Below, piece after piece: positions 1 through 44,355 of a stretch of DNA of 44,355 nt. The number at the start of each line of letters is the position of its first letter. Position 1 is the first letter of the stretch. Position numbers and translations under genes: made by a program. The notes under the pieces were generated by a model. The model was not told the DNA's origin and ran no database searches. It saw only the letters and a program-made list of their open reading frames with translations. The stretch is from assembly GCA_910575255.1 (NCBI GenBank), contig CAJTEM010000006.1:1-44355 (forward strand), written 5' to 3'. This stretch comes from Lachnospiraceae bacterium (GTDB taxonomy: Bacteria > Bacillota > Clostridia > Lachnospirales > Lachnospiraceae).

Positions 1-55
1 TTTTCTCAAGATTCTGCAAGTCTGATAAATACGGGAAAAACTGTGTAGTTACAGC

Positions 56-85
56 AAAATGGAGTCCATCAGGGCTCCATTTTTG
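56..85. terminator. Intrinsic terminator, possibly bidirectional
   Basis: A 9-bp stem (AAAATGGAG at 56-64 with CTCCATTTT at 75-83) is extended inward by two C-G pairs and a wobble to a four-base loop. T-rich sequence follows on the plus strand and A-rich sequence precedes it, so it could work in both directions. It probably ends a gene lying left of the window. Confidence 0.75.
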
Positions 86-281
86 TCTCTACAAGTGGCA
101 AACTCGGGGTATAGCACACCTGACCAGTAAAAACCATGAAAAATCAAATAGAATTCCACAAACCAACGGGATTTTTTAATGATCTCCTGATTTTTCCTGC
201 TTCCCCTCACATCCATTTTTTCCAGTGCAACGCCTCCACTTTTTCCGGTATCCTTATCATCTGTTGTCGATTATGATGATA

Positions 282-298
282 CCAGTACGGAGTACTGG
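282..298. promoter_or_regulatory. Inverted repeat upstream of GH94 gene (candidate operator)
   Basis: CCAGTAC-GGA-GTACTGG is a perfect 7-bp inverted repeat centred 40 bp before the start codon. A -10-like TATGAT lies just upstream at 272-277 with no good -35 at normal spacing, so transcription from here would probably need an activator or be repressed at this site. The rest of 86-329 holds no gene that I can support. The operator role is inference. Confidence 0.35.
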
Positions 299-329
299 AT
301 AACACATCTGACATGAATGGAGGAACCCT

Positions 330-2765
330 ATGAAATTCGGCTATTTTGACGACCAGGCGAAAGAATACGTGATCACCACCCCAACCACTCCTCAGCCCTG
401 GATTAACTATCTGGGCAATGAGAACTTTTTCTCTCTGATTTCCAATACCTGCGGCGGCTATTCCTTTTATAAGGACGCCAAACTTCTGCGTCTGACACGC
501 TACCGCTACAACAACATCCCTGCCGACACCAACGGACGCTATTACTTTATCAAACAAGGCGACACGGTTTGGACTCCGGGCTGGCAGCCGGTGAAAACCG
601 AACTGGATTCCTATGAATGCCGCCATGGCCTTGGCTATTCCAGATGGCTGTCCGCCAAAGGCGGGATTTGGGCGGAGCTGACCGCCTTCGTTCCCTTAAA
701 GGAAGCCATGGAGGTCAACCGACTGATACTGATCAACACCGGAAAGGAGACCCGGACACTGGATCTGTTTTCCTATGTGGAGTTTTGTTTCTGGAACGCG
801 GTGGACGATTCCACTAACTTCCAGCGGAATTTAAGTCTGGGTGAGGTGGAAGTCACCGGTTCCGAAATCTACCACAAGACCGAATACCGGGAGCGCCGCC
901 GTCATTTTGCCTACTATACGGTCAATGCTCCTGTTGACGGCTTTGAGACCGACCGCGGCAAATTTCTGGGGAATTATGGAAGCATTGAGCGTCCTCTGGC
1001 AGTTTATGACGGACGGCTTTCTGACTCTCTGGCAAGCGGCGGCGCCGTCATCGGCTCTCATCATCTGCATATTACCTTAAAACCAGGCCAGTCCCGCAGC
1101 CTGATCTTCCTTTTAGGCTACAGCGAGAATTCTCTTGATGAAAAGTGGGAAGCGCCGGATGTGATTCAGAAAACCCGCGCCAGAGAGGCCATGGCCCGGT
1201 TTGCGGATGACCGGCAAATCGAGGAGGCGCTTTGGGACTTAAAGTCCTACTGGGCGGATCTGCTTTCCTGTTACACCCTGGATTGCGGGGACGAAAAGCT
1301 GAACCGCATGGTCAATATCTGGAACCAGTATCAATGCATGGTTACCTTCAATATGTCCCGCTCTGCCTCCTACTACGAATCCGGAACCGGAAGAGGCATG
1401 GGCTTTCGGGACTCCTGCCAGGATCTTCTGGGCTTCGTCCATCTGATCCCAAAACGGGCGAGAGAACGGATTCTGGATATTGCCGCCACCCAATTTTCTG
1501 ACGGCAGCGCTTACCACCAATACCAGCCGCTTACCAAAAAGGGCAATTCCGATATCGGCTGCGGTTTTAACGATGACCCTTTGTGGCTGATCGCCGGCAC
1601 GGCCGCTTATCTCAAGGAAACCGGGGATTTTTCCATCCTGGATGAGGATGTGCCCTTTGACAATAACCCGGGGGATTCGGCTTCCCTTTTAGAGCATCTG
1701 ACCCGCTCCTTTGATTATACCCTGACCCACTTAGGCCCTCACGGCCTTCCCCTCATCGGGCGTGCCGACTGGAATGACTGTCTGAACCTGAACTGCTTTT
1801 CCACAGAGCCGGGAGAATCCTTCCAGACCTTCGGACCTTCTGAGGGACCCGTGGCGGAATCGGTCTTCATCGCGGGAATGTTTGTCAAATACGGTGGGGA
1901 ATATGCCCAGCTCCAGCGCCTTTTAGGGAATAAAAAAGAAGCAGCCAGAGCCAGGGCTGCTGTCTCGGATATGTATGACCAGATCCTGGGAGCCGGATGG
2001 GACGGAAGATGGTTCCTCCGCGCCTACGACGCCTCCGGGGCAAAGGTGGGCTCCGACCAGTGCGAGGAAGGCAAAATCTTTATCGAGCCCCAGGGATTTT
2101 GTGTCCTGGCCGATATCGGAGTCAAAGAAGGGCTGGCCAAAGAGGCGCTTGATTCCGTGAAGGAATATCTGGACACTCCCTACGGAATCATGCTGCAGCA
2201 GCCTGCCTATCATCATTACTATGTGAACCTGGGCGAGATCTCCTCCTACCCTCCTGGCTACAAGGAAAACGCCGGGATCTTCTGCCATAACAACCCCTGG
2301 GTCTCCATCGCAGAGACCCGGATCGGCAGAGGAAACCGGGCTTTTGAGATCTACCGCCGGATTGCACCGGCCTATATAGAAGATATCAGCGAGATTCACA
2401 GCACAGAGCCTTATGTGTACTCCCAGATGATTGCCGGGAAGGACGCTCCCAAACACGGAGAAGCAAAAAACAGCTGGCTCACCGGCACTGCAGCCTGGAC
2501 CTTTGTGAATATTTCCCAATACATCTTAGGCGTCCAGCCGGATTACCAGGGACTGATCCTGGATCCCTGTATTCCGGATACTCTGGAAGAATTCTCCATA
2601 GAGCGGCTATACCGGGGCTGCCGCTATCAGATTCATGTAACAAACCCAGATCATGTGGAGAAGGGAATCGCCTCCCTCACGGTCAACGGCGATCCGTTCC
2701 AGCCAGGAGAACCCCTTCCGGCCTATCCGGATACCATCTGCCGGGTTGAGGTAATCATGGGATAA
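330..2765 (+). CDS. GH94 cellobiose/cellodextrin-type phosphorylase
   Basis: A cytosolic glycoside phosphorylase expected to split a beta-linked disaccharide with inorganic phosphate, giving glucose-1-phosphate and a free sugar. The 811-residue length fits single-unit cellobiose phosphorylases. The N-terminal third looks like the family's beta-sandwich, opening with [13 protein letters not shown] and [20 protein letters not shown]. The (alpha/alpha)6 barrel follows, with [15 protein letters not shown] and [11 protein letters not shown]; the Asp pair of DWND (residues 480 and 483) holds the expected catalytic acid. There is no signal peptide. The start is fixed by GGAGGA at 319-324, five bases before ATG. 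It is convergent with the YesM-type kinase gene. Cellobiose is the most likely substrate, but chitobiose or other beta-glucosides cannot be excluded from sequence alone. Confidence 0.9.
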
Positions 2766-2793
2766 CCGCTTTACTTCTGTCCTGTCACCCAAA

Positions 2794-2821
2794 GAGGGAA
2801 TGAGCCGCGGCTCATTCCCTC
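2794..2821. terminator. 28-bp perfect palindrome between convergent genes
   Basis: GAGGGAATGAGCCG and its exact reverse complement abut with no loop. The palindrome covers the last codons and the stop of the minus-strand kinase gene and lies 29 bp past the GH94 stop. Neither side has a strong T tract, so it may be a weak two-way terminator or an mRNA 3-prime end stabiliser. Confidence 0.5.
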
Positions 2822-4605
2822 CGGCTGCTGCGGATCCGTATCGTCACCCGGGTGTATTTCCCTTCCTCGCTCTCAATCTCAAGCCCATAACCCGGCCCAT
2901 ATTTCAGCCGCAGCCTCTGGTGCACATTATTGACACCGATATGAGTCCGGTTCAGCTCACGGCTGTTTAGGCTCTCCTGAAGCTTTTCCAGCTTCTCCGG
3001 CGACAGGCCCATTCCGTCATCCTCCACCGACACCTGGATATCCTCCTGGTCCCGTCTGGCCTCAATCCGGATATGGCCCACGCCTTCCTTGCACTCCAGT
3101 CCATGGATAATTGAGTTCTCCACCAGGGGCTGTAAAATCAAAGGAAGCACCATCTCCTCTTCCACCCCCTCCTCCATGCGGATCTGGTATTCCAGACGCT
3201 CCTCAAACCGATACTGCTGGATCTTCAGATAGGACTCTGCCAGGCCAAGCTCCTGCTGCAGTGTCACATCCCGGTCTCCGGCATGGACGTTGCTCCGCAG
3301 AAGCTTTGCCAGCATCTTTACCAGCTCCTCGATCTCCGGCTGACGGTTCACCCGTGCCTTCATACGGATGGTCTCCAGGGTATTGTAAAGAAAATGTGGA
3401 TTGATCTGGCTGGCCAGCATTTTGAATTCTGCCTCCTTCTGCCGGGCATAAAGCTGCTCTGCATGGAGCCGTTCCTGGTAGATCTCTGACAGAAGACGCT
3501 GGATATCCCGAATCATGGACCACAGATAACCATACAGCTGACTGATCTCATCATTTCCGCCCAGACTGGCCTCCAGATCAAAATCTCCGGAGGCTGCCTT
3601 CTGCATCTGCCGGTGAAACCGGTTCACCCTGCCGCTGAAGGCATGGGAGAACAGCCAGATCATGGTCACAGACAAAAGCACGCTTCCTAAAAATACCATC
3701 AGGCTCCTTCGGTTCTGCCGGTTTGCCCCTTTCAGAATATCCTGGTAGGATTTCATGCTGACAAACTGAAAGACATCCTCCGTCTCCCGGGATCCGACTG
3801 ACACACAGGTCATAAGATACTCCTGATCCCCCACCCGGATCTGCTCCTGAAAGGTCTTTTGCTTACGGCTTCCGAGAATATCCGCGACCTCCTCCCTCCA
3901 GGGCTGAGATTCCGCCCCGATAATCACGCCCTCCTGATTGAGGACAATGCAGGTATTCTCTCTTCTTCCTCCCAAAAGCTCCTCCAGCCTCTCCGTGCGC
4001 AGATACAGCACCAGCACTCCCACATTTTCCGCTCTCCGGGTTCTCAAAAGTCTGGTCAGAGCCAGATACTCATTCCGGTCCGGGCGGAAAAGGAGATACT
4101 GCCAGACTCCCCCTCCGCCCCGAAGCATAACCTTCTGATACCACTCCTGAGAACGGATCGCATCATTCACCTTCATAAAATGAGCATTCTCCGCAATGGT
4201 ATCATTTTCCATAAAAACAGTAATGTAATGCAACTGCCGGTTATAAAGATTGCCCATGACATTAAATGTCGTATATTCCCGGTAATCGTCCACAAGCTCC
4301 TGATATTCCTGGTATGGATACTCTGCGATATGTTCTAACTTCTCGTCAAAATAAAAGGTTTTCGATATGGAATTCAAAGTGCTAAACAGGCTGTCTGCCT
4401 CCCTGCCGACCCGATCCAATTCTGAAAGTTCCGCAGTCATTTCCCTTTCCACCAGAATCCGGTTAGTTCCCTGAATCAGATACATCCCAATGAGAATCAT
4501 CGGCAGAGCGCCGCCGATGATATAAAGGAAAACCATCTGATAACAAAGTTTCATCCCCAAAAGCTTTTCTGACATACATTTCAGCCACAGTTTTTTTTGC
4601 TTCAT
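2812..4605 (-). CDS. YesM-type sensor histidine kinase
   Basis: Membrane sensor kinase of the sugar-responsive YesM group (597 aa). The order is a membrane segment near residues 21-45, an extracellular sensor domain of about 250 residues, a second membrane segment near 301-323, a HAMP linker, and a His_kinase domain with INPHFLYNTLE carrying the phosphorylated His404. An HATPase domain follows, with LQPLVENSIIHGL and DDGMGLSP. The ATG at 4605 is preferred over the upstream GTG at 4665 because AGGA lies six bases before it. It follows the GH42 gene by 90 bp and may share its transcript. No response regulator is adjacent; the only one in the window is the frameshifted gene at 21898-23435. The signal is probably a sugar, by family and context. 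Confidence 0.9.
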   Translation of the reverse strand: MKQKKLWLKCMSEKLLGMKLCYQMVFLYIIGGALPMILIGMYLIQGTNRILVEREMTAELSELDRVGREADSLFSTLNSISKTFYFDEKLEHIAEYPYQEYQELVDDYREYTTFNVMGNLYNRQLHYITVFMENDTIAENAHFMKVNDAIRSQEWYQKVMLRGGGGVWQYLLFRPDRNEYLALTRLLRTRRAENVGVLVLYLRTERLEELLGGRRENTCIVLNQEGVIIGAESQPWREEVADILGSRKQKTFQEQIRVGDQEYLMTCVSVGSRETEDVFQFVSMKSYQDILKGANRQNRRSLMVFLGSVLLSVTMIWLFSHAFSGRVNRFHRQMQKAASGDFDLEASLGGNDEISQLYGYLWSMIRDIQRLLSEIYQERLHAEQLYARQKEAEFKMLASQINPHFLYNTLETIRMKARVNRQPEIEELVKMLAKLLRSNVHAGDRDVTLQQELGLAESYLKIQQYRFEERLEYQIRMEEGVEEEMVLPLILQPLVENSIIHGLECKEGVGHIRIEARRDQEDIQVSVEDDGMGLSPEKLEKLQESLNSRELNRTHIGVNNVHQRLRLKYGPGYGLEIESEEGKYTRVTIRIRSSRRE

Positions 4606-4695
4606 CCTGTTTCCTGCCTTTTTTAATTTCCACGAGCAATGAGCCAAGTGCCGTGCTTGCGACACGAAGCATCTGGCGAATACCTGACTTTGCTT

Positions 4696-6738
4696 TTATA
4701 CCAGGCAGACCGTCACGTCCTTTCCCTTCAGGACAAGCTTTTCTCCTTTTTTATAAAGCCTTCCCTCCAGAAGCCGGACAGCGTCCTGCTCCATCGTCAG
4801 TTCTGCTTCTTCATTTCCATGATTCAGGAAAAAGAAAAATCTCCCGTTTTCATTCCTTCTTTCACAGATTTCCACACCGGCAACCGGTGTCCAGATCTCC
4901 CGCACCTCGTTCTCCCGCGCCAGCACTTTTACCAGATCCCGGTAAAACTCCCGGCTGCTTCGTGTAGCCACATACCAGGCTGTTCCCTTACCATAAGCAT
5001 TCCTTGCAAGAACCGGGCTTCCCGCATAGAAATCCGACTCATAAACTGCCTCCCCACCGGCAGTCTCCAGGTGCATAATGTCGCAGAGAAGCTCAGACGG
5101 ATAATGCTTCCCCCTCCAGGTAAAGCCATTCTGCGCTCCCTCCGGAAGAGCGTCGCTTTCTTCCACCCACACGCCCAAAAGCCCGCGCAGGCGTCCCGGA
5201 TACCCCCCGGTCACTACCAGATCATGCTCTTCTACAATGCCGGAAAAAAAGGTGGTCACAAGGCATCCTCCCTCTTCCACAAACTGCTTCAGCACTTCTT
5301 CATACCCGGTTTTTACCATATAAAGCACCGGCGCCACCACAATCCGATAGCTTCCCAGCAAATCCTCTGTGGAAATGAAATCGACCGGGATATTCAGCTC
5401 ATGGAATGCCGTATAATACCGCTCCACCTCATCCAGATACTTCAGGTCACAGCTCGGACCTGCCGAATACTCCAGCGCCCACCAGTTATCCCAATCCACA
5501 AGGATTGCCGCTTTCGCCGGCGTCCGGCTGCCCATGGTCTGGCTACCCATCTGCTTTAATTCCCTCCCAAGCGCCTGCATTTCCCAAAACACCCGGGTAT
5601 GCTCTGTCCCCACATGGTCAATCAGTGCTCCATGGTACTTCTCGCAGGCGCCGATACTGCGGCGCATCTGGAAAAACAGCACGGCGTCTGCCCCGTGTGC
5701 TACTGCCTGCCAGCTTAAAAGCCTCATCACTCCCGGCCGCTTCAGGGCATTGTAGGGAAGCCAGTTCGTCACACTGGGCGTCTGCTCCATCAGGACAAAT
5801 GGCCTGCCGCCTCCGATTCCCCGCATCAGGTCATGCTGCATGGCAATCGAGGCAGCGCTGGCTTCATTGGGCGGATAATTGTCCCAGGAGACAAAATCCA
5901 TCTCTCTTGCCCATTTCTGATAATCCAGAGGCTTATAAAACCCCATCAGATTGGTGGTCACCGGAATATCCGGCGTGATCTCCTTAATCGCGGCCTGCTC
6001 CTCCCGGTAATTCTCAAGCAGGCTGTCCGAGCAGAAACGTCGGTAATCCAGAGAAATCCCCTGAAAGGTCGTCCGGTTTTCTTCAAAATGCTCGCTTTGC
6101 AGATTCGGAACCACAATCTCCTCCCAGTCATAGACCGTATGTCCCCAGAAACCGGTATTCCATGCCCGGTTCAGTGCCTCCAGAGATCCATACTTTTCCT
6201 GCAGCCAGACCCGGAAGGCCTTTTCACAATTCTCGCAATAGCAGGCCCCACCATATTCATTGTTCACATGCCAGGCGATCAGGTTCGGAAAATCTTTGTA
6301 CCGCTCTGCCAGCTTTCCCGCCAGAAGCCGGGAATATTTCCGGTAAACCATACTGTTCGGGCAGGAATTGTGCCGGCTCCCGAATTTCCTCCTGAGTCCT
6401 GAGAATTCTGTCCGCAGCACCTCCGGATATTTCCTGGCCATCCAGGCCGGATGAGCTGCCGTGGAAGTGGCGAGAATCACCGAAAGCCCGTTCTTTTTCA
6501 CCAGATCCATGATCCGGTCCAGCTTCTCAAAGGAATAGACATCCTCCGCCGGCTGCAGCGACGCCCAGCTGAACACATTCAATGTCACACAGTCCACGCC
6601 GGCCAGCCGGAACAGCCTCATGTCCTCCTCCCATATCTCCTCCGGCCACTGCTCCGGATTGTAGTCCCCTCCAAAGGGCATTTTTGTCAGCCGGGAATTC
6701 CCAAACACAGGGCCGCCGGCTTTTGATTCCTTCTTCAT
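4696..6738 (-). CDS. GH42 beta-galactosidase
   Basis: A 680-residue glycoside hydrolase family 42 enzyme that removes terminal beta-galactose, probably in the cytosol because no signal peptide is visible. The N-terminal (beta/alpha)8 barrel begins with GGDYNPEQWPEEIWEED. WHVNNEYGG gives the acid/base Glu161 and VLMEQTPSVTNW the nucleophile Glu318. Cys126, Cys166, Cys168 and Cys171 match the zinc cluster known in this family. A trimerisation domain and a small C-terminal beta domain follow. The start at 6738 is chosen for AAGGAG at 6747-6752, eight bases upstream; the reading frame stays open for 38 codons further with no ribosome site. The sensor kinase lies downstream. The natural substrate may be galacto-oligosaccharides or arabinogalactan side chains. 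Confidence 0.92.
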   Translation of the reverse strand: MKKESKAGGPVFGNSRLTKMPFGGDYNPEQWPEEIWEEDMRLFRLAGVDCVTLNVFSWASLQPAEDVYSFEKLDRIMDLVKKNGLSVILATSTAAHPAWMARKYPEVLRTEFSGLRRKFGSRHNSCPNSMVYRKYSRLLAGKLAERYKDFPNLIAWHVNNEYGGACYCENCEKAFRVWLQEKYGSLEALNRAWNTGFWGHTVYDWEEIVVPNLQSEHFEENRTTFQGISLDYRRFCSDSLLENYREEQAAIKEITPDIPVTTNLMGFYKPLDYQKWAREMDFVSWDNYPPNEASAASIAMQHDLMRGIGGGRPFVLMEQTPSVTNWLPYNALKRPGVMRLLSWQAVAHGADAVLFFQMRRSIGACEKYHGALIDHVGTEHTRVFWEMQALGRELKQMGSQTMGSRTPAKAAILVDWDNWWALEYSAGPSCDLKYLDEVERYYTAFHELNIPVDFISTEDLLGSYRIVVAPVLYMVKTGYEEVLKQFVEEGGCLVTTFFSGIVEEHDLVVTGGYPGRLRGLLGVWVEESDALPEGAQNGFTWRGKHYPSELLCDIMHLETAGGEAVYESDFYAGSPVLARNAYGKGTAWYVATRSSREFYRDLVKVLARENEVREIWTPVAGVEICERRNENGRFFFFLNHGNEEAELTMEQDAVRLLEGRLYKKGEKLVLKGKDVTVCLV

Positions 6739-6822
6739 ATTCGTTTCTCCTTGTATGATACACGTACGCTGCCGCAACAAACAGCGCCAGGCAAACATCC
6801 CTGGACTTTTACCCCTGGCATC

Positions 6823-6828
6823 ATTATA
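6823..6828 (-). promoter_or_regulatory. Candidate -10 box of GH42 gene
   Basis: TATAAT reads on the minus strand 85 bp before the GH42 start, with no convincing -35. The leader between has repeated CCAGG/CCTGG blocks (about 6788-6819) that can pair into a hairpin. A weak -35 would fit an activator-dependent promoter. Confidence 0.35.
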
Positions 6829-6845
6829 AGGGAAAACGTCAAAAG

Positions 6846-6872
6846 AAAACACCCTGAAAATCAGAGTGTTTT
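6846..6872 (-). terminator. Intrinsic terminator after GyrI-like gene
   Basis: AAAACAC / GTGTTTT with an inner CTGA-AAA-TCAG stem and one mismatch, followed on the minus strand by a T-rich run. It is placed to end the minus-strand transcript of the gene at 6947-7417 and insulate GH42. Confidence 0.7.
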
Positions 6873-6946
6873 CCCGGATCTTTCTTTCGGTCCGGCTTTC
6901 TTGGGCTTTGGCAACGGCAGCTGATCCGCGATAGATTCCACATTAC

Positions 6947-7417
6947 TCAGCCAAGGGCCGGATCCTCCTTCAGGCTGACATAAATGTGAATTTCCGCATT
7001 GTCCATGGAATCATCCTGGTACTCCTCAAAGTCACACGAAAATGCCCTGGGCAGCTTCATATCCCAGATTGCCTGCCACGCTGCGCCCACGGCCTTTACC
7101 ATATCCCCATGAATCACAAATCTCGCATACCTGCCTGCCGGAATCCTGCAAACCTGACAATCCCCTCCCTGAGGCTTTTGTGACGTCTCACAGGCAGCCA
7201 CAACCGTGTAATCGCTTTTGTTCTCTCCTGCATAATCCAGGTAAATCCCCAATGCCTTTTTATTAATCTTATCTGGGATAGAGGCATAGATTCCCTCACT
7301 GTAAAATCTCTCCCACAATCCGCCGATCACGGCTCCCATATCCGGTTCCTGATTTCCCGTCCGTGCGCCAATTCCTACCGCAATCTTTTCTTCCAGAGTA
7401 ATTATCTCATATTCCAT
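6947..7417 (-). CDS. GyrI-like / AraC effector-binding domain protein
   Basis: A stand-alone small-molecule-binding domain (156 aa) of the GyrI-like/Cass2 type, with no DNA-binding part. The N-terminus MEYEIITLEEKIAVGIGART, the central YTVVAACE, the segment IPAGRYARFVIHG and the end AEIHIYVSLKE are typical of this fold. In known members it binds small amphipathic ligands or inhibits gyrase; the ligand here is unknown. The start at 7417 is chosen because it begins the conserved domain and has AAAGGA eleven bases upstream; ATG at 7429 is also possible. An extended -10 (TGATAGAAT on the minus strand, near 7449-7457) lies about 35 bp upstream. A hairpin terminator lies 75 bp downstream. Confidence 0.75.
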   Translation of the reverse strand: MEYEIITLEEKIAVGIGARTGNQEPDMGAVIGGLWERFYSEGIYASIPDKINKKALGIYLDYAGENKSDYTVVAACETSQKPQGGDCQVCRIPAGRYARFVIHGDMVKAVGAAWQAIWDMKLPRAFSCDFEEYQDDSMDNAEIHIYVSLKEDPALG

Positions 7418-7538
7418 ATTCACAGCCATCCTTTCTTTTGATGACCTTATTCTATCAGATAAAACAGGACATCTGTGTGTCATGTTTTTCAAAAATATAT
7501 TTTTCCTTATATGCTCGACAGACAAGGGAACTTGCCGT

Positions 7539-8135
7539 TCACTGAGGGTATTTTTCACAGATTTTTTTCGCATACTCGAAAATTTCCTGACGAAGCTCTT
7601 CGGGTTCTAAAAGATCCGCCCGGTGCACAGTAAAAGAACGAAAGCCCGGTTCCGGAAAGAATAAATTCATGAATCTGCTCAATCTTTGGAGACAGGGACG
7701 CCTTGTTCCAGGAAGAAAGATTAATCAGGATATAAGAATCTCCGGCCCTTTGTACTCCAGAGGAACGATTCTCTCCTGGAGTCCGCACAGAAATAAGGTC
7801 GGAAATTCCAGCCCCTTCGCACCATGCATGGTCATCAGTGTCACGGCATCGGAAGTATAGCATTTTCCTCCGCAACGCTTCAAATCTGCCTCTCTGCCAA
7901 AGGCCAGAGCCGTGAGCATTTCCTCCATGGTCTTATAAAATACTGCCATAGACAAAAGCTTACTCATGGACGGATTCTCCTCCTGACAAAACCGCAAAAA
8001 GCTTTCGCAGTCCGCTCCCCGGAAACCATAGATCGCCTGGTCCGGATCCCCGATAATAACCCCCCCGGCCGCCCCGGCTCCATGCCTGAAGCAGGCGGTA
8101 CTGCAGCGCCTGTATCATCAGATCATCAAAATACA
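7539..8135 (-). pseudogene. Decayed UvrD/PcrA-type helicase gene
   Basis: Broken gene for a superfamily 1 DNA helicase. Reading from 8135, MYFDDLMIQAL resembles the FDDLL..AL block of UvrD proteins and runs straight into YRLLQAW, which normally lies after the DEFQD motif, so an internal segment is missing. A G7 tract (8060-8066) then shifts the frame; with six Gs it would continue into IIGDPDQAIYGFRGA (motif III region). That second frame carries VTLMTMHGAKGLEFPTLFL (motif V) and stops at 7725. A third frame ends at 7539 with a plausible coding tail (ADLLEPEELRQEIFEY). The N-terminal ATPase domain with Walker A is absent. It starts 20 bp after the inositol monophosphatase stop. The last part may be debris of another gene, possibly a WYL-type regulator. 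Confidence 0.75.
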
Positions 8136-8155
8136 TAAGTTTTTCTCCGATAGTT

Positions 8156-8929
8156 TCAGCTCAAATCCAGCAGCTCCACCCTGGGTGCCCTCGCTGTCAC
8201 TGTCTGCTTCCGGTCGTAGGTCAGGGGCCGCCCTTCCAGATCGCCGGTAAAGCCTCCGGCCTCCTCTACCAGCAAAGCGCCGGCCGCATAGTCCCAGGGC
8301 GACAAGACCAGCTCAAAGAAAAATTCCGCCCGTCCGCTGGCCACCATGCACAAATCAATGGCTGCCGAGCCGCTTCGTCGCAGATCCTCTCCGCGGGACA
8401 CATAGCGATACGCCACCTCAAAGGATTTCTTCATCAAATCCTTATGATACGGAGCAACCCCGAACAGAATCACGCCCTCCTCCAGGGTCCGCTCCGAAGC
8501 ATGAATCCGCTCTCCGTTCCGGTAAGCGCCTTTTCCCCGCTCTGCGTAATACGTCTCCCTGCGGTATGGATCATAGACCACCCCCAATATGGGGCTTCCG
8601 TTCTCTGTGAGTGCCACACTGATACAACTGGCGTCAAAGCCCCGGATAAAATTAGCCGTGCCGTCAATGGGATCCACGATAAAGGCATATCCCCTGGAAA
8701 TATCCGTATGATCCATCTCATCCTCCTCCCCCATAAACACAGCCTCCGGTACCAGAGCCAGCAGTCTCGCCTTCAGCGCAGCCTGCACCCGGGAATCATA
8801 ATCCGTGACAAAATTGCCGTTTCCTTCCTTCTGATGAATCCGGCGGTCAATGTCCGTGGCGCTCAGGATGATCTCTCCGCATTCATGAACAATCGTTATG
8901 ATCTCTGAAAGTAAATTTTCCTTTAACAT
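8156..8929 (-). CDS. Inositol monophosphatase family protein
   Basis: A 257-residue Mg-dependent phosphatase of the inositol monophosphatase/SuhB family, cytosolic. Metal-site motifs are intact: GEED at residues 67-70, VDPIDGTANF at 85-94 with Asp86 and Asp89, and PWDYAAG with Asp213. Length is normal. The start has GGGAGG four bases upstream. The substrate may be myo-inositol phosphate, a nucleotide such as PAP, or a sugar bisphosphate; the family is too mixed to decide. It lies 50 bp after the SIR2-domain gene and probably shares its promoter. Confidence 0.88.
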   Translation of the reverse strand: MLKENLLSEIITIVHECGEIILSATDIDRRIHQKEGNGNFVTDYDSRVQAALKARLLALVPEAVFMGEEDEMDHTDISRGYAFIVDPIDGTANFIRGFDASCISVALTENGSPILGVVYDPYRRETYYAERGKGAYRNGERIHASERTLEEGVILFGVAPYHKDLMKKSFEVAYRYVSRGEDLRRSGSAAIDLCMVASGRAEFFFELVLSPWDYAAGALLVEEAGGFTGDLEGRPLTYDRKQTVTARAPRVELLDLS

Positions 8930-8979
8930 ATGTCCTCCCTTCTCTCTTTTGCAAGTACTTCCCGCCTGTTCACCCAGAC

Positions 8980-9822
8980 TTAAAGAAGCAAATCCAGAAC
9001 CGCATAGGTCTTCCGTCCCAGCTCTTCGGAAAGACGGACGGATTTTGCACGAAGTTCCACCTCCGGAGGCAGCCGGTACAGATCAATCACCTCCAGCCCT
9101 TTCCCTTCATAATATTTCCGCAGATAATCCTTGCCCGCATGATGGCTGCTGGAAAGAAAATAGTTGCGGTGCATCTCTCTCTTTACCCGCATTTCCTCCG
9201 CAATATAATCAATCCAGCTCACAAAGGTCTTGAGATTATAATCATTGAGGGAATATCCCACAAATAAAAACACATGGTCTATCAGAAGAGATTTCAGAAA
9301 TGTCTCCATCAGCCGATGAGTCTGGGAATAGTGCAGGTAATCATCCTCCTTAAACACCATCTTCTCCGGCTGGCAGATATCCCCGTGAAGCTTCAGCAGA
9401 TAATGCGGCGAAAGCCCGGTCAGCAGATCCCGATCCTCCCGGATGATCTCATATCCCCGGGCAACCTGATCTAAAAGCGTGTCAAAGTTGGTGGTCACGA
9501 TATGCTTGGGATGGAGAGACACAATCAGCTTGTCCAGCAGATTCGGCCGGATATCCTCCGGTATCATAGAACGGATCAGGGAATAGTAATCGGCATGGTT
9601 CTCACTCTCATCCAGACAATAATAATACTGAGGGATCCGGATATATTCCTCCGTGGCCAGACGCCCTCTCGTAGGATATTGAATCTCCCTGGCAAACACC
9701 TGGACGATCTGCCCCCAGGTAGGGAGCCCCGAATTCTTCGATACGCCGGCCCCCACAAAGATCACCAGCTTTTCCCGGCTTCTGGCCAGTGACAAATCCT
9801 CGATCATCTCATAAAAATCCAT
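8980..9822 (-). CDS. SIR2-like domain protein
   Basis: A 280-residue stand-alone SIR2-like (SIR2_2) protein. FVGAGVSKNSGLPTW (residues 22-36) is the NAD-binding loop, TTNFD (110-114) the Asn/Asp site, and KLHGD (144-148) carries the His expected for catalysis. No zinc-finger cysteine set of true deacetylases is visible, so NAD hydrolysis or ADP-ribosyl chemistry is likelier than deacetylation. Related domains act as NADase effectors in anti-phage systems, but no defence partner such as a TIR, HerA, Argonaute or STAND gene is adjacent. It leads the transcript with the phosphatase. The function is open. Confidence 0.78.
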   Translation of the reverse strand: MDFYEMIEDLSLARSREKLVIFVGAGVSKNSGLPTWGQIVQVFAREIQYPTRGRLATEEYIRIPQYYYCLDESENHADYYSLIRSMIPEDIRPNLLDKLIVSLHPKHIVTTNFDTLLDQVARGYEIIREDRDLLTGLSPHYLLKLHGDICQPEKMVFKEDDYLHYSQTHRLMETFLKSLLIDHVFLFVGYSLNDYNLKTFVSWIDYIAEEMRVKREMHRNYFLSSSHHAGKDYLRKYYEGKGLEVIDLYRLPPEVELRAKSVRLSEELGRKTYAVLDLLL

Positions 9823-9852
9823 ACGCCTGCCCCTTTCCCTGTTATCCCCTCC

Positions 9853-9881
9853 ATTCTAACATTCTCATCGCCTTCACGCAA
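9853..9881 (-). promoter_or_regulatory. Promoter of SIR2-inositol phosphatase pair
   Basis: On the minus strand TTGCGT (9876-9881), a 17-bp spacer and TAGAAT (9853-9858), with TG one base before the -10 (extended -10). It lies directly after the terminator of the ABC operon and about 30 bp before the SIR2 start. Confidence 0.6.
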
Positions 9882-9894
9882 GAGCTAACCTTTT

Positions 9895-9939
9895 AAAAAG
9901 AACAGAGAGCCGGCCGTCAGCCTGCTCCCTGTTCTTTTT
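9895..9939 (-). terminator. Intrinsic terminator of the ABC importer operon
   Basis: AAAAAGAACAG at 9895-9905 pairs with CTGTTCTTTTT at 9929-9939, with an inner GAGC/GCTC stem, followed by a T run on the minus strand. It lies 40 bp after the lipoprotein stop. Confidence 0.85.
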
Positions 9940-9979
9940 CTCCTTTCATTCCTGCGGTACAGAATGGCGAGGAAAAGCA

Positions 9980-11644
9980 CTACTCCTCCAACATCTCCAC
10001 CTGTGCCTTCACAATATCCCCCATCATCTTCTCCGCCTCATACATGCCGCTGCCTTCAAAGGCCTTGATCATGGCGTCATAGTTGGCGTCAAACTGCTCC
10101 GGCTTGCCGATGACACAGCCGATCAGCCCGGACCAGGCAATCTCATCCAGCTTTTTGGTGATATCCTCGATCTCTGTCGGCTTGGCATAGGCCCATACCG
10201 GGGAAAACTTCGGGATCTCAAACTCATCCCTCTGCGGGAAAATGTCCAGCAGAAGTTCCACGCCCCATGCCTTGCAGGCCGCCTTCTGCTCTTTGTTGTA
10301 TTCCGCCATCACTGCCTCCCGGCTTGCCGTGGTATAGCTATTGCCCGTGGGATCCATCACCCCGTTTCCATAGGTGGGGAAGGGATAGGCATAGAATCCC
10401 ACGCCCGTCTTCTTGGCATAATCCTTATCGGAATTGGAGGCGTCGATCTCCTCCTGGGAACGATACCGCTTTCCCTTCTCGTCCACCGAATAGTTGATCC
10501 CCTCCACGCCCCAGTTCACCAGCACCTGCCCTTCATCCGAGCAGAGATAATCCAGAAACTTGATCGCCTCCTCCGGATACTTGCAGGCCGTGGTAATCGC
10601 CACCCCCTGGCCCGTGGTAAGGCCCTGGCTCATTAAGGACGGACACTTCACATCCTCGCTGATGGTCACCGGCAGCGGCGCATAAGTTCTGTCCAGCTTG
10701 CCGTCTGCAATCAGCACCCTCTCTGCATCCGCATAGTCCCAGTCCTTATCCACCAGGGCCAGCACACGGCCAGAGGATATCTTCGCGATATAATCCTCAT
10801 GGGTCTGGGTGGCAAACTCATGATCCAGCACGCCCTCATTGTACATCCGGTTCAGCCAGCGGAAATACTCCCGCTCCGCGTCCGAGCGGAACTTATACAT
10901 AGCATTGTACTCGTCGTCGATCAGCCACTGCCCGTTGTCCGGCTGCCCGTCTGCAATAAAGCCTGCCGGGTTACCCAGAGTGATCAGCCAGTGCCAGTCA
11001 GAGGTGGAAAGGGTAATTCCGATGGTGTCAAGGCCATCCTCTGTCTTGGGATGCGCCGCCATATAATCCTTTAACATTTTCTCCAAATCATCCAGGGTCC
11101 TGGGAACCTGATAATCATTCTCTTTCAACACGGCCCATTGAATCTGGGCATTTCCCGCATCCTTAAAGGGAGTCGCTCCCATGGGATAAGAGGAAAGCTG
11201 ATAGATAGACGGATCCTCTGCCGAATATTTCAGCTTGTCAAACTCCTCTCCGTACATCTTTTTGATGTTTGGCCCGTACTTCTCAATCAGATCTGTCAAA
11301 TCCAGAAGGGCCCCTGCCTCCACCAGGCTGGCCACATCCCCCTTGGCATAGATCATATCCGGGAAATTCTGCTCCGCAATCATCAGAGCCACCTTCATGT
11401 CATCCGCAGCCACCGGATAATCCACCTTCAGCCGGATTCCGGTTTTCTCCGTCAGCTTCTGCGCCACCGGGTTGTCCCAGAGATCCTCCTCTCCGTCCTT
11501 ATTGAAAAATTCCAGTTCCAGAACCCCATCCTCAGCATAGCCGCCTCCGGACGTGGCCGCCGAACCGCAGCCGGACAGAACACCAGCGCATAAAGCAGCG
11601 GCAAGCACCGGAGCTATGCACCGTTTTCCTCTAAAATTCTTCAT
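9980..11644 (-). CDS. ABC sugar transporter substrate-binding lipoprotein (LplA-like)
   Basis: A 554-residue extracellular binding lipoprotein of the large SBP type that works with LplB/YtcP permeases. The N-terminal signal ends in the lipobox LSGC with the lipidated Cys at residue 26, followed by a Ser/Gly spacer. The body has family features such as EQNFPDMIYAKGDV near the N-terminus and YPEEAIKFLDYLCSDEGQ in the second half. It is the last gene of the operon after the two permeases. No ATPase gene is present; such systems usually borrow a shared MsmX-type ATPase encoded elsewhere. The ligand is probably an oligosaccharide, inferred from the neighbouring glycosidases. Confidence 0.9.
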   Translation of the reverse strand: MKNFRGKRCIAPVLAAALCAGVLSGCGSAATSGGGYAEDGVLELEFFNKDGEEDLWDNPVAQKLTEKTGIRLKVDYPVAADDMKVALMIAEQNFPDMIYAKGDVASLVEAGALLDLTDLIEKYGPNIKKMYGEEFDKLKYSAEDPSIYQLSSYPMGATPFKDAGNAQIQWAVLKENDYQVPRTLDDLEKMLKDYMAAHPKTEDGLDTIGITLSTSDWHWLITLGNPAGFIADGQPDNGQWLIDDEYNAMYKFRSDAEREYFRWLNRMYNEGVLDHEFATQTHEDYIAKISSGRVLALVDKDWDYADAERVLIADGKLDRTYAPLPVTISEDVKCPSLMSQGLTTGQGVAITTACKYPEEAIKFLDYLCSDEGQVLVNWGVEGINYSVDEKGKRYRSQEEIDASNSDKDYAKKTGVGFYAYPFPTYGNGVMDPTGNSYTTASREAVMAEYNKEQKAACKAWGVELLLDIFPQRDEFEIPKFSPVWAYAKPTEIEDITKKLDEIAWSGLIGCVIGKPEQFDANYDAMIKAFEGSGMYEAEKMMGDIVKAQVEMLEE

Positions 11645-11715
11645 ATTTTCCCTCCAATCACAACCGCCTTCCGATCTTTTGCGGCTGCCTCTCGTCTATC
11701 TATGACCTGCTTCTG

Positions 11716-12591
11716 TCAATCCTTTACCGCACCCAGAGTCATACCGCCTACAAAATACTTCTGCAAAAACGGATACACGATCAGAATCGGTAAAGTAGCC
11801 ACCACCGTGACAGCCATTCTCACGGACATGGGGCTCACCGTATTCTGCACCAGCCCCATACTGGCCGCGTGGGTGTCCATCTTGATCTCCGCCGACTGCA
11901 TGACCTCATACAATACATACTGCAAGGTAGGCAATTCCCTGGCGTACAGGTAGGTGTCCATAAAAGAGTTCCACTGCCCCACTGCCACAAACAGAGCCAC
12001 CGTGGCCAGCACCGGCTTGCACAGGGGAAGGATTATCTTATACCATATCACAAAATCATTGGCTCCGTCAATCTTGGCCGCCTCCTGCAGAGCCATGGGC
12101 ATCCCCTCGATAAAGGAACGCATGAGGATGACATTGTAGACCCAGATCAGGCCGGGAATAATGTATACCCAGAAATTCTGTCCCATCCGCAAGGTCCGCA
12201 TAATCAGCAGATACTCCGGAATCATGCCTCCGCTCACATACATGGTGACGATAAAAATAATGGTAAAAGACTTATTGAAATAGAAATCCTTCCGGCTCAG
12301 CACATAGGCCAGCATGGAGGTGCAGATCACCCCCAGCCCCGTGCCCACAAGGGTACGCACCACAGAAAGAATCAAAGGCTGAAGCATATTATTTTCCGAA
12401 AAAATATACTGGTAATTGCTCAGGGTAAACACCCTGGGAATGACAAAATTGATCCCTCTCATGGTATCCATGGGGTCGTTGAGCGAGATGGCCAGCACAT
12501 TCAAAAACGGATACACCGTAATCACGATCAGTACACAGAAACCTGCCAATAGTATGTAGTCAAACGCTGTCTTTTTCGATTCAAGCTTCAT
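11716..12591 (-). CDS. ABC sugar transporter permease (YtcP-like)
   Basis: A 291-residue carbohydrate ABC permease with six likely membrane segments. The cytoplasmic coupling loop EAAKIDGANDFVIWYKIILP carries the EAA motif that docks the ATPase. The start at 12591 is chosen for AGGGAGGTG just upstream; that ribosome site overlaps the stop of the preceding permease gene (12605), which suggests translational coupling. The reading frame is open for 20 more codons but without a ribosome site. The C-terminus ending MTLGAVKD is typical of this subfamily. Confidence 0.92.
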   Translation of the reverse strand: MKLESKKTAFDYILLAGFCVLIVITVYPFLNVLAISLNDPMDTMRGINFVIPRVFTLSNYQYIFSENNMLQPLILSVVRTLVGTGLGVICTSMLAYVLSRKDFYFNKSFTIIFIVTMYVSGGMIPEYLLIMRTLRMGQNFWVYIIPGLIWVYNVILMRSFIEGMPMALQEAAKIDGANDFVIWYKIILPLCKPVLATVALFVAVGQWNSFMDTYLYARELPTLQYVLYEVMQSAEIKMDTHAASMGLVQNTVSPMSVRMAVTVVATLPILIVYPFLQKYFVGGMTLGAVKD

Positions 12592-12604
12592 GTCATGCAC
12601 CTCC

Positions 12605-13543
12605 CTAGACCAGTTTGTCTTCCCCGAACATACCGGCGATCTTGTTGGCAATGAACAGGAGAATGATTCCCACTACCGACTGGAACATACCGATGGCAGT
12701 ACCAAGGCCGTAGTTGTTGGAGCCGATACCACGGACATAGGCAAACCAGGAAAGCACCATGGCGTGATCCTGGACAATGCCGTTGCTAAGCAGCATCTGC
12801 CGCTCCATACCTACGTTTAAAGCACTTCCGATACTCATGATCAGAAGCACAATGGCCGTTGGCTTTACTCCCGGAAGGGTGATGTGCCAGATCTGCTGGA
12901 AACGGTTGGCCCCGTCCACCTTGGCCGCCTCATAGATTCCCTGGTCAATGCCCGCCATGGCCGACAGATAGATGATGGCGTCCCAGCCCACTTCCTTCCA
13001 TACATTGATCAGACACACCACAATCCAGAACATGGGCGAGTTGCTGCTCATCAGATGAAGCCTGGCGCCTCCCAGCATGGTCTCCAGGGCGCCGCCGTCA
13101 TTGAGAAACATTTTGGCAATACTTGCGATAATAACCCAGGAAACAAAGTGGGGCAGATAAGACACGGTCTGGGTGAATTTCTTGAACTTCTGCATCCGGA
13201 TTTCATTGAGCATCAGGGCAAAGAGAATCGCCCCCGCCGTCCCCAGCCCAATCCCCAGGATGCTGATAAAGATGGTATTCATCATGGTCTGGGCAAACAG
13301 ACGGTCCGTGAATGCTGTCACAAAATTCCCAAAACCAACAAATGGCCTTTCCCATACAGACATGGCAAAGGTCTTTGGCGTCACCTCCTGGAACGCCATG
13401 GTCCATCCCCACAGGGGAATGTACTTGAAAATGATCAGCCAGATCAGAAACGGAACCGACATCATCAGCAGAAAACGCTGCTTGTACATCAGTTCCCAGC
13501 TGAACTTTTCTTTTGTTGCCGGGTTCTTTTTCGGTTTTTTCAT
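12605..13543 (-). CDS. ABC sugar transporter permease (LplB-like)
   Basis: A 312-residue partner permease. It has a basic N-terminus, six likely membrane segments, and the coupling loop EAAKVDGANRFQQIWHITLP. The start has GGGAGGT upstream at normal spacing. It is the first gene of lplB-ytcP-lipoprotein. Its promoter region holds a TATAAT box at 13577-13582 and, further up, two 30-bp direct repeats. Confidence 0.92.
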   Translation of the reverse strand: MKKPKKNPATKEKFSWELMYKQRFLLMMSVPFLIWLIIFKYIPLWGWTMAFQEVTPKTFAMSVWERPFVGFGNFVTAFTDRLFAQTMMNTIFISILGIGLGTAGAILFALMLNEIRMQKFKKFTQTVSYLPHFVSWVIIASIAKMFLNDGGALETMLGGARLHLMSSNSPMFWIVVCLINVWKEVGWDAIIYLSAMAGIDQGIYEAAKVDGANRFQQIWHITLPGVKPTAIVLLIMSIGSALNVGMERQMLLSNGIVQDHAMVLSWFAYVRGIGSNNYGLGTAIGMFQSVVGIILLFIANKIAGMFGEDKLV

Positions 13544-13576
13544 ACCGGGTTACCTCCCTTGATTTTCTTAAATATA

Positions 13577-13582
13577 ATTATA
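13577..13582 (-). promoter_or_regulatory. -10 box of the ABC importer operon
   Basis: TATAAT on the minus strand, 34 bp before the lplB-like start. The -35 position is only a T run belonging to the terminator stem at 13602-13627, so an activator is probably needed. Confidence 0.5.
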
Positions 13583-13601
13583 AAAATCAGGGGTAAAATA
13601 A

Positions 13602-13627
13602 AAAACCCCGAAATTCAGAGGGGTTTT
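13602..13627 (-). terminator. Intrinsic terminator of DUF4825-type lipoprotein gene
   Basis: AAAACCCC pairs with GGGGTTTT around a ten-base loop, followed by TTTTTTATTTT on the minus strand. It lies between the lipoprotein stop and the ABC operon start. Confidence 0.8.
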
Positions 13628-13650
13628 CCATGAAAATTCTAACATACACA

Positions 13651-13720
13651 ATATTTTCGATTTGTAAGTCAAAAACTTACTTGTTATTCATATTTTTCGA
13701 CTTACAAGTCAAAAACTTTC
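13651..13720. repeat. Two 30-bp direct repeats at 40-bp period (candidate activator sites)
   Basis: Copies at 13651-13680 and 13691-13720 agree at 23 of 30 positions and share TTTCGA and AAGTCAAAAACTT. The 40-bp spacing puts both on the same face of the DNA. They lie about 70-140 bp upstream of the ABC operon -10 box, a place where AraC-type regulators such as YesN proteins often bind. The regulator assignment is inference. Confidence 0.5.
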
Positions 13721-13721
13721 G

Positions 13722-15089
13722 CTACTCCTTCTTCTCCCCGGTAAGCCCGTCATAAACGCTCTGCGCCACGACCTCCCCGGTCTCATACCGAATCTTTGAG
13801 AACCGGATCTCCTTCTTGTCCCTGTCATAGGACTGCTCATAGAGATACCGCTCTCCCTCCTCCAGCCGCTCCACATTCCCCAGCCAGGAGGGTGCGAACC
13901 ACGCCGGGTCATCCGGGGCAAAGTTGCGGGTATCGCTTAAAGTATTGGATACCTCCACCGGTACGCCCACTTCCGTCAAAAGTATATGGGAAAAATCCCC
14001 ATAATCTCCCACAACCGCTTCCCGGCCGATCTGTTCTAAATAGGCTTCTGCATAAGCCTTTTCCTGCATTTTCAGATCCTCCTGATCCTGGGCAGAGGGG
14101 GACTGACATAAGTCCCAGAGTTCTTCGGGAAACATCCTCTGGATGGACTCCGTATATCCGCCTCCATCCTCCGGATACTGAAAACGGACCGCCACATAAG
14201 CGCCGTCCGGCTCTCTTGCCATCTGAAACACAGCCGGAATCACTCCGGTTCCTCCGCATTTGACAAAATTTCCGTCCTGAAACTGATAGGTGCCGTACAT
14301 GGTCAGAGCATACACCGTGGCTGTGGTATCCGTCTCCTCCTGCCCCAAAAGCTTATGTCCCTCCCCGAAAACCTCCCGGTTCTGATCATAGCTGTAACAG
14401 TTGTACTCCAAAATAGCAGCGGCCACGGCTTCCTCCAGTCTCTCTGCCCGGGTTCTTGGCTCCAGAGGCTGATCCACCTTTTCTAAGATCTTCAGAAGCT
14501 CCTCCGTCTTTTCCGGCTGCTCCTCCGCCTGGGTGTATTCCTGGGTAAACGGGATCCCCTCATACCGGCTAAAAGCAGATATCGGCATATAAAAATACTC
14601 CCGGTTTCCCTGCCCGTCCCTGGGATAATCCCAGGACACGCTGTAGCAGTTGTCAATCAGACCCAGCAGCAGGCCGGCCGCCTTCTGCATGGTGATATTG
14701 TCGGGCTCCTGATCCAGATGAAGGGTCATGCCATAAGGGAGAAATGTGGTCTGAAGCTCCATGCTCCAGCCTGGTTCCAGGCCATAATAGTCCCAGGCCA
14801 GGCTGATAAGCCTTCCGTCAGCAGAGGCATCGCCAATGTAGGGATTCCTGGCGTCTAAAAGGTCTTTGGCTGTGACAGGCCTTTTCTCTGCCTGAGCCTC
14901 TGGCTTCCCTTCTTCTCCCTGCTCCTCAAAGGATTCCGCCTGAGCAGCGGCCTCCTCCTTCACCAGGTTCTCGTTGCTTTCCGCCCCGCTGCTTCCTCCG
15001 GAATCCACATTTGTCCCACACCCGCCAGCTGCCACTCCCATGAAAACTGCCAGCAGACAGGCCAGCAACTTTTTTCTGTTTTCTGTCAT
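13722..15089 (-). CDS. DUF4825-like lipoprotein
   Basis: A 455-residue membrane-anchored extracellular lipoprotein. Signal and lipobox AGGC give lipidated Cys24, then a Ser/Glu-rich linker to about residue 70. ARNPYIGDASADGRLISL at the start of the folded part resembles DUF4825, a domain often found with BlaR/M56-type sensors. The middle holds IQRMFPEELWDLC and the C-terminal part DKKEIRFSKIRYETG. No enzyme motif is recognised. It has its own promoter (15196-15224) and terminator, so it is probably a separate transcript from the ABC operon. Function unknown; a sensory or envelope-stress role is possible. Confidence 0.65.
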   Translation of the reverse strand: MTENRKKLLACLLAVFMGVAAGGCGTNVDSGGSSGAESNENLVKEEAAAQAESFEEQGEEGKPEAQAEKRPVTAKDLLDARNPYIGDASADGRLISLAWDYYGLEPGWSMELQTTFLPYGMTLHLDQEPDNITMQKAAGLLLGLIDNCYSVSWDYPRDGQGNREYFYMPISAFSRYEGIPFTQEYTQAEEQPEKTEELLKILEKVDQPLEPRTRAERLEEAVAAAILEYNCYSYDQNREVFGEGHKLLGQEETDTTATVYALTMYGTYQFQDGNFVKCGGTGVIPAVFQMAREPDGAYVAVRFQYPEDGGGYTESIQRMFPEELWDLCQSPSAQDQEDLKMQEKAYAEAYLEQIGREAVVGDYGDFSHILLTEVGVPVEVSNTLSDTRNFAPDDPAWFAPSWLGNVERLEEGERYLYEQSYDRDKKEIRFSKIRYETGEVVAQSVYDGLTGEKKE

Positions 15090-15195
15090 AATCCGCTCCT
15101 TTACTGTAGATACGATTTTATATGGGTATTTTATGAAAAAGATTCCTTAATAATCCTTTCCATTATTCCTTCCCTTTTTCTTAAAAGTTTCCCTC

Positions 15196-15224
15196 ATTAT
15201 ATGGCTTTTTCTGTATTTTTGCAA
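15196..15224 (-). promoter_or_regulatory. Promoter of the DUF4825-like lipoprotein gene
   Basis: TTGCAA (15219-15224), a 17-bp spacer and TATAAT (15196-15201) on the minus strand, about 105 bp before the start codon. Within the 15090-15436 gap the only other feature seen is the terminator at 15292-15335; 15336-15436 shows nothing recognisable. Confidence 0.75.
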
Positions 15225-15291
15225 GTTATTCTAAACTGTCTAAGCTGCTGCCAGGCCCACCCAGGATCAGAAACGGGGCTTTCCATAATTT

Positions 15292-15335
15292 GCAAAAGGA
15301 AAAACCCCCTGAATCCAGGAGGTTTTCCCTTTTGC
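15292..15335 (-). terminator. Intrinsic terminator of the GH5/wall-binding operon
   Basis: GCAAAAGG pairs with CCTTTTGC and an inner AAAACC with GGTTTT, capped by a CTG/CAG stem. T-rich sequence follows on the minus strand. It lies 100 bp past the wall-binding protein stop. Confidence 0.8.
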
Positions 15336-15436
15336 AACCAAGCTTTTTCCTTCTTTTCCATCTGCTCTCTGGCCAGGCCATCCGGTATGCCTGCAGTTAT
15401 GCCGCCCGCAGACCGCAAAGTCCACATTCACTTTTA

Positions 15437-16993
15437 TCAGTCCTCATCCGGGCGCTCAATCGCCACATAATCCGTCACATCATATTTGACGCCTTCCACC
15501 TTGGCGCTCCCTTTCTTCTTCACCTTGCCGGTCTTATTGATAATCACGGATTCCCCGGTCTTAATCAATGGCTCAGCCCCGTCTCTCACCGTAAGCTCAC
15601 CATCCTCCTCCCGGATATCATGCTTGTCATAGATATCATTCTCCATGACAAACACCTCCCATCCGCTGTCAGACTCCAGCATGGCGCCGTCCTCTCCGTA
15701 AATACGGTCATCCACCAGGGCATTGGCATATGCCCACCCGGCATTGTGGAAATGGTAAGTGGCCGAATCGCCGTCCAGAGAAAGACGGATTCTCTTTCCC
15801 TTTGCCATCTGTCCCAATGTGGCTTCGTTCTGGCTCAGATAATAGATTCCCGCCGGTTTTGCGTTTCCGCCCTTGCCGATTACACCGGTATTTTCCAGAT
15901 AATCAAACTCACTCTCCATAAACGGGCTGTCTCCGATATCATTCCCTCCGGTGCTGATCAGGCCCGTCACCATACGTCCATGGTCGTCGAAGAAATACAC
16001 CTGTCCGTCGATCTTCTTCCAGCCAAGGACGCTGTCGCTGTCCCTTCCGCCCTCGTTATACAGATACCCGTCCTTCTTGTCGCAGTAGAACCAGTGAGGG
16101 TCGCTGCCCTCATCACTGTCCGGATCCGGGGAAAACAGCCACCCTTTGACCATAATTCCGGTTACCTGATCATAATAACGGTTGACGCCAAAATTCTCAT
16201 CCTCCGAATCCTCATGGTTCGGATTCACCGGATGGACTGCCGGCGCCCAGCCCGTAATCATCACACCGTTCTCATCGAACCCAAAGCGCTGGCCATTCTC
16301 CAGCTCACATTCGTCAGAACGCTTCATCTTGCCGTCCCAGCCGAAATAGAACATCTCATAGCCGTCATATGCCTTTGCAGGGTCTGTCAGGATCTCCTCG
16401 TCATCCCCCTCCGGCGGAATCAGATACTGCCACTGGGTATGGACATGGCCCTGATTCTCATCTCCCAGATAATAGATATCATAATTTCCGTCATTGTTCT
16501 CAATCTGCTGCCATCCGGACAGCATATGGCCGTCGCTGTCAAAGAAATACTTCTGCAGTTCCCCGGCCTCGTCCCGGATATGATAGGCATGGTTTTCCCT
16601 CCGCTTTGCCGTCCCATTGGCTCCGAGATAATACCACACGGTATCGACTTCCTGGTCACAGAGATTGTCCCAGTTCGACTGGGAGGCCCAGCGGTTTGCC
16701 ACACGGATCCCCCGATGGTCTACGTAATAAATCTTATCTCCGTTTTCAATAATGGTGTCCGTTGCCATATACCCGTCTTCATCCAGATAGTAGTGGTTCC
16801 GGTCTGTTCCCCGTATCCAGGTGTCCGTCTTCCGATCCCCGTTGGAATCCAGATAGAACCAGCGTCCATCCTCTTCCTGCTGCCATCCGCGCTTTTTCTC
16901 TGCCTCTTCCTCGCCAAAAGCCGGAAGAACTGCGGAAACCGACAGCAGGGTGATCATACCTACCGCAACACTCTGCCGTATTCTCTTATTCAT
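15437..16993 (-). CDS. Secreted cell-wall-binding-repeat protein
   Basis: A 518-residue secreted protein built largely of choline/glucan-binding-type repeats. A signal peptide covers about the first 27 residues (cleavage near AFG-EE). Aromatic repeats then follow, such as GRWFYLDSNGDRKTDTW, NHYYLDEDGYMATDT, KIYYVDHRGIRVANRW and QVYFFDDHGRMVTGL, roughly a dozen in all, several degenerate. The last 130 residues are not repeats (YHFHNAGWAYANALVDDRIYG). No catalytic domain is seen. It starts 53 bp after the GH5 stop with AAAGGGGAAAA before the ATG, so it is probably co-transcribed. It may anchor or help the GH5 enzyme at the wall; that partnership is inference. Confidence 0.8.
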   Translation of the reverse strand: MNKRIRQSVAVGMITLLSVSAVLPAFGEEEAEKKRGWQQEEDGRWFYLDSNGDRKTDTWIRGTDRNHYYLDEDGYMATDTIIENGDKIYYVDHRGIRVANRWASQSNWDNLCDQEVDTVWYYLGANGTAKRRENHAYHIRDEAGELQKYFFDSDGHMLSGWQQIENNDGNYDIYYLGDENQGHVHTQWQYLIPPEGDDEEILTDPAKAYDGYEMFYFGWDGKMKRSDECELENGQRFGFDENGVMITGWAPAVHPVNPNHEDSEDENFGVNRYYDQVTGIMVKGWLFSPDPDSDEGSDPHWFYCDKKDGYLYNEGGRDSDSVLGWKKIDGQVYFFDDHGRMVTGLISTGGNDIGDSPFMESEFDYLENTGVIGKGGNAKPAGIYYLSQNEATLGQMAKGKRIRLSLDGDSATYHFHNAGWAYANALVDDRIYGEDGAMLESDSGWEVFVMENDIYDKHDIREEDGELTVRDGAEPLIKTGESVIINKTGKVKKKGSAKVEGVKYDVTDYVAIERPDED

Positions 16994-17046
16994 GTGATTT
17001 TCCCCTTTCCCTGCCTTTTTATGGATATCCGGCCACGGTTTTATTC

Positions 17047-20000
17047 CTAATCTTCATCATCAAAACTATCCGTATCCAGGATCTCATCCGGTTCAAAAAT
17101 CAACGTCAGCTTCTCAATCCAGCAGCTCAAAACATCCAGGTCAAAGTGCAGCAGCGGAAGCTCCTCGGAATCACTCTCCTCGGCCAGCTTCAGCATACTG
17201 CCGATCGCGTTTCTCTCCGCCGGGGTAAATTCATAGTACTCCTCACTCTCCGGATCCGCCATCAGCTTCTTCGCAATCGTCTTCCAGTTGGAATCCGTAG
17301 CCTTGGACGGGCTCGCATTGGAGGCTGTCGCCTTAAAGACAGCTGCATTGGCGGGTGTTGCCAGAGCCTCCTCATCTGCGTCCTCCCCGGTTGCGGCTGC
17401 AGGTACGGACATCTGCAGAGCCGCACGGGAACTGCTGTCACGTTCCTCATCTTCGGCCTCGCTGGTCACATACTGCATTCCGACAGGTACGCTCCTTGCC
17501 GGCATGCGGAAGGTGTTACGGGACACTTGAAGGGCGTCTTCCGTGTTGAGGAATACGGTTGCCTCTTCGAGCGGCTGGTTGTAATAAAATGTCACCTTTC
17601 CCGGAATTCCCGTCGTTTTAATCCCCACGCTTCCGGTGTGGGATTCGATTGCCGGTTGTAATTTAATAAGTCCCTGGGAGTCGGCGTACAGTCCGTTTGT
17701 CCAGCCAATATAATCGTTGCCTCCGCTGTAACCCTCCCACTGTCCGCTGTTTTTAACAGCAATGTTTACATTTCCTCCGGCATAGTCTGAGAAATTAATG
17801 GCTACCGGCACCCGGGAATCTGCCAGCAGATAATAGGCAGAAGTACCATCCTCGGATTCCTCCTTTGTCCCCTCTATTGCCTCCCAGTACAAAAAGCTCA
17901 GGCTTTCGACTGTTGTATCATTGTCGAATGACAGAGTGGAAAACTCCAGGCCGTCAGAAAAGATAACATAAATGACATCTGTGGAGGCATTCACCCATTG
18001 GGAACCGCTACTCCAGTTATCAAATATCATATTGGCTCCATTTTGAGTGAAGGTCGCTTTCAGTTTCACGCCGATGGGCTTATCTTCTCGGAAGTCCGGA
18101 ACCGAATACTTTCCGTCTGCATCCGCTTCCACTGCCACTTCATACTCTTTGTCCCCTCCGGGAATTATCGGATCCGGTTCCTGCTCCTTCTTCACCACTG
18201 ACACACCGGTTATTTTCAAAGACTTGCCCGATGTATACCAGACCGCTAACAACAGAGAATTCATCTCATTCTCACAAGGATAGAAAATATACTTTCTCCC
18301 TCCGCTTCTGGCTTCCGTGTTATCTTCCTTCAACTGCCAGCTCCCATTGCCATATCCCCAGTCATTATTGATCACCAGGTTGGCTGAGATCTGCGAAGTA
18401 TCATTGAGATCCCCGTCATACTCATAATAAATCTTAATTCCGGCATCCTCACCTCCGCCGGCAGTCTCTGCCGCATTGTTTGCCTGCTCAATCACAGAAT
18501 TCGCCAAGGTTCCCCTGACCGGAGAGGAGGCAATTTCCATCAAAGAACCATCATCTTCCATAGCTGTCATCTGGATACCGGTAACCACGCAGCTATCTGT
18601 GGCAGAGTCATCCCCTGCTTTTACTGTTATCGATGCGTCAGCAGGTATTTTCCCGATCAGGACAGCCTTCTTTATGCCCGCTTCGTCTGTTGCTATTTCT
18701 GCTTCCCAATGATTGCCGTCCTTATCTTTAAGGATAACCGTTCCTTCAAAAGCGCCTGTTGTCTGGACGGTTACTTCCATTTTTACTTTATCCCCATCCT
18801 GTATGCCGCTCTCTTCCATCACTTCCTTCAGAGGGACTTCCGCTTCCCCTTCAACCGGGATCGGGGCAAATGTACTTTCCTTCTCCACCGCCACGATCTT
18901 CATGACCGTAAACCCGTCCTGCATTCCCCACAGGCTGAACCACACCCGGTTCACAGAAGCCTGGTACTTTTCTTCCGGGACAAAGATATAACTTCCGCCG
19001 GCATCGTTTCTGATAATCCATTCCGTGGCTTCCATCCCGTCGTCCCAGCCCATATCATTGACAAACAGCCTTCCGCCGAAGTCCTCAGCCTGGAACCCTC
19101 CTTCATCCGTGGTAAAATAGATCTTTGTGCCCTGGGGTTCTGTCCCGTCAAAGCTCTGGTGCGTAATCGCAGGATCCCGGAAGTTCGTGATTCCGCCGGT
19201 CATCTTCTGAAGTACGTCCGGATCATCCTCCTCATCCAGTACCTTCACATAGATTCCTTTGATGAGAATATCGCTGCCGCTGCTGTTTTTCAGGACAACG
19301 GCTGCATCCGTCTTTCTGGGCGCTCCGGTCACAGTTCCTCCTGCAGTATTGTCATTATCCTCGCTCCCTAAGCTGCTGCTGAAGCTCACGCCATTGGACT
19401 TATACATATCCAGGTTAACATTTTCTATCTTTTTACCATCTGGCTGCTCCGTTGCGATTGTCACCTGCAGCTTCTTATTCCTGCTTGCGTCTCCTGAGAT
19501 ACCGGCAAGCTCCATCAGTTCCTCCCAGGTATAGGACTTTTCTTCCCCGTTCTTTACCAGAAGCGGATTCTGAGAATTCTTCTTCGTCACCTCACACCGC
19601 ATGGCAAAACGGAAATAGGTGCGGTTGCTGCCTGTCACCCACAGCTTTACCTCCATGGTATTCTGAGCCGGGGTAAAGGTGAATTCCTGCTTGTTTCCGC
19701 CAAAACCGTTATCATCCAGTCCCGGAATCTCGATGGCGCCGGAAGCCCAGTCGTCAGTCAGCGGATAGATGGTGAGACGGACCTCGTCTCCCAGCTCATA
19801 ATCCGGACAAAGATCTTTGATGTTCACAATACAGCCATATCCATCCTTGCTTAAACCACCCAGGCTGTTAGGATATGCCTTGATCTCCCGGTTGCCGTAC
19901 TGATTTCCGCTCTCCCCGGGGTTCGTGCTGGTATTAGGCCGGCTACTTGTGCCGCCACCGCCTCCACCGCCGCCTCCGCCACCACCTGTGGCGTGAACTC

Positions 20001-21615
20001 CGGTGTTGGTATAGGGACCGGCTGCATTGACATTTTCTCCTTCTGCATACAGAAGAGTTACGCGGCCATTTTCAAAGGACAGATCCTGAACCCGGTTTCC
20101 GCCCTTGGACTCATCGGTCCACCAGAGAAAGACTCTCAGCCTGTCGCCCAGACGGGCCCGCTCACTTTCCGTGAACAGATGAGTTACCTCGTCAAACACA
20201 CTGTTAAACTGATATTGGGGCGTGTCGGACCATCCGTCAATCCAGATTCCACCGCCTCCATAGCTGTCCCACTCACTGGCACACTTCAGACTGAACTTGA
20301 TTCCCAGAATCCTGGAGGGATCAAAGGATTCCAGAGAAACCCATCCTCCCGGGCTAATGGGAACAGACACTTCCTTGTAGTTAGCAAGGCTCAGATCCTG
20401 TCTGGCAATCTGTCCGTTAGCTTTCTTCCGGGCAAGCTCTGCGAAATTGGCGCGGATCTGAGGATCATAGAATTCCCCCGTGTTCCGCTCAATGAATTTC
20501 ATATCTCCCGCATTGCTGGTATCCCAGAGCACCGGGCACATGCCGTATTCCATCATCATCTCCGGAATCATCCGCACATATCTGTGAATGCTTTCCTTTT
20601 CCTTATTGTCCTCAGTGAGTACCCCGTACTCTCCTATGATCACCGGCACTCCCTTGCCTAGGAAATTTTCAACCAGAATCGAGAGATGATCTCTCACGGC
20701 CTGAATATCTTCCTCACTGCCCCAGGTGGTCACCGGCTCACACCAGTCTACATCGTGCTCTGCCACCGCAAAGGGGGACGGGCTGTAATAGTGAATGGAC
20801 AAAATACAGCGCCCCGCCGGATCATCGGGCATGTGGTAGCGCCTGTCACTGGTCATCTTGATATCCGTGTTAAAACCGGGAATCAAAAGATGACGTTTTG
20901 CATTGTTTCCTCCAGTGGCCCGGACCGTATCCACAAAGAGCTGATTTAAGTGATTTAAAAGCTCATACTCCCTGGAACGGCTCCCCGCAGCCGGGAATTC
21001 CACCTCATTCATTCCCTCAAAGATCAGGTGATCCCCGTAATTTGCAAAATTGTTGGCAATCTGCGTCCACACTGCCGCGTATTTTCTTGAGGTTCCGTCA
21101 AAGTCCGTCACAATATTGCGCACCCAGGCATTATCCGCCGCGCCGCTGTCATGATGGACATTCAGAATCACATACATATCCTCTTCCATACACCAGTCCA
21201 CCACAGTCTGTACCGCAGACATGTATCCGGGATCAATCTGGTTATTGCCATCAATCCATTTTGTCCAGCTGACCGGCAGACGGATGGTCTTAAATCCTGC
21301 CTGGCGTACCTTCTGAATAAAATGCTTTGACACCGGGTCATTACCCCACGCCCTCTGATACTCCCAGGGATCGTCAATGGTGATCCAGGAGCCGATACTG
21401 TCAAAGGTATTGCCGATATTATATCCCAGCCCCATATCGTCTACGATCTGCCAGGACGTCATATCACGGACAACGCCATTCTTCCCATAGCTTTCCGCAT
21501 GGGCCGGGAATACCAATCCCTGCATACAGGTCGTCACGGTCAATACCGCCGTCAGAACCCGGGCAGTCACACGCTTTAGGTGGTCTTCCCATTTTGTTTT
21601 GAAGTGCTTCTTCAT
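17047..21615 (-). CDS. Large secreted GH5 beta-glucanase, multi-domain
   Basis: A 1522-residue exported glycoside hydrolase. Signal peptide 1-40 ends AHA. The GH5 barrel spans about 50-400. LGYNIGNTFDS suggests the GH5_4 endoglucanase/xyloglucanase group, with NVHHD at 152-156, acid/base Glu204 in GMNEVE and nucleophile Glu329 in IIGEYGV. A beta-rich domain follows (about 405-530), then a run of twelve glycines (544-555) and a Ser/Thr/Pro linker. Several further beta-sandwich modules follow (from about 575 to 1350), possibly carbohydrate-binding. The tail is Ala/Ser/Thr-rich (ATPANA, ATASNASPSKAT) and ends acidic. No dockerin, SLH or sortase signal is visible. GGGGAGG precedes the ATG. The substrate is likely cellulose, mixed-linkage glucan or xyloglucan. 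Confidence 0.88.
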   Translation of the reverse strand: MKKHFKTKWEDHLKRVTARVLTAVLTVTTCMQGLVFPAHAESYGKNGVVRDMTSWQIVDDMGLGYNIGNTFDSIGSWITIDDPWEYQRAWGNDPVSKHFIQKVRQAGFKTIRLPVSWTKWIDGNNQIDPGYMSAVQTVVDWCMEEDMYVILNVHHDSGAADNAWVRNIVTDFDGTSRKYAAVWTQIANNFANYGDHLIFEGMNEVEFPAAGSRSREYELLNHLNQLFVDTVRATGGNNAKRHLLIPGFNTDIKMTSDRRYHMPDDPAGRCILSIHYYSPSPFAVAEHDVDWCEPVTTWGSEEDIQAVRDHLSILVENFLGKGVPVIIGEYGVLTEDNKEKESIHRYVRMIPEMMMEYGMCPVLWDTSNAGDMKFIERNTGEFYDPQIRANFAELARKKANGQIARQDLSLANYKEVSVPISPGGWVSLESFDPSRILGIKFSLKCASEWDSYGGGGIWIDGWSDTPQYQFNSVFDEVTHLFTESERARLGDRLRVFLWWTDESKGGNRVQDLSFENGRVTLLYAEGENVNAAGPYTNTGVHATGGGGGGGGGGGGTSSRPNTSTNPGESGNQYGNREIKAYPNSLGGLSKDGYGCIVNIKDLCPDYELGDEVRLTIYPLTDDWASGAIEIPGLDDNGFGGNKQEFTFTPAQNTMEVKLWVTGSNRTYFRFAMRCEVTKKNSQNPLLVKNGEEKSYTWEELMELAGISGDASRNKKLQVTIATEQPDGKKIENVNLDMYKSNGVSFSSSLGSEDNDNTAGGTVTGAPRKTDAAVVLKNSSGSDILIKGIYVKVLDEEDDPDVLQKMTGGITNFRDPAITHQSFDGTEPQGTKIYFTTDEGGFQAEDFGGRLFVNDMGWDDGMEATEWIIRNDAGGSYIFVPEEKYQASVNRVWFSLWGMQDGFTVMKIVAVEKESTFAPIPVEGEAEVPLKEVMEESGIQDGDKVKMEVTVQTTGAFEGTVILKDKDGNHWEAEIATDEAGIKKAVLIGKIPADASITVKAGDDSATDSCVVTGIQMTAMEDDGSLMEIASSPVRGTLANSVIEQANNAAETAGGGEDAGIKIYYEYDGDLNDTSQISANLVINNDWGYGNGSWQLKEDNTEARSGGRKYIFYPCENEMNSLLLAVWYTSGKSLKITGVSVVKKEQEPDPIIPGGDKEYEVAVEADADGKYSVPDFREDKPIGVKLKATFTQNGANMIFDNWSSGSQWVNASTDVIYVIFSDGLEFSTLSFDNDTTVESLSFLYWEAIEGTKEESEDGTSAYYLLADSRVPVAINFSDYAGGNVNIAVKNSGQWEGYSGGNDYIGWTNGLYADSQGLIKLQPAIESHTGSVGIKTTGIPGKVTFYYNQPLEEATVFLNTEDALQVSRNTFRMPARSVPVGMQYVTSEAEDEERDSSSRAALQMSVPAAATGEDADEEALATPANAAVFKATASNASPSKATDSNWKTIAKKLMADPESEEYYEFTPAERNAIGSMLKLAEESDSEELPLLHFDLDVLSCWIEKLTLIFEPDEILDTDSFDDED

Positions 21616-21663
21616 GTTGCCTCCCCTTTCTCATTATGATAACGTTCGGATCTGTCTGCAACT

Positions 21664-21669
21664 ATTGTA
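21664..21669 (-). promoter_or_regulatory. Extended -10 promoter of the GH5 operon
   Basis: TACAAT on the minus strand preceded by TG one base upstream, about 50 bp before the GH5 start. The -35 is poor (TTTTCC). Upstream at about 21709-21725 is a tandem AAATTCAG pair. The weak -35 would fit activator control. Confidence 0.45.
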
Positions 21670-21799
21670 ACATTTTGCCCGCCTCGGAAAATACCCGAAA
21701 AAATATACCTGAATTTCTGAATTTTTAGAGATTTCATGAGAACTAACAGCCCGCATGCTGCGTCAGCGGTAAACCTCCCTATGCTGGCCTTAGTATAAA

Positions 21800-21828
21800 A
21801 ATGACATCTCTTTTTCAGAGATGCCATT
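21800..21828 (-). terminator. Intrinsic terminator after response regulator gene
   Basis: AATGACATCTCT pairs with AGAGATGCCATT (one mismatch) around a five-base loop, followed by T5 on the minus strand, 70 bp past the regulator stop. Confidence 0.8.
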
Positions 21829-21897
21829 CCTGAGATTTTGTATGAAGCATTCCCCTGCAGCACGGTTTTCCTGCACCAGGAACCTGTCTTCACAGTC

Positions 21898-23435
21898 TTA
21901 CTCCTCATCTTTTAAGTTTTTCCGGTATTCCTTGGGACTGATTCCCACATATTTCTTGAATTTTATATAAAAATAATCAATGCTTCCATACCCTACCCGC
22001 TCTGAAATCTGGTAGACCTTCAGATTCGTTTCCTGTAGAAGCCGTCTGGCATTATTGATCCGGATAATGTCCAGAGAGTTATTAAAGCTCTCTCCCGTCT
22101 CTTTGCGGAACAGCTTCCCAAGATAAGCGCTGTTATAATTAAAATTCCTGGCAATCGTCTCCAGTTTCAGATCCTTGTCGTAATTTTTTTCCATATAGTA
22201 ATACACTCTGCGGATGATATTTCCGGCTCCGCCGGTGCCGATCTCCTGGCTGAGGCTTGTCAGGACCCCCTCAAAGCATTCCAGCAGCCGTGTCATATTC
22301 TCTGCTTCCATCAGCCTGCGGATGAGCGGCTGCAGCTTCTCATCAGACAGAGCTTCGGAATTATACTTCTTTCCCAGCTTCATCTGCAGCCGAAGCAGCT
22401 CCTGAATCAACAAGATCTTAATCTCCTGGCTTTTCAGCATATGCCAGGCACAATAGTCCCGAAACATCCCCATCGCACGCCGGATCCCCTCAGCCTCGCC
22501 TACTTCGATGAGCATTTCCAGGTACTCGACGGATACGGCTTCCCGGCTCTCCTCGAGATTACAGATAAGATCAATCGTCAGGATATCCTCTTCCCCAAAA
22601 ATGAAAGACTGATCCAAAAGATAGAGAGCGCTCTCATAGGAGCAAAAAAGCTCTTTCCAGCTGTGTACGTTATTGCCGATGGCCAGCCGGAAGCCGGAAC
22701 CATAATAGCTGGCCAGCCGCCGATTTCGCTTTTCTATCCGGCTTTTCCACTGTTTATAGGTAATGCCTTTTCCCACCAAAACAGCCCCCCTGCTATGGAA
22801 AAGGTTCCCATGCAGGCAGCATCCCCTTCAATCAGAGCCGCCAGCTTCTCCTGAAAATGCTTTTCCTCCTTGTCGCCATCCTCATCCTTGTCCCGGCATA
22901 CAGCCACGCAGAGACAGCTTCCCTCTATCGGAAGCTGATACAGCTCGATATCTCTTTTCAGATTTTCCGGGGAATCTTCGTTGAGGACTATCCGGCGCAG
23001 CAACTCCTGTCTGGCCTTATCCTCATTCCGGCTGTGATAGCTTTTCAGGTATACCTCCTGCTCCAGCTTTTTCCGGATTCTGCGTACATAACCCAGAAGT
23101 TCATCCTCATCAACAGGTTTTAAAAGATATCCTTCTACTCCCATGGAAATGGCTGTCTTGGCATATTCGAATTCTGAATACCCGGTCAGTATAATAAAAT
23201 GCCCCTGAAACCCCTGCTTTCTTGCCTCCTGGATCAGTTCCAGGCCGGTAAGCCCCGGCATCTTGATGTCAACCAGCACCAGATCTGGCTGATATCTCAG
23301 GATCCCTGCCAACCCTTCTCTCCCATCCTTTCCGCCAGGCACCAGACGATATCCTTCGGCATTCCAGTCAATCAGATCACAGATACCCTCTCGGACAATC
23401 TTTTCATCGTCAATGATCATTCCGGTAAATTCCAT
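21898..23435 (-). pseudogene. YesN-type response regulator, frameshifted in G6 tract
   Basis: Two adjoining frames make one regulator. The first (23435 down to 22734) has a receiver domain with Asp9/Asp10, phospho-acceptor Asp56 in LVLVDIKMPG and the LLKPVD lysine. The second carries the linker and a C-terminal AraC-type double helix-turn-helix (ETIARNFNYNSAYLGKLFRK and ISERVGYGSIDYFYIKFKK). The frames meet at six Gs (22785-22790, C on the plus strand). One extra G gives FSIAGGAVLVGKG across the join and a 512-residue protein, a normal YesN length. It may be a sequencing error, a true mutation or phase variation. It probably controls the nearby glycosidase or transporter genes. An extended -10 (TGGTAAAAT) lies at about 23474-23482. 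Confidence 0.85.
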
Positions 23436-23547
23436 TCGCCCTTCTCCTATCTTCCGTGTTTGTACTGATTCTTATTTTACCATGCTTTTTGAATAAAAAA
23501 ACCGTAAAAATCAGAGTTCTTCTTCTGAATTTTTTATGTAAGGTTGT

Positions 23548-23824
23548 TGTTCCGGGAGGTACGCCTTGGAACAAGGGGAGGGCAGCCGCCTGGAATGGTC
23601 TGCCTGTTTTTCCGGTTTCGAGATTAAGAATTCCTAAAATTTCTGATTTTTGCGAAAAACGAAACGAAAATTCACAAACTCGCTGCGCTCAGACAGTGTG
23701 AATTTTCGTTTCCACGCAAAACTCAGAAATTTAAGGACTTCTAAATCTCTGCAAAGTCAAAACAGGCAGACCATTCCAGGCGGCTGCCCTCCCCTTGTTC
23801 CAAGGCTGGATATCCCGTTTTCTT
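23548..23824 (+). repeat. Long hairpin element, copy 1
   Basis: About 277 bp. Arms 23563-23610 and 23759-23806 are reverse complements at all 48 positions. The 148-nt AT-rich core (23611-23758) has an imperfect 34-nt stem and then a perfect 16-bp apical stem (23661-23676 with 23697-23712) closed by a 20-nt loop. Copy 2 at 44072-44346 is in the opposite orientation with 142/148 core identity but only about 32/48 arm identity. Conserved edges are TGTTCC-N3-AGGTACGCC on the left and GGCTG...TTCTT on the right. No known family is recognised. It fills most of the gap between the response regulator and rpmB. Confidence 0.9.
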
Positions 23825-23851
23825 GGTTATATTTTCCGATTCTTTAATTTA

Positions 23852-23899
23852 CTGATATCATTTCAAGAAGATAGCTTCTTCATAGCCAAGAGATATCAG
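23852..23899. other. Two-tier hairpin upstream of rpmB promoter
   Basis: CTGATATC at 23852-23859 pairs with GATATCAG at 23892-23899, and inside them AAGAAG pairs with CTTCTT around ATAG. There is no T tract. Its role is unknown. The rest of 23825-23980 shows nothing else. Confidence 0.4.
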
Positions 23900-23980
23900 C
23901 TCTGGAAAAAGGGTTCCCCCGTGAAAGCCAATGTATTGATGAAAAAGCGGTAAAAAAGCATGAAAAACCGAAAATTTTGC

Positions 23981-24009
23981 TTGCCAAATCCTCAATAATT
24001 TGTTATGAT
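23981..24009 (+). promoter_or_regulatory. rpmB promoter
   Basis: TTGCCA (23981-23986), 17-bp spacer, TATGAT (24004-24009), about 55 bp before the start codon. Confidence 0.8.
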
Positions 24010-24063
24010 ACCTATGTTGTGTTTTCCATATCGGAAAAATCGTATGGTTAAGGAGGTGCGATC

Positions 24064-24249
24064 ATGGCTAAATGTGCGATTTGTCAAAAGGCTGCTCACT
24101 TCGGCAATAACGTGAGCCATTCCCATAGAAGATCCAACGCGATCTGGAAAGCGAATGTGAAATCTGTCAAAGTTAAAGTCAACGGCGGCGCTAAGAAGAT
24201 GTACGTATGTACTTCCTGCCTGCGTTCTGGCTTAGTAGAGAGAGCGTAA
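24064..24249 (+). CDS. rpmB: 50S ribosomal protein L28
   Basis: A 61-residue large-subunit protein. The sequence MAKCAICQKAAHFGNNVSHSH and the RSNAIWKANV segment are typical of bacterial L28. Cys4 and Cys7 with Cys49 and Cys52 (CTSC) form the zinc-ribbon version. AAGGAGGTG lies just before the ATG. It is a monocistronic gene with its own promoter and terminator. Confidence 0.97.
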   Translation: MAKCAICQKAAHFGNNVSHSHRRSNAIWKANVKSVKVKVNGGAKKMYVCTSCLRSGLVERA

Positions 24250-24262
24250 TGAAGATGAATGG

Positions 24263-24300
24263 GAACTGTCCTTCGCGGCAGTTCTTATTTTTTATTTTCC
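24263..24300 (+). terminator. rpmB terminator
   Basis: GAACTG at 24263-24268 pairs with CAGTTC, with a further wobble and C-G pair, around a TTCG-containing loop. A long T-rich run follows. Confidence 0.85.
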
Positions 24301-24347
24301 TAAAAATATCCGGCAGCACATACTTTTTCTTGTATGTTCTGCCGGAT
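24301..24347 (-). terminator. Terminator of the rimO-gerW region operon
   Basis: ATCCGGCAG (24308-24316) pairs with CTGCCGGAT (24339-24347), with an inner six-base stem, then a T5 run on the minus strand. It lies 80 bp after the 45-residue peptide gene. Confidence 0.8.
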
Positions 24348-24428
24348 TCTTAGCGTCTTTGGGCATGTCTGAAAATTACTTTTGCATCCGCTGCCCATAA
24401 TCACAGGCAACCACAGTTTCTCTGTCTG

Positions 24429-24566
24429 TCAGCAGCAGAACAGGTGATATCCCAATACCAGACAGCCGATAATAAAAATCAAAGTCGAGAGGGTTTCCGG
24501 AATAAACAGCAGAAGCGTCATTCCGATCCCAAAGCAAAACAGCATCAGTCCAAAGACCCGCTTCAT
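24429..24566 (-). CDS. 45-residue small membrane protein
   Basis: A short gene at the end of the DUF2953-gerW cluster. It begins MKRVFGLMLFCFGIGMTLLL and ends in GYHLFCC. Two hydrophobic stretches separated by PETLS could form a membrane hairpin, and the protein ends in a Cys pair. GGAGG stands six bases before the ATG, the gene starts 50 bp after the gerW stop, and the operon terminator follows. It resembles short uncharacterised Clostridia proteins, from memory only. Function unknown; a link to the forespore or envelope is suggested only by its neighbours. Confidence 0.75.
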   Translation of the reverse strand: MKRVFGLMLFCFGIGMTLLLFIPETLSTLIFIIGCLVLGYHLFCC

Positions 24567-24615
24567 AAAAAACCTCCGGTCATATCCTTCTGCTGTCAGT
24601 ATATGCATCAGCTCT

Positions 24616-25023
24616 CTATTCCATGCGTGCCGCGTCCTCTGCTGCCATCTCTTCCGCCGCTTTCATCGCGTCCGGAGATATCTCTTTTTTCTTTCCGTCC
24701 GTGAATTTGCTGACAAGATCCGGCACCATATCCAATACCTTTGTCACCGCATCCTGCTGCTTGACATTGACCAGCCTTGTCACACCGTTCTGGATCACCA
24801 GTACGGCGCTGGGACTCATCTTGGCGCTCAGACCGCCGCCGCCATTGTGCTTGGCGTTATCCGAGAAAGAGCCGGCCGCCATCCCGCAGCTCACATCCAC
24901 CAGCGGAAGAATAATGGCATCATCAATCTTCACTGCCTCTCCCACCACTGTCTTTGTGGTGACAAACTGATCCATCCCTTTAAACAGAGCTTCTACCGTC
25001 GAACTAAAATGATTCTCTGACAT
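24616..25023 (-). CDS. gerW: Spore germination/sporulation protein GerW (YtfJ)
   Basis: A 135-residue member of the GerW/YtfJ family, known from Bacillus as a forespore protein needed for normal germination. The glycine-rich signature is present: VGEAVKIDDAIILPLVDVSCG and then GGGGLSAKMSPSAVLVI. The tail is acidic and alanine-rich. AGGAGG precedes the ATG. The gene sits directly after a DUF2953 gene, the same order as ytfI-ytfJ of Bacillus subtilis, which supports the call. Confidence 0.92.
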   Translation of the reverse strand: MSENHFSSTVEALFKGMDQFVTTKTVVGEAVKIDDAIILPLVDVSCGMAAGSFSDNAKHNGGGGLSAKMSPSAVLVIQNGVTRLVNVKQQDAVTKVLDMVPDLVSKFTDGKKKEISPDAMKAAEEMAAEDAARME

Positions 25024-25062
25024 AAACAGTGTCCTCCTTAATCGTCCATGTTTTTGGACATT

Positions 25063-26145
25063 TTATGCTCTCAAAAGCTTCTTCAACAAAGCTCTGAAAT
25101 TCTTATCAAACAACGTAACCGCTGCCATTCCCAGCACGCTCCCAATGCGGATTCTGCCCCGCAATCGCAGCTCTCCCGCCAATAAGGACTCCTCAAATAC
25201 CGGAATTACTTCTACTCTCCGGGCATACCATGCATAAAATGGACTGATGATTGCCAGTATCTGTCCTGTTTTCGCCGGATCCTCGAATCCGAAACAGATC
25301 CGCCCGGATATTCTTTGAGGAAGAATATGCCGGATAAGCTTAAACATCTGACGCTTCAGAAGACGGTAGGTGCGCTGGTTGGCCGGATCCTTCAAAAACG
25401 CAATCCATCTATCCTTTTTTTCCTTCAGCTCTGTCAGGCGTCTGAAAATCCTGCGAAGCTTTTCTTTCAGTGTATCATAAATCCTCAAAAAAGAAAATCC
25501 TGTGTTTTTGTTAGTTTTCTTTTTCTTTCGGCTTTTTCCGCCAGAAGCTGAGTGGCTTTTGCCGGCGCCGGGAGATTCCTGATTCGATCCCGTTCTTTCC
25601 TCTTCTTTGCTTTCAGACCCTTTAGGGGCTTTCTTTTTGCTAATTTCCGAATCTGTCGGACACTCTCTTTGTGCAGTCTCCTGATTCGCAATCTCCCTTT
25701 CCCGAAGTGACTCCTTCTTTGGCATCTCCTCTTCCTTGGGGAACTCCTTCTTTGGGACCTCCGGTTTCCTGGACTGCTCCTTCTTTTCAGCCCCCGGTTC
25801 CTGAGGTGGCTTTACAGTTCCCGGTTCTGACTCCTTTTGCGCTTCCTCTTCTGTATGGGCCTTGGTATTTCCTAATGCCTTTTTTTTCTGAAACACCGAA
25901 AAGCCCAATACCCGGACCCGGAACATCAGCTTTTCTTCATACACAGCCCGAACCGAAAAAATATGGCACAGCCAGCTGACACCTGCCTTCCCTCTGGGAA
26001 CCTTATCAAAGCTCATCTCTGCCTGATAGCGGATCGGGACCAAAAGCACAAGCAACAGCAACACAAGGAGGAGCCCTATAAGCCCCAGAAGAATCAATCC
26101 GATGATCTTTAATACTCCCAATACCGTCCACACGGCAGTCAGCAT
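25063..26145 (-). CDS. DUF2953 (YtfI-like) membrane protein
   Basis: A 360-residue protein with one long N-terminal membrane segment (about 10-37), then VPIRYQAEMSF, which starts the DUF2953 domain. A charged, Lys/Glu/Pro-rich insert of about 100 residues divides it (about 95-205). The C-terminal part resumes with ICFGFEDPAKTGQILAIISP and IRIGSVLGMAAVTLFDKNFR. The start overlaps the stop of the preceding gene (ATGCTGA), so it is translationally coupled. Its order before gerW is conserved in spore formers. Molecular role unknown. Confidence 0.82.
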   Translation of the reverse strand: MLTAVWTVLGVLKIIGLILLGLIGLLLVLLLLVLLVPIRYQAEMSFDKVPRGKAGVSWLCHIFSVRAVYEEKLMFRVRVLGFSVFQKKKALGNTKAHTEEEAQKESEPGTVKPPQEPGAEKKEQSRKPEVPKKEFPKEEEMPKKESLREREIANQETAQRECPTDSEISKKKAPKGSESKEEERTGSNQESPGAGKSHSASGGKSRKKKKTNKNTGFSFLRIYDTLKEKLRRIFRRLTELKEKKDRWIAFLKDPANQRTYRLLKRQMFKLIRHILPQRISGRICFGFEDPAKTGQILAIISPFYAWYARRVEVIPVFEESLLAGELRLRGRIRIGSVLGMAAVTLFDKNFRALLKKLLRA

Positions 26146-26585
26146 AGCTCACCCCTCATTGTGCTTTCTTTCTCTTCCGGAATTTTTTCCGGCCCTGGCG
26201 CTGTTTTCAGCTCCCCTGCCTTCTCCGGCTCCGGCGCTGTTTCCGGCCCCCATGTCGTCTCCGGCTCCGGTACCGTCTTGCTGCCAATCAGCTCCTCCAG
26301 GCAAAAACCGCCGGTCCGCTGATACAAATCATCGATAATTCTTCTCACTACCTCCAGGGCTTCCCAGTATGTAACTGCGACTCCCACAATCCGATACTCC
26401 CGATCCCGATACGGAGGTACCAGAAGCATAACTGACGGAAGAATCTCAAGGATATTATTCCCACTCTGCGGCGGCATAATCACATAGACTTCAGGCTGCC
26501 ATCTTCCTTGCCGCAGTCCTTCCAGGATTGCGAAACGACGCTTCCCCGCCCTCTCCCCTACGTACAGATGATCATACCAGTTCAT
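26139..26585 (-). CDS. Uncharacterised protein with Pro/Glu-rich tail
   Basis: A 148-residue protein of unknown function. The first 100 residues look folded (MNWYDHLYVGERAGKRRFA, then VYVIMPPQSGNNILEILP). The last 45 are imperfect Pro-Glu-Thr repeats (PEPETTWGPETAPEPEK). It has no signal peptide or membrane segment. It overlaps the preceding gene by 14 bases and the DUF2953 gene by 7, so all three are translated together. The context suggests a Clostridia-specific partner of the ytfI-gerW cluster. Confidence 0.7.
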   Translation of the reverse strand: MNWYDHLYVGERAGKRRFAILEGLRQGRWQPEVYVIMPPQSGNNILEILPSVMLLVPPYRDREYRIVGVAVTYWEALEVVRRIIDDLYQRTGGFCLEELIGSKTVPEPETTWGPETAPEPEKAGELKTAPGPEKIPEEKESTMRGELC

Positions 26586-27891
26586 AACCGTCCGTCTCCA
26601 TGATTTGCAGCAGCAGCTCCATACAGGTCGCTTTCTCTGCCGGATCGGTACAGCAGCTTAAGCTGTTTTGGATATAGTCTTGCAGCTCGTCCGGTGAGCC
26701 AAACACAATCGGAAGATCTGAAAGGGTATTTGCCATAATTGCCCGCATCACCGGCTTCTGGCAGGAGGACAGAATCGGTTCCAGCTCTCCAAGAAACGCC
26801 GCCGCCGCCTCTTCCAGCTCCTCCCGGGTAACGCTTCCCTGCTTTTCCTTTCCCTCCAGCCTGGCAAAAGAACTGCTGGACATCAGCATATCCACCCGGG
26901 CAGCCAGAAGGTCTGTCTCATCCTCCTGCCCCACGGCCTCCCCCTGCCGGTACGAGAGCGCCTGATATTTTTCGTAGTACTCTTCCTGGATGCCTTCCAG
27001 CTCCGGCAGCCGCCCGGCAATATCCTCCGGAATCTCCCGGCTTTCCAGCCGGTATTGTTCCATCAGCCCCCAAAGGATCGCCTGGGCAGCTTCCTCCCTG
27101 GAGGAGTCGCGCAATGCTTCGTTTCCGGTAAGGCAAAGAATATAGAGATCATTGACCATCTCTTCCAGGTTATTGCAAGCTTCGCTGAGAGCTGTCAGCA
27201 GATGTATGCACTGTGACATCTGTTCTCTGGCATCCTCATAGCTAACTTTTGTCAAATCCCGGAAGGAGAGGGCAAAAAGCTGATCCAGACAACGGTTCAA
27301 CTGTTCATAGTCATCCTTTCGCTTTCGGGAAATCTCGATCAGGCTGTTGCTCCGCAGAAGATACATCTCCTCCTCCAGCCCCAGACGATCCGCCCCGATG
27401 TAAGTAGTCAGGGCATCATGGACCATGCTGAAATATTTCTGTCTGGTAAAACGTACCGGCAGCTGCCGGAGAGTCTCACGAATACGCTGATTCTGCAGAG
27501 TCACATCCCCGTCTGCAGCCAGGTAGCGCATCAGATTCCCTGTCAGCTCCTCCTCGCCCACCTCCACCTGGGGAAGATCCTTCACAAATCTCCGCTCCAT
27601 CCGGCTCAGGGCATATTCGTAGATCTGAATAGCATCCGAATAAGCTACCAAGGTCTCCATCTCCTGTCTGACCTGTTCCCGGAAACCGTCGATCTTCTCC
27701 AGCACCCGGATATATTCTCCGTCCAGATACCACCCCAGCAGCTCCCTATACTGCTGTTCCCATTGCTTCTGCTTCCCTGATTCCTCATATTCCACCGGAA
27801 GCTCTCCAAGATACAGATACATATTCAAAGCCAGACGCGCCAGGGCACAGCCATAAGCCGCGGAGGCTATCCGTTTCCAGTTGCGAACCAT
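26572..27891 (-). CDS. Uncharacterised helical protein
   Basis: A 439-residue, almost wholly helical, acidic protein with no recognised domain. It has features such as YCALARLALNMYLYLGELP-like hydrophobic text near the N-terminus, the central DRLGLEEEMYLLRSNSLIE, and CTDPAEKATCMELLLQIMET at the end. The start at 27891 is chosen because AGGAGG (27901-27906) lies nine bases upstream and overlaps the cinA stop. A start at 27900 would leave no spacing. It may be a membrane-associated or scaffold protein; nothing more can be said from sequence. Confidence 0.7.
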   Translation of the reverse strand: MVRNWKRIASAAYGCALARLALNMYLYLGELPVEYEESGKQKQWEQQYRELLGWYLDGEYIRVLEKIDGFREQVRQEMETLVAYSDAIQIYEYALSRMERRFVKDLPQVEVGEEELTGNLMRYLAADGDVTLQNQRIRETLRQLPVRFTRQKYFSMVHDALTTYIGADRLGLEEEMYLLRSNSLIEISRKRKDDYEQLNRCLDQLFALSFRDLTKVSYEDAREQMSQCIHLLTALSEACNNLEEMVNDLYILCLTGNEALRDSSREEAAQAILWGLMEQYRLESREIPEDIAGRLPELEGIQEEYYEKYQALSYRQGEAVGQEDETDLLAARVDMLMSSSSFARLEGKEKQGSVTREELEEAAAAFLGELEPILSSCQKPVMRAIMANTLSDLPIVFGSPDELQDYIQNSLSCCTDPAEKATCMELLLQIMETDGYELV

Positions 27892-27904
27892 TCCTGCCAT
27901 CCTC

Positions 27905-29152
27905 CTAACGATAGTTTTCCAGGATCGACCGGCGCAGCAGGTCAAGAGCCCGCACGACTGCCATTTCCCGCACCTTTTCCCGGTTTCCCCGGAACTGATA
28001 CTTCTTCACGTTAACCTTATCCTTCATATAGGTGGCAATATAGACCAGCCCTACCGGCTTCTCCTCTGTGCCTCCGTCCGGCCCGGCAATCCCGGTCACT
28101 GCCACACAGGCGTCACAGTCCGCCGCAAATACCCCGCCGATCGCCATCTCCCGCGCCGTCTGTTCACTGACTGCCCCGTATTTCTTGAGAGTGCTCTTGC
28201 TGACATCCAGATACTTCCGTTTCGCCTTGTTGGCATAGGTGATAAAGCCCTCACGGAATACCTCGGAAGCTCCCGGCACATTGACCAGACGACCGGCCAG
28301 AAGTCCGCCGGTACAGGACTCCGCCGTTGTCACGGTCAGCTCATATTTCTGCAGGAGCCTGACTACAGCCATCTCCAGAGTCTCCGCCTCACGGACCGAA
28401 TACACACTGTCACCAAAACGGCTCCGGATCTCCTTGACCACGGGCTTGACCAGCTTCTTTGCCGCCTCCTCACTCTCCGCACGGGCAGTCACCCGCAAAT
28501 GAACCTCCCCTGTCTTCGCATAGGTCGCAATCGTGGGATTCGTCTGTCTGTCAATCAGATCCAGAAGCTCTGCTTCCACCTGGCTCTCTCCCACGCCGCA
28601 GATCTTGATCATCTGCGAGCGGAGCACTCCCGGCTGTTTTTTCTTCAGATAAGGGAATACCTGTTCTTTAAACAGAGGATACAACTCCGAAGGCGGCCCC
28701 GGCAACAGCACTGCCGTCTTGCCCTCCTTTTCCAGGATCAGCCCCGGAGCCGTACCGTTATCGTTGTCCAGCACAATCGCTCCCTCCGGAACCTGGGCCT
28801 GCTTCCAGTTATTGTCCGGAATCTCTTTAAAAATACCATTTTTTAAATAATTCTCAATCCTTTTTCGTGTATGGGCATCCTCTTTTAACGGCATCCCCAT
28901 CACCCCTGCACATACCTCCTTGGTCAGATCATCCTCTGTCGGCCCCAGGCCGCCGGTCAGAATCACCACATCCGAACGCCCCAGAGCAGTCCGTATCACT
29001 TCAGCCAGCCGATCCGCATTGTCACCGACCACCACCTGATGATATAGGGACAATCCCAAAAGAGCACACTGCTCTGCCAGATACTGGGTGTTCGTGTTGA
29101 CAATATTCCCCAAAAGCAGCTCCGTTCCCACTGAAATCAGCTCTGCAATCAT
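27905..29152 (-). CDS. cinA: CinA: competence/damage protein, nicotinamide-nucleotide amidase
   Basis: A 415-residue two-domain CinA. The N-terminal molybdopterin-binding-type domain starts ELISVGTELLLGNIVNTNT and has GGLGPTEDDLTKE. The C-terminal PncC-like domain has TTAESCTGGLLAGRLVNVPG, ITYANKAK and TGIAGPDGGTEEKPVG. It is expected to deamidate nicotinamide mononucleotide to NaMN for NAD salvage, and in some bacteria it hydrolyses ADP-ribose. It lies three bases after pgsA, in the order rimO-pgsA-cinA common in Firmicutes. Confidence 0.96.
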   Translation of the reverse strand: MIAELISVGTELLLGNIVNTNTQYLAEQCALLGLSLYHQVVVGDNADRLAEVIRTALGRSDVVILTGGLGPTEDDLTKEVCAGVMGMPLKEDAHTRKRIENYLKNGIFKEIPDNNWKQAQVPEGAIVLDNDNGTAPGLILEKEGKTAVLLPGPPSELYPLFKEQVFPYLKKKQPGVLRSQMIKICGVGESQVEAELLDLIDRQTNPTIATYAKTGEVHLRVTARAESEEAAKKLVKPVVKEIRSRFGDSVYSVREAETLEMAVVRLLQKYELTVTTAESCTGGLLAGRLVNVPGASEVFREGFITYANKAKRKYLDVSKSTLKKYGAVSEQTAREMAIGGVFAADCDACVAVTGIAGPDGGTEEKPVGLVYIATYMKDKVNVKKYQFRGNREKVREMAVVRALDLLRRSILENYR

Positions 29153-29154
29153 AG

Positions 29155-29700
29155 TTACATCCTTCCTTCCGTAAGCACCTTATGATTCTTCATCAGGTAA
29201 TCCACCAGAGATACGATGGTCAGAATCAGGGCAATCCAGGTACAGGCCGATGTTAAAAGGCCCAGCACCGGCAGATTCACAATCATCAGAATCACTGCAA
29301 TCATCTGAAATGTCGTCTTGAACTTTCCCCAATAGCTGGCAGCAATGACGATCCCCTGCTCAGCAGCCACCAGGCGGAAGCCGCTGATAATGAACTCCCG
29401 GCTGACGATCACGATCACCATCCAGGCCGGCAGCTGTCCAAGCTCCACCAGACAGATCAGGGCTGAACATACCAACAGCTTATCTGCCAGTGGATCCATA
29501 AACTTTCCAAAATTCGTCACCAGATTGTATTTGCGGGCAATCTTTCCGTCAAGCATATCGGTCAGGCTGGCCACAATAAAAATCGAAGCAGCCAGGTACC
29601 GAAGCAGCTGTATCCTGCCGCCGAAAACCATCAGTGACAATACAAAAAACGGGATCAGAATCACCCGCAATACCGTAAGCTTATTCGGCAGATTCATCAT
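29155..29700 (-). CDS. pgsA: CDP-diacylglycerol-glycerol-3-phosphate 3-phosphatidyltransferase
   Basis: A 181-residue inner-membrane enzyme making phosphatidylglycerol phosphate, the first step to acidic phospholipids. The CDP-alcohol transferase motif is complete: Asp51-Gly52, Ala55-Arg56, Gly65, Asp69 and Asp73 in DGKIARKY...GKFMDPLAD. Several membrane segments are predicted. The start overlaps the rimO end by 20 bases and has GGGGAGG upstream. Confidence 0.95.
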   Translation of the reverse strand: MMNLPNKLTVLRVILIPFFVLSLMVFGGRIQLLRYLAASIFIVASLTDMLDGKIARKYNLVTNFGKFMDPLADKLLVCSALICLVELGQLPAWMVIVIVSREFIISGFRLVAAEQGIVIAASYWGKFKTTFQMIAVILMIVNLPVLGLLTSACTWIALILTIVSLVDYLMKNHKVLTEGRM

Positions 29701-31039
29701 ATACCTCCCCTATCAAATCATATTCTGCGGCTCCGGTCACGCGTACCCGCACAAAATCGCCGGACATAAAGAGTTCCCCGCTGTTCACAAACAGGTATCC
29801 GTCCACTCCCGGTGCATCCATGTAGGTTCTGGCCACATAGGCCGGCTCATCCGCAACCTTGCCCTCGATCATGACATCCAGAATCCGTCCTATCATGGAC
29901 TGCGACTTTGCAAAAGCAATCTCCTGCTGCAGCTCCATCACCTCGCCCCGCCTCTGCTCCTTGATCTCTTCCGGAATCTGATTCTCAAACCCGGCCGCCG
30001 GCGTATCCTCCTCTGCGGAGTAGGCAAACACTCCCAGCCGTTCAAACTCCATCTCATCCACAAAAGCCAGAAGCTCTTCATGATCCTCTTCGGTCTCTCC
30101 CGGGAAGCCGGAGATCATCGTTGTCCGCAACGCAATATCCGGAATCTCCCGCCGCAGCTTTTCCACAATCTGCCGGATTCCCTCCTGATTGGTTCTTCTC
30201 CCCATCCGGCGCAAAATCTCGTCACTGGCATGCTGAATCGGGATATCCAGATAATGGCATACCTTTTCCTCTCCTTTGATCGCTTCAATCAGCTCATCCG
30301 TAATCTCCTCCGGATAGCAGTACTGAATCCGGATCCAGTATATGCCGGGAATCTCTGCCAGACGATGAAGAAGCTCAGGCAACATTTTCTTCCCGTACAG
30401 ATCCAACCCGTACAGGGTCGTCTCCTGTGCCACCAGAATCAACTCCCGCACCCCCTTTTTGGCCAGCGTTTCTGCCTCCGCCACCAGCCGCTTCATCGGG
30501 ACGCTGCGATAGCTCCCCCGCAACCGGGGAATAATACAATAGCTGCAATGCTTGTCACACCCTTCGGCAATCTTTAAAAACGCATAATGCCCGCCAGTAG
30601 TCAGAATTCTCTCCGCAGTCTGCTCCGGCAGCCGATCCGTCGCTTCCATTCGGACAGGCTTATCCTTTGGCTCACAATCCTGCCGACATCTTACAGCCTC
30701 TGCCAGCACCTGGCTGATCGAATCATAGGAAGACGTTCCCACAATCCCGTCCACCTCGGGAATCTCCTTCAGAATCTCCTGCCGGTAACGCTGTCCCAGA
30801 CAGCCCGATACCAGCAGAACCTGACAATTGCCGGTCTCCTTAAGCTGTGCCATCTCCAGAATCGTATTGATACTCTCCTCTTTGGCATCCCCGATAAAGC
30901 AGCAGGTGTTGACGATCACTGCCTCCGCCTCCTGCTCGTCATCCGTAAAGGTATGTCCGTCCTGACTCAGCAGCCCCAGCATGTTCTCTGTATCCACCAG
31001 GTTCTTGTCACATCCCAGTGATATCATCAATATCTTCAT
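29681..31039 (-). CDS. rimO: Ribosomal protein S12 methylthiotransferase RimO
   Basis: A 452-residue radical-SAM enzyme that adds a methylthio group to an aspartate of ribosomal protein S12. The N-terminal MTTase domain has Cys10, Cys46 and Cys80 for the second iron-sulfur cluster. CDKHCSYC gives the radical-SAM cysteines 161, 165 and 168, followed by IIPRLRGSYRSV, which fits RimO rather than MiaB. A C-terminal TRAM domain ends the protein. GAGGAG precedes the ATG. It leads the pgsA-cinA transcript, downstream of the rpoZ terminator. Confidence 0.95.
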   Translation of the reverse strand: MKILMISLGCDKNLVDTENMLGLLSQDGHTFTDDEQEAEAVIVNTCCFIGDAKEESINTILEMAQLKETGNCQVLLVSGCLGQRYRQEILKEIPEVDGIVGTSSYDSISQVLAEAVRCRQDCEPKDKPVRMEATDRLPEQTAERILTTGGHYAFLKIAEGCDKHCSYCIIPRLRGSYRSVPMKRLVAEAETLAKKGVRELILVAQETTLYGLDLYGKKMLPELLHRLAEIPGIYWIRIQYCYPEEITDELIEAIKGEEKVCHYLDIPIQHASDEILRRMGRRTNQEGIRQIVEKLRREIPDIALRTTMISGFPGETEEDHEELLAFVDEMEFERLGVFAYSAEEDTPAAGFENQIPEEIKEQRRGEVMELQQEIAFAKSQSMIGRILDVMIEGKVADEPAYVARTYMDAPGVDGYLFVNSGELFMSGDFVRVRVTGAAEYDLIGEVYDESAE

Positions 31040-31085
31040 ATCAGCTCCTCAACCACCGGCACAGAAAAACCTTGCCTGTGGAAAT

Positions 31086-31124
31086 GAAGAAAAAGCCATC
31101 TCTGTCAGCTTCCTCTGAGACGGC
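31086..31124 (-). terminator. rpoZ terminator
   Basis: GCCGTCTC pairs with GAGATGGC (one G-U) around a long loop, followed by TTTTTCTTCATTT on the minus strand, ten bases after the rpoZ stop. It separates yicC-gmk-rpoZ from rimO. Confidence 0.65.
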
Positions 31125-31134
31125 CTCCTCCCGA

Positions 31135-31422
31135 TTATTGTCCTTCCTCTTCTTTCTGCTCTTCCTGTACCTTGTCTTCTTCGATATCCTCTTCCGAATC
31201 CCCGATGATCTTCACCCTGCCGTCGTAGATCTCCTGAATCGCCTCCGACAGCGGCTTGGTCCCCACATCCTTTGACAGGGAGTTCGCCTCTTCTATCAGC
31301 TGACGGGCACGCTTGGCCGATGCCAGCACAATCGAATACCGGCTCTGCACTACCGGCTGCTCTCCCGGCTCTACCCCGCTGTTCACTACATTAATCAAAT
31401 CTGCATAGGATGGATGTAACAT
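31135..31422 (-). CDS. rpoZ: RNA polymerase omega subunit
   Basis: A 95-residue omega subunit. MLHPSYADLINVVNSG is the start, and RYSIVLASAKRARQLIEEAN is the conserved Rpb6-like core, followed by KPLSEAIQEIYDGRV. It ends in an acidic tail of about 20 residues. AAAGGAG lies before the ATG. It is downstream of gmk, the usual order. Confidence 0.95.
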   Translation of the reverse strand: MLHPSYADLINVVNSGVEPGEQPVVQSRYSIVLASAKRARQLIEEANSLSKDVGTKPLSEAIQEIYDGRVKIIGDSEEDIEEDKVQEEQKEEEGQ

Positions 31423-31455
31423 AAAATCTCCTTTCTGAATCCGTTCTTTTTCGTC

Positions 31456-32079
31456 TTATAAATGCCGAAGCTCTTCCTTCAGCTTTGCGATCCACTCCCG
31501 GCTTTTGCCTGTGCGCAGATGCTGGGCCTGAATGAGCTCATGCATCTCTCTGACGCAGGTGTCCAGATCGTCATTAACCAGAATATACTCATAACTCTCC
31601 ATGAATTCCGCTTCCTCCACGGCTCTCTCAAGACGGCTGCGGATCACCTCGTCCGTCTCCGTCTTTCTTCCCCGCAGCCGGTTCTCCAGCTCCGCGGCGG
31701 AAGGCGGCGTCACAAACAGAAGCAACGTATCAGGAAATCTCTCCTTCACCTTCAGTGCTCCCTGAATCTCGATCTCCAGGATCACATCCCGTCCTGCTTC
31801 CATCTGCTCCAGCACATAGCTCTTCGGGGTTCCGTAATAGTTCCCCACATAACAGGCATACTCGATCAGAGCATCCTCCTCTATCATCTGCTCAAATTCC
31901 TCTCTGGATACAAAAAAATATTCCCTGCCATGCTCTTCGCCTTCCCGGGGCTCCCGGGTCGTGGCGGAAATCGAAAGCGCATACTGCTCTCCGTGTTCCT
32001 TAAGAAGCGCCTTCATCAAAGTACCCTTCCCTGCTCCGGAGAAACCTGACACTACCACCAGTATTCCCTTTTTTTTCAT
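31456..32079 (-). CDS. gmk: Guanylate kinase
   Basis: A 207-residue cytosolic enzyme phosphorylating GMP to GDP. The P-loop GFSGAGKGT is at residues 12-20, and the GMP-binding region has TTREPREGEEHGREYFFVS and EYACYVGNYYGTP. Length is normal. CAGGAG precedes the ATG. It lies 56 bp after yicC; no remA (DUF370) gene fits between them, although many Clostridia have one there. Confidence 0.96.
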   Translation of the reverse strand: MKKKGILVVVSGFSGAGKGTLMKALLKEHGEQYALSISATTREPREGEEHGREYFFVSREEFEQMIEEDALIEYACYVGNYYGTPKSYVLEQMEAGRDVILEIEIQGALKVKERFPDTLLLFVTPPSAAELENRLRGRKTETDEVIRSRLERAVEEAEFMESYEYILVNDDLDTCVREMHELIQAQHLRTGKSREWIAKLKEELRHL

Positions 32080-32135
32080 CTCTTTTGCTCCTGTCGGCTT
32101 TCTTTACTCTCTGCGGTCTCTGCCTGAAACTTTCG

Positions 32136-33014
32136 TCACTCAATATTCTGAATCTGCTCCCGCACCTTCTCAATCTCGGTCTTGAGAGCAATCGCCCGGT
32201 CAGAAATCTCAATATCCCCGGATTTGCTTAAGATTGTGTTGGCCTCCCGGTTCATCTCCTGAGCGATGAAATCCAGCTTCCGCCCCACACTGCCTCCTGC
32301 CTTCAGATCCTGTCTGGTGGCCTGGATGTGACTGCGAAGACGCACCAGCTCCTCATCTACACAGATTTTATCCGCATAGATCGTCACCTCCGCCACGATC
32401 CGGTTCTCATCAATCGTACTGTTCTCCAAAAGCTCCCTGACCTTATCTTCCAGTCTTGTCTGATACTCTGCCAGCACCGAAGGGAAGCGCTCTTCAATAA
32501 AGTTCACCAGCCCCTCCATAAAATCCAGCTTACCCAGCAAATCCTCTTTCAGCCGCTCTCCCTCCTGGATCCGGGATTCTACCAGCTTCTTCGCCGCCTC
32601 CTCGATTGCCGCTGACAGAAGCTTCTCAATCTGCTCCTCATCTTCCGGCGCCTGTTCCATGGTCAGAACCTCTGGCATCTGCGCCAGCATGGATACCTTC
32701 ACATCATTATCAATCCCGAACTGCCGCTGAATCTTCACAAAATTATCCATGTACTCAGAGGCCAATGTCCCATTATACTTCAGACAGAGCTTTTCCTCCG
32801 TATAATCCTCATAGCTGATAAAAACATCGACCTTTCCACGCTGGATGTAATTCTTTAAAAGACTGCGGATCCTGGCCTCAAAATAGTTGAACTTCTTAGG
32901 CATCTTAATGCTTAAGTCCAGATACCGATGATTCACAGCCTTCATCTCTGCTGCTATTTTGTGTTCCGGCGTGACGGCCTCAAAGCGGCCGAAACCGGTC
33001 ATACTTCTTATCAT
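32136..33014 (-). CDS. yicC: YicC family endoribonuclease
   Basis: A 292-residue YicC protein, a family now linked to RNA cleavage. It has the N-terminal MIRSMTGFGR signature, KAVNHRYLDLSIKMP, and the C-terminal block GRKLDFIAQEMNREANTI. The start at 33014 is fixed by the conserved N-terminus; AAAGGAG stands 12 bases upstream, slightly far. The same frame is open further upstream, but that stretch is the hairpin leader. It is first in yicC-gmk-rpoZ. Confidence 0.94.
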   Translation of the reverse strand: MIRSMTGFGRFEAVTPEHKIAAEMKAVNHRYLDLSIKMPKKFNYFEARIRSLLKNYIQRGKVDVFISYEDYTEEKLCLKYNGTLASEYMDNFVKIQRQFGIDNDVKVSMLAQMPEVLTMEQAPEDEEQIEKLLSAAIEEAAKKLVESRIQEGERLKEDLLGKLDFMEGLVNFIEERFPSVLAEYQTRLEDKVRELLENSTIDENRIVAEVTIYADKICVDEELVRLRSHIQATRQDLKAGGSVGRKLDFIAQEMNREANTILSKSGDIEISDRAIALKTEIEKVREQIQNIE

Positions 33015-33045
33015 CTGACTGTTATACTCCTTTATCTGAAATATA

Positions 33046-33095
33046 GAGTCCGGCTTGCCGGACTCTCGCGCCGAAGCGCGGCTGCATCGGCAGCC
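33046..33095 (-). promoter_or_regulatory. Triple tetraloop hairpin leader of yicC mRNA
   Basis: Three back-to-back hairpins each close a four-base loop. On the minus strand, in order: GGCTGC-CGAT-GCAGCC (33080-33095), CGCGC-TTCG-GCGCG (33067-33080) and GAGTCCGG-CAAG-CCGGACTC (33046-33065). They begin a few bases after the expected transcript start and end 31 bases before the ATG. No T tract follows, so terminators are unlikely; mRNA protection, pausing or protein binding is possible. Confidence 0.7.
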
Positions 33096-33108
33096 ATCTT
33101 CCTGTCTC

Positions 33109-33137
33109 ATTATAATTCATCTGGAAAAACAAGTCAA
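33109..33137 (-). promoter_or_regulatory. yicC operon promoter
   Basis: TTGACT (33132-33137), 17-bp spacer, TATAAT (33109-33114) on the minus strand; close to consensus. Confidence 0.85.
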
Positions 33138-33166
33138 CGAAAAACACACCCAATCGCAGCGTTTTC

Positions 33167-33175
33167 TGTTATAAT
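33167..33175 (+). promoter_or_regulatory. dinB extended -10 promoter
   Basis: TGTTATAAT on the plus strand, 35 bp before the dinB start, without a clear -35. It is divergent from the yicC promoter. Confidence 0.6.
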
Positions 33176-33209
33176 AGAGATACTAAACATAGAAAGGGAG
33201 CCTTCTCTT

Positions 33210-34451
33210 ATGGAACATCCTCGTCTGATTTTTCATATTGACGTCAATTCCGCCTTTTTGAGCTGGGAATCGGTCTATCGTCTGGAGCAAGATCCTCAGG
33301 CACAGGATCTGCGCACGATCCCATCTGCCGTCGGCGGAGATGCCAAAACCCGTCACGGCATTGTTCTGGCCAAGTCCACGCCGGCCAAAAGATACGAAGT
33401 TACCACCGGAGAACCTCTTGTCAGCGCCTACCGCAAATGTCCGGATCTTATCGTAGTCCCTTCCCGCTTTGATTTGTACCTGAAATGCTCGCAGAAACTG
33501 ATTCAGCTTCTGGAAAATTACACCCCGGACATTGAGAAATTCAGCATTGACGAGGCCTTTCTTGATATGACCGGAACCATTCACCTGTTTGGGGAACCCT
33601 TGGAAACCGCAGACCGAATCCGAAAAGAAATCTCCGAAAAACTGCGCTTTACTGTCAATATCGGAATCTCCTCCAATAAGCTGCTGGCCAAAATGGCCTC
33701 GGATTTTGAAAAGCCGGACAAAGTACACACCTTGTTTCCAGAGGAGATACCAAAGAAAATGTGGAAGCTGCCCTTGCAGGATCTGTTTTTTGTGGGAGGC
33801 TCTGCTGCCGACAAGCTGAAGCGGATCGGCCTGCACACCATCGGTGATGTGGCCAGATGCGACGTGCGCATTCTGAAAGCCCATTTAGGCGACAAATACG
33901 GTTCCCTGATTCACCGTTACGCCAACGGAATCGATGATGATCCGGTAGCCAGGCAGGAGCCTGCCAATAAGGGATACGGCAACAGTATCACCCTGCCCAG
34001 GGATGTCGCGGATTATGACACTGCCTGCCAGGTCTTGCTGGCCTTAAGCGAGACAGTGGGCGCCCGGCTGCGCGAAAAGAACGTCCTCTGCAGCTGTCTT
34101 AGTGTAGAGCTGAAGGACTGGCAGTTTCATACTCAGTCCCATCAGCTGACGCTTGCCGTCCCCACTGACTCAACCTCTGTTTTATATCAGAATGCCTGTC
34201 AGATTTTAAAAGAATTCTGGAATCTGACACCGGTCCGTCTGATTGGCCTGCGGGCCTCACGGATCTCTGAGGATGGCTATGAGCAGTTCAGTCTGTTTGA
34301 GGACGAGAAGAGCCGGAAGATGAAGGATCTGGAACGAGCTGTGGACAAGATCCGCGGCAAATACGGCACGGATATCATCAAGCGAGCCAGCTTTCTTAAG
34401 GAAGATGCCCTGACAGACCACGCGGTAAGCAAGAAAAAACATCTTTCTTGA
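33210..34451 (+). CDS. dinB: Y-family DNA polymerase IV
   Basis: A 413-residue translesion polymerase. Catalytic residues are intact: Asp11 in HIDVNSAFLSWE and Asp114-Glu115 in KFSIDEAF. The thumb and little-finger domains follow. QFSLF near the C-terminus matches the beta-clamp-binding motif. The start is set by the conserved N-terminus and AAAGGGAG nine bases upstream; the longer open frame runs back through yicC antisense. No LexA-type box was recognised by eye. Confidence 0.94.
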   Translation: MEHPRLIFHIDVNSAFLSWESVYRLEQDPQAQDLRTIPSAVGGDAKTRHGIVLAKSTPAKRYEVTTGEPLVSAYRKCPDLIVVPSRFDLYLKCSQKLIQLLENYTPDIEKFSIDEAFLDMTGTIHLFGEPLETADRIRKEISEKLRFTVNIGISSNKLLAKMASDFEKPDKVHTLFPEEIPKKMWKLPLQDLFFVGGSAADKLKRIGLHTIGDVARCDVRILKAHLGDKYGSLIHRYANGIDDDPVARQEPANKGYGNSITLPRDVADYDTACQVLLALSETVGARLREKNVLCSCLSVELKDWQFHTQSHQLTLAVPTDSTSVLYQNACQILKEFWNLTPVRLIGLRASRISEDGYEQFSLFEDEKSRKMKDLERAVDKIRGKYGTDIIKRASFLKEDALTDHAVSKKKHLS

Positions 34452-34476
34452 AATTCCCCCTGGCAGATGGTATACT
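34448..34476 (+). promoter_or_regulatory. DUF1576 gene promoter overlapping dinB end
   Basis: TTGAAA (34448-34453), 17-bp spacer, TATACT (34471-34476) with TG one base before the -10. The -35 covers the dinB stop codon. Confidence 0.7.
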
Positions 34477-34517
34477 TTTTTCGGATGGGTTTAAATGAGA
34501 TTCTGGGGGATTGGATC

Positions 34518-36059
34518 ATGAAACAAAAGAAATTCGAAAACAGCCAGATTATCAATGGGATTGCCCTGGGTTTTTCCCTGCTTTTTTTCCTTTCAGCTTT
34601 TGCTGCGGCGCTCTACACCGGGGAATGGGGCCATGTTTTTCTCAACTGGCGCCAGATCATGATCTCTCCCTGTCCTCTGGTCACCGACTATCTGGAGATC
34701 GGCGGGCTGGCCAGTGCCATGCTCAATGCCGGCGCCTGTGGGCTGGCCTGCTTTCTGTTTATGCATTTTCTGAAAGGGGATTCCCACGCCAATACCATGG
34801 CCGGCTATTTTCTGGTGATTGCCCACTGCTTTTACGGCCTGAATTTTCTCAATATGTGGCCCTGCTTTCTGGCTCCCTTCCTCTACCTGCGCCTGAAAAA
34901 GCTGGATTTCAAAAGCAACCTGCATGTCTGCATGTTCGCCACCTCATTCAGTCCCTTTATCAGCGAACTTCTGTTCCGCTACACACAGCGCAGCAGCTTT
35001 ATCTTCGGACGGATGCAGCTGAACTTCTCCGGCGTCGTCCTGACCATTCTCTTCAGCCTGATGATCGGCTTTATCATCCCGGCCATTCTCCCGGGCGCCC
35101 ACGCCTGGCATAAGGGCTACAATCTCTACAACGGCGGCCTGGCGTTCGGACTGTTCGGCTTTTTCCTGTTTAATTTTCTCTTCCGTACCATGGGGCTGTC
35201 CCCTCACCAGCCCATCTCCCATATCAATCCGGTCTATGAGGCCTTCGGACGCTCCTACCGGCTTTATGCCAATGTGTTTTTTGGGGTTCTTTTTTTCTTC
35301 TGTATCCTGACCGGCTATCTTCTCAACGGCAAAAGCTTCCGTGGCTATGCACAGCTGATGCGGGATACCGGACATGCCAGCAACTTCTCGGAAAAGTACG
35401 GAATGCCGGTCTGCCTGATCAACATCGGCTGTGAAGGCTTTTTGTTTCTGCTATATATCAATCTGACCATCCTTTTTACCGAAGGAGTCGGTTTTACCGG
35501 ACCCACGATCGGCGTGGTTTTGGCATCTCTGACCTTCACGGCCATGGGACAGCATCCCAAGAATGTCTGGCCTATCCTGATTGGCTACCAGACCCTGTAT
35601 TTTCTTACCATGTATCTGTGCTTCATCGATGGGAGGCAGCTTTCCTGGTCCCTGTCCACCCAGGCCTACATCAATGGTGTTGCCTTTGCCACCGGACTCT
35701 GTCCCATCGTCGGACGCTATGGTATCCGGGCCGGTATTGTGGCCGGATTCATGTGTGCTTCCATGTGTACTGCCACCAGCGCTCTCCATGGCGGCTTTGT
35801 GCTCTATAACGGCGGACTCACAACCGGTATCACGGCTCTGATTCTGCTTCCGATTCTGGAGCATTATCTGCCCGGAACCCGGGAAGAAATCAAGTCCCAG
35901 GCCGCCAATTTCCAGACTATGATCGCCCTGGTCGATGATCTTTCCTTAGAGGTCCGCCACGCCCACAATACAATCAACTACGGCGAATTCGAAATCCCGG
36001 CCGCCTCTTCTTCACCATCTTTAGCGCCTGCCGATCAGGAGGAAGAAAGCTCCGACTGA
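34518..36059 (+). CDS. DUF1576 multi-pass membrane protein
   Basis: A 513-residue integral membrane protein that I assign to DUF1576. It has about ten hydrophobic segments. Recurrent glycine motifs such as HKGYNLYNGGLAFGLFGF and HGGFVLYNGGLTTGI sit at the ends of two homologous-looking halves, which hints at an internal duplication. The cytoplasmic tail is Ser/Pro-rich and acidic. The ATG at 34518 follows GGGGG at nine bases. The end overlaps the convergent methyltransferase gene by 25 bp. Transport is likely from architecture; the substrate is unknown. Confidence 0.8.
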   Translation: MKQKKFENSQIINGIALGFSLLFFLSAFAAALYTGEWGHVFLNWRQIMISPCPLVTDYLEIGGLASAMLNAGACGLACFLFMHFLKGDSHANTMAGYFLVIAHCFYGLNFLNMWPCFLAPFLYLRLKKLDFKSNLHVCMFATSFSPFISELLFRYTQRSSFIFGRMQLNFSGVVLTILFSLMIGFIIPAILPGAHAWHKGYNLYNGGLAFGLFGFFLFNFLFRTMGLSPHQPISHINPVYEAFGRSYRLYANVFFGVLFFFCILTGYLLNGKSFRGYAQLMRDTGHASNFSEKYGMPVCLINIGCEGFLFLLYINLTILFTEGVGFTGPTIGVVLASLTFTAMGQHPKNVWPILIGYQTLYFLTMYLCFIDGRQLSWSLSTQAYINGVAFATGLCPIVGRYGIRAGIVAGFMCASMCTATSALHGGFVLYNGGLTTGITALILLPILEHYLPGTREEIKSQAANFQTMIALVDDLSLEVRHAHNTINYGEFEIPAASSSPSLAPADQEEESSD

Positions 36060-37600
36060 GCGCCTGTGATCCGCAGTCCCTTGGGATAATGATTCTTTAC
36101 AATCCCGTCAGCCGCCTTGCCCCATCCCAGAGGGTACTCTCCTGCACAGATGAGTACCCATCCTTTTTGTCCTTCTTTTGCTGTCAGAGTTTTTCCTGCC
36201 AGATAATCCGCGGCCTCTTCTGTGTCCGTCTCCAGACGAAATGTCTGCTTTACCTGATCGGGTCTTAAAGCCAGGGCAAGGGCGTGCGAGGGTTCCAGAC
36301 GGTTCTTTTTTAAGGTTCCGATGTGCAGACCCGGCCTCAGCACACGCAGTCCGTCCAGTTCCGGCAATTGCTCTGGCAGAAGATACAGCTGTTCCCCGAA
36401 CAGATACAGCCGCTCTGATGGTATTTCTTTTGCATTCGTTTCCCGAAGGTTCAGCGTATCCCTGACAAACTCCTCCAGAAGCTGCCTGCCGGCTCTGTTC
36501 TTCCAAAATCCGGATGCTTCCCCTTTTCTGCCAGATGTCTCTCTGTCCGTCGGCTTTTTTCTGCGCTTCTTTTCTCTTTGTCTGGCTATTTTCTCTGCCT
36601 GCTCTCTCTTTTTGTCCTTGCTTTTACCGGCATTTTCCGACTCAGACTCTTCTTTTGCGGATTTCTCCAGAAGCGCCAGATAATGTCCCTCTCCCTCTGC
36701 CCGGTGCGGCCAGATACGGAACGTATCCTCAAGCTCCGGATGTTTTGGCAAAAGCTCTCCTGCCATCCCCGCAGACAGACCGGGCAGGCGCTCTTTTTCT
36801 TCCACCCTCACTACCGAAAATTCCGGATGATTTTCCAAAAATTGCGCAATCTGCCCCTCATCCTCCTCCAAAGAAAATGTACAAGTGGAATATACCATTC
36901 GTCCGCCCGGCCGCAGAAGTCTGGCCGCGTTATCCAGAATCTCCCTCTGCCTTGCCGCGCAAAGGAGCACATTTTCCTCACTCCATTCTGATCGGGCCTG
37001 CCAGTCCTTGCGGAACATCCCCTCCCCCGAGCAAGGTGCATCCACCACAATACGATCAAAATATTCCGGAAAAACGTCTGCCAGATGCGCAGAATCTTCA
37101 TTTATTACCACAGCATTGCAGATTCCCATTCTCTCCACATTCCGGGAAAGGATCTTCGCCCGTGTCGGGTGAATCTCATTGCTGACTAACAATCCCATCC
37201 CACAAAGACGATCCGCCAGATGAGTGGTCTTGCCTCCCGGTGCAGCACACAGATCCAGGACTTTTTCCCCTGGCTGCGGTTCCAGAAGAGATACCACCGC
37301 CATGGCGCTTGGTTCCTGAATATAATACACTCCTGCTTCATGCAGCGGGTGACGCCCCGGCCGGGTATCTGCCTGATAATAAAAACCTTCCCGGCACCAG
37401 GGAACGGGACGAAGTCCGAAACGGCTTTTGTTCTGTTCATACAGTCTCTTCCCCTCCCCCTTCCTTGTATTCAGGCGGAGTCCCTGCACCCGGTCTGTCT
37501 CAAAGCTCTGCAAAAAATCTTCATATTCCTCTCCCAGCAGCTTCTTCATCCTTCTCAGGAAATCCTCCGGCAATGCTGCTGGAATATACTTTTCTTTCAT
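36035..37600 (-). CDS. RsmF/NOP2-type rRNA (cytosine-C5) methyltransferase
   Basis: A 521-residue SAM-dependent RNA m5C methyltransferase of the RsmB/RsmF/NOL1-NOP2-Sun family. SAM motif LDLCAAPGGKTTHLA, catalytic PCSGEGMFRK and second Cys motif YSTCTFSLEEDEG are all present. A Lys/Glu-rich linker of about 50 residues (ESENAGKSKDKKREQAEK) joins a C-terminal RsmF-type RNA-binding part that includes LGWGKAADGIVKNHYPKGLR. The start at 37600 has GGAG five bases upstream and begins the conserved N-terminal helices. The target is probably 16S rRNA. It follows the DUF853 gene by 31 bp. Confidence 0.92.
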   Translation of the reverse strand: MKEKYIPAALPEDFLRRMKKLLGEEYEDFLQSFETDRVQGLRLNTRKGEGKRLYEQNKSRFGLRPVPWCREGFYYQADTRPGRHPLHEAGVYYIQEPSAMAVVSLLEPQPGEKVLDLCAAPGGKTTHLADRLCGMGLLVSNEIHPTRAKILSRNVERMGICNAVVINEDSAHLADVFPEYFDRIVVDAPCSGEGMFRKDWQARSEWSEENVLLCAARQREILDNAARLLRPGGRMVYSTCTFSLEEDEGQIAQFLENHPEFSVVRVEEKERLPGLSAGMAGELLPKHPELEDTFRIWPHRAEGEGHYLALLEKSAKEESESENAGKSKDKKREQAEKIARQREKKRRKKPTDRETSGRKGEASGFWKNRAGRQLLEEFVRDTLNLRETNAKEIPSERLYLFGEQLYLLPEQLPELDGLRVLRPGLHIGTLKKNRLEPSHALALALRPDQVKQTFRLETDTEEAADYLAGKTLTAKEGQKGWVLICAGEYPLGWGKAADGIVKNHYPKGLRITGAQSELSSS

Positions 37601-37631
37601 AACCGCTCCATCTGATCTGTCAACTATCCTT

Positions 37632-39242
37632 CTATCTTCCGAAAAGAGTTCCCAGAATTCCTCTCCCGATGCTCGCTCCCAGATTGCCTCCCAGACGCTT
37701 TCCAAAGCTTCCGCCCACGGATTTGCCGATTTCATTGCCAATCTCTCGGCCAATGGTTCCGGCTGCGGTTTTCGCCACTCCGGTTACTGCCCGCTTACGT
37801 GCACGCCCTGCGGCCTCCTGCTCCTTCTGCGCTGCTTTAGCTTGTCGCTCTTTTTCCTTTTCTGCTGCCCTCTGTGCCTCCTTCTGCGCCTTCTGTGCCT
37901 CCTTCTGCGCCTGAAGCTCTTGCTGTTCAAGCTCACGGCGGGCTTCGTCTTCCTTACCCTTTCTCTGGAAAAACTCATAAGCAGAATCCCGGTCAATCAT
38001 CGTCCCGTATTTTGCATAAAGCAGATTGCCTCGGACCTGTCTGTCCCGCTCCTGCTCGCTGATCGGCCCCATCTGGCTCTGCGGCGGCAAAATCTTAGCC
38101 CGCTCCACCATGGCAGGGACGCCGTCCTCCTGCAAAAACGAAACCAGCGCTTCACCGATTCCCAGCTGTCCCAGCGCCTCACTGGTATGAAACTCCGGAT
38201 TTACCCGGAAGGAAGCAGCAGCGGCACGGACAGCTTTCTGCTCTGCCGGCGTATAGGCATGCAATGCATGCTGGATCTTATTGCCCAGCTGACCAAGCAC
38301 CACATCCGGAATATCTCCCGGACTCTGGGTAATAAAATAGATCCCCACTCCTTTTGAGCGAATCAGCTTCACAACCTGCTCGATCTTCCGCAGCAAAGCC
38401 TTCGGCACCCCCTTGAATAAAAGATGTGCCTCATCAAAGAAGAATACCATCTTCGGCCGTTCACAGTCTCCGGTCTCCGGCAGCACCTCAAACAGCTCCG
38501 ACAGCATCCAAAGCATAAAAGCGGAATACATCATGGGATTATGAATCAGGCTTTCACTATGCAGAATATTGATCATACCCCGGCCGCTTCTGTCCGTCCG
38601 GAACCAGTCATGGATATCCAGGGCCGGCTCGCCAAAGAACTGATCCGCCCCCTGCTCTTCCAGAGCCAGCAGCCCGCGCAGAATACTGTTGATGCTCTGT
38701 CTGGGCAGATTTCCGTACTGCGCTCCATATTCCTTGTTATTCTCTCCCACATGGTTTAGCATCGCACGCAGATCTTTGGTATCTAACAAAAGCAGGTTCT
38801 CGTCATCAGCAATCCGAAACACCACCGTCAGAATATCCTCTTGTGTCGCTGTCAGATCCAAAAGCCTTGCCAGCAGTGTCGGACCCATCTCGCTGACGGT
38901 GGTCCGAAGCGGCAGACCTTTTTGGGCAAAGATATCCCAGAAGCATACCGGAAACTCCTGAAAGGAAAATGCATGTTCCGGAACACCTGCCTCCCCAAGC
39001 CTCTTCAAAATCTCCTCCGTGCTGCTTCCCGGCCGGCACATTCCTGCCAGATCCCCCTTCACGTCTGCCAGAAACACCGGCACACCGGCATCGCTGAAAG
39101 ACTCTGCCAACACTTTCAAAGTGACAGTCTTTCCGGTTCCGGTCGCCCCGGCAATCAATCCGTGTCGATTCGCCATCTGCGGCAGAATCCCCAGTTTCTT
39201 TTCCCCGGCAGCTGCTACCCAGATCTCATTCTCGTAAAACAT
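37632..39242 (-). CDS. DUF853 HerA-like ATPase
   Basis: A 536-residue protein of the DUF853 family (YjgR-like), related to HerA/FtsK P-loop ATPases. Walker A GATGTGKT is at residues 32-39, and Walker B is MVFFFDEAHLLF. IYFITQSPGDIPDVVLGQLGNKIQHALHA holds the sensor region. Residues about 415-490 are an Ala/Gln/Lys/Glu coiled coil, then a Gly-rich end (GGSFGKRLGGNLGASIGRG). AGGAGG stands just before the ATG at 39242. It was not paired with a nuclease gene here. The cellular role of the family is poorly known. Confidence 0.9.
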   Translation of the reverse strand: MFYENEIWVAAAGEKKLGILPQMANRHGLIAGATGTGKTVTLKVLAESFSDAGVPVFLADVKGDLAGMCRPGSSTEEILKRLGEAGVPEHAFSFQEFPVCFWDIFAQKGLPLRTTVSEMGPTLLARLLDLTATQEDILTVVFRIADDENLLLLDTKDLRAMLNHVGENNKEYGAQYGNLPRQSINSILRGLLALEEQGADQFFGEPALDIHDWFRTDRSGRGMINILHSESLIHNPMMYSAFMLWMLSELFEVLPETGDCERPKMVFFFDEAHLLFKGVPKALLRKIEQVVKLIRSKGVGIYFITQSPGDIPDVVLGQLGNKIQHALHAYTPAEQKAVRAAAASFRVNPEFHTSEALGQLGIGEALVSFLQEDGVPAMVERAKILPPQSQMGPISEQERDRQVRGNLLYAKYGTMIDRDSAYEFFQRKGKEDEARRELEQQELQAQKEAQKAQKEAQRAAEKEKERQAKAAQKEQEAAGRARKRAVTGVAKTAAGTIGREIGNEIGKSVGGSFGKRLGGNLGASIGRGILGTLFGR

Positions 39243-39274
39243 CCTTCTCCTCCTTTTTGCAAAGTGCAAAACAA

Positions 39275-39308
39275 AGAAGCCACGCATCCGCAAGGATCCG
39301 TGGCTTCT
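39275..39308 (-). terminator. DUF6465 gene terminator
   Basis: AGAAGCCACG pairs with CGTGGCTTCT, with an inner ATCC/GGAT stem and a GCAA loop, then a T-rich run on the minus strand. It sits 20 bp past the DUF6465 stop and 33 bp before the DUF853 start, so DUF853 may depend on read-through. Confidence 0.85.
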
Positions 39309-39328
39309 GATCTGTCGCATCAGATTTC

Positions 39329-39745
39329 TCAGAACAGCTCGATCTTATTGTTGCCTTCGGAATCATCGCCGTTCACCACATAGTAAGCCGCATTCTCCTC
39401 CGGTTTTACATAGACATTAACTGTCTTAACTTCCACACCTTTATGTGCCGCCTGGTAGGCCTCTACCGCTGCCGCAACTACATCCTTGATCACGGCCTCT
39501 TTCGCGCCGTATTGAATCATTACCGATTCCTCCGGCTCTGCCTTCACGGGAGCCGTCTTCTTCTCGGCCGGCTTCTCCGCTGCTGCTTTTTTCTCGGCCG
39601 GCGCCTTCCTGGCTGTGGTCTTTTCCTCCGGCTTAGCAGCCGTCTTTTTTGCCGCAGCCGTCTTGCGGGCTACCGGCTTCTTCTCTGCTGCAACAGCCTC
39701 TGCTTTGACTTCTGCTGCCTCTGTCTCATTCTTCTTTATTGCCAT
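39329..39745 (-). CDS. DUF6465 protein with histone-H1-like tail
   Basis: A 138-residue protein. The first 70 residues are a low-complexity Lys/Ala/Glu/Pro tail with KKTAAKPEEKT and AEKKAAAEKP units, like the basic tails of bacterial histone-H1-like proteins. The C-terminal 65 residues form a small folded domain (SVMIQYGAKEAVIKDVVAAA to NVYVKPEENAAYYVVNGD) that I recognise as DUF6465. GGAGG lies five bases before the second ATG (39745), so that start is preferred. It has a consensus promoter, so it is probably abundant. Nucleoid or RNA binding is inference. Confidence 0.82.
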   Translation of the reverse strand: MAIKKNETEAAEVKAEAVAAEKKPVARKTAAAKKTAAKPEEKTTARKAPAEKKAAAEKPAEKKTAPVKAEPEESVMIQYGAKEAVIKDVVAAAVEAYQAAHKGVEVKTVNVYVKPEENAAYYVVNGDDSEGNNKIELF

Positions 39746-39824
39746 CATTTCCTCCTCAAATCCTCTGTCCGAATAGTTACTTTTTCAATCTGAAAATCAT
39801 GTCATTCCCAAAGTTGCTTATGGC

Positions 39825-39853
39825 ATTATAAATCCATTTTATCCTTTTGTCAA
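39825..39853 (-). promoter_or_regulatory. Consensus promoter of DUF6465 gene
   Basis: TTGACA (39848-39853), 17-bp spacer, TATAAT (39825-39830) on the minus strand. Both hexamers match consensus fully. The -35 lies directly beyond the azlD stop. Confidence 0.9.
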
Positions 39854-39857
39854 TCCT

Positions 39858-40163
39858 TTACACGATCAGCTCAGCCAGAAACACCGCCAGACAGGCTCCG
39901 ATCGATACCCGGAACAGATTTCCGTCTGCCCAGGCGATCACAAAAGCCGCTGCAAAGCCTGCCAGACCGGACCAGAGGGAAGCTGTCGCTGAAAGGATTG
40001 CCGGAAACGTCATCACCGATAAACTTACATACGGCACGTAATAGAGAAAAGATCGGATAAAAGGGTTACGGATTTCCTTTCTCAAAAGCACCAGTGGCAA
40101 AGCCCGCACCAGATAAATCGTAGCTGCCATTACCAGAAGTCCCAGATTTCCGTCAGGGCGCAT
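39858..40163 (-). CDS. azlD: Branched-chain amino acid exporter small subunit AzlD
   Basis: A 101-residue AzlD-type membrane protein with about three or four membrane segments. TIYLVRALPLVLLRKEI and FLYYVPYVSLSVMTFPAIL are typical. It works with AzlC to export branched-chain amino acids or analogues. It overlaps azlC by 11 bases. Confidence 0.9.
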   Translation of the reverse strand: MRPDGNLGLLVMAATIYLVRALPLVLLRKEIRNPFIRSFLYYVPYVSLSVMTFPAILSATASLWSGLAGFAAAFVIAWADGNLFRVSIGACLAVFLAELIV

Positions 40164-40893
40164 TCTTTGTTTCCTCCTTTTCCTCTTTTACCGGGAACAG
40201 AACTGCCGCTGCTCCTGCCACAAGAATTGTCAATATTATGATCTGAAATCCGGATGAGACCTGATTCAGAACCGGCAGCTTTGTAAAAAGCGCGCTCATT
40301 GCCATCGATACGATCACCACTCCGGCAAGAAGCCGGCTCTTTTTCGCCGGCGGGATCACAATAGCCAGAAACATTCCGTATAGAGCTACGCTCATCGCGC
40401 TCATGACACGTGCAGGAAGGATCATCCCCAGCAGTGCTCCCATCACGGTTCCCAGCACCCAGCCTGGCGCTGCCGTCGCCGTCGTTCCATACATATAGCA
40501 GGGGTGCAGCTTTCCCTCAACTCCCATCGACACGGCAAAGATCTCATCCGTGACTCCATAAGCCATCAGGAAACGGTGAAAAAAAGGCTGGTCTCTCATA
40601 ACCTTTTGAGAAAGCGCACTGGACATCAGCAGATACCGCAGATTGACCACAATCTGTGTCACCGCCATCTCCAGATAACCGGCGCCTGACGCCAGCGCGC
40701 CAAAGCCTGCAAACTGGCCGGCGCTGGCCAGCATGGTTGCCGACATAAAGCCAGACTGCAGAACATTCAGTCCTGTTTTTCTGGCTGCGATCCCCAAGGT
40801 AAAAGCCACCGCAAAATATCCCATTCCGATGGGAATTCCCGCCTTCATTCCGCGAAAGAACCAGGTTCTTCCCGAATTTTTTTTCTCTTCCAT
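40153..40893 (-). CDS. azlC: Branched-chain amino acid exporter large subunit AzlC
   Basis: A 246-residue AzlC-type permease. GMKAGIPIGMGYFAVAFTLG and SATMLASAGQFAGFGAL mark the family, followed by several membrane segments. The start at 40893 is chosen because GAGAGG lies nine bases upstream and the promoter puts the transcript start only a few bases before the more distant ATG (40944). It is divergent from the LysR gene, which probably controls it. Confidence 0.9.
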   Translation of the reverse strand: MEEKKNSGRTWFFRGMKAGIPIGMGYFAVAFTLGIAARKTGLNVLQSGFMSATMLASAGQFAGFGALASGAGYLEMAVTQIVVNLRYLLMSSALSQKVMRDQPFFHRFLMAYGVTDEIFAVSMGVEGKLHPCYMYGTTATAAPGWVLGTVMGALLGMILPARVMSAMSVALYGMFLAIVIPPAKKSRLLAGVVIVSMAMSALFTKLPVLNQVSSGFQIIILTILVAGAAAVLFPVKEEKEETKNAP

Positions 40894-40953
40894 AAGTATT
40901 GTCCTCTCCTCACTCTGTTTTGCCATGAGGTCGTCATTTTCCAAACCTTTCCT

Positions 40954-40982
40954 ATCATACTCTCAACTTTTCTTCAAGTCAA
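40954..40982 (-). promoter_or_regulatory. azlCD promoter
   Basis: TTGACT (40977-40982), 17-bp spacer, TATGAT (40954-40959) on the minus strand. Its -35 lies 13 bp from the -35 of the divergent LysR promoter. Confidence 0.8.
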
Positions 40983-40995
40983 CCTTCTTTTCTTT

Positions 40996-41024
40996 TTGAC
41001 GCTGACCATTTTCTGTATTATAAT
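40996..41024 (+). promoter_or_regulatory. LysR gene promoter
   Basis: TTGACG (40996-41001), 17-bp spacer, TATAAT (41019-41024) on the plus strand. Confidence 0.8.
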
Positions 41025-41037
41025 GATTGCAAATCAT
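41023..41037. promoter_or_regulatory. T-N11-A LysR-type binding box
   Basis: ATGATT-GCA-AATCAT is a perfect 6-bp inverted repeat and fits the T-N11-A form of LysR-type boxes. It overlaps the end of the -10 and the likely transcript start of the LysR gene, a place suited to self-repression. The regulator match is inference. Confidence 0.6.
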
Positions 41038-41093
41038 GATCCTTGTTACCTGCGATTTCAAATCCCGCTTTCCGCGGCTTTGGAGGATGCCCT

Positions 41094-42032
41094 ATGACAA
41101 GCAAAGAACTCATCTATGTAAAAACCGTAGCAGACGAAAAAAGCATTTCCCGCGCAGCGCGCAAGCTTTTTATGGCCCAGCCCTCCCTCAGCCAGTCGAT
41201 CCAGCGAATCGAGGAATCCCTGGGCACGGCTCTGTTTCACCGTACCACCGGTGGTCTGACGCTCACCTTTGCCGGGGAGCGCTATTACCACATGGCCTCT
41301 CAGATCCTGAAAATGTACGAGGATTTTGAACTGGAGATCAGTGATATCAACAATCTGCGGACCGGGCGGATCCATGTGGGCATCACCAATCATCTGGGAA
41401 CCCTGACACTTGCCCGGATCCTGCCGGAATACAAACAGCTCTGTCCCCATATCGAGATCTTCATTCATGAGGAGAACACCGCTTCCCTGGAGCGGATGCT
41501 TCTGCGTGGCGAGCTGGATTTTGTCATCATGCATGCTCCCAGAGAAAGTACACCATCCCCGATTCATTATGACATTATGAACCGGGATCCTTTTGTGATT
41601 GCCATCCATCCCAGACACGAGCTGGTTTCCCAGGCGGTCAGAAAGCCGGACTATCCCTATCCGGTCCTCGATGTAAGACTGCTGGAGCAGGAATCCTTCC
41701 TTATGCTGCATAAGGAACAGCGGATCCGGCAGATCACGGACGGAGTCCTTGCCAAAGCCGGCATTCATCAGCCCCGAATCGCCCTCACCCTGCGCAATTA
41801 TGAAACTGCGTTGCTGCTTGCTGCCAGAGGCCTCGGTGTCACCTTGATTCCTCTGCAGTATTTTCAGATGGCTTCCTACGAATATCAGCCTGCCCTGCTG
41901 AGTATGGATAAACAATACGATGCCAGCTGGGACATGTGCATTGCCTCCCTGCAGAATGGCTTCCTTTCCAAGGCGGATCATCTCTTCATCCGCCTTGTCA
42001 AGGAGCAGTTCGGCTTTGGATCGGATTCTTAA
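41094..42032 (+). CDS. LysR family transcriptional regulator
   Basis: A 312-residue regulator. The N-terminal winged helix-turn-helix is clear (YVKTVADEKSISRAARKLF, then QPSLSQSIQRIEESLG), followed by a PBP2-type effector domain from about residue 90. GGAGG lies seven bases before the ATG at 41094. It is divergent from azlCD and 73 bp upstream of the alcohol dehydrogenase gene, so either could be its target. The inducer is unknown. Confidence 0.93.
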   Translation: MTSKELIYVKTVADEKSISRAARKLFMAQPSLSQSIQRIEESLGTALFHRTTGGLTLTFAGERYYHMASQILKMYEDFELEISDINNLRTGRIHVGITNHLGTLTLARILPEYKQLCPHIEIFIHEENTASLERMLLRGELDFVIMHAPRESTPSPIHYDIMNRDPFVIAIHPRHELVSQAVRKPDYPYPVLDVRLLEQESFLMLHKEQRIRQITDGVLAKAGIHQPRIALTLRNYETALLLAARGLGVTLIPLQYFQMASYEYQPALLSMDKQYDASWDMCIASLQNGFLSKADHLFIRLVKEQFGFGSDS

Positions 42033-42105
42033 ATGCCTCAATATCCGGTCAATCCCTCTGCTGCAGCAACAAAACATCAAATTTGAGGAAAAGGAGAAGA
42101 AACAA

Positions 42106-43128
42106 ATGAAAGCTGTACAGATTGTAAATCCCCAGGATCTGAGAATTATTGACATAAAAAAGCCTGCCCTCGATGAAAGAAACAATGTCCTGGTCCGGAT
42201 GACTGCCGCCGGTATCTGCGGATCGGACGGCACCATTTATCACGGAACCAATGCGATTGTCACTTATCCGCGGATTATCGGCCACGAGATGGTCGGTGTG
42301 GTAGAAGAAACCGGCGCTAATGTCAGAGGATTGCAGCATGGCGACCGGGTGATCATCAATCAGGTGGTCAGCTGCGGCCATTGCTATCCCTGCCAGATCG
42401 GACGCGGCAATGTCTGTGATGACCTGAAGGTTCGGGGCGTACATATCGACGGCGGTTTTCGGGAATATATCGCGGTTCCCGAATCTGACTGCTGCCGTCT
42501 TCCGGATTCCCTCTCAGACTGCGATGCCGTCATGATCGAGCCGGCCACCATTGCCATTCAGGCCTGCTCCCGGGCACAGCTTGCCCCGGACGATATGCTG
42601 CTGATCCTGGGCTACGGTGCATTGGGAAGCTCTGTTTTAAGGATTGCCAGACTGCTCTGCAGCCACATTATCGTTGCCTGCCGGACCGACGAAAAGCTGG
42701 AGGCTGCCAGACAAAACGGCGCGCTTTATACCATCAATGTCAGGAAAGAGGATCTCGAACAAAAGGTCAGGGAATACACCGGCGGACATGGCGCCACCGT
42801 ATCCATTGATGCTGCCAATGCCGGAGATTCCCTCGCTTCTCTGCTCAAAGCCACAGGTAATGCCGGACGGGTCATGGTTCTGGGACTTACCTCCGCTCCT
42901 GCCCGGATCGACCCCTTCCTGATCACTGCCAAAGAGCTGGATGTGCGCGGCTGTCGCCTGCAGAATCAGATGTTCGGCACAGCCATCGAGCTGATTCGCG
43001 AGGGAAAGCTGGATCTCAGCGGCAGTGTTTCCCACACCTTTCCTCTGACAAAAGCGCAGGAGGCCTTTGACTTCATTGACAGCCAGGATCCTTCTATCCG
43101 CAAAGTCGTGCTTACCTTTGACTTTTAA
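42106..43128 (+). CDS. Zinc-dependent alcohol/polyol dehydrogenase
   Basis: A 340-residue medium-chain dehydrogenase. The GroES-like domain has catalytic zinc ligands Cys38 (AGICGSDG) and His60-Glu61 (IIGHEMVG). The structural zinc set Cys90, Cys93, Cys96 and Cys104 is complete. The Rossmann domain has LGYGALGSSVLRIAR. The substrate may be a sugar alcohol, a sugar acid or threonine, as in sorbitol, L-gulonate and threonine dehydrogenases; I cannot choose. AAGGAG stands nine bases before the ATG. It probably shares a transcript with the LysR gene. The stop overlaps the convergent cbiK stop by four bases. Confidence 0.88.
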   Translation: MKAVQIVNPQDLRIIDIKKPALDERNNVLVRMTAAGICGSDGTIYHGTNAIVTYPRIIGHEMVGVVEETGANVRGLQHGDRVIINQVVSCGHCYPCQIGRGNVCDDLKVRGVHIDGGFREYIAVPESDCCRLPDSLSDCDAVMIEPATIAIQACSRAQLAPDDMLLILGYGALGSSVLRIARLLCSHIIVACRTDEKLEAARQNGALYTINVRKEDLEQKVREYTGGHGATVSIDAANAGDSLASLLKATGNAGRVMVLGLTSAPARIDPFLITAKELDVRGCRLQNQMFGTAIELIREGKLDLSGSVSHTFPLTKAQEAFDFIDSQDPSIRKVVLTFDF

Positions 43129-43931
43129 GAACAATCCATCTCTTTTTCTGACTTTTTTGCATGGCGAAGATAGATTTGGCGAATGCCTGCGTACTCTCCC
43201 AGGCCTTTCAGCAGGCATTCCACCTTGTATCCTCTGTGGAGAAGCCATGATTTCCAGGAATCCTCCTGTTCTCCGGCGATATCCCGACAGGCATGTTCTC
43301 CGGCTACCACCAAAAGCGGAACCAGAACTACCCTGTGCGGACGGCGGTTTTGCAGCAGTCTTTCTCTGTCCTCTCTGGCATCGGTGGCTTCTACAGTCCC
43401 CACAAGAATATCTGTATACCCCTCCTCAAGGAACGCCTGCTGCAGCCGGGCATAGGAAATATTCGCTTCATGCCCGGTACCATGACCCACCAGGATGCGG
43501 TCGGTCCCCGGCCGGCAACAGCTTTCCAGTTCCCGGCCCAGAATCCTGGCCACTTCCCGATAATCCTCTTCTTCGGTCAGCAACGGCTCCCCGCATACCA
43601 GAGTATCAAACTTCTCCCGATACCTGGCAATCGTCGCCTTCATCCGGTCGTACTCATATCCATGTATCACATGGGTGCTTTGCGCCAGCACCATCTGATA
43701 TCCTTCCTGCCAGAGCCGCCAGAGCGCCTCCTCCACAGACTCCACTACAATCCCCTCCCGCTCTTTCAAAATCCGTATGATCGTAGGGCTTGTATAGGCA
43801 CGCCGAAATTCCCAGTCTGCGAATTCCTCCCGTATCTCCTGTTCTATCACATCCAGAGTCCTCTCCCTCGTCTCCCGATGGCTGGTCCCAAAACTGATTA
43901 CCAAAACCGCCCGCTTTTTCTTATTCTCCAT
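43125..43931 (-). CDS. cbiK: Sirohydrochlorin cobaltochelatase CbiK
   Basis: A 268-residue anaerobic-type class II chelatase that puts cobalt into sirohydrochlorin for vitamin B12 synthesis. ISFGTSHRETRERTLD starts the fold. The metal-binding histidines are present as His150 (LVGHGTGHEAN) and His213 (AGEHACRDI), equivalent to the two active-site histidines of Salmonella CbiK. There is no signal peptide. No other cobalamin gene is in the window. It has its own promoter. Confidence 0.92.
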   Translation of the reverse strand: MENKKKRAVLVISFGTSHRETRERTLDVIEQEIREEFADWEFRRAYTSPTIIRILKEREGIVVESVEEALWRLWQEGYQMVLAQSTHVIHGYEYDRMKATIARYREKFDTLVCGEPLLTEEEDYREVARILGRELESCCRPGTDRILVGHGTGHEANISYARLQQAFLEEGYTDILVGTVEATDAREDRERLLQNRRPHRVVLVPLLVVAGEHACRDIAGEQEDSWKSWLLHRGYKVECLLKGLGEYAGIRQIYLRHAKKSEKEMDCS

Positions 43932-43973
43932 TTTCTGTCCACATCCTTCCCCCTTAATCCTTCCTTCCCGTCA

Positions 43974-44002
43974 ATCATACCACAAAATATTCTTTTCTCC
44001 AA
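43974..44002 (-). promoter_or_regulatory. cbiK promoter
   Basis: TTGGAG (43997-44002), 17-bp spacer, TATGAT (43974-43979) with TG one base before the -10, on the minus strand. The leader of about 40 bases is too short for a cobalamin riboswitch, and none was seen. Confidence 0.7.
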
Positions 44003-44071
44003 TCAATTATCCAAACACTTTCCAGAACGTACCTCCCGGCGTTCCTGTTCACGGGCCAATGTCGGTAAGTT

Positions 44072-44346
44072 AAGAAATCGCGAAACACAGCCAGGGAAAC
44101 GGGGAGAGCAGCCATCGAAAAGGGCCTGCGGATTTTGACTTTGCAGAGATTTAGAAGTCCTTGAATTTCTGAGTTTTGCGTTGAAACGAAAATTCACACT
44201 GTCTGAGCGCAGCGAGTTTGTGAATTTTCGTTTCATTTTTAGCAAAATTCAGAAATTTTAGGAATTCTTGATCTCGAAACCGGAAAAATCCGCAGGCCCT
44301 TTTCGATGGCTGCTCTCCCCGTTTCCCTGGCGTACCTTTTGGAACA
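44072..44346 (-). repeat. Long hairpin element, copy 2
   Basis: About 275 bp, opposite in orientation to the copy at 23548-23824. Arms 44090-44136 and 44285-44331 are reverse complements at all 47 positions. The 148-nt core (44137-44284) differs from copy 1 at six positions, and its apical stem and 20-nt loop are unchanged. An outer AGTTAAG (44068-44074) can also pair with CTTAACT (44348-44354), so this copy may reach the window edge. It fills most of 43932-44355, where no gene is seen. Confidence 0.9.
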
Positions 44347-44355
44347 GCTTAACTA

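Follow-up and report, generated by a model that had tools for sequence, protein, structure and literature searches.

How do the two arms of a hairpin stay complementary to each other while they change from one copy of the hairpin to the next? The question was raised by two hairpins in the window, by which we mean the whole stretch of 44,355 nucleotides that was analysed, from a contig of a Lachnospiraceae bacterium. In copy 1, which reads on the minus strand, the outer arm at 23563-23610 forms 48/48 Watson-Crick pairs with the other outer arm at 23759-23806, and in copy 2, on the plus strand, the arm at 44090-44136 forms 47/47 with the arm at 44285-44331. The full pairing claimed in the original prediction was confirmed by this recount of the stems. 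Perfect stems in 200 mononucleotide shuffles of copy 1 reached at most 9 pairs, compared to 48 in the real sequence. The inner parts of the two copies are each 148 nt long and identical at 142/148 positions, as had been noted before, while the arms, for which a similarity of about 32/48 had been given, are identical at 33/48 alignment columns in our recount.

The folded core of copy 1 lies at 23611-23758 and that of copy 2 at 44137-44284. We define the model strand as the one that reads GACTTTGCAG first, which by covariation is the minus strand in copy 1, and it is the plus strand in copy 2. Consistent with this, the R1 match of copy 1 (23614-23755) scores 158.9 bits on the minus strand and 63.5 on the plus strand, and that of copy 2 (44140-44281) scores 161 bits on the plus strand and 61.3 on the minus strand. 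Within the core of copy 1, all on the minus strand, unpaired motif 1 has its 5′ side at 23749-23758 (GACTTTGCAG) and its 3′ side at 23612-23620 (CGAAACCGG), motif 2 has its 5′ side at 23714-23721 (TTTTGCGT) and its 3′ side at 23652-23659 (TTTTTCGC, reading TTTTAGC in most rows of the core alignment described below), and the apical loop motif is at 23677-23696 (CTGTCTGAGCGNAGCGAGTT). The apical loop motif of copy 2 is at 44199-44218 on the plus strand. Copy 1 is flanked by a gene with a response-regulator domain (22734-23432, minus) and by the gene of ribosomal protein L28 (from 24064, plus), and copy 2 adjoins a cobalt chelatase CbiK gene (43125-43931, minus). In G014 a large inverted repeat of seemingly unrelated sequence (L114, 500-1140) precedes the L28 gene, and upstream of a response-regulator gene in G013 (L116) there are repeated units beginning TAATCTTGATAGAGATTATACCTGCGCCAG.

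A small mobile element in many copies

The hairpin family is a many-copy family of small mobile elements of the MITE type (non-autonomous DNA transposons) in Lachnospiraceae-type bacteria, an assignment based on the terminal repeats, 8-bp target duplications and high copy number tested here. Terminal inverted repeats of the GTTACTGTTCAC type were found on both sides of full-length copies in the source genome (G000) and in G093, and the element termini read GTTAC...GTAAC. In G000 the element consists of an outer repeat GTTACTGTTCAC, an inner repeat CAATGTCAGTWAGTTAAG, a 16-nt unpaired stretch, the arm, the core and the mirror parts, with arms of about 44-48 bp that start with GCC and a core of 148 nt, or of about 98 nt in a shorter form. 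The left terminal repeat of copy 2, at 44041-44074 on the plus strand, follows the family consensus (GTTCCTGTTCAC + CAATGTCGGTAAGTTAAG), and its right terminal repeat lies beyond what the window reaches. G093, which is assembled as one 6.9-Mb contig, has ends of the same kind and perfect 8-bp duplications, and its arms were aligned over 56-69 bp, reaching the end repeat in 8/10 copies fetched. Element size is 335-340 bp in five G000 copies with clear duplications and 287-289 bp in five G093 copies. Among 90 distinct hairpin places the 8-bp duplications had no mismatch at 10, one mismatch at 5 and four or more at 70, counts that use whichever of several candidate end pairs fitted best at each place, without a shuffle control, and in which the two window copies were not resolved.

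When a parent element was sought, exact ends facing each other at a distance of 1-4 kb were absent from G000, and G093 gave no such pair even at one mismatch. Genes of the IS66 family and UPF0236 genes were considered as the source of the transposase and set aside, as neither had a flanking pair of hairpin-element ends within about 1.5 kb in G000. A 558-bp element at L006 covers this hairpin together with a second hairpin type. An element of 144 bp that shares the GTTACTGTTCAC ends occurs at two loci, L038 (294-438) and L063 (532-676), and at L038 it is bordered by the 8-bp duplication AGAGATTT. The hairpins L252-L254 (G114) and L255-L262 (G136) have similar core motifs and, by eye, seemingly other end sequences, and therefore the core may be carried by more than one transposon type.

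A 26-nt core pattern, searched with up to three mismatches, occurred at 130 places in G000 (63 + 67), at 91 places in G017, a different species within the genus, and once or twice in each of four more genomes, and was absent from the other 55 of the 61 genomes searched. A covariance model found the hairpin structure in 31 of 195 related genomes including the source genome, some of them assembled as 1 or 2 contigs; its copy counts are lower bounds, scoring having been limited to 16 candidates in each genome. In the phage collection a single contig, MT837089.1, matched in part (40% of the query, E 2e-16). This contig (L201), from a human fecal sample, carries a hairpin of the same kind with stems of its own. 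There was no match in the plasmid collection and no exact match to one pattern among viral contigs, all three collections being ones that may omit records near the source genome. Several contigs of G000 and G017 break in or near hairpins, so that draft genomes may undercount the copies. A link with lack of the hairpin nuclease SbcD in the host was considered and rejected, since SbcD reaches its cut-off in at least 22 of the 31 hairpin genomes, as against 129/195 overall. In 82 G000 copies the orientation relative to the neighbouring genes, by crude ORF calls, was the same in 30, opposite in 27, convergent in 15 and divergent in 10, indicating no preference.

The original prediction had named a match to a described Rfam or MITE family among the outcomes that would refute it. 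The ends and duplications place the element in a known class, the MITEs, while no family of Rfam 15 reaches its gathering score within the window, where nearly all matches below the cut-off are to hairpin-like miRNA models. We found no description of the hairpin family or its motif among the papers listed by the literature searches, which covered few subscription papers, and regard it as a MITE-type family with an unusual folded core that adds to the structured mobile elements. Bacterial MITEs with long stem-loops, such as NEMIS/Correia, ERIC, RUP, YPAL and RPE, are described in the accessible part of a survey (PMC2229807), and the hairpin resembles NEMIS, ERIC, RUP, YPAL and RPE in being small, mostly intergenic and present in many copies, with terminal repeats, target duplications and a stable hairpin. 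According to the same part of that source, NEMIS, ERIC and RUP have TA termini and the long stem-loop MITEs have 4-24 contiguous terminal pairs (PMC2229807). In contrast to NEMIS, ERIC and RUP as described there, the Lachnospiraceae hairpin has 8-bp duplications and GTTAC ends in place of TA termini (PMC2229807), and it differs from them also in its near-perfect arms of about 44-69 bp and in the near-fixed unpaired motifs that sit on co-varying stems.

Unpaired motifs on the co-varying stems of the core

The core alignment comprises 32 sequences over 146 columns, contributed by five congeneric genomes (G000, G005, G014, G017 and G022) and by the phage contig MT837089.1. These came from 33 sequences picked out of 116, L147 being left out afterwards, and were anchored on the loop (two mismatches allowed) and on TTTGCAG and CGAAACC (one each). 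Compensated changes were found in 33 of the 48 core pairs. Of the cells, 96.4% were paired, compared to 83.4% in shuffles, and the covariation score was 0.433, compared to 0.167 in shuffles and at most 0.121 in slid versions. To call the core a conserved block would be incomplete. Its stems co-vary, and it is the unpaired motifs GACTTTGCAG/CGAAACC, GCGTT/TTTTAGC and the loop CTGTCTGAGCGNAGCGAGTT that barely vary, although for the end motifs this conservation is partly by construction, the scripts having been anchored on near-matches to the core ends. Among the 71 full-core G000 copies a single loop column varies, with 29 T, 20 G, 16 C and 6 A when read on the core-plus strand, and the others are nearly fixed. 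By description alone, the core can be likened to integron attC sites, which have fixed unpaired bases and a free stem, and the family to the bcr1 repeats of the Bacillus cereus group, which are mobile intergenic repeats with co-varying stems.

Facing unpaired columns of the core, followed in 93 copies from all genomes, are mostly fixed as well, with A-A at 26/123 in 92/93 copies and C-C at 69/84 in 93/93. Watson-Crick pairs do occur at two single core mismatches, in 8 of the 93 copies at 21/128 and in 14 at 37/112, so that correction of the kind proposed for the arms seems possible at core mismatches, while being mostly opposed. When core pairs depart on one side only between sister copies, A-C is seen 43 times and G-T 16 times on the core-plus strand (p 0.0006); over all G000 copies the numbers are 98 and 23, with related copies counted many times. 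As A-C on the core-plus strand is G-T on the model strand, the wobbles favour the model strand, and there seems to be selection on one folded strand of the core. Selection on a cruciform only was set aside, as the core would then be expected to show no preference for either strand.

The loop contains GCGNAGC, a DNA mini-hairpin motif with a GNA loop that is reported, in the available part of the source, as extraordinarily stable (PMC4686876). We take the resemblance to such a mini-hairpin as a lead only. Tentatively, the folded strand might be a working RNA or ssDNA hairpin that a protein would read through the three unpaired motifs, spread through the bacterial order by transposons perhaps differing in their ends, with its arms mutually renewed. 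A related account would make the hairpin single strand the mobile intermediate, with one arm re-synthesised on the other at each jump and the three unpaired motifs serving as the landing site of a protein. The nearly fixed loops on free stems, seen across species and in one phage contig, the strand bias in the core and the GCGNAGC of the loop are all in line with it, but the 8-bp duplications and terminal repeats would point to an ordinary transposase that cuts and joins. Moreover, the mismatch at arm position 7 is common to five G000 copies (L005, L007, L010, L011 and L023), which argues that the arms are not rebuilt at every jump, and we consider this account unlikely. Among the options of the original prediction was a mobile hairpin in which one arm serves to rebuild its partner; rebuilding at every jump is not needed, and it is argued against also by the unpaired segments outside the arms, which are kept in at least the 74 of 119 copies typed left/right.

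A second hairpin type (TCTTAGCTCGCAGGAATCTGCG...) has the same unpaired motifs and loop on different stems, and matching motifs occur also in the phage contig. It was found at the right flank of L006 and at L003, L005, L007, L015, L054, L065, L080, L087 and L093.

Mismatches and concerted changes in the arms

To follow the arms through the family we extracted 128 copies, 92 of them from G000, from among the pattern matches listed (100 of 130 in G000). For the arm counts 112 of the 128 were kept, eight being dropped for poor or displaced arm alignment and eight because their flanks were short or ambiguous; the 71 G000 copies with a full core supplied the core columns and 35 sister pairs. Perfect pairing did not prove general, and one refuting condition of the original prediction thus applies in part: in a loose alignment the arms are free of mismatches in 27/89 G000 copies and most copies carry at least one, though 4015 of 4129 aligned pairs in the trimmed G000 arms are Watson-Crick. 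The remainder, on the strand that reads as in copy 1, comprised 37 G-T, 42 A-C and 35 other mismatches, in addition to nine gap columns. In G093, where 8 of the 10 fetched copies could be anchored, there were nine arm mismatches on the model strand, 8 G-T and 1 A-C.

Could the matched arms have been made by the assembler, short-read programs having merged the two arms of each hairpin? Several contigs of G000 and G017 end inside or close to the core, showing that these repeats did trouble the assembler. Yet the same pattern is found in the single 6.9-Mb contig of G093, hairpins are present in G019 (2 contigs), shared mismatches survive in G000 and the stems co-vary between species, and we regard an artefact as highly improbable.

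In the 12 closest sister pairs (<3% divergence) there were 14 one-sided and 7 concerted arm events in 1126 sites, compared to 16 changes in 648 unpaired core sites. Per site, events in the arms are thus not more frequent than those in the unpaired core, and the hypervariability of the arms is partly double counting. When the pairs were sorted by increasing divergence into four bins, the sites with a one-sided arm change made up 1.2, 2.4, 2.5 and 3.8%, and those with a concerted Watson-Crick change 1.2, 3.7, 8.2 and 15.9%. Transversions accounted for 46 of 106 concerted arm events, a number that excludes nine double changes without Watson-Crick pairs on both sides, and for 23 of 76 one-sided arm changes in the 35 sister pairs (p 0.09), so that the concerted events do not have fewer of them; at unpaired core sites they were 28 of 89 changes. 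The concerted arm changes in four G093 pairs comprised 18 transitions and 19 transversions.

These counts bear on the idea that the whole hairpin, arms included, is selected as a folded RNA or single strand and evolves by ordinary compensatory changes, without any special copying. The strong covariation of the core with wobbles biased to one strand, and the 8:1 ratio of G-T to A-C in the arms of G093 on that same model strand, would be in line with such selection. In the G000 arms, however, G-T and A-C are equally frequent (37 and 42), and transversions, which a G-U step is unable to bridge, make up 46/106 of the double changes there and 19/37 in G093. The G-U route is therefore insufficient for the G000 arms. 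In addition, terminal repeats that lie inside the hairpin co-vary, though a transposase should read their sequence, and the copies have no preferred orientation to neighbouring genes. Selection over the whole hairpin is accordingly a doubtful explanation for the arms.

Contiguity of the hairpin and proposed copying between the arms

The terminal repeats differ between the two genomes in whether they belong to the hairpin. In G093 the repeat forms part of the continuous arm; where it departs from the consensus, the change was two-sided in 17 cases and one-sided in 5 (by eye, 8/10 copies). In G000 the unpaired stretch separates the inner terminal repeat from the arm, and in 33 copies 3 departures were two-sided and 32 one-sided. 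The Fisher p for this contrast, 1.5e-7, is too small because the copies are related, and the G093 departures include at least five distinct two-sided changes. One variable site of the G000 end repeat is uncoupled between the two sides (TA 16, AA 6, TT 6, AT 4, CA 1). Co-variation of the end repeats follows the contiguity of the hairpin.

The segments outside the arms were typed as left and right flanks in 74 of 119 copies, and 40 were not fully typed. Right-type flanks on both sides were found in L155 (identical) and L017 (nearly identical), left-type flanks on both sides in L013 and L104, and in L110 the core is inverted between its flanks. Same-flank copies and an inverted core are what copying between the arms predicts, though they are few (same-flank 4/119), and the left/left state of L013 and L104 may be the normal one of a sub-family with GGTAC on both ends.

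We therefore favour, as the probable explanation, a MITE with a long hairpin whose arms are matched by templated copying of one arm onto the other and whose core is protected by selection, in view of the equal G-T and A-C counts, the many transversions among double changes and the co-variation that tracks contiguity. A transposase supplied in trans would move the element. On meeting the hairpin, a replication fork would let the polymerase switch template inside it and recopy one arm from the other, whereby an arm mutation would either be removed or come to stand on both sides. Most unpaired motifs of the core would be kept from this correction by selection for a folded single strand (RNA or ssDNA, with GACTTTGCAG first); the fixed core mismatches imply that correction is opposed there or does not reach there. 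As 2.8% of the G000 arm pairs are mismatched, arm correction would be roughly 70 times faster than mutation per base if the mismatches are neutral and at steady state.

Several observations, the fixed core mismatches among them, speak against arm copying. The 8 G-T to 1 A-C mismatches of G093 would be in line with arms that are themselves selected as part of a folded strand, the share of one-sided arm changes increases with divergence as well, and arm mismatches are unrelated to proxies of copy age (rho 0.02 with nearest-neighbour distance, 0.03 with core deviation). DNA-level correction, which the original prediction had deduced from perfect pairing, is nonetheless the best-supported reason for the matched arms, though not a proven one: its initial grounds were weakened, as most copies carry mismatches and the core stems co-vary, and others took their place, namely the mismatch classes, the transversions and contiguity.

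The accessible parts of several papers describe related processes in other settings. In E. coli, template switching at quasipalindromes turns imperfect inverted repeats into perfect ones (PMC7202029), and it has been suggested that perfect stems arise and persist through template switching (PMC8794818). The Lachnospiraceae hairpin shares with quasipalindrome correction the perfected repeats, homogenised arms and inversion of the spacer (PMC7202029, PMC8794818, PMC8604942). Those papers, as far as their accessible text goes, deal with reporters, genes and RNA genes, whereas here a mobile family offers many parallel trials with an internal control, provided by the core and the cut-off terminal repeats. 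Perfect inverted repeats kept through evolution are likewise reported, in the available part of the source, from mitochondrial genes of Nematomorpha, where repeat conversion was proposed and template switching is given as one possible cause (PMC6649704). The Nematomorpha repeats are scattered in coding genes, while the present hairpin is one mobile family with a conserved unpaired core (PMC6649704). The family is a natural test of how perfect stems survive mutation and of whether DNA copies one arm onto the other. With arms, end repeats inside and outside the hairpin and unpaired sites all in one element, templated arm copying can more readily be told apart from selection on RNA folding.

Four pairs of loci, L177/L006, L171/L076, L157/L002 and L186/L075, each joining G000 with G017 or G022, were considered as copies at the same site and rejected; they share an intergenic region, differ in their ends or orientation, and look like separate insertions. 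At the right flank of L021, tandem copies of an arm-end unit (GGCGTACCCTCTGTTCCAA) lie beside a hairpin.
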